From the IMG/VR virus record IMGVR_UViG_3300017987_000335, positions 1-25,496 of that record: a stretch of DNA of 25,496 nt. One strand, written 5' to 3'. Made by a program: the position numbers and the translations under genes. A model generated the notes under the pieces. The model saw nothing but the letters and a program-made list of their open reading frames with translations. It did not search any database and had not been told where the DNA came from. This document shows positions 1 to 25,496 of this stretch, in pieces (the first letter of the stretch is position 1; the number at the start of each line of letters is the position of its first letter). The stretch is from a virus.

Positions 1-234
1 GCCGATCTTCTGTCCGATCATCCGTGCGAATTCATCCCTGTCTTCGGGACACCGGAAATGAACCTTGAGAGTCTGATGGGGCATCATGTATCGATTGACA
101 CACGAGGGCATGCCTCCCCAATGAATCTGCCACGCCGGTGGAAGACCGAGAAGACTTTCGGTTTTTTGCTTCCTGCGTTTTTCAGCCATGCTGGTTCGCG
201 GTTGAAAACATTCCGCCATTTCTTCCCGGTTCAT
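1..234 (-). CDS. Partial unknown phage protein, N-terminal 78 residues
   Basis: An open frame runs from an ATG at 234 to the window edge with no stop, so the gene continues outside. The ATG overlaps the TGA of the preceding methyltransferase frame (ATGA), and GGAGGAAGG lies just upstream as a strong ribosome binding site. The protein starts MNREEMAECF, has a basic stretch near residues 18-25, then a W-Q-I-H-W-G-G-M-P segment and a V-H-F segment with an acidic D-R-D-E-F-A pattern. I have the impression of similar W..GMP...VHF...FA..I sequences in uncultured phage proteins, but cannot name the family. Function is not assigned. Its coupling to the methyltransferase and radical SAM genes suggests the same small-molecule or glycan modification module. 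Confidence 0.7.
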   Translation of the reverse strand, partial: MNREEMAECFQPRTSMAEKRRKQKTESLLGLPPAWQIHWGGMPSCVNRYMMPHQTLKVHFRCPEDRDEFARMIGQKIG

Positions 235-1082
235 CCAGCCTTCCTCCAGTAAGCAGGTCTGTTGTTCGACAAGCGAGTCGATACCGGCTCGTAACCATGC
301 AACCGCATCGTCTTGTTGAATTCACGCTGTGCCATTCTGCCCGGAACCGCCGGAGAAGACAGCCCCAATCCGCCAACGGTTTTCAACTTGTACGTTGGAA
401 AATGTCCAACCGATCGACCAGAAAAAGCATTGGCAACGATCATGGCCACCGGTTCCAATTCCAAGATTTATTCCAAATGAGTCAACGGTTCTTCAAAATG
501 CTCGAAGTATTCAGAAGCAAAAACCAAACCACCCTTTCTCAAACCATCGATGCTGTCAACGATTGAAACACCCACGCCTCTTCCCATTATACGAGCGATT
601 GAAATTTGTTTCGAGCCCTCGATGTTTGTGCCAACAACATCAGCGTTTGGAAACAATTGTTTGAGTCCAGCAGTCGTAAAGCCGATGCCGCATCCAACAT
701 CAATCACCGTTTTCACAGCAGACAGGTCGTCAACGATGCTCTTGTTGTCCAGGGATTTCTGGTGATTGATCCCCTTCAAATACCCCCTGGAATAAATCCT
801 CCAGCAAGCCCATGTTTCCGACAAGTAGCTGTCTTCTCCGTACACTCCATAATCGGGCTTTCCAGCTTCCAACGAGTCGTACCACCTGTTCTCGTACCTT
901 TCAACACGCTTCTCTTCCTCCGAACTCAATTTCCTGCGCATGTATTTTCTGGCCAAGATGTCCGACATTTCAGCAACGACGGAAACGTCAATCCCTTCGA
1001 CCTCTCCACATGCATCCAAGAACAATTGGTGGAGTTCTTTGTTCCTTGCGTTCAGTACATCTTTCAACAAGTTGACATTCAT
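231..1082 (-). pseudogene. Class I SAM methyltransferase interrupted by an in-frame TAA
   Basis: The frame from ATG 1082 encodes 204 residues with SAM-binding motif I, VIDVGCGIG, at about 126-134 and an acidic loop ending EYFEHFEEPLTHLE. It then meets TAA at 470-468. The same frame continues without a gap for about 78 codons to TGA at 231. That second part reads like the expected C-terminus of this methyltransferase type (MIVANAF, a GHF segment, then NNRPAYW near the end). A single G to T change from GAA would create the stop. The start overlaps the stop of the radical SAM gene (ATGA), and the end overlaps the next start, so spacing supports one ancestral gene. It may be a recent nonsense mutation, a sequencing error, or stop readthrough. 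The 204-residue product alone lacks the last part of the fold. The substrate is unknown. Confidence 0.75.
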
Positions 1083-2227
1083 TTCAATCCGAATCTCTTT
1101 CGATTCCGATCGCGCTGAGCAGCAATCGTGCTGGGCACGATGATGTCACTCGATTTCTCGAGCACTTCTTGTTCTTCGTCCTTCGTCGGCAGGAGACTTT
1201 CCTTTGCTTCTTTTTTCTTCCACCCGTCAGCGAATACTCCAGAATCATCAACAATTTCGTTCCACTTCTTGCCGTCCCACCAACCATCAAATGAACCTTC
1301 CGGCCACATGCCCGTCCAATCACACTTGCTGAATGCACAATTGCATTGACTGCAATATGGAATTCCTGCCCTGTCCTTGTTGTGCAAACGCTTGCGGATG
1401 CTCTGCATCAATTCACCGAACCAATACTTCTTGAAACCTTCCGGCCCATCCTTGACGTTGCCGAGCAATCCGCCGCTCTCGCACAAAAAGTCAATGCAAC
1501 AAAACAGATAGTTGCCTTCATAATCGACGGTGGAAAAACGCATGGGTATGGTGCATTTTCTTTCGTACGACTCGCGGACGGGCACCAAGCCCTTTGGCAT
1601 GGCTTCTTTCCAATCGATGTGGTTCAAGAAGGTGCTCATTCTCCCGAATTTGCGCCAGCGCATTCTCTTTTCCGGGCAATCGCGAATCACGACGAGCTTC
1701 ATGTCCGGATCGTTTGCATACGACCATGCATTGCGGTGGTTCGGACTGCCGATCTTGTGGTCGTCGTACAGATACCATTCAGCACCGCTCTTCTTGGCAA
1801 GATCAATGAACCAATCCTTCTTGCTGTACACGTCAAACACGATGACATTCAATCCAGCGTCGAACATCTTGCCCAGTGAAACTTTTCCAGAAAGAACATT
1901 CGAACCGTTCGTGTGAATCAATTGCTGCGTAGTTGGACTCACTTTCCTTCCAAGTTCGATCATCTCGTACAATTCTGGATGCAAAGTTGGTTCTCCGCAT
2001 TGTCCAAGTTCGAGACGACCGTTCGGCGTACACTCGGCGACGACTTTGAACATAGATTCCCATGTTTCTTTCGACATGTATCTGTGAACACCGTCCGAAG
2101 GAAACACCCGTGCCGAGCAGTGCCAGCACTTGAAATTGCAACCCCGAACAAATTCGACTGCCCAGACCCATGGCCCGTACCGCCCCAGTGGCTTCTTGCC
2201 CTTTCCGATCGTTTCCCAATCAAGCAT
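1079..2227 (-). CDS. Radical SAM protein with cysteine-rich C-terminus
   Basis: The 382-residue protein has the radical SAM CX3CX2C motif (C30, C34, C37 in RGCNFKCWHC), which ligates a [4Fe-4S] cluster for reductive cleavage of S-adenosylmethionine. A GQCGEPTLHPE segment near residue 75 matches the GEP-type SAM-binding strand. The C-terminal half has further cysteines (FCCIDFLCE and CSQCNCAFSKC) that look like the auxiliary-cluster SPASM/twitch arrangement, followed by a charged tail. The start ATG at 2227 has CAGGAGATGAACG upstream. The gene is followed with ATGA overlap by a methyltransferase, so the two may act on the same substrate. Radical SAM proteins of this layout often modify peptides or sugars. 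Which one applies here cannot be read from sequence. Confidence 0.88.
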   Translation of the reverse strand: MLDWETIGKGKKPLGRYGPWVWAVEFVRGCNFKCWHCSARVFPSDGVHRYMSKETWESMFKVVAECTPNGRLELGQCGEPTLHPELYEMIELGRKVSPTTQQLIHTNGSNVLSGKVSLGKMFDAGLNVIVFDVYSKKDWFIDLAKKSGAEWYLYDDHKIGSPNHRNAWSYANDPDMKLVVIRDCPEKRMRWRKFGRMSTFLNHIDWKEAMPKGLVPVRESYERKCTIPMRFSTVDYEGNYLFCCIDFLCESGGLLGNVKDGPEGFKKYWFGELMQSIRKRLHNKDRAGIPYCSQCNCAFSKCDWTGMWPEGSFDGWWDGKKWNEIVDDSGVFADGWKKKEAKESLLPTKDEEQEVLEKSSDIIVPSTIAAQRDRNRKRFGLK

Positions 2228-2252
2228 CGTTCATCTCCTGTTGCGACACGAG

Positions 2253-2285
2253 AAAACCCCGGCTGCTGATTTCAAGCAGCCGGGG
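2253..2285 (-). terminator. Intrinsic terminator after the 2304-2918 gene
   Basis: A perfect 10-bp GC-rich stem (2257-2266 with 2276-2285, 9-nt loop) is followed on the minus strand by TTTTCT. It lies between the stop at 2304 and the radical SAM start at 2227. It should end the transcript from the promoter at 2982 and separate it from the radical SAM gene. Confidence 0.88.
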
Positions 2286-2303
2286 CAGGTAAAAGAGCGA
2301 AGG

Positions 2304-2918
2304 TCACGCGTCGTCCAGACCGTTGACATACCCGTTGATGGCATGCCATGCATCGGTGAGCTGGCTTCGTGATGCTTTCGGATTGCTCGAACCGTACAGC
2401 TTGTCGACTTCTTCGACCATCTCGTCCGTGACGCCCTTCGGCAAGCCGTGCGTCTTGATCACCGTTCCAGCCACGAACCGGCGGTTCAAGACGCTGCGAA
2501 CACCGGCAAGATTCTCGTATTCCGGACCAGCGGCCGACTTGGGCTTGCCGTTCTTGGACTCCTCCGTTTTCTTGGAAGTGGTTTTCTTCTTGCTGGGTTC
2601 TTCCCGTTCCTCCGATTCCAGTTCGGCGTCCACTCCCTGTTCTTCCGGTTCTTCAGCAGACTCCTCTTCCGGGCCGTCGTCCTTTTCCACGAGCTTGACG
2701 TCGCCCCCGATTTCGGCGATCTTCGACAACAACTCGTTCAAACGGTCGGCTTCCGGGTGGTCGTCGGGCACCGAGATGTCGGTGTCGTTGTCTTCGAACA
2801 TCTCGGCCAGATCGCGCAACTTGGAACGCATCCGCTTGCGGTTCCACGACGAGGCCGTGCTGAATCCCAACGCTTCGCACAACTCGACCACGTCTTTCCT
2901 CACAAGTTTGGTACTCAT
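2304..2918 (-). CDS. Unknown protein with acidic/lysine-rich linker, monocistronic
   Basis: ATG 2918 is chosen because GAAAGGAGATCC precedes it; an upstream in-frame start has no such site. The 204-residue product has a helical N-terminal region (MSTKLVRKDVVELCEALG, then basic NRKRMRSKLRDLAEMF). A low-complexity Glu-rich then Lys/Thr/Ser-rich linker follows at about 78-125, and then a conserved-looking C-terminal domain (GVRSVLNRRF to GYVNGLDDA). I do not recognise the family. The layout of two folded ends joined by a charged linker suits a nucleic-acid- or replisome-associated accessory protein, but that is only inference. It has its own promoter (2982) and terminator (2253-2285), so it is probably expressed independently of the helicase gene upstream. 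Confidence 0.85.
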   Translation of the reverse strand: MSTKLVRKDVVELCEALGFSTASSWNRKRMRSKLRDLAEMFEDNDTDISVPDDHPEADRLNELLSKIAEIGGDVKLVEKDDGPEEESAEEPEEQGVDAELESEEREEPSKKKTTSKKTEESKNGKPKSAAGPEYENLAGVRSVLNRRFVAGTVIKTHGLPKGVTDEMVEEVDKLYGSSNPKASRSQLTDAWHAINGYVNGLDDA

Positions 2919-2956
2919 TGGATCTCCTTTCGATTGTTGGATCCCGTTCAATTGAC

Positions 2957-2974
2957 TGGTACTCCCTGGTACCA
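2957..2974 (-). promoter_or_regulatory. Inverted repeat in leader of the 2304-2918 gene
   Basis: TGGTAC and GTACCA (2957-2962 and 2969-2974) form a perfect 6-bp inverted repeat with a 6-nt spacer, between the -10 box at 2982 and the start codon at 2918. It could be an operator just after the transcription start or a small hairpin in the mRNA. Confidence 0.45.
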
Positions 2975-2981
2975 ACTATCT

Positions 2982-2987
2982 ATTATA
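2982..2987 (-). promoter_or_regulatory. TATAAT -10 box upstream of 2304-2918
   Basis: The minus strand reads GGGTAGTATAATAGATAG. The TATAAT is perfect, but no convincing -35 hexamer lies 16-18 bases upstream. An inverted repeat ACTAC-TGG-GTAGT sits directly against the -10 box and could be an operator. The position, just after the helicase stop codon and 60-70 bases before the next start, fits a promoter. Confidence 0.6.
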
Positions 2988-3001
2988 CTACCCAGTAGTT
3001 C

Positions 3002-4390
3002 TTATTCTGCTACCCTCCGCACGGGCTCGTACCATTCCCAACATCCCGCGACGACGGCTTGGTAGCTCTCCCTGAAACGGCCCTCCCGTCTCACTATCCA
3101 GTTCAACCTGGCGACGCCGTTCTTCCTGTCGTTCTCGCTGACGTTCACTCCTATCATGCCGTTCACGTGTGCCAACTTCGTCTTCCGCCCCGAGAAGTGC
3201 TGCTTCCTCAAGACTTTTGCCTTGTCGCCGTATGCCGCAGCCGACGATTGGGTCGCCGTCACCACAAGACAATGTTTTTCCTGGCTCATCCTGCGGAGAG
3301 CCTTCCACGTTTCATCTATCTGATCCAACGTGTCTCGTACCCCGTACGGCGGGGCGAGAATGTCAGCATAATCGATCACCAGAACATCGGGTACCCACCG
3401 CATTTCCCTTTCCCAACTTGACAACTTTGCCGAAATGTCGTCCACCGACGTCGACGTGTTCGGCCTGCAGCAGATCCACAGCCTGTCGACTCCCCTGCAA
3501 GTTCTCTTCACGGCATTGTAAGCAGCTCTCTGGGTCGGCGGCCCGTCAAATTCCCTCGTCTCCGTCGAAATCTCCCCGTCCCGGTCGACGCTGACCGGAA
3601 CGCGCAATTTGGACTTGAAATTCTCGACCGAGGGGATCCTGAGAGCACGGGCCCCCAACCGCCGGAGCACCTGGTCCTGCGAGTTGTCGCCGACGTCGAA
3701 GTACGCCACCCGGCACCTGTTTCGAACCGCTCTGAATGCGAGATCGAGCAAGAATACCGACTTCCCCGTCTTGTCGGGAGCCATGAAGGCATACAACGAA
3801 TCCCTGGTCAGCCACTTGCCCAAGAACCCCTGCAGCTTTCCCGGGTAATAAATCAGCGAATCTTGTCTCTCCTGGTCATACGCCTGCCGCCAAGCGTCGT
3901 AGTCGGACACGACCCTGCAGACCGAGTCTTCTCCCATCTCGATCCGCTTCAAGCTCGCCAGTTCTTCGAACGCCTCTTCCGGCTTTCCCAGTTCTTCCAG
4001 TTCCTCGGCCCGCTGAATGGCACGCCGCACCTTGACTGCTGCAAAGTATTTCGCAGCACGGTCGAGCTGCCAGTCCGAGTTCTTCTGCCCGTCGTTTTCT
4101 TGTTCCCTGTCAGCAGCCAGAAGAAACCGCTCGACTCCGCGGACGGTTTCCTCCGGCATCTTGGTTGTTCTGGCCCAATCTGAATAGATGTCGCGAAGCT
4201 GGCCGTTCGGAACGTCGCCGTACTTTCTCAGATGGTCGACCATCCACCCGCCGACCAGGTTGGCCCACGGGGCATCGAACAATCCCTCCCCCGTCCATTG
4301 TCCTGCAACCCGGGACAACACTGTTCTGTCCGTGGCCATCGCGGCCAGAACTGCACGTGCTTCTTCGCCCTCGCGGCGTCTGGCTTTCAT
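3002..4390 (-). CDS. DnaB-like replicative helicase
   Basis: The 462-residue protein has an N-terminal helical domain (about 1-150) and a RecA-type ATPase domain. Walker A is APDKTGKS at 204-211 and Walker B is VLVIDYADIL at 336-345. A TATQSS segment, the usual sensor region of DnaB-family helicases, follows. The length matches DnaB (about 450-470). It would unwind the fork 5' to 3' as a hexamer and recruit the primase. The start ATG at 4390 follows the initiator's TAG by one base, so the two are cotranslated, as in many phage initiator/helicase pairs. A lysine-containing DKTGK loop replaces the commoner GxGK form, but the P-loop lysine and serine remain. Confidence 0.9.
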   Translation of the reverse strand: MKARRREGEEARAVLAAMATDRTVLSRVAGQWTGEGLFDAPWANLVGGWMVDHLRKYGDVPNGQLRDIYSDWARTTKMPEETVRGVERFLLAADREQENDGQKNSDWQLDRAAKYFAAVKVRRAIQRAEELEELGKPEEAFEELASLKRIEMGEDSVCRVVSDYDAWRQAYDQERQDSLIYYPGKLQGFLGKWLTRDSLYAFMAPDKTGKSVFLLDLAFRAVRNRCRVAYFDVGDNSQDQVLRRLGARALRIPSVENFKSKLRVPVSVDRDGEISTETREFDGPPTQRAAYNAVKRTCRGVDRLWICCRPNTSTSVDDISAKLSSWEREMRWVPDVLVIDYADILAPPYGVRDTLDQIDETWKALRRMSQEKHCLVVTATQSSAAAYGDKAKVLRKQHFSGRKTKLAHVNGMIGVNVSENDRKNGVARLNWIVRREGRFRESYQAVVAGCWEWYEPVRRVAE

Positions 4391-4391
4391 C

Positions 4392-5402
4392 CTATTCGAT
4401 CTCGTTCCATTTCAATGTGCCCGGTTTTTCCCCGAAGTGCTGGAGCGCTTCGTCCGTGTCTTCTTGGGTCGGGTAGTTCTCGCACCACAAGCCCCTTTCC
4501 CTCTCGAGCCATTCCCTCACCCTTGCAACCAGGTCGGCTCTCGGGTGCTTGTTCTCCGGCACTTCCCCGGAATCCGATTCCTGCCGGAGCTTCGCATCCC
4601 GGAACTTGCCCCACTTGTCGAAGACGTCTGCAGCCTTGTGGATCTTCGGGCACCACGGCTCGGAGTAGTGGATCTTCATCCACTTGACCATGTCCCGAAC
4701 TTGTTCCTTCGGGACCTTTCGGCGGAAACGAAGAGCTGCGATGTGCTTCGCGAGAGTTGGAACTCGGACGCTTCTCGGCGGAGCCACTATGTCGGCGTCA
4801 TGCAGTACCAGTACTTCCCGCAGGTGCCCGGCGGCTTTCTTGTCCCAGTCGTCCGTTTGCACCAAGTTCGGCCCTTCGTTTTTTCTTGTGCGTGGGCGCT
4901 TTTTCAAAGCGCCCCCATTTCTTTCTTTCTTATTAGTATCTTTCTCTGATCGGAGTATACTTTGTATACTGGTCCTGTTTACTTCGTATACTGGTTTTGT
5001 ATACGAAGTATACTGGTCAAGAGGGAACGAAGTATACTGGTCTCCGTCGATCAACTTCAGCCGGTAGAACTTTCTCAGGCGCCCGTTGTCCCCCTCGATT
5101 TTCTCCTCCAGGTAGCCGTCTTCGATTGCCTTCTTGATTCCCTGTATGATGGACTTCCTGGTCAACCCGGTGCCGCCGTCCATCCTCTCGCCGTTCTTCT
5201 TCTTGCGCCCGTTCTCGAACTCGTCGAGCGTGATGCGCTTGAACTCCCCGTACTCCAAGAAGCCCCACGTGTGCCGAAGAACATATTCAACGATCTTCAT
5301 TTCACCGAGGGAGGTGATGGTACTCGTGATGCCGATCCATTCGGCAGGCATCCGGAACCAATTTTGACCGGGAGCGCGGAACCCGGCAAACTTGTTGTTC
5401 AT
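4392..5402 (-). CDS. Replication initiator with winged-helix N-terminus (lambda O-like layout)
   Basis: ATG 5402 is preceded by CACGGAGGTTTGG. The 336-residue protein has a winged-helix-like N-terminal domain (about 10-117): an NWFRMPAEW start, a helix SLGEMKIVEYVLRHTWG, then LTRKSIIQGIKKAIEDGYL as a likely recognition-helix region. This resembles phage replication proteins of the lambda O/RepA type. Residues about 120-147 are encoded by four DNA repeats and contain the DQYTS repetition. A basic linker (KKERNGGALKKRPRTRK) and a C-terminal domain follow. The helicase gene is next with a 1-base gap, so the protein probably binds the repeats, opens the origin and helps load the helicase. The family is inferred from layout, not from a database match. 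Confidence 0.78.
   Translation of the reverse strand: MNNKFAGFRAPGQNWFRMPAEWIGITSTITSLGEMKIVEYVLRHTWGFLEYGEFKRITLDEFENGRKKKNGERMDGGTGLTRKSIIQGIKKAIEDGYLEEKIEGDNGRLRKFYRLKLIDGDQYTSFPLDQYTSYTKPVYEVNRTSIQSILRSEKDTNKKERNGGALKKRPRTRKNEGPNLVQTDDWDKKAAGHLREVLVLHDADIVAPPRSVRVPTLAKHIAALRFRRKVPKEQVRDMVKWMKIHYSEPWCPKIHKAADVFDKWGKFRDAKLRQESDSGEVPENKHPRADLVARVREWLERERGLWCENYPTQEDTDEALQHFGEKPGTLKWNEIE
4913..4953. other. Putative DNA unwinding element next to iterons
   Basis: This A+T-rich polypurine/polypyrimidine stretch (minus strand rich in AGAAAGAAAG and ATACTAATAAG) lies immediately on the gene-downstream side of the four repeats at 4954-5041. The same order, repeats then AT-rich tract inside the initiator gene, is known from the lambda origin. 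It is the likely site of first strand opening. Confidence 0.55.
4954..5041. repeat. Four iterons inside the initiator gene, candidate replication origin
   Basis: GTATACTGGT occurs exactly at 4964, 4986, 5008 and 5032, giving spacings of 22, 22 and 24 bases or about two helical turns. In two places a mirrored GTATAC lies three bases away (AGTATAC-TTT-GTATACT at 4954-4970 and GTATAC-GAA-GTATAC at 4999-5013), so some sites are palindromic. Phased repeats in the middle of an initiator gene next to an AT-rich tract are a recognised origin arrangement. The reading frame is kept through the repeats, so the same DNA codes for the inter-domain linker. Confidence 0.8.
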
Positions 5403-5416
5403 CCAAACCTCCGTGC

Positions 5417-5455
5417 AAAAGAAGAGCCCGGCTGGGGTGGTATTCCCAGCCGGGC
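5417..5455 (-). terminator. Intrinsic terminator or attenuator before the initiator gene
   Basis: An 11-bp GC stem (5426-5436 with 5445-5455, 8-nt loop) is followed on the minus strand by TCTTCTTTTGC. It sits only about 15 bases before the initiator start and about 140 bases downstream of the TATAAT at 5595. It either ends the primase transcript or attenuates transcription into the initiator gene. Confidence 0.8.
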
Positions 5456-5594
5456 GAAAACTTTGAACTGGTGAGACAGCCAAGAGTCCAGTTCAAAATG
5501 AAGACATGGCGGATGACAACACGACATGACCATCTCCAACAGTGAACTCGTGTGCTGCCTTGCAACACCATACCACGCTCGGCAGCATCATCGT
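5456..5594 (-). ncRNA. Structured leader or short RNA upstream of the replication initiator
   Basis: Transcription from the TATAAT at 5595 would give about 140 bases before the terminator. The stretch can form a GCTGCC...GGCAGC stem near its 5' end. It can also form a 9-bp stem (TTGAACTGG with CCAGTTCAA, 16-nt loop) just before the terminator. A 32-codon frame from ATG about 5589 lacks a ribosome binding site and looks fortuitous. The layout suits an attenuated leader or a small RNA controlling initiator level, as with plasmid copy-number control. No known family is recognised. Confidence 0.4.
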
Positions 5595-5600
5595 ATTATA
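5595..5600 (-). promoter_or_regulatory. TATAAT -10 box upstream of the initiator leader
   Basis: The minus strand reads CTGGGTGTGTATAATACG, a perfect -10 box after the primase stop at 5632. Seventeen bases upstream is TTTTTC, a weak -35 match. It is likely a promoter for the initiator/helicase operon. Confidence 0.6.
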
Positions 5601-5631
5601 CACACCCAGGAAGATTTGAAAAACAACGGTT

Positions 5632-6507
5632 TCACTCCAGAAATGCTTTCCTGATTTCCCCGATCTCGTCCTCGTCCGCATCGGCAAGATCGTCGCCAGT
5701 TTCCAGCTGAACGACATGCGTTTCACCGGGATACTGCTGCAGCACGTCGGCCAGGGCTTCGGCTTGGCGTCGTGCGTCAGAATCAAAGCAGATGGCCCGC
5801 ATCGGATGGTTTCCCATTCGTTCGATCTGCTGGGGAGTGACTTTCAAGCCGAGCGTAGCAACAGCGCCCGGCCCGACTGCCCAGACGTCGGTCGGGCCCT
5901 CGACCACGAGCAACGCATGCCCGGCCAGATCTTCGCCGTACAACACCGTCTTGTGATTCACCAGTTCTTGTTCCGGCGAGGCCGACAAGTACTTCGGGTT
6001 CCGCTCGCCGATTGCCCGCGTGGTCCAGCTCACCACCCGCCCGCCGAGTTCGATGGGTATCCAGATCCGCCATGCCAGGGAGCTCAGCGGCCCCGTGGAT
6101 TGTATTCCCCACAACGTCTCGATGGAATCAGGGTCGAAGCCCCGTCGCTTCAAATACGCTCTGTGTGGCTTCTGGAGGCTTGTCAGGCCCTTTGGGTATT
6201 CGAGCCCTCTTCCCGGCTTGAAATCAATTCTGGGGGCATCTACGCCCGATAGAAACGATATCCCAGTTTTCTGGACGGCGTTCCAGTCGATTCCCGCGGC
6301 TTCAGCAAGAAGCTTCATCGAATTGAAGCCGCCGCACTTCCAGCAGGCGGCACGGCCGGTCGACAATTCGATGCCCGCATGAAACTTGCCCGTTCCCTGC
6401 CCGCATCTCGGGCAATCGATGCCGATCCAGCCAGCGCGCACATGCCGGTGGCTTCCGCCCTCACGGTAGTCGATGCCGTGCTGGCGGAGAAAGTCTTGAA
6501 TCGTCAT
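5632..6507 (-). CDS. Zinc-finger TOPRIM primase, compact DnaG type
   Basis: The 291-residue protein begins with a CHC2-like zinc ribbon: CPRCG with C32 and C35, then CWKCG with C55 and C58. Next come a YLKRRGFDP segment typical of DnaG-like primases and a TOPRIM domain (VVEGPTDVWAV at about 201-211 and AICFDSDARR at 239-247) with the metal-binding Glu and DxD acids. It would make RNA primers for lagging-strand synthesis with the DnaB-like helicase. It is shorter than cellular DnaG (about 600 aa) and ends soon after the TOPRIM fold, so it has no helicase-interaction domain. ATG 6507 has GAGGGAAGACG upstream, overlapping the end of the preceding gene. Confidence 0.9.
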   Translation of the reverse strand: MTIQDFLRQHGIDYREGGSHRHVRAGWIGIDCPRCGQGTGKFHAGIELSTGRAACWKCGGFNSMKLLAEAAGIDWNAVQKTGISFLSGVDAPRIDFKPGRGLEYPKGLTSLQKPHRAYLKRRGFDPDSIETLWGIQSTGPLSSLAWRIWIPIELGGRVVSWTTRAIGERNPKYLSASPEQELVNHKTVLYGEDLAGHALLVVEGPTDVWAVGPGAVATLGLKVTPQQIERMGNHPMRAICFDSDARRQAEALADVLQQYPGETHVVQLETGDDLADADEDEIGEIRKAFLE

Positions 6508-6516
6508 CGTCTTCCC

Positions 6517-6864
6517 TCAGACGCCTGGTTCTTCACCGGCATCGCTGCTCTTGCCGGCAGCATGGCGCAGCGGATTGCCGCCGTTGCCGCCATCACGGTA
6601 GCCGGCTCGGTAGACGGACTTCACTCCCGAGACGATGTCGGTGAGCATCAGCTGAATGAGTTCTTTGTCAACACCTTCCGACTTGTCCAGCACGACCGAC
6701 CAGCTCGACAGGATGCCGGATATGCCCTGGCGGACGACTGGGGAAATCTGATCGACGTCAGCGGCGTTGCCGTATCTGGAGAGGTCGTTCTTCCATTCAC
6801 CGATCTTGTCCAGAAATTCGTTGACGGTTTTGAATTGTTTCTGCATCTTCTCTGTTTCGTTCAT
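6517..6864 (-). CDS. Small unknown protein between SNF2 helicase and primase
   Basis: The 115-residue, mostly helical protein starts at ATG 6864, which overlaps the SNF2 helicase TGA (ATGA). It contains VYRAGYRDGG near the C-terminus, similar in position and pattern to CYAAGVRDER in the small protein at 8209-8502, on the other side of the SNF2 gene. The tail after it is Gly/Asn-rich. I do not recognise the family. Coupling to two replication enzymes suggests a replication- or repair-associated accessory role (inference). Confidence 0.75.
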   Translation of the reverse strand: MNETEKMQKQFKTVNEFLDKIGEWKNDLSRYGNAADVDQISPVVRQGISGILSSWSVVLDKSEGVDKELIQLMLTDIVSGVKSVYRAGYRDGGNGGNPLRHAAGKSSDAGEEPGV

Positions 6865-8198
6865 CTCTTCATTTCCTCCAAAAGCAGGTCAAGTACATCC
6901 AGATCCTCGTCGTTGGAACGACCGTCGATCACAGCCGACAAAGTTTCTTGCTTGCTCTGTATTATACCAGCGAGGTTTTCTTCCACGGTGCCGGCGGCCA
7001 TCAGGTAGTGAACCCACACGGTCGACTGTTGGCCGATGCGGTGGCAGCGGTCTTCGGCTTGAACGACCGCTCCGGGCTGCCAGGGCAGCTGAACAAATGC
7101 GACGGTGGATGCCGCCGTGAGATTCAGGCCGACGCCGGCAGCTTGCACGTTTCCCACCAAGACGCGGGCATTTCCAGATTGAAATTCCAGGCGGGCGGCT
7201 TCCCTCTTTCGTCCGACCACAGATCCGTCGATCGTGACGGTCTCGGCGTCGAGTCTTTTGGCCAGAGTGCGAACAGCGCCCCGGTGAACTGCAAACACGA
7301 CCAGCTGCTCGTCGGTGTCGCGAAGCCAGTCGTTCAACCAATTGATTGCTGCTTTCATTTTCAGTTGTGCTGCCAATTTCAACAGCCCGCCCGTTCTCGA
7401 CACGGCTTCGGCTCTCCCGGCTCGTTTGGCCGCTTCGGGATCTCTTTCTTCAAGCCATTCCAGGTAGTTCTTTTTGGCCTGCGCGTATTCCTCTGGATTC
7501 TTGAGCGGCATCGGCACGACCTGCCGCATCTTGTTGGGCAGATCTTTCAGCACATCGGCCTTGCGTCGGCGAACCATGCACGTGGATTTCAACAGATCGT
7601 GCAACTCGTCCGAGTGGCTCACGCCGTTGAAATCCCATCCCCAGTAGTTCTTCTTCCCGTTGCAGTAACGCAGCGCGTATTTGAATCTGGAACGAAACAC
7701 GCTCGGTTTCAACATGTTCAGCACGGGAAACATCTCGATTGGCCGATTGAGCATGGGTGTTCCGCTGAGTGCGATTACATATTGTGCCTTGCTGCAGAGG
7801 GCACGAACTGCCCGTGTGCGCTTGGCTTTTGGATTCTGGCAGTAATGGCATTCATCTAGAACCACGGTGCCGGGCCGCAGCTTCTTGAGAACGGGCAACC
7901 AGTGAAAGAGAATGTCGTAGTTGATCACGATCAGGTCCTCTTTCACCGGAAGCCCGGGTGCGATGCCTTCGCAGATGAACGCTTGCCGTCCGGTGACTTT
8001 TTGAATCTCAGACTGCCATTGATACTTGACCGAGGCAGGACACACGATCACCGCAGGCAAGCTTTTCGGGCGGTTGCGCCCGATGAACCAGAGGCTCATG
8101 GGCGTCTTTCCCAACCCCATGTCGCAAGCACACAGAACTCGCCCGCCGAATTGTTCCATCTGGCGGACGACCTCCTTCTGGTAGCGCATGGGTTTCAT
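6861..8198 (-). CDS. SNF2-family DNA helicase/translocase (SMARCAL1/HARP-like core)
   Basis: The 445-residue protein is a minimal SNF2 superfamily 2 ATPase. Motif I is DMGLGKT at 26-32, motif II is DECH at 115-118 and motif III is SGTP at 145-148. The C-terminal RecA lobe has a GVGLNL segment at about 355-360 and motif VI QAEDRCHRIGQ at 380-390. No accessory N-terminal domain is present. Such proteins translocate on double-stranded DNA and remodel or anneal forks. Phage versions are common beside replication genes. ATG 8198 has GAAGGAGAAAGA directly upstream, which overlaps the stop of the preceding gene. A TATAAT at 6961 lies inside the coding region near its 3' end and might be an internal promoter. 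Confidence 0.93.
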   Translation of the reverse strand: MKPMRYQKEVVRQMEQFGGRVLCACDMGLGKTPMSLWFIGRNRPKSLPAVIVCPASVKYQWQSEIQKVTGRQAFICEGIAPGLPVKEDLIVINYDILFHWLPVLKKLRPGTVVLDECHYCQNPKAKRTRAVRALCSKAQYVIALSGTPMLNRPIEMFPVLNMLKPSVFRSRFKYALRYCNGKKNYWGWDFNGVSHSDELHDLLKSTCMVRRRKADVLKDLPNKMRQVVPMPLKNPEEYAQAKKNYLEWLEERDPEAAKRAGRAEAVSRTGGLLKLAAQLKMKAAINWLNDWLRDTDEQLVVFAVHRGAVRTLAKRLDAETVTIDGSVVGRKREAARLEFQSGNARVLVGNVQAAGVGLNLTAASTVAFVQLPWQPGAVVQAEDRCHRIGQQSTVWVHYLMAAGTVEENLAGIIQSKQETLSAVIDGRSNDEDLDVLDLLLEEMKR

Positions 8199-8208
8199 TC
8201 TTTCTCCT

Positions 8209-8502
8209 TCAGTTGAGGTGGCGGAACCGCTCGTCGCGAACGCCTGCCGCGTAGCAGGCCCTCGAGAGATTGTGGATCATGTCACAAAAGCGTTTGGCAG
8301 CTACGATTGACATGTTGTGACGGACTACAAACTCGGTGCCGTACATGGCTGCCATCGCTGCGGCAGCCTCTTGAACGACTACCGGAAGTTTTGCGTCGAC
8401 GAAGTCCGAAACGTAGTCATCCAGATTTCCGACGGCTTCCTCTCCGAGGTTCATCGCCTCTTGGATGTTTTCCGCCTTCTCCATTCTGTCGCGAATGCTC
8501 AT
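8209..8502 (-). CDS. Small unknown helical protein
   Basis: The 97-residue protein begins MSIRDRMEKA at ATG 8502, preceded by GGAAGGAGACGAGAG. It is predicted mainly helical, with an alanine-rich centre (VVVQEAAAAMAAMYG), and ends with a CYAAGVRDERFRHL segment. That tail resembles the VYRAGYRDGG segment in the 6517-6864 product, so the two may be distant relatives flanking the SNF2 gene. No function can be assigned. Its start lies inside the 3' end of the preceding gene. Confidence 0.75.
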   Translation of the reverse strand: MSIRDRMEKAENIQEAMNLGEEAVGNLDDYVSDFVDAKLPVVVQEAAAAMAAMYGTEFVVRHNMSIVAAKRFCDMIHNLSRACYAAGVRDERFRHLN

Positions 8503-8701
8503 CTCTCGTCTCCTTCCTTTGGTACTCGATCGTGAAGAACGAACGCCGTTCTTCGTTGCGATAGAAATCCATCACGGCAGCAGCCGATTCGGCTGCTTCC
8601 TTTCTCGTCGGATACGGGCCGTAGGGGCCGTCGATCTCGTCGCCGACGACCCACCAACTGCTGCCCAGTTTCTTGGGTTTCAGCTTGGGAATCTCGGTCA
8701 C
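8417..8701 (-). CDS. Small unknown protein with WWVVGDEIDGPYGPYPTR motif
   Basis: A GTG at 8701 overlaps the sigma factor TGA (GTGA), giving 94 residues. The first 55 or so look like a folded domain: aromatic SSWWVVGDEIDGPYGPYPTRKEAA followed by a helix to FYRNEERR. The last 30 residues are Arg/Gly/Lys-rich and lie over the start of the gene at 8209-8502 in another frame (86-base overlap). The tail may be poorly constrained, or the true stop may have been lost. Small phage proteins with a G-P-Y-x-T-R-x-E-A pattern are familiar, but no function is known to me. Confidence 0.6.
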   Translation of the reverse strand: MTEIPKLKPKKLGSSWWVVGDEIDGPYGPYPTRKEAAESAAAVMDFYRNEERRSFFTIEYQRKETRDEHSRQNGEGGKHPRGDEPRRGSRRKSG

Positions 8702-9231
8702 AATACAAGTGCCTCTCGTATCTCGCCGAACGTGTTGCAGATGGCAGCAACGGTCCAGCCCATGTCTCTCAACTGGTGAATCAAGCCGGAACGAATGCAC
8801 GACGGTCCGTCTGCCGAACAAGCGATTTCAGACAGATCCCACGGGCTTTCCAGCAGCAATTCAACCACCTGTTTGGCGTTGTCGCTGAGTTCGAACAGGA
8901 ACCGATCGATGTCGAAACGGTTCTTGTCTGCATGGACGGTGAGGTCGATGTCTTCGCCGCCGGCCACAGTCATCTGTTCGAGCTTGCTCTTGTACCTGCT
9001 CTTCAGAATCTTGCTGGTGACATGGTGCCAGAGCCATGTCGTGAACTTGGCCTTTTCCGGATTGAACGAGTTGTAGGCGTCGATGAACGCCTCGTTGGCA
9101 AGCGAATAGTACTCGTCCCAATCGCCGCCAAACTTTTCTACAGCTTTCCAAGCCATCATGAAGATCATTCGTTCAATGTCTTCATATGTTTCTTGCATCG
9201 CGTCTGGTGCAACGGTTGCTGCAGCATCCAT
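8698..9231 (-). CDS. Phage-encoded sigma-70-like factor
   Basis: ATG 9231 is chosen over an upstream start because CAGAGGAGACAAGAATC precedes it. The 177-residue protein has a sigma region 2: acidic DWDEYYSLANEAFIDAYNSFNPEKAKFTTWLWHHVTSKI fits regions 2.1-2.4, which bind the core polymerase and the -10 element. A weaker second part (LSDNAKQVVELLLESP, then LIHQLRDMGWTVAAICNTFGEI) may be a diverged region 4 or helix-turn-helix. It probably redirects host RNA polymerase to phage promoters. Several TATAAT-A sequences without clear -35 boxes occur in the window and could be its targets (inference). A strong hairpin and a -10 box lie just upstream. Confidence 0.82.
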   Translation of the reverse strand: MDAAATVAPDAMQETYEDIERMIFMMAWKAVEKFGGDWDEYYSLANEAFIDAYNSFNPEKAKFTTWLWHHVTSKILKSRYKSKLEQMTVAGGEDIDLTVHADKNRFDIDRFLFELSDNAKQVVELLLESPWDLSEIACSADGPSCIRSGLIHQLRDMGWTVAAICNTFGEIREALVL

Positions 9232-9265
9232 GATTCTTGTCTCCTCTGGTGTTTGGGTAAACAGT

Positions 9266-9300
9266 GGACCCGGGCAGCCGTTCGTTAGCTGCCCGGGCCC
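9266..9300 (-). terminator. Strong GC hairpin upstream of the sigma gene
   Basis: CCCGGGCAGC (9269-9278) pairs perfectly with 9288-9297 around a 9-nt loop, with further outer G-C pairs. The following minus-strand sequence ACTGTTTACC is only weakly T-rich, so it is either a weak terminator or attenuator for the upstream gene or a stabilising leader hairpin for the sigma mRNA. Confidence 0.6.
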
Positions 9301-9338
9301 GTTGAATCGGATCTTCCATGGTTCCAATTACCCGCCAT

Positions 9339-9344
9339 ATTATA
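9339..9344 (-). promoter_or_regulatory. TATAAT -10 box upstream of the sigma gene
   Basis: The minus strand reads CCAAACCCTATAATATGG, in the gap between the 9361-10200 gene and the hairpin at 9266-9300. No good -35 box is visible (CGATTA lies 17 bases upstream). The sequence downstream is the leader of the sigma factor gene, which could give autoregulation. Confidence 0.5.
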
Positions 9345-9360
9345 GGGTTTGGAACACAAC

Positions 9361-10200
9361 CTAATCGTCGAACGACAGAGAACGACTGGGCATGTCCTTC
9401 AGCAGCCCGCGGATCTGTTCTCCGACTTCTTGCAGGCCCTTGCGAGTTGCAGTTCGAACAGATTCGATGTCGCGAAAATCTGCCCGGGACTTGCCGCTCA
9501 TCAATTCCTTGGCTTGGTCGACCAATTTCACCAGCTCGGCGTCGTCAACCACCAAGCGTTCTGGCAAGAGAGCAATCCATTCGTTGAAGGATTGCAGTGC
9601 CTTGTCAGTGACTGCCCGCTTTTTGCCGTTCTTCTTCGTGCCGAGCATTCCGGACAACTTGTCGATCAGATCGAGCAGACCGCACCGAAGGGCAGCCTTG
9701 ATCTCGTCGATCGCCCTCGACAGTTCCTCAGTCTGCTCGATCCCGTTGCTGGGGGCAAAGTCCAAGAACAAGCGTTCCATCCAGAACTTCCGGCGCATCT
9801 GATCGACCGGCGGATAGTTGTTCTGGTTGAACTGCCCCCGCAACCGTTCTTTTGCGTTCTTGATCAGAGTGGGATACTCGTTGCAGAAGGCGTCTGCCGC
9901 AGCGTTGAACTCGCTCTCGGCTTCCTTCAACTTTTCTTCCACCGCGTCGACGAGCGACTCGGGAATCAAGTAGGTGCCGGATCGCAGGGGACTGGGCAGC
10001 GACCTGGCTTCGATCCACTGCCTCGTCTTGATCGAAATGACTTGTGCCTTGCGAAACGACTCGCTGCGAAAGATCTTTTTCTGCAGCCGCAACTCACTCT
10101 TGTCCGCATCCACCGACACGTCACCGAGCGAACCCTTGCGGGAATCACCCGGGAGGTGGAACGTCACGGACAGGCAACGCGTTTTCTTCAACTGGTTCAT
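9361..10200 (-). CDS. Unknown 279-aa protein, possibly DUF3150-like
   Basis: ATG 10200 follows AAGAAGGAGACTTGTG; a GTG three bases upstream is also possible. The product has a beta-rich N-terminus (LSVTFHLPGDSR to SVDADKSELRLQKKIF). A helical region typical of a structural or regulatory scaffold follows (LVDAVEEKLKEAESEFNAAADAFCNEYPTLIKNAKERL), then a long helical C-terminal part rich in Asp/Lys. The EFN...F...YP.L....RL pattern reminds me of the DUF3150 family, often found near AAA+ ATPases in phages. The AAA+ gene two positions upstream would fit. This family assignment is weak. Confidence 0.72.
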   Translation of the reverse strand: MNQLKKTRCLSVTFHLPGDSRKGSLGDVSVDADKSELRLQKKIFRSESFRKAQVISIKTRQWIEARSLPSPLRSGTYLIPESLVDAVEEKLKEAESEFNAAADAFCNEYPTLIKNAKERLRGQFNQNNYPPVDQMRRKFWMERLFLDFAPSNGIEQTEELSRAIDEIKAALRCGLLDLIDKLSGMLGTKKNGKKRAVTDKALQSFNEWIALLPERLVVDDAELVKLVDQAKELMSGKSRADFRDIESVRTATRKGLQEVGEQIRGLLKDMPSRSLSFDD

Positions 10201-10307
10201 CACAAGTCTCCTTCTTCTGTGCCGGCAAACCCTGCCGGCGTGGGGTCAGCCAACTCGGCCAACTCCGTCGGGCACCCGTTGCCGGATGCCCTCGGGACTT
10301 GGTCGCG
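10201..10307 (-). promoter_or_regulatory. Structured leader before the 9361-10200 gene
   Basis: This gap can form a hairpin GGGCA-T-CCG-GCAA-CGG-G-TGCCC with a GNRA-type GCAA loop. A direct repeat GAGTTGGC-CGAGTTGG follows, and then a 7-bp, 5-nt-loop hairpin (GCCGGCA-GGGTT-TGCCGGC) ends four bases before AAGAAGGAGA. The last hairpin has the same stem and loop lengths as those in the four tRNA-like leaders, but I cannot find the tRNA-like part here. Confidence 0.4.
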
Positions 10308-10703
10308 TCAAAGCACTTCAAAACCTCCGCACCCGCGAAGGAACTTGACGAACTCCTTGATGTGACTGTCACCGATTTTGTAGGGTGACAACCCTTGGGT
10401 GGGGACAGCGTTGCGAATGAAACATCCGTTTTCATCTACTCGCACCGTCGAGTCCTCGACGGTAATCCCACCCTTGTTCGTTTCGAGCCAGCTCTCGATG
10501 CGGTCGGCCAGCTCGTCGCATTTCTCCTGCGAGTCGAGCCCGGCACCGTCGTTGTACCCCATCGACTTGAGCGTCTCCTCGTCGAACAAGTCCGATCCGA
10601 CCTCTGCGATGAGGCCGTGGAGCGGTCTCCACGACCACACGGAAGCCCGGAAGTACTTGCCCGTCTCGGTCGTCGGGCTTTTGCCGTAAACGTCCATACC
10701 CAT
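10308..10703 (-). CDS. Conserved unknown protein (MGMDVYGKSP family)
   Basis: ATG 10703 follows GAAGAAGGAGACTGATC; the longer upstream frame runs through the structured leader and is rejected. The 131-residue product begins MGMDVYGKSPTTETGKYFR, then VWSWRPLHGLI, a start I recognise as recurring in phage and bacterial hypothetical proteins without known function. The middle (GYNDGAGLDSQEKCDELADRIESWL) is helical and the C-terminus carries GDSHIKEFVKFLRGCGGFEVL. No catalytic motif is evident. It carries one of the four tRNA-like leaders, and that control may be the best clue to its role. Confidence 0.82.
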   Translation of the reverse strand: MGMDVYGKSPTTETGKYFRASVWSWRPLHGLIAEVGSDLFDEETLKSMGYNDGAGLDSQEKCDELADRIESWLETNKGGITVEDSTVRVDENGCFIRNAVPTQGLSPYKIGDSHIKEFVKFLRGCGGFEVL

Positions 10704-10709
10704 GATCAG

Positions 10710-10799
10710 TCTCCTTCTTCTCGAACGCCTCGCCCGAAGTGGGCTCGGCAAAACCGCCGGGCGGGAGTTGCACCCGCCATGAACCGTCTCGGCCGGCGG
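10710..10799 (-). promoter_or_regulatory. tRNA-like leader element, copy 1
   Basis: Minus-strand order is as follows. A 6-bp stem (10794-10799 with 10754-10759) encloses a 15-nt linker and a 6-bp arm (10773-10778 with 10760-10765) with the 7-nt loop TGCAACT. The two helices abut, giving 12 stacked pairs as in a tRNA acceptor/T arm. A hairpin with an internal mismatch follows at 10727-10749, then the conserved block GTTCGAGAAGAAGGAGA (10710-10726) ending in the ribosome binding site of the 10308-10703 gene. This is the most divergent copy, and its loop departs from the canonical T loop. Confidence 0.6.
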
Positions 10800-10802
10800 C
10801 AA

Positions 10803-10846
10803 CCCGCCCCTGCCGTGATCAGCTACGAGCTGCGGCAGGGGACGGG
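10803..10846 (-). other. Long imperfect hairpin after the AAA+ gene
   Basis: A 9-bp stem plus 4 bp across one bulged base (10803-10815 with 10833-10846) encloses a loop that holds CAGCT and AGCTG. On the minus strand it is followed by TTGCCGCC, which is poor for termination. It may be part of the leader structure or a processing/stability element between the AAA+ gene and the 10308-10703 gene. Confidence 0.55.
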
Positions 10847-10858
10847 CGGAGACCTGAA

Positions 10859-12343
10859 TCATCCAACTGCCCGGCGGACATTGGCCCGCTCTGGCAGCTT
10901 ATAGGTACCTGAGTAGCTGGCCGAGATGTACCGGCCAGCCGCTTCTTTCCGCAACCGCTCGATGCGTTCCGGATCGGCCTTGGCCACCGGAACAACGAAC
11001 TGTGCCGCGTCGATCAGCGGCACGTTCCGCTCCCACGCTCCTTGGCAGCAGGCCCTGATCTCGGCCCCTGTCCAGTTGCTGTCGTCCGGGCGATCTTGTC
11101 CGGCGTCCAGCTCGTACTTGGCCAGGTAGTACTGCCAGATCACTTGCCGTTCTTCTTCGTCCGGCAGGTCGAAGAAGAATGTGCCGGCGGTGAAACGCCT
11201 CCGGAGTTCCGGGGGCAGGTTCGCGATGGCGTTGCAGGTGGCCACGAACAGCGGCCGATCGTTGCTGACCGCCGTCACCACCTTCATCGCTTGCCGGATC
11301 TTCTGCTCGCTGGAGCCAACCAGCGAGGACTTCATCGCGTTGGTGTCAAGGGCGATGGTCGGCACGCCGGCCTCGGCCCCTATCGACTTGGCAAGCATCG
11401 ATTTGCCGGCACCAGGGTGGCCGACGAATATCATCCCAGCCACGTCGTGGTCCTGCATGTAGGTCAGCAAGACCTGCAAGAAACCCTGGCTCGTGCCGGA
11501 CGAATCGCCCGTGCCGGCAGTGGCTCCGGCCAGCAGCTTCTCGATTTCATCGATAAATACCACCGCCCCGTAGTCGCGGCGGCCCTGGATCAGCGAGCCA
11601 CAGTACTGCTTGGCGTTGTCCAGTCCGCCGACGTCGGCGAACCTCTCGCCGCCCCGCCAGCAACTCAGGCCGGGCGTGTCCTCGATCATCGACCGCTTGA
11701 CCTCCCACAGATGGTCCAGGTCGATCCCGTCGGGACGCACGGCCATCGCCACAGCCTGCTCAGCGGCAAAGGCAGCCAAGCCCTGCACGGCTTCGACCGC
11801 CTTGGCGATGGTGACATCATCTGCCAATTCACGCCCTTCGCAAGCATCGGTGGCCGCCGCGTCGATCGACCGGACGATCTTCTCCAGCTCTTCGGGAGTC
11901 GGCAGCTCCTCGTCCAGCCCGACCACGTCGCCCTCCAGTTCGGCGGGCACTTCACTGTCTCGACCGAGCAGGACCAGCGTCCTGCGGTCGGCCTTGAATT
12001 CGTCCCGCAGGTTCCAGATTCCTTGCAGCCAGGGCAGCCCGGCAGCCTCGGCGACCTTGCCGGCATTGTGGACGAACAGGATCGTCTTGGCCGGTAGCTT
12101 GGCCGCCTCGTCGATCAGTCCGAGGGGGTTCTGTACCGTGTTCTCGGGGTCGATGCAGGACATCGCATCCTGCCCGGCCTCGTTGACCGGCAAGACGCCC
12201 CGCTGGACGTCCCAGCTCAGGATCGGGCCGTTCTGCAGCCTCTCAGCAACCAGGCTGATGGTTGCCGCCGCGTCCGGCGTTCCGATGCTCACCAGCGGGA
12301 CGCCGGCACGCCTCGCGTGCTTCAGTTTCTCAAGCAAGTACAT
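10859..12343 (-). CDS. Ycf46-like AAA+ ATPase with Walker B block before Walker A
   Basis: The 494-residue protein starts at ATG 12343 after AAGAAGGAGACCGACT. Residues about 18-160 resemble the inactive N-terminal ATPase-like domain of Ycf46-type proteins (ILSWDVQRGV, then KTILFVHNAGK and RRTLVLLGRDSEVP). After a helical spacer comes FADVGGLDNAK (235-245), then VVFIDEIEK (261-269), which is a Walker B-like strand. Only after that comes Walker A GHPGAGKS (308-315), followed by GSSEQKIRQAM, sensor-1-like FVATCN (366-371) and arginine-finger-like PPELRRRF (377-384). The usual order is Walker A first. The C-terminal part holds the lid (ATPase small domain) and a tail. The role is unknown; AAA+ proteins of this kind remodel other proteins. 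Confidence 0.85.
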   Translation of the reverse strand: MYLLEKLKHARRAGVPLVSIGTPDAAATISLVAERLQNGPILSWDVQRGVLPVNEAGQDAMSCIDPENTVQNPLGLIDEAAKLPAKTILFVHNAGKVAEAAGLPWLQGIWNLRDEFKADRRTLVLLGRDSEVPAELEGDVVGLDEELPTPEELEKIVRSIDAAATDACEGRELADDVTIAKAVEAVQGLAAFAAEQAVAMAVRPDGIDLDHLWEVKRSMIEDTPGLSCWRGGERFADVGGLDNAKQYCGSLIQGRRDYGAVVFIDEIEKLLAGATAGTGDSSGTSQGFLQVLLTYMQDHDVAGMIFVGHPGAGKSMLAKSIGAEAGVPTIALDTNAMKSSLVGSSEQKIRQAMKVVTAVSNDRPLFVATCNAIANLPPELRRRFTAGTFFFDLPDEEERQVIWQYYLAKYELDAGQDRPDDSNWTGAEIRACCQGAWERNVPLIDAAQFVVPVAKADPERIERLRKEAAGRYISASYSGTYKLPERANVRRAVG

Positions 12344-12399
12344 AGTCGGTCTCCTTCTTGGTTTGGTCCCATCAAACTGACGGGATGTGAATGAAATCG

Positions 12400-12678
12400 C
12401 TAGTTCGCTTCAGGGGTGTCAGCCCAGAACTCCACCTCGCAAGCACCGGCTTCCGTCCCGAAGAACAGCTCTGCCAGCCGGGTGGAAATTGTCCGCTCGT
12501 CCTTGACGTTGATCGTCGACACCACATCTGGCTGGTGCTGCTCCGGCGTGGCAGCAATCGCGTCGAGCAGGCAACCCGCAGCACTTTCCCACTCTTCTTC
12601 CGTGTCTGCTCGCTCCAAGGCGGCCGTGCTCTGAAGCAGCCGGTATTGCCATGCCGGAATCGTCGTCACGTGTTTCAT
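12400..12678 (-). CDS. Small unknown acidic protein
   Basis: The 92-residue product starts at ATG 12678 behind AGAAGGAGACCTGACG and ends with TAG at 12400. It reads MKHVTTIPAWQYRLLQSTAALERAD, then an acidic helical region, then VVSTINVKDERTISTRLAEL and EVEFWAD near the end. No family is recognised. The strong ribosome binding site and the adjacent starts of similar small genes indicate a real gene. A possible 5-bp hairpin GTTTG-N7-CAAAC lies in the 56-base gap to the AAA+ gene. Confidence 0.75.
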   Translation of the reverse strand: MKHVTTIPAWQYRLLQSTAALERADTEEEWESAAGCLLDAIAATPEQHQPDVVSTINVKDERTISTRLAELFFGTEAGACEVEFWADTPEAN

Positions 12679-12699
12679 CGTCAGGTCTCCTTCTTTTGG

Positions 12700-12957
12700 C
12701 TAGGATTGAATGGACTCAATTTCTTCGTACAGGGCAGCGATGATGGACTTGAGAGCCTCGATGCGCTCGTCGTGTTGGCTCATCGCTTGCTCGCAGTATT
12801 CTGGACCCTTGGGATAGTAATCCCGGTTGTTCGGTCCTGCTTTTGCCAGCTTGTCGCCAGCTTCGTTCAGGGCATCGATGGCATCAAACCGGCTGTTGAG
12901 CAGCGACTCCCGGCTGCTCCCGTTCAAGTGAACGACTGGGGGTACAGCTCGAATCAT
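12700..12957 (-). CDS. Small unknown helical protein
   Basis: The 85-residue product begins MIRAVPPVVHLNGSS at ATG 12957, with GAAGAAGGAGACCGAG just upstream. It is followed by about 60 residues that look like two amphipathic helices (DAIDALNEAGDKLAKAG and HDERIEALKSIIAALYEEIES). No motif is recognised. It carries a tRNA-like leader (12963-13043). The next gene starts 21 bases after its stop. Confidence 0.78.
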   Translation of the reverse strand: MIRAVPPVVHLNGSSRESLLNSRFDAIDALNEAGDKLAKAGPNNRDYYPKGPEYCEQAMSQHDERIEALKSIIAALYEEIESIQS

Positions 12958-12962
12958 CTCGG

Positions 12963-13043
12963 TCTCCTTCTTCTCGAACGCTCCGGACCCCCCGGAGCTA
13001 GGAGGGCGTGGCGGAGTCGAACCGCCCAGTCCCGGTCGCCCTC
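12963..13043 (-). promoter_or_regulatory. tRNA-like leader element, copy 2
   Basis: On the minus strand GAGGGCG (13037-13043) pairs with CGCCCTC (13002-13008) in a 7-bp acceptor-like stem. Inside, after a 10-nt linker, GGCGG-TTCGACT-CCGCC (13010-13026) forms a 5-bp arm with a loop that fits the tRNA T-loop consensus TTCRANY exactly. Next come a 7-bp, 5-nt-loop hairpin (12980-12998) and GTTCGAGAAGAAGGAGA (12963-12979), which is the ribosome binding region of 12700-12957. D and anticodon arms and a CCA end are absent. Confidence 0.75.
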
Positions 13044-13051
13044 GTTCCCGT

Positions 13052-13303
13052 TCATCCGATCACCAGCAGTCGCCGGTTGTTTTCGCCGGTCTCTTCGTGG
13101 AACGGAATCCCGGCCGCTTGCATCCTGTCGAGCAAGTTGTGCCGACTGGCCGCATATTTGCCGCCGAAGTTCTTGACGGCTCCCCGCAGGGTCGAGCCAC
13201 TGAGGCTTTCACGGCCAAGCAGCAAGTCCGTTTGGTAACTGCCCTTCGCCAGTTTGAGGGCTTGCTGCAAAGCCTCTTCGTTCCGCACGATCGTCCAACT
13301 CAT
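13052..13303 (-). CDS. Small unknown basic protein
   Basis: ATG 13303 is used because GAAGAAGGAGACTAACA precedes it; the longer frame would translate the tRNA-like leader. The 83-residue product (MSWTIVRNEEALQQALKLAKG, then GRESLSGSTLRGAVKNFGGKYAASRHNLLDRM) is basic and mixed helical/strand. SGSTLRGAVKNFGGKYAASR could be a DNA-contact region, but no family is recognised. Confidence 0.78.
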   Translation of the reverse strand: MSWTIVRNEEALQQALKLAKGSYQTDLLLGRESLSGSTLRGAVKNFGGKYAASRHNLLDRMQAAGIPFHEETGENNRRLLVIG

Positions 13304-13309
13304 TGTTAG

Positions 13310-13391
13310 TCTCCTTCTTCTCGAACGCTCCGGACCTCCCGGAGCAAGGCCGCCGTGCTGGAGTCGAACCAGCAACCTCCCGGCCGGCGGC
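13310..13391 (-). promoter_or_regulatory. tRNA-like leader element, copy 3
   Basis: The minus strand pairs GCCGCCG (13385-13391) with CGGCGGC (13349-13355). The inner arm is GCTGG-TTCGACT-CCAGC (13357-13373), and a neighbouring T-A can add a sixth pair. The loop is a canonical T loop. The hairpin GCTCCGG-GAGGT-CCGGAGC follows at 13327-13345, then GTTCGAGAAGAAGGAGA at 13310-13326, serving 13052-13303. Compared with copy 2, nearly all stem bases differ while pairing is kept. Confidence 0.75.
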
Positions 13392-13398
13392 TCGGGCA

Positions 13399-13611
13399 TC
13401 AGTGGTGGTGGTGCCCGTGAACGTGATCGTGACTGTGATGGTGGTGCTTGGCGTGGCTCCGCTTCTCCTTCACGGTCACCTGCCCGCCCATCATCTCGCC
13501 CAGGTATCGGACGAAGTCGTCAGCCGACTTGTGCACCTGGGGATCGAACGAATCGGAGTCGACACTGATCGTGCCGTCCTCGAGTATCTCGATGTTGAAC
13601 TGGTTCTTCAT
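13399..13611 (-). CDS. Small protein with histidine-rich tail
   Basis: The 70-residue product starts at ATG 13611 behind CAAGGAGACTGAGCA. Residues 1-52 form a small, probably alpha/beta domain (MKNQFNIEILEDGTISVDSDSF, then ADDFVRYLGEMMGGQVTVKEK). The last 16 residues contain 11 histidines (AKHHHHSHDHVHGHHHH), a probable zinc/nickel/copper-binding tail. Such tails occur on metallochaperones and on some phage proteins, but the domain here is not one I recognise. Confidence 0.8.
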   Translation of the reverse strand: MKNQFNIEILEDGTISVDSDSFDPQVHKSADDFVRYLGEMMGGQVTVKEKRSHAKHHHHSHDHVHGHHHH

Positions 13612-13648
13612 TGCTCAGTCTCCTTGATTGAAAGTTGCCCGCCGAAGC

Positions 13649-13861
13649 TCAGCGGGATGGTCTCCACTTTTCCAAAAACCGACGAACCGAGTTGGCATCC
13701 CGTCGGCTCCAATCATCCGTGCCGTCTTGCCCTTCCTCGTACAGATCCAACTCGGTCTGTGCACAATCGAGCAATTCGTCAAGTGACGTTGCATCGGAGC
13801 AGGCACTGCCGACTAGGCAGCACGGCATGGTACGAAACGCTGCATCAAAATCCTTCGCCAT
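13649..13861 (-). CDS. Small unknown acidic protein
   Basis: The 70-residue product starts at ATG 13861, one base after the preceding TGA, with GAGGTGGTGAT upstream. It has four cysteines in its first half (two adjacent in TMPCCLVGSAC, another in LDCAQTELD). An acidic centre and a basic end (SRRDANSVRRFLEKWRPSR) follow. No family is recognised. Overlapping alternative frames lack a ribosome binding site. Confidence 0.65.
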   Translation of the reverse strand: MAKDFDAAFRTMPCCLVGSACSDATSLDELLDCAQTELDLYEEGQDGTDDWSRRDANSVRRFLEKWRPSR

Positions 13862-13862
13862 A

Positions 13863-14174
13863 TCACCACCTCATCTTCGTGATCTGGGCTTTGCTGCCCT
13901 GGAGCTTGCAGCTCCACTGGCACTTCTTGGCCGCGGCTTTGATGGCCTCGCGGCTGTAGGCACGCTTGATGTTGTTCAGCTCGCCCTGGCATCCGTCCTG
14001 AACAACAGCCTTGCCGTTGTCCAAGTCCAGCACGATCTGGCCGGTGCCGAGCACCAGCCGCCCATCGGCGAGCTCTCGCGACGGCAAGCCGATTTTGCTG
14101 AGAGCTGCATTGAGCATGCTCTTGTTCTCGGCTTTGAACTCGACCGAGACGGTTCTCACTTCGTAACAAGGCAT
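13863..14174 (-). CDS. Unknown 103-aa protein, weak DUF1257-like pattern
   Basis: Two adjacent ATGs (14177, 14174) follow GAAGGAGACC. The second gives the usual spacing, while a GTG at 14219 overlapping the previous stop lacks such a site. The product begins MPCYEVRTVSVEFKAENKSMLNAAL, has GRLVLGTGQIVLDLDNGKAVVQDG, then NIKRAYSREAIKAAAKKCQW and ends in ITKMRW. The AYSRE....A.K..W block followed by a terminal strand reminds me of DUF1257 (Ycf35-like) proteins, whose function is unknown. This is a weak resemblance. Confidence 0.75.
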   Translation of the reverse strand: MPCYEVRTVSVEFKAENKSMLNAALSKIGLPSRELADGRLVLGTGQIVLDLDNGKAVVQDGCQGELNNIKRAYSREAIKAAAKKCQWSCKLQGSKAQITKMRW

Positions 14175-14215
14175 CATGGTCTCCTTCGTCGTTTGAGTTT
14201 CGTTTTGTTTGAAGG

Positions 14216-14836
14216 TCACATGCCGTAGCGTCCAGCGGGAAACGCTTCGGCGAGCAGCTCGTCCTGCTTTTCATGGGATTGCTCGCCGAGCCACTTGACT
14301 GCAGCTTCATCATCACCGTACATCTCAACGTAGCCACCGGAACCCAGTCCGCAGGCGGACACGGCATCCCGAACTTCCTCGGCGTCCATGACGACCTGCT
14401 CGGGGTCTTCGCCCCCGCAGGCCAGCACGTCGCAGCCGATAGCCTGCCAGGTACGCCGGAGGGCTTGAACTGCCCGTTCGGCTTTGGTTCCAGAACTCCA
14501 GTTCCAGACGGTGGCCTGGATGCGGCGTTTGAGGTTCTGGTAGAACCGGGGGCGGGTCTCGTCCTCGTCCAACATGTCACGGACGGAGTCTAGGGCGTCC
14601 AGCAAGACCGCTTTCGGCCGATCCGCCTTGCCCCGGTCCATCCACGACTCGCAGACGTCCTCGGCAATTTGAGCCAGCCAGGTAGCCCATTCGTGGGCTC
14701 CGTCGAAGCATTCCTGCTTCGAGCGCAGCCAAGTCGACATCTTGTTGCTCCAATCCGAACCGAACTCCGGCACTGGGCCGGCGTTCTTGACGGATTCTTT
14801 GAAACGATTCTCGAAGTACGTGTCTGAATTTCTCAT
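14216..14836 (-). CDS. Unknown 206-aa protein
   Basis: ATG 14836 follows AAGAAGGAGACCTGAGTC, a site that spans the stop of the upstream gene. The product is tryptophan-rich and helical (FGSDWSNKMSTWLRSKQECF, AHEWATWLAQIAEDVCESWMDRG), with a central RPRFYQNLKRRIQATVWNW segment. An acidic second half ends in DELLAEAFPAGRYGM. No catalytic motif or family is recognised. Tight spacing with the glycosylase gene suggests cotranslation. Confidence 0.78.
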   Translation of the reverse strand: MRNSDTYFENRFKESVKNAGPVPEFGSDWSNKMSTWLRSKQECFDGAHEWATWLAQIAEDVCESWMDRGKADRPKAVLLDALDSVRDMLDEDETRPRFYQNLKRRIQATVWNWSSGTKAERAVQALRRTWQAIGCDVLACGGEDPEQVVMDAEEVRDAVSACGLGSGGYVEMYGDDEAAVKWLGEQSHEKQDELLAEAFPAGRYGM

Positions 14837-14839
14837 GAC

Positions 14840-15292
14840 TCAGGTCTCCTTCTTTTGCACCGGCCAAACGTAGGGCAACGAGCCCGTGTCGTTCGGCACG
14901 GCTGGTTCTTCGGTCCATCCGAACTGGCCGTACCAGTCCGGGTCCTTGTAAAGCAACGCGGCTCGGTGGCTGGCATGGAATGCCGGATCGCCAAGCCAGG
15001 GCGGCGATGTGTTGCTGCCCCGTACACGAGACCAAACCAGATAAGCAATCTTGTTCCGGCAAGTGTCCCGGTAGCCGAGATCGATCCATCGGTCGCAAAT
15101 GATCAATCCGTACTCGGCCAGTCGCAACTCATGTCCCTTCCACATCCGAACTGCCGGGTGGTTGGCCCAGCGGCTGCCGATGACCAGGGTCTTCAGGATT
15201 TGCAGGACTTCCACCCGCTGCTTGCCCAACCGTTGGCGGTCGAGACAAGCAGCGGTTTCGTGAAAATCTGGGTAGGGGAGGAAGGTCTGCAT
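14840..15292 (-). CDS. Pyrimidine-dimer DNA glycosylase-like protein (MSMEG_6728 type)
   Basis: The 150-residue protein opens MQTFLPYPDFHETAACLDRQRLGKQRVEVLQIL, followed by GSRWANHPAVRMWKGHE. I recognise this as the start of MSMEG_6728-type proteins, related to the T4 endonuclease V/pyrimidine-dimer glycosylase family. The RLGKQR and WANHPAVRMW blocks are their hallmarks. By that relationship it may remove UV photoproducts from phage DNA, but activity in this subfamily is not established to my knowledge. It starts at ATG 15292 with GAGGAGGACCGACT upstream; its first base is the last base of the preceding gene's stop (TGATG). Confidence 0.82.
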   Translation of the reverse strand: MQTFLPYPDFHETAACLDRQRLGKQRVEVLQILKTLVIGSRWANHPAVRMWKGHELRLAEYGLIICDRWIDLGYRDTCRNKIAYLVWSRVRGSNTSPPWLGDPAFHASHRAALLYKDPDWYGQFGWTEEPAVPNDTGSLPYVWPVQKKET

Positions 15293-15462
15293 CAGTCGGT
15301 CCTCCTCACCTTCGGGTTCTTGCCGTTCTTGTCCTTAGCGATCCAGAAACGGCGTGCCTCGAATGCATCTTCGAATCGCTTCTGCTTTCGTTTGCCGTCC
15401 GGCAGATCGTATTCGACGATGACTGCCGGCATCCGGCAGCTTATCGGTTTTCTTTTCATCAT
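15292..15462 (-). CDS. Small basic protein, 56 aa
   Basis: This short frame fits exactly between two genes. Its ATG at 15462 overlaps the upstream TGA (ATGA) and has AAAGGAGGTGGG, a near-perfect ribosome binding site. Its TGA at 15294 overlaps the glycosylase start. The product is basic (MMKRKPISCRMPAVIVEYDLPDG, then KRFEDAFEARRFWIAKDKNGKNP). The pattern of a strand, a K/R turn and F.DA.EARRF.A...K.GKNP looks like a small nucleic-acid-binding fold common in phage genomes, but I cannot name it. Confidence 0.75.
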   Translation of the reverse strand: MMKRKPISCRMPAVIVEYDLPDGKRKQKRFEDAFEARRFWIAKDKNGKNPKVRRTD

Positions 15463-15668
15463 CCCACCTCCTTTCCAGCGTATCGGATCTTGTTGATCCG
15501 GCTGACCAGCAGCCGGACTGCCAGGGCCTGGTGAACGGCCATCTTCCGGGCCTCAGTGGGGTCGGCAGCCGTCACCTTGACGATGACGGGCCGTTCCGAA
15601 CGGTCCTCGTCCTCCGGCCACTTGTCGGGGTCGGGGCGGACGACGCACTCCATGATCCAGCGTTTCAT
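15459..15668 (-). CDS. Small unknown protein
   Basis: The 69-residue product starts at ATG 15668 behind AGAAGGAGACCTGAG. It has a strand-rich N-terminus (MKRWIMECVVRPDPDKW), a charged loop, VIVKVTAADPTEARKMAVHQALAVRLL and a basic end. The beta-alpha pattern VIVKVTA..PTEARKMAV resembles small double-psi or ferredoxin-like modules, but no family is recognised. It is followed with ATGA overlap by the 56-aa gene. Confidence 0.76.
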   Translation of the reverse strand: MKRWIMECVVRPDPDKWPEDEDRSERPVIVKVTAADPTEARKMAVHQALAVRLLVSRINKIRYAGKEVG

Positions 15669-15688
15669 CTCAGGTCTCCTTCTATTTG

Positions 15689-15952
15689 TCAGTCGTTTTC
15701 ATCCTCGTTCAATTCCAACTCGGTTGCCAATCCGTCCAACTCGTCGGCCAAGGCATCGGCAAAGTCCTTGTACCGTTTCTCGGTGCGGTTCAGTTTGCGG
15801 TCAGCCACGGATTCATCGAGGCACGACTGCATGACCGCGCTGTTGAGCGTGTCGACCAGCTCGAACATCGCGTCTTCCGGGTCGTCCAAAACCTCGACGA
15901 ATGCCCATTGCAGCATCTTCGCCACTCCGTGCGGTGTGAGTGTGGTAGCCAT
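15689..15952 (-). CDS. Small unknown acidic helical protein
   Basis: ATG 15952 is chosen because GAAGAAGGAAATCTGAC precedes it; the longer frame crosses the tRNA-like leader. The 87-residue product is helical and ends in an acidic run (ADELDGLATELELNEDEND). The N-terminal part reads MATTLTPHGVAKMLQWAFVEVLDDPEDAMFELVD. No motif is recognised. It is the fourth gene with a tRNA-like leader, and the site here reads GGAAA instead of GGAGA, so translation may be weaker. Confidence 0.77.
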   Translation of the reverse strand: MATTLTPHGVAKMLQWAFVEVLDDPEDAMFELVDTLNSAVMQSCLDESVADRKLNRTEKRYKDFADALADELDGLATELELNEDEND

Positions 15953-15958
15953 GTCAGA

Positions 15959-16040
15959 TTTCCTTCTTCTCGAACGCTCCGGACCTCCCGGGGCAAGGCG
16001 CCCTGGCCGGCAACGAACCGGCTTTGATCCTCTCCAGGGC
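15959..16040 (-). promoter_or_regulatory. tRNA-like leader element, copy 4
   Basis: The minus strand pairs GCCCTG (16035-16040) with CAGGGC (16000-16005). The inner arm is GCCGG-TTCGTTG-CCGGC (16006-16022), directly abutting the outer stem as in tRNA. The loop keeps TTCG but ends TTG, so the canonical A58 is missing. The 7-bp hairpin at 15976-15994 has one mismatch, and the terminal block reads GTTCGAGAAGAAGGAAA (15959-15975). It serves 15689-15952. Confidence 0.68.
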
Positions 16041-16050
16041 TTGCCACGCG

Positions 16051-16809
16051 TCACCAACTGTGGTAGCAATCCTTCGCTGCCTCCCACAGCGCGTCCTCGT
16101 CCGTCTCGGCGTACCGGCATGAGCAACTGCTGAAGCTGCTCGTCTTGCCGCTGCAGTACGTGTCGGCGTATTCCACCTTCTTCCCGTCAGGATTGATGAA
16201 GCGATCTGGGTCCACGTTCCAGCACCGGACGATCATCATTTCGTACCCGCCCTTGTGCTCCGCGTAGTTGGGATGGACGGGGATGCTCACAACGTACATC
16301 CGGCTGCCGTCGGGCAGCATCTTCTCAAGCTCGACGTCCAGCCTGATGATGCCGTCCTCGCCCCGGCACGCCTCGTGCAGCTCGTTCATCTTTTCCTCTT
16401 CACGAGCTTCCCGCTCGGCTTGCTTCTTCCGCTCAGCTGCCTTCCGCTCCTCCAGTTGCTTCTTCTGCTCGGCGATCCTCTCGTTGATCGCTTCGACCAG
16501 TGCTGGATGGTAGTGGAAGAGCAGAGCATCCTCGTACCGGGTGTACTTCTTGTTGCCGACCACACCGTAGCCGTAAGCATCCGGCACGGCTTCGTACATC
16601 CGGTAGTAGTGGTCGCTGGGGTTGAACTGGAGCTTCTCCTTCTTCCCGTCCGGGCGGGTCAGCTCGACCGTCGGGCGGCCGGTCTTCGGCGTCACCCGGA
16701 TGACGTCGGTCACAATTGGGCCAGGGTCGGGCGAATGGCCGTAGCGATCTCGCAGTTGAACGATCACCTTGTCGCCAACGCTGAACTCATGGGTTGTTGC
16801 AGTAGACAT
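16051..16809 (-). CDS. Unknown 252-aa protein with coiled coil and C-terminal cysteines
   Basis: ATG 16809 follows CGAAGGAGACTTGAC. Residues 8-70 look like a small beta-barrel (FSVGDKVIVQLRDRYG, then PIVTDVIRVTPKTGRPTVELTRPDG). A long charged helix, probably a coiled coil, follows at about 112-150 (ERIAEQKKQLEERKAAERKK and on). The C-terminal domain has strands (SRMYVVSIPVHPNY, YEMMIVRCWNVDPDRF) and a late cluster of cysteines (TYCSGKTSSFSSCSCRY). No family is recognised. Its leader is one of two copies of a second structured type. Confidence 0.8.
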   Translation of the reverse strand: MSTATTHEFSVGDKVIVQLRDRYGHSPDPGPIVTDVIRVTPKTGRPTVELTRPDGKKEKLQFNPSDHYYRMYEAVPDAYGYGVVGNKKYTRYEDALLFHYHPALVEAINERIAEQKKQLEERKAAERKKQAEREAREEEKMNELHEACRGEDGIIRLDVELEKMLPDGSRMYVVSIPVHPNYAEHKGGYEMMIVRCWNVDPDRFINPDGKKVEYADTYCSGKTSSFSSCSCRYAETDEDALWEAAKDCYHSW

Positions 16810-16815
16810 GTCAAG

Positions 16816-16889
16816 TCTCCTTCGGGTTAGTTGGCTTGGCTCGTCAGCGGTGAAGTAGCCAGCTCCACCGGACCCGGCCGAAGCCGGGT
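16816..16889 (-). promoter_or_regulatory. Second leader family, copy A
   Basis: Minus-strand order is as follows. A 7-bp hairpin with UUCG loop (ACCCGGC-TTCG-GCCGGGT) spans 16872-16889. A GGTG...CACC stem spans 16849-16869, with TGGCTA in its loop. CTGACGAG follows at 16840-16847, then AACCCGAAGGAGA at 16816-16828, which is the ribosome binding region of 16051-16809. The order and motifs match copy B at 17266-17346. Confidence 0.6.
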
Positions 16890-16900
16890 TTCGCCTCAGT

Positions 16901-17260
16901 TCACCGGGGTCGCCGAGCGGCAACCCATTCTTTCCGTTCGGCTAACGACTTCCCAACCGAATCGATGATCGGAAACCACCCGGAGTTCTCCGCGCGGGCT
17001 TCGTCTCCCAATTGGAATTGGTCGTTCTCATCGAGGTACTCGAACGGCTCGCTTGCGATCCGGACGGCATTCGTTTCGGTGATCTGCTGGAAAGCGGTCT
17101 TGACCGAAGCCATAATTGCAGCAGCATGCCTACGTTCTTCGATGCTACCGACTTCCCCGATTGTCTCCAGGGCCAAGTTGATCCTGGACAACTCGTTGGT
17201 AGCGGCCTGTACTCCTTCATCAGCTGCCATCTGAATAAACGCCAATGCAATACTACTCAT
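16901..17260 (-). CDS. Unknown 119-aa helical protein
   Basis: ATG 17260 follows CGAAGGAGAGAACG. The product begins MSSIALAFIQMAADEGVQAATNELSRINLALETIGEVG, is helical for about 75 residues, then has a strand/turn segment (SEPFEYLDENDQFQLGDEARAENSGWFPI) and a basic end. No family is recognised. It is the first gene after the structured non-coding region and carries leader copy B. Confidence 0.77.
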   Translation of the reverse strand: MSSIALAFIQMAADEGVQAATNELSRINLALETIGEVGSIEERRHAAAIMASVKTAFQQITETNAVRIASEPFEYLDENDQFQLGDEARAENSGWFPIIDSVGKSLAERKEWVAARRPR

Positions 17261-17265
17261 CGTTC

Positions 17266-17346
17266 TCTCCTTCGGGTTTCGAGGTAACTCGTCAGGCGTG
17301 GCTACCAATGCCACGCGACCCGCAGCCCGGCTTACCCCGCCGGGCT
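17266..17346 (-). promoter_or_regulatory. Second leader family, copy B
   Basis: The minus strand shows an 8-bp hairpin (17324-17331 with 17339-17346), then a 7-bp hairpin GCGTGGC-ATTGGTA-GCCACGC (17296-17316). CTGACGAG (17288-17295) and AACCCGAAGGAGA (17266-17278) follow. The loop sequence ATTGGTA resembles a tRNA D loop, which may be coincidence. It precedes 16901-17260. Confidence 0.6.
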
Positions 17347-17349
17347 GGT

Positions 17350-17781
17350 TGACCCACAGAAGGGTCAGAACTGGTCAGGACCGGGGCGAACCATCTGGAT
17401 GGTTCGGGCTGCCGTCTTCCGCGTAGCGAGTGGCTTGGCACTGTAGATTACTGATGGCTGGGCATCGCGTTCGTCTTGCTACCCCCCTGCGGTCCGGCGG
17501 GGTCTTGCCGCCGGGCCTCCTGGGGTGGGTCGGGGCGTATACGGATTCGCCGCTGGCCCCGGTCCTTCTCGGTTGCTTTCCCTCCCGGAACCTCACGGCC
17601 GCGGGGCGGGGGGCTGGCTCGGCTGGTGCCTCTTGCCTCACGGTTCCACCCGACCCCTGGGGGTCGGGCACTCGTCTATCCGCTGCGGGAGAGGGCCGTT
17701 GCGTCTTGGCCAGCGCCGGTCGAATTGTCAATGAACTCGGAGGGCCGGTCCCCCTGGTTCGTCGCCAGGGGTCCATCCTCA
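17350..17781 (-). ncRNA. Candidate large structured RNA, no credible coding frame
   Basis: This visibly GC-rich stretch follows a strong promoter and precedes leader copy B. Perfect minus-strand hairpins include 7 bp at 17751-17771, 8 bp at 17649-17668 (CCAG loop), 7 bp at 17494-17514, 6 bp plus inner 3 bp at 17531-17561, 7 bp at 17388-17405 and 6 bp at 17350-17367. GGAACC and GGTTCC (17642-17647 with 17587-17592) can close a longer-range domain. The 135-codon minus frame across it is Pro/Arg/Gly-rich, lacks a ribosome binding site and looks like a by-product of composition. Phages carry large ornate RNAs (GOLLD, ROOL); I cannot match this to any of them. It could also be a long mRNA leader or decayed sequence. 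Confidence 0.5.
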
Positions 17782-17787
17782 TTGTTA

Positions 17788-17815
17788 ATTATACACCCCT
17801 ACTATATAAAGTAAA
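17788..17815 (-). promoter_or_regulatory. Strong sigma-70-type promoter for the structured region
   Basis: On the minus strand TTTACT (17810-17815) and TATAAT (17788-17793) are separated by 16 bases within an AT-rich island, the best promoter in the window. Immediately upstream is a direct repeat GGGGTTAGGTGGGGTTTA, a possible operator. The XRE-type protein gene ends 140 bases upstream and could encode its regulator (inference). Confidence 0.75.
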
Positions 17816-17921
17816 CCCCACCTAACCCCTTTGATAGTAACACGTTAGAACCCATTTTCCTGGCAATCCCTGCAAAAGAAGGGGATTTTACGGGTTCTGG
17901 GGCGGGCCGGAACGGGCATCT

Positions 17922-17947
17922 GAAACAGCCCGTACAAAGAGACGGGC
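17922..17947 (-). terminator. Weak terminator after the XRE gene
   Basis: GCCCGT (17942-17947) pairs with ACGGGC (17928-17933) around an 8-nt loop, followed on the minus strand by TGTTTCAG. It could end the glycan/regulator transcript before the promoter at 17788. The T tract is short. Confidence 0.45.
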
Positions 17948-17954
17948 CGGGCGT

Positions 17955-18203
17955 TCAAGGAGCTTGCTCGAGCAGAGCGCGATCGATTCCGAGAACGGAG
18001 CAAAGCCGGTCGAGGTGCTGGCGGGTTGGTATCTGCCCAGATTCCCAAGACGAAATCGTTGGCTGATTCGTGTGCATTCGTCGAGCAAGTTCTTGCTGAG
18101 TCATGCCGGCCCTGCGGCGAGCTTCAGCAAGTCTCGGGCCCAGCACCCGCTTCAATTCCCTGGTTGTAGCTAGAGTTTGACGGGCTCGTTGTCGTCTTCC
18201 CAT
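17955..18203 (-). CDS. XRE-family helix-turn-helix regulator
   Basis: The 82-residue product contains a Cro/C1-type helix-turn-helix at about residues 25-75: LAEARRRAGMTQQELARRMHTNQPTISSWESG is the classical helix 2-turn-helix 3 pattern, followed by LDRLCSVLGI. The N-terminus is basic. No dimerisation or peptidase domain is present, so it is closer to Cro or small anti-repressor types than to CI. ATG 18203 lies inside the end of the upstream gene; AAGGGC is a weak ribosome binding site and a GTG 19 codons later is possible. It sits just before the 17788 promoter and its repeats, which are plausible targets. Confidence 0.82.
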   Translation of the reverse strand: MGRRQRARQTLATTRELKRVLGPRLAEARRRAGMTQQELARRMHTNQPTISSWESGQIPTRQHLDRLCSVLGIDRALLEQAP

Positions 18204-18439
18204 CGTAGTTGCCCTTGATTTCGTTGCTTCAAAGCGGCCCGAAAAATCCTGCGGTTGACGGCCTTGTCTTCCTTCACGATCGAGTAACTGTTCCTCTCGT
18301 CGCGGCACAAGAGAGCTCTGCCCAACCGGTTGTCGATCGTCAGCGTCTTGGCAGATGCATGCCCGTGCCGATCCGTCACCCAAACATCGATGCGATCGAT
18401 CGGCTTCCTCCGGAACAACCGCTTGAACCAGTTCATCAT
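18170..18439 (-). CDS. Small basic unknown protein
   Basis: The 89-residue product starts at ATG 18439 (or 18436), overlapping the glycosyltransferase TGA. GGGAGC lies about 10 bases upstream. It opens MMNWFKRLFRRKPIDRIDVWV, a short hydrophobic/basic amphipathic start that could touch membranes. It continues with strands (AKTLTIDNRLGRALLCRDERNSYSIVK) and a basic end. No family is recognised. Coupled translation to the glycan cassette suggests it belongs to that transcript. Confidence 0.7.
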   Translation of the reverse strand: MMNWFKRLFRRKPIDRIDVWVTDRHGHASAKTLTIDNRLGRALLCRDERNSYSIVKEDKAVNRRIFRAALKQRNQGQLRWEDDNEPVKL

Positions 18440-19209
18440 AGCTTCAGTGCTCCCTGGTACCTCTCTGGAAAATCGCCGCACTGCCAGTAGGTCAGCAGCG
18501 GGTGCCCGGGAAAGACATTCCTCGGGTAGTAGTATCCCAGCATCTCGTGTCGTTCCAGATAGCGCTGAACTCCCATCCAGCGGCGGCCGTTCATCAAGTC
18601 GAGGTAGAGGGCCTGAATCTGCTGGCCGGACCAGCTGGGATTCTGCTGGTGGAGTTGCAGCAACGCGGACGAGACCTCACGGTTGCGGACGTACATGCAG
18701 CCGCCGCCCGGCATCAACTTGGCTGCGAACTTTGCTTTTCTTCCCCGAACTGCTTTCGACGGCGGCGGCTCGTTGATCTCACGGGCAGTTCTCGCGTCCC
18801 TCCACCATGCTCCCTTCCTGGCCGATCTCTGTCCGCACAAGGCCGACCGGAACGGGGCCTTCTTCGACAGGTCCGACCACCACCACGGATCGGGCTTCCT
18901 GACCATCCGAACGTCCAGGTCGACCCACAGGACGGGTCCGAAGATTTCAACCATGTGGTCGATGATCATGAACTTGTGAATCCAGTGGCATTGTTCGGCA
19001 GGCGCCAGCTTGGGATCTGAATGCAAGACCCTGATCTTGCTCTTGGGCCATCCCAAGTTCAGCAGGACATCCCTGTTGTTCTTTCCAAACACGCCGACTG
19101 CTTCGCACGGCTCTGCCAACGACTTCTTGGCAGAGCCGTGCAGGTCCATGTCGCAGTGGCCCTGCTTGGACGTTCCCCAGATGCCCCTGATGATCGCCGG
19201 TCGTTTCAT
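18436..19209 (-). CDS. Glycosyltransferase-like protein with DLD motif
   Basis: The 257-residue product starts at ATG 19209, overlapping the previous TGA (ATGA). It has VLWVDLDVRMV at about 93-103, a DXD motif that in GT-A glycosyltransferases binds the metal and the nucleotide sugar. GGGCMYVRNREV further on fits the acceptor-side strand of such enzymes. WIHKFMIIDHMVEIF before the DXD strand resembles GT8/GT32-like layouts. Family and sugar are not determined. It is probably a cytoplasmic enzyme of the surface- or virion-glycan cassette. Confidence 0.72.
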   Translation of the reverse strand: MKRPAIIRGIWGTSKQGHCDMDLHGSAKKSLAEPCEAVGVFGKNNRDVLLNLGWPKSKIRVLHSDPKLAPAEQCHWIHKFMIIDHMVEIFGPVLWVDLDVRMVRKPDPWWWSDLSKKAPFRSALCGQRSARKGAWWRDARTAREINEPPPSKAVRGRKAKFAAKLMPGGGCMYVRNREVSSALLQLHQQNPSWSGQQIQALYLDLMNGRRWMGVQRYLERHEMLGYYYPRNVFPGHPLLTYWQCGDFPERYQGALKL

Positions 19210-19925
19210 TGGTAGCTCGTAGTCAGATGCCGTACCCGGTAGATCCCGGGCAGATCGATTCGTTCGGCACGCCCGTGCTGCTTGCACCTGTCTCGAAAAG
19301 CGATGTCGTCCTTGAACGAGCGAAAGGGCTTCTCGCACGGCCCGATCCACGACGTGCCGTCCAGATAACCATGCTCGCGGGCGTACTGCCCGCTCACGAT
19401 CTGGACTCCCCCGATTGCCCGGTTGTACTTCTTGTCAACGTAGTCGCCCGAATCTATCTTGAATGTGTGAGGAAAACTGGCAGCATGCTGGTTCATCGTC
19501 CTGTCACCAGTCTCGTGGTCCCGGCTGATCTGAATCAGGCCGGGGTACCGGAGCGACACGTCGCCGGGCCAATCCATCGCCAGCAGAGCATTGACGCATT
19601 CGGCCGTGAACAAATGGTCGACGTCGGTGAACCAGACCACGTCAGCGCTAGTTATCTTGGCAAGCAAGTTCCGGCCGTTGCATCTCTTGCCCAACATCTT
19701 GACGGGCATCGGGCTCAGCAGGAGTTCGATGGATGGTGGCCACGAAATGATTTCAGTCATCTTGTTGGTTGTAATCCAATCGTTTGAGCTGTAGCAGAGC
19801 CCGTAGATGATCTGATGGGGACCCTCGTAACTGGCAAGCGAGGCGGCCTGGAGCATCATTGCCCTTGCGAAGTGGCCGTGTTCCATCGCGTAGCAGTGGG
19901 AAACGAACAGGATGGTTTTGCTCAC
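19206..19925 (-). CDS. GT-A glycosyltransferase-like protein
   Basis: The 239-residue product uses GTG 19925, which overlaps the KdsB-like TGA (GTGA) with GAAAGGAATCCCA upstream. VVWFTDVDHLF (about 96-106) gives the DXD metal/sugar-nucleotide site. IGGVQIVSG and FKDDIAFRDRC later supply the acceptor loop and an acidic pair that could be catalytic. The N-terminus KTILFVSHCYAMEHGHFARAM is a Rossmann-like start. Donor and acceptor are unknown. Next to a CMP-sugar synthetase it may use a nucleotide-activated sugar made by the cassette or by the host. Confidence 0.72.
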   Translation of the reverse strand: MSKTILFVSHCYAMEHGHFARAMMLQAASLASYEGPHQIIYGLCYSSNDWITTNKMTEIISWPPSIELLLSPMPVKMLGKRCNGRNLLAKITSADVVWFTDVDHLFTAECVNALLAMDWPGDVSLRYPGLIQISRDHETGDRTMNQHAASFPHTFKIDSGDYVDKKYNRAIGGVQIVSGQYAREHGYLDGTSWIGPCEKPFRSFKDDIAFRDRCKQHGRAERIDLPGIYRVRHLTTSYQ

Positions 19926-20611
19926 TGGGATTCCTTTCGCCTCTTGAACTCAGCCCAATCGGCCTTGGTGTTGATCGACAGCGGCATCTCGTCGACATGT
20001 CGGAGGACGAACTTCCGGTCGAACAGCGTTTGCTCCAACCCCTGCGGTGGGGTTGCTTGGTTCCGAATACTCAACAGGGATTCCCTGTTGAAGATGTAGA
20101 TGCCGATGTGTGCTAAATCCCTGCCGTAGTTGCGGCTGAACGCGACTCCGCTGGCACTCCACCGGTCGGGCCATGCCTTGACAATGTGGGGATTGTACCA
20201 ATCTTCAGGATTGGTTATCGGCCCGACAAAAGTAACGACTTCATTGTCATGCTGTTCCAGGGTCAGCGCATCGACCAAAGCACCGGGCGGGAATTCCGGC
20301 TCATCCACCTGCCAGTTGACGATTCGATCTGCATTCGACAATCTCGCTGGCTCTTTGCAGCGGCTGGTGCCGGTCGGATGGCCTTGCGTGATGAAAAACG
20401 GGATCGATCGGGTGCGGCACACATCGATTATCCTGTCTTCGTCTGTTGCTACTACAACTTCGAAGCCCGTTTTCTTCGCCTGCTCGTAGGTCCATTGAAC
20501 CAACGGCTTGTCTCCCGCTTTCAGCAACGGCTTGTTCGGCAGCCGGGAGCTGCCGAGCCTGCAGGGGATGACAATCAGCACGCTACCAGTAGTCGTAGGC
20601 TTCATAGACAT
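19922..20611 (-). CDS. kdsB: KdsB-like CMP-Kdo synthetase (cytidylyltransferase)
   Basis: The 229-residue protein has the family start VIPCRLGSSRLPNKPLL, then VVVATDEDRI, HPTGTSRCKEP and VNWQVDEPEFPP, which correspond to the conserved ARLxSTRLPxKPL, ATDDxRI, HxSGTDR and NxQGDEP blocks of 3-deoxy-manno-octulosonate cytidylyltransferase. The reaction would be CTP plus Kdo (or a related 2-keto sugar acid) to the CMP-sugar plus pyrophosphate. GTDR reads GTSR and QGDEP reads QVDEP, so substrate preference may differ. It starts at ATG 20611 after AAGGAGACAGAAGCAG, inside the end of the upstream gene. Phage-borne copies are unusual. Confidence 0.85.
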   Translation of the reverse strand: MSMKPTTTGSVLIVIPCRLGSSRLPNKPLLKAGDKPLVQWTYEQAKKTGFEVVVATDEDRIIDVCRTRSIPFFITQGHPTGTSRCKEPARLSNADRIVNWQVDEPEFPPGALVDALTLEQHDNEVVTFVGPITNPEDWYNPHIVKAWPDRWSASGVAFSRNYGRDLAHIGIYIFNRESLLSIRNQATPPQGLEQTLFDRKFVLRHVDEMPLSINTKADWAEFKRRKESQ

Positions 20612-21116
20612 CTGCTTCTGTCTCCTTGATTTCCCTCGCGACCCAGTTCGGAACAGCCGGGCCGCACTCCTTGTTCACCGGCAGCCTCCTCAACGTGCTG
20701 ACGAGAGTCGGATCGGTGTCGAGCGACAATGCCAGTTCGATGAATGCCCAGGGCGTGTCTTCCACCCGCAGCATCACATCAGATTCGTACCTATTATACA
20801 GTTCAGTGATCCTGCCGGGCATCTTTTCGATGTAGTCAGAAGCAAACTCCTCGAAGGATCCATCCCCCAACTCGGCAAAGAACATGATGCCATTCGAGAG
20901 CCTGGCATTCTTCAACCGGCTGTAGACCACCCTGAGAAAATCAACGGGCCGCCGCGTGATCGACACCCGCAACTGTTCTCGGTCCGATCCTGTCCATGGT
21001 TCATGGGCATGATGCCGGAAGCCGGGACCGTAACCGGCCAGCTGCGCGGCCGATATGAACCAATCCTCACCCGTGCAAGGAGGTGCTGCAAATGAAAACT
21101 TCCCGTAGTCGATCAT
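20583..21116 (-). CDS. Sulfotransferase-like protein
   Basis: The 177-residue product starts at ATG 21116, overlapping the methyltransferase TGA with GGAGAAAAA just before it. FAAPPCTGEDWF (residues 9-20) resembles the PAPS 5'-phosphosulfate loop and VSITRRPVDFLRVVYSRL (51-68) the 3'-phosphate-binding block of sulfotransferases (RxP..w..S.y). The usual lysine of the PKTG loop is replaced (PPCTGE), so catalysis is uncertain. The protein is short and may be a diverged or degenerate relative of the 24159-24773 enzyme. Confidence 0.6.
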   Translation of the reverse strand: MIDYGKFSFAAPPCTGEDWFISAAQLAGYGPGFRHHAHEPWTGSDREQLRVSITRRPVDFLRVVYSRLKNARLSNGIMFFAELGDGSFEEFASDYIEKMPGRITELYNRYESDVMLRVEDTPWAFIELALSLDTDPTLVSTLRRLPVNKECGPAVPNWVAREIKETEADVYEAYDYW

Positions 21117-21649
21117 TTTTTCTCCAGCCACCATACGAGTTGCTTGCCCTTGTGGACCTCGAAGCCCAACCGTTCGCAGAAGAAATCCACGGCCGGCTTC
21201 ACGCCGAACCGGCCCACCCTGTCCGATCGCCCGTCGTAGTCGTGTCCCATGATCAACCCGTCGAGCTTGACGCAGGGCCAGATGGAAAACAGGTCGCTCA
21301 TCACGAACTCGTGCTTGTGGTTGGCATCGATGTAGACCCAGTCCAGCTTGCCGAGGAACTTGGAAGCTTGCACGATGTCTTGGATGATGATCGTCCGGCG
21401 GCCGGCCCACGGTTCCGTGTTGTGCTTGGCCTCGAGCATCGACTGTTCGGTCACTTCCAAGTCGCCCATCCGGTTCGCCTGCCACGAGTCGACCATGAAC
21501 AACCGCAGATTGGGAAACTGGCTGAGAAGCCTCGCCGACAGCTCGCCCTTCCAGACGCCCAACTCGGCACCGACCATTGTTCGATCGCTGCCGAACCTGT
21601 CCCTGAGAATCTCGGCCACTTGGTTGTGGTACACGCCCTGTCTAGTCAT
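21113..21649 (-). CDS. Class I SAM methyltransferase
   Basis: The 178-residue product starts at ATG 21649 (GGGAGCAAAACA upstream) and overlaps the previous stop by 8 bases. GAELGVWKGE (27-36) is SAM motif I in the form seen in Methyltransf_24-type enzymes. MVDSW is motif II, LDWVYIDANHKHEFVMSDL holds the acidic motif and GLIMGHDYD the next strand. A GVKPAVDFF segment late in the chain is also typical. These enzymes methylate small molecules or sugars, and the context suggests glycan O-methylation. Confidence 0.8.
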   Translation of the reverse strand: MTRQGVYHNQVAEILRDRFGSDRTMVGAELGVWKGELSARLLSQFPNLRLFMVDSWQANRMGDLEVTEQSMLEAKHNTEPWAGRRTIIIQDIVQASKFLGKLDWVYIDANHKHEFVMSDLFSIWPCVKLDGLIMGHDYDGRSDRVGRFGVKPAVDFFCERLGFEVHKGKQLVWWLEKK

Positions 21650-22493
21650 TGTTTTGCTCCCGTGGTTGAAGCCACCTGCGGCGGATATTTCGCCAAGCAA
21701 CTCCGCTCTTGATTTCATCCATTGTCCAGTGAGTGTACGCCATCTGGTGCAGCCATGCCTTGCGGTCGAATGTTTTCGGGTGGATGATGTCGTCCGAAGC
21801 CCACCCATAGATCATCGACACCGGACCCATCGCAACCACGGGCCTGCCTGCCAGTGCTGCCAAGACCCCCACGTTCGACGACCAGGTGACGACCACCGAA
21901 TCTTCCATCGCTTTCTCCAGCGGGGTTCCGAAATCCAGCTTGCAATTCCTCGGCCGGAATCTCGACAGCGCCGGCTTGCTTTCTGGATGGAACCGGAACA
22001 CCGGGCGGAGCCTGTGCTTGTGGCACCATTCTATCTGCTCGGCATACCACCGCCGGATGCTTTCGCATTCCCACAGCGATGCGTCCCTGTCGACCTGCCC
22101 GACGATCAAGGCCCGGCTGAAGTTCAAATCCCAGGGCTTCAACAAGCGGTCCCAGCCGAGCATCTTCCAGCGGGGCGATCGACCGACGACCTTGTCTCCC
22201 ATGCCGTTGATGTCGTTCACGGTCACCGTGACCATCTTCGTCCGGTTGCCGATGCAACCCAACTCGCAGTGAACGATGTCCTTGCCGGCTTCCCTCAAGA
22301 GATGCAAGTTGCCCTGGTGCCGCCGGCCCCACTGAACGCCTGCATCGAACATGGCGGCGTCGGCAAACATCCCGTTGATCTTGGTCTTGCGTTTTTCACA
22401 GTTGTCGCCGGCGGCAGCGATGCCTTCAGCCAACGCCCTCATGACCCTGGCCGGATGAGACCGGCCCTTCGCCAACCGGCAGATGATGTTCAT
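21642..22493 (-). CDS. GT-B-like glycosyltransferase, capsule-type
   Basis: The 283-residue product starts at ATG 22493 overlapping the previous stop. The C-terminal half has FRFHPESKP (168-175) and TWSSNVGVLAALAGRPVVAMGP (203-224), the H-P-x-x and S-S-x-x-G...A...G.P.V pattern seen in GT-B-fold capsule transferases of the KpsC/KpsS Kdo-transferase type. With a CMP-Kdo synthetase in the same cassette, a Kdo transferase is attractive, but the match is by pattern only. It could equally use another sugar. Confidence 0.6.
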   Translation of the reverse strand: MNIICRLAKGRSHPARVMRALAEGIAAAGDNCEKRKTKINGMFADAAMFDAGVQWGRRHQGNLHLLREAGKDIVHCELGCIGNRTKMVTVTVNDINGMGDKVVGRSPRWKMLGWDRLLKPWDLNFSRALIVGQVDRDASLWECESIRRWYAEQIEWCHKHRLRPVFRFHPESKPALSRFRPRNCKLDFGTPLEKAMEDSVVVTWSSNVGVLAALAGRPVVAMGPVSMIYGWASDDIIHPKTFDRKAWLHQMAYTHWTMDEIKSGVAWRNIRRRWLQPREQNND

Positions 22494-22678
22494 AGTTCCC
22501 CGTCGCAGTCCAGCAGGTGCAGTCCCCTCATCTCCTCCGGCGTCGGCAACAAGATTCTCCGGTTCGCCTTTCCCTTCAACATCAACTTGGCTGCCAGCTT
22601 GTCGCCGATGTCATTGGCTTTCCTCACCAGCTCGGCATCCCGGCGGCTCACTTTGGCCATCCGGATTCCCAGTATCAT
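22490..22678 (-). CDS. Small basic unknown protein, 62 aa
   Basis: ATG 22678 overlaps the methyltransferase TGA (TGATG) and the stop at 22490 overlaps the next start, so the frame fits exactly between two genes. The product is basic and helical (MILGIRMAKVSRRDAELVRKANDIGDKLAAKL), then KANRRILLPTPEEMRGLHLLDCDGEL. No family is recognised. The ribosome binding site (CAAGAAATTGTG) is weak, so translation probably depends on coupling. Confidence 0.65.
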   Translation of the reverse strand: MILGIRMAKVSRRDAELVRKANDIGDKLAAKLMLKGKANRRILLPTPEEMRGLHLLDCDGEL

Positions 22679-23292
22679 CACAATTTCTTGAGGCATGCCA
22701 TGTACCTGTGCTTCCAGATTTGCTCGACGCAGCGACCGTACTTCTTCATGAACATGTCCAGCCCTTCCTTGACGTGATGCCACTTGCGTCCGTCGTTCTC
22801 GACGTCGTCCATCAGCATCCACCCTCCGGGCTTGAGCAACTGGAGGCACTGGTAGGCATCGTCGAGCACGTAGGGAGCCCAGTGGTTCCCGTCGACCATG
22901 CAGATGTCAACCGACCTCCTGGTGATGCCGGCAAGGCCCTCTCCCTTCATCTTCCTCAACACCTCGGACGAGTGGCCCCTGACCAACTGGCACTGGTGCC
23001 AAAGGCCCACATTGTGCAAAGCCCGCTGCCGTACCATTTCCATCATCGTTCCGTCGGCTTTGACCGTCATCAACCACGGGTCGATTCCCACACCGCGAGC
23101 ATTCGGATGGGTCAAAACACGCTCGGCCATCCAGCACATCGACTGGCCCTCGAACACTCCGATCTCGAGGTAGGTGACGGGCTTGGCCGCGAACTCCGGA
23201 TGAACGAATTTACGGAACGTCGGCAAGTTGCGGTTGCGAAACCAGTTCCGCGTGAACTGGTAACCGTTGGGTGTCAAGTCCATCTCTCTCAT
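22678..23292 (-). CDS. Class I SAM methyltransferase (Methyltransf_24 type)
   Basis: The 204-residue product starts at ATG 23292 overlapping the glycosyltransferase TGA (ATGA). It has YLEIGVFEGQSMCWM (41-55) as SAM motif I, VGIDPW as motif II, VDICMVDGNHWAPYVLDDAY with the acidic and histidine residues of the active site, and LLKPGGWMLMDDV as the following strand. This is the standard layout of small-molecule O-methyltransferases in glycan clusters. It probably methylates a sugar; the substrate is unknown. Confidence 0.85.
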   Translation of the reverse strand: MREMDLTPNGYQFTRNWFRNRNLPTFRKFVHPEFAAKPVTYLEIGVFEGQSMCWMAERVLTHPNARGVGIDPWLMTVKADGTMMEMVRQRALHNVGLWHQCQLVRGHSSEVLRKMKGEGLAGITRRSVDICMVDGNHWAPYVLDDAYQCLQLLKPGGWMLMDDVENDGRKWHHVKEGLDMFMKKYGRCVEQIWKHRYMACLKKL

Positions 23293-24149
23293 GGCAGCAG
23301 TTTCTCTCGTATCATGTACTTGTTGTTGATCCGGCCGATCCACTCGGCCATGCCCCCCACATTGTTGACCAAGCACTCGCTGAAGATCGGAGTCCACAAG
23401 TCCCAGCCCTTCTGCGACTTGTCCCGGCGAACGTTGCAGTCGCCATGATAGTGGCGGATTGCCACATCATCATCGGCCAAACTCGACGGCTGGTACTTCG
23501 GGGAACAGTTGAACCGACCTCCCGTCATCGTCGTGAACACTTCGGGCGGGAAGATGGTTTGCATCAGGTGCAGCACGGCCTCGTCGGCGATGAACGTTGA
23601 CCTTGCAGCTTCCGTCCACCGCAGCCACACGGGCAGCACGGGAGAGGACGGCCGGCAAGCCCAAACACCCCCGTTGGGCGAAGGATACGGGTGGCGGACG
23701 CAGAGCTCGACGGCTTCTTGGTCGATCTCCAGGAACTGCCGCAGCCGCTCGACCCGGTTCTTCGGCTGGCCGTGGTTCGACAGCCAGTCCCCGAACTGCG
23801 TAGCGACGAACGAGTGCTTCATGACGTTGCCAATCAGAGGGCTCAAGCACCCGTGAACTGTCGTGTCGGCATCCAGGTAGATCACGTGGTCCATGTTGAT
23901 GTAGTTCATCGCCAGCTTGATCTTGTCGATGAACTGGTCGTTCTTCCCCCTGTACGTGGGCTCCCGCAGCTTGGCGACGATGTTCAAGTTGGTGTCTTGG
24001 GCAATCCGCTGCACCAACGGCCAGCTCTCGCGCCAAGCGTGCACGTGAACAGGACCGCTCCAGTGTTTTCTCAGCGTGCTCAGCGAGCAGACCAGGTAGG
24101 GCAGATGGGCGTCATGGCTCATCAAGTAGAACACCGCTTGGTTGATCAT
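23289..24149 (-). CDS. GT8-like glycosyltransferase
   Basis: The 286-residue product begins MINQAVFYLMSHDAHLPYLVCSLSTLRKHW at ATG 24149, behind TAGGAAAACAAC. VIYLDADTTVHG (89-100) is the DXD strand, preceded by a KIKLAMNYI helix, and PNGGVWACRPSSPV is an acceptor-loop strand. FIADEAVLHLM carries an acidic D-E pair. The order matches GT8-like retaining galactosyl/glucosyltransferases. The sugar is not determined. Nine bases separate it from the sulfotransferase gene. Confidence 0.8.
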   Translation of the reverse strand: MINQAVFYLMSHDAHLPYLVCSLSTLRKHWSGPVHVHAWRESWPLVQRIAQDTNLNIVAKLREPTYRGKNDQFIDKIKLAMNYINMDHVIYLDADTTVHGCLSPLIGNVMKHSFVATQFGDWLSNHGQPKNRVERLRQFLEIDQEAVELCVRHPYPSPNGGVWACRPSSPVLPVWLRWTEAARSTFIADEAVLHLMQTIFPPEVFTTMTGGRFNCSPKYQPSSLADDDVAIRHYHGDCNVRRDKSQKGWDLWTPIFSECLVNNVGGMAEWIGRINNKYMIREKLLP

Positions 24150-24158
24150 GTTGTTTTC

Positions 24159-24773
24159 CTATGTGAAGTACCGATCAATGACCTTGTGCTCCGATTCAAG
24201 AATGGCCCTTCTCAAACCGTGAGTCACGACGGGTTTCGGATGCTTGGAAGCGTTCACGTGGTAGATTTTGTCCTGGATTCCGGGGAACAATCCCTCGAGG
24301 TCTTCGGCCAGCGTTGCCGAGTATCTGACGATCTCGACATCGGAGGTGTACGCTTCGCAGATCGAAGAGTAGATGCCCGGACTGTCTCCAGTCAACTGCT
24401 TGACGAACTGGTGGAACGGCAACTTGGCCGGCTCCACAAACCAACGCATCGGATGCCACTCATATTCCTCGAGAAACGACTCGTACCGCTTGCCCTTCTT
24501 CTCGCGGCCAACCCGGACATCTTGCAAGTAGCGCCACATGCTCACGTACCAGTGGACCGGATGCCGGACGAAGCAAAACGGCTCGGCGAGGCCGGCCGGA
24601 TGTTGATGTTCTTGCAGCAGGGCAAATGTCACGTGGCGGCCCGGGTATCCATGCCAGTGGTGCCGCAGGCACTGGGCATCAGGAAAATGCTTCTGCAGCG
24701 CCTGCTCGACTGCCACGCCGCCGGTCTTGGGGATGTGGATGAACACCATGTTCTGCGAGGGAAGCCAGATCAT
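24159..24773 (-). CDS. Sulfotransferase family protein
   Basis: ATG 24773 lies one base after the previous TGA; a longer start at 24848 would overlap the upstream gene by 74 bases and adds an unrelated segment. The 204-residue product has FIHIPKTGGVAVEQAL (11-26), the PAPS 5'-phosphosulfate loop with its catalytic lysine. It also has FCFVRHPVHWYVSMWRYL (66-83), the 3'-phosphate-binding block with the RHP motif. This is typical of carbohydrate sulfotransferases of the Sulfotransfer_2/HIPKTGG type. It would transfer sulfate from PAPS to a sugar hydroxyl in the glycan made by the cassette. Confidence 0.85.
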   Translation of the reverse strand: MIWLPSQNMVFIHIPKTGGVAVEQALQKHFPDAQCLRHHWHGYPGRHVTFALLQEHQHPAGLAEPFCFVRHPVHWYVSMWRYLQDVRVGREKKGKRYESFLEEYEWHPMRWFVEPAKLPFHQFVKQLTGDSPGIYSSICEAYTSDVEIVRYSATLAEDLEGLFPGIQDKIYHVNASKHPKPVVTHGLRRAILESEHKVIDRYFT

Positions 24774-24774
24774 T

Positions 24775-25496
24775 TCATTGTTGCCTGAATACTGGAGTCC
24801 ATTGAAACGGAACAGGGGTGTCAGCCGTGAAAACCCCGCCTTCATCATTGCAGTTGGGCCAAGGGCACCTCTTGTCCTTCTGCTTCATGAACGGAGACTC
24901 GTACCGTTCCAGCCACCGCTCTTCCGAGCAGAATCCACCCTCCATCTCGTCGATCAACCGGCTCATCACCCACTCGTCGTGCCAGTTCTTCTCGTCCATC
25001 CTGCGTTCAACCTCGTCGATGAACTCCCTGCCCTGAAGATACATCCAGTTGCCGGAAGCTCCCGACCGTTGCATTCTCGTCGATTCATCAGTTCTCGGGC
25101 GTTCCCGGTAAAGAACTCGCCAGTAGGCAAAGATGGACAACAGGAACCGGTGCGAGGGGAGCTCGTCGAGCATCGCCTGGATGAACTCAGGCCGCGTCGG
25201 CTCGAAGAAAACATCCCAGTCGGCGTAGATCAACTGGCCGTGGTCGCTGGCGGCTTGCTGCAGCAAGTGGACCTTGTAATGCCAGGGGCGGTGCCATCTG
25301 CCCTTGACTTGGTGGTCGCATGCTCCGTCGGGAAACGGGCGGGTGTCTGCCAACACTACTTCACAGCGGGGCAGTTTCATCTCGGAAACAAGGTGGGCAT
25401 TGTCCTGGCCGTAGCAATAGACGAACGTGGGCAGCAAGCAGTGCTTGTGCCGGGGCTGCTTCACGTCCTTCACGATCTTGGGCCAGCGAAACCCCC
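24775..25496 (-). CDS. Glycosyltransferase-like protein, 5' end possibly outside window
   Basis: The frame is open to the window edge. An internal GTG at 25473 gives 232 residues, but no clear ribosome binding site is visible, so the true start may lie beyond 25496. LPTFVYCYGQDN resembles the first strand of the fold. GQLIYADWDVFFEPT (79-93 from the GTG) is a DXD strand of a GT-A enzyme, and ASGNWMYLQGREFIDEVERRM is a likely acceptor-loop region. Family and sugar are unknown. The stop at 24775 lies one base before the sulfotransferase start. Confidence 0.75.
   Translation of the reverse strand, partial: GFRWPKIVKDVKQPRHKHCLLPTFVYCYGQDNAHLVSEMKLPRCEVVLADTRPFPDGACDHQVKGRWHRPWHYKVHLLQQAASDHGQLIYADWDVFFEPTRPEFIQAMLDELPSHRFLLSIFAYWRVLYRERPRTDESTRMQRSGASGNWMYLQGREFIDEVERRMDEKNWHDEWVMSRLIDEMEGGFCSEERWLERYESPFMKQKDKRCPWPNCNDEGGVFTADTPVPFQWTPVFRQQ

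Follow-up and report, generated by a model that had tools for sequence, protein, structure and literature searches.

A phage-borne family of Ycf46-like AAA+ ATPases in which Walker B precedes Walker A

Here we report a Ycf46-like ATPase from a virus in which the Walker B motif precedes Walker A, together with a family of related proteins of the same order. Very probably these proteins possess a true AAA+ core whose P-loop sheet has had two neighbouring segments exchanged with the catalytic site kept; the change probably goes back to a single origin in a phage-borne Ycf46-like lineage. Few molecular machines have been studied as intensively as AAA+ proteins, which are recognised and classified by the order of their motifs. 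The gene is located in IMG/VR virus record IMGVR_UViG_3300017987_000335, of which positions 1 to 25,496 were analysed (25,496 nucleotides; hereafter the window). Coordinates of the features are given in Table 1.

Table 1. Features of the swapped ATPase and its cassette partners in the window.
Feature	Position	Strand	Basis
Permuted Ycf46-like AAA+ ATPase, 494 aa	10859..12343	-	ORF and translation; Pfam AAA 58 bits, in two stretches
N-terminal alpha/beta domain, residues 1-222	11678..12343	-	Strands and helices alternate in the model; Foldseek; no P-loop in the sequence
Moved block B, residues 255-301	11441..11581	-	Piece 232-301 matches Pfam AAA positions 58-95; block profile 69 bits
Contents of block B: Walker B strand b3 (260-264), helices 267-275 and 284-299			
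Walker B VVFIDE, residues 261-266	11546..11563	-	Translation and alignment
Block A, residues 302-361 (b1, Walker A, a1, b2, pore loop, a2)	11261..11440	-	Pfam AAA positions 1-53; block profile 98 bits
Walker A GHPGAGKS, residues 308-315	11399..11422	-	Translation and alignment
Likely pore loop 1 KSSLVG, residues 338-343	11315..11332	-	V342 in 105/110, G343 in 110/110
Residues 362-494 (sensor-1 strand b4, arginine-finger region, b5, putative helical lid, C-terminal tail)	10862..11260	-	Model and block profiles
Sensor 1 FVATCN, residues 366-371	11231..11248	-	N371 in 110/110
Arginine finger region RRRF, residues 381-384	11192..11203	-	R383 in 110/110
DUF3150 protein, cassette partner	9361..10203	-	Pfam DUF3150 36.9 bits (cutoff 24.9); homologues in 121 loci
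DUF1257/Ycf35-like protein, cassette partner	13863..14219	-	5.9e-13 match to a family profile built without it
Probable DUF2997 protein, 70 aa	13399..13611	-	Cluster of 27 loci

Results

A first-pass annotation of the window had placed Walker B before Walker A, and translation of the minus-strand gene bears out both this order and the motif positions, with VVFIDEIEK at residues 261-269 and SEQKIRQAMKVV at about 345-356. Along the chain the motifs follow each other as Walker B, Walker A, sensor 1 and arginine finger, whereas the usual AAA+ order is Walker A, Walker B, sensor 1, arginine finger. The sequence has the classical AAA motifs, namely a Walker A with its lysine and S/T, a hydrophobic Walker B strand ending in DE, the sensor-1 asparagine and the arginine finger. 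In an alignment of 110 non-redundant sequences, E266, K314, N371 and R383 (the last arginine of the finger) are each invariant (110/110), and position 265 is D in 108 sequences and E in 2. This conservation, together with the 134 proteins that share the swapped order (see below), shows that the order is not a product of chance. By analogy with classical AAA proteins, KSSLVG (residues 338-343) is the likely pore loop. By ancestry the protein is an AAA+ ATPase of the Ycf46 type that departs from the usual motif order.

The Pfam AAA profile matches the window protein piecewise, residues ~232-301 corresponding to model positions 58-95 and residues 302-361 to positions 1-53, while in Rhizobium phage L338C, Agrobacterium phage JP1 and two proteins of the normal-order sister group it runs in one stretch over positions 1-129 or 1-130. 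Likewise, PHROG 8638 is matched in four stretches by the swapped proteins and in one by their normal-order relatives, so that the full-length, single-stretch match that marks Ycf46-like proteins is not found in the swapped ones. PHROG 8638 had itself been considered as a swapped family, with its P-loop at position 307, and was rejected when profile matching identified it as a normal-order family.

The order of the segments was determined by cutting the alignment into four blocks (N-terminal, B with Walker B, A with Walker A, and C-terminal) and placing a separate profile of each independently on 212 candidates. The order was N-B-A-C in 134 proteins and N-A-B-C in 69; the other 9 were truncated or distant. 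The blocks of swapped proteins join with a median of 1-2 residues, and the linker that precedes block A in normal-order proteins (median 14 residues) is absent from them. No intermediate with a doubled block was present among the proteins checked by block profiles. Swapped-order relatives were obtained from viral contigs, GTDB genomes and annotated phages by searches of all three, among them Tunturiibacter phage Tunturi_3, whose host is cultured, and two copies on the complete chromosome of Nitrospira moscoviensis. Searches of the viral contigs with the single Tunturi_3 and JP1 proteins yielded no loci. One swapped-order copy (L002:3126-4555, the same as L014) shares 88% identity with the window protein and lacks roughly the b1 strand and the P-loop, which puts it out of frame; it is either a pseudogene or an assembly error.

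An AlphaFold2 model of the window ATPase, computed from a 108-row alignment, had a mean pLDDT of 93.2 and a pTM of 0.85. Along the chain it contains b3 (260-264), helices 267-275 and 284-299, b1 (302-308), a1 (314-325), b2 (329-332), a2 (342-360), b4 (364-370) and b5 (387-391), i.e., the strand order b3-b1-b2-b4-b5, followed by helices after b5 that may represent the C-terminal lid; Pfam AAA_lid_3 was matched below its cutoff, in one relative. The model of the normal-order sister protein L281 runs b1, a1, b2, a2, b3, a3, b4, with lower confidence (pLDDT 82). The AAA+ sheet consists of five parallel strands in the spatial order 5-1-4-3-2. Mean-field coevolution analysis of 134 proteins (about 91 effective) gave a weak signal. 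Its highest-scoring strand pairs, b1-b4 (z 4.6) and b3-b4 (z 4.4), are those expected for this sheet, but non-neighbour pairs reached z 3.9, so that the agreement is weak.

Foldseek matched p97, Cdc48, Rix7 and NVL over both domains, with alignments of 530-620 columns against the D1-D2 chains of p97, Rix7 and NVL. Among viral models the best matches were Ycf46-named phage proteins, near full-length and with TM-scores of 0.61-0.70, which cannot credit the moved block because Foldseek aligns in sequence order. These matches cover the layout of Ycf46-like proteins, a degenerate N-terminal domain followed by an AAA domain, and support the label 'Ycf46-like' given at first pass. Because of the fold match and the lack of Walker motifs, we interpret residues 1-222 as a first AAA domain in degenerate form, a feature shared with Ycf46 proteins. 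The further proposal that Walker B strand and helix were relocated together, as a single unit, is upheld by the Pfam mapping, the four-block order with its junctions of one to two residues, the similar flanking sequence of normal-order relatives, and the swapped strand order in the confident AlphaFold2 model.

The phylogenetic position of the swapped proteins was analysed with IQ-TREE for 54 proteins, using only the N and C columns, which are blind to the swap. All 22 swapped proteins fell into one clade (100/100), which lies within the normal-order proteins and has the normal-order L274/L281 group as sister (joint clade 99/97). FastTree gave the key branch low support (0.387), against the 100/100 of this smaller IQ-TREE analysis. 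Judged from these sequences, the swap probably arose once, since one change of order suffices, and its direction is taken as normal to swapped because of the nesting and because normal order is the rule in other AAA+ proteins.

The swapped ATPase is encoded in a cassette. Among the swapped-family loci, 121 contain DUF3150 homologues, 119 DUF1257/Ycf35-like genes and 119 DUF2997 genes, most commonly in the order ATPase-DUF1257-DUF2997-DUF3150; in the normal-order set, DUF1257 and DUF2997 are found in 76 and 77 of 90 loci. Linkage to Ycf35/DUF1257 and DUF2997 genes, as expected of a Ycf46-like protein, is thus present. Other members of the family of the window's DUF1257-like protein pass Pfam DUF1257. 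The probable DUF2997 protein gave a weak but top match (E 0.13) to a DUF2997 profile built without its cluster, and the DUF2997 family was confirmed among relatives; the window protein ends in a histidine-rich tail (HAKHHHHSHDHVHGHHHH) that is possibly metal-binding. A normal-order ATPase lies beside the same four-gene cassette, annotated as such, on a plasmid of Candidatus Manganitrophus. A cyanobacterial cluster DUF2997-ycf35-fed7 has been reported (PMC4284462), and ycf35 and ycf46 are both present in red-algal plastids (PMC5940233). A gene for a radical SAM activating-enzyme-like protein recurs near the swapped ATPase in 27 loci (e.g., L020:8895-9446).

A copy is carried by only 4 of the 78 genomes sampled from the order to which Nitrospira moscoviensis belongs, a rarity more in keeping with a mobile element than with a core gene. 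The copy in N. moscoviensis is adjoined by a ribonucleotide reductase. Assignment to the anti-phage ATPase IetA/IteA (PADLOC/NCBIfam) was rejected, the match being limited to the P-loop part instead of the full length and scoring 33 bits against a cutoff of 510; a defence-system reading was also discarded for the PADLOC IetA match (41 bits, residues 303-353), again a partial match to the P-loop.

Several other features were noted in the window and in normal-order relatives. The window contains four copies of a repeat on the minus strand (10698-10728, 12951-13023, 13298-13370 and 15947-16019), in all of which GCGTTCGAGAAGAAGGA is exact and which apparently lie just upstream of start codons; four copies occurred in 0 of 100 shuffles. 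Three copies are longer, reaching 62 nt and including a GC-rich part, and two terminate in GGTTCGACTCC, a sequence similar to a tRNA T-arm; ARAGORN detected no tRNA at these repeats. A run of genes at 18436-25473 (minus strand) encodes sugar- and methyl-transfer functions (a cytidylyltransferase, two methyltransferases, and weak matches to a glycosyltransferase and a sulfotransferase) and perhaps serves surface or glycan modification. In the normal-order relative L253:4896-7532, the P-loop is split (GPPGC...TGKS) by an in-frame insert that contains an HNH-like segment, terminates in HN and is probably an intein. In six further normal-order relatives (L293, L294, L295, L296, L297 and L300) the frame ends right after the a2 helix and the match spans about 2.0-2.2 kb versus 1.2-1.4 kb, which suggests an intron or intein after a2.

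Discussion

The proposed rearrangement would have converted an ancestral b1-a1-b2-a2 / b3-a3 / b4-b5 into b3-a3 / b1-a1-b2-a2 / b4-b5, and a tandem duplication from b1 to a3 with subsequent loss of the outer copies would yield this result. Because all strands of the AAA+ sheet are parallel, placing b3-a3 ahead of b1 would require only wider spans of a3 and a2. The five strands could remain parallel and in place, and two crossovers would be altered, a3 leading to b1 (formerly b4) and a2 to b4 (formerly b3); reasoning from the AAA+ fold, each of the two helices would cross one extra strand, and the active-site edges of the strands would be unchanged. As only these two helical crossovers change, a single, presumably functional active site is still predicted to form from the residues of Walker A, Walker B, sensor 1 and the arginine finger.

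An artefact of assembly or a chimera might be suspected because the window stems from a metagenomic viral contig, but the same order in 134 distinct proteins makes this practically inconceivable, and the records of phage Tunturi_3 and the complete Nitrospira moscoviensis chromosome rule it out. That residues 261-269 are not Walker B, their DE motif being coincidental and a later acidic strand acting instead, is very improbable. Conserved acidic residues do end strands after residue 315 (D333 and D392), but they occupy the same places in normal-order relatives, whose Walker B is separate, and the Walker B part of the Pfam AAA model aligns with the moved block, which has the invariant E266. The reading of 261-269 as Walker B, for which the first-pass annotation had named such a later strand as the alternative, therefore stands.

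Permutation and segment exchange between subunits can look alike in sequence, and the model computed here is of a single chain. The b3-a3 block might thus insert into the sheet of the next protomer, giving an interlocked ring with the active site between subunits; we regard this as improbable, since the whole core is modelled with confidence as a single chain and the junctions are so short that they leave little reach for an exchange. It is also unlikely that the swapped proteins are dead ATPases with a structural role. The sixth P-loop residue (position 313) is indeed A, S or C instead of G in 89 of the 134 swapped proteins, a relaxation that seems to accompany the swap, as glycine is found in each of the 45 normal-order proteins that the pattern matched; with the residue replaced in two thirds of the family, activity is not guaranteed in every member. 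The window protein retains the glycine, however, and the lysine, both Walker B acids, sensor 1 and the arginine finger are kept almost without exception. Alanine or serine at this position is found in active MCM and RavA/MoxR ATPases.

The exchange of two segments within a catalytic AAA+ core accordingly remains our preferred reading. Since the swapped ATPase occupies the same cassette slot as its normal-order relatives, it most likely does the same job, and the predicted remodelling of a partner would most likely involve its SLVG pore loop. Tentatively, like other Ycf46 and classical AAA proteins, it may form a ring that uses ATP to remodel its partner, its N-terminal domain being degenerate and its C-terminal domain active, and may act together with the DUF3150, DUF1257 and DUF2997 proteins.

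In the open-access literature we found no description of a permuted AAA+ core, P-loop or Walker order (subscription journals were mostly outside the scope of the search). The family is likely to be the first case in nature of an AAA+ core whose internal segments are swapped, a change that became fixed a single time, in a phage lineage, and spread to more than 130 known proteins that still work as ATP-driven motors in the cassette of their ancestors. This would mean that an AAA+ layout regarded as invariable can be rewired with its working parts kept, and the question posed is how far chain connectivity can vary while the active site and inter-subunit signalling are kept. The swapped clade and the surviving normal type in the same cassette constitute a natural experiment on altered motor connectivity. 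Because standard profile searches match swapped proteins only in pieces, similar variants may be overlooked elsewhere.

Among known systems, the Ycf46-like phage ATPases of PHROG 8638 (e.g., gp50 of Rhizobium phage L338C and gp26 of Pseudomonas phage SM1) share the N-terminal domain without Walker motifs, the classical AAA core and the linkage to DUF1257 and DUF2997 genes, but have Walker A before Walker B, as in ordinary AAA+ proteins. Closest in the tree are the normal-order sister group (L261-L292, L281) and the Candidatus Manganitrophus plasmid ATPase WDT77853, which share the same four-gene cassette including DUF3150 and very similar flanks (e.g., DDxNWTGAEIKxCC), but differ in their normal segment order and a longer linker before b1 (median 14 residues). 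By fold comparison, p97/Cdc48, Rix7 and NVL have the same two-domain AAA layout as the swapped ATPase; both of their domains are in normal order, and the first domain of p97 has its own Walker motifs. The circularly permuted GTPases (YjeQ/RsgA, YlqF) are P-loop NTPases that work with an altered chain order of motifs. Theirs is a circular permutation of the GTPase domain, whereas in the swapped ATPase two internal AAA+ segments are exchanged, and the N-terminal helix and the C-terminal part of the domain are unmoved.
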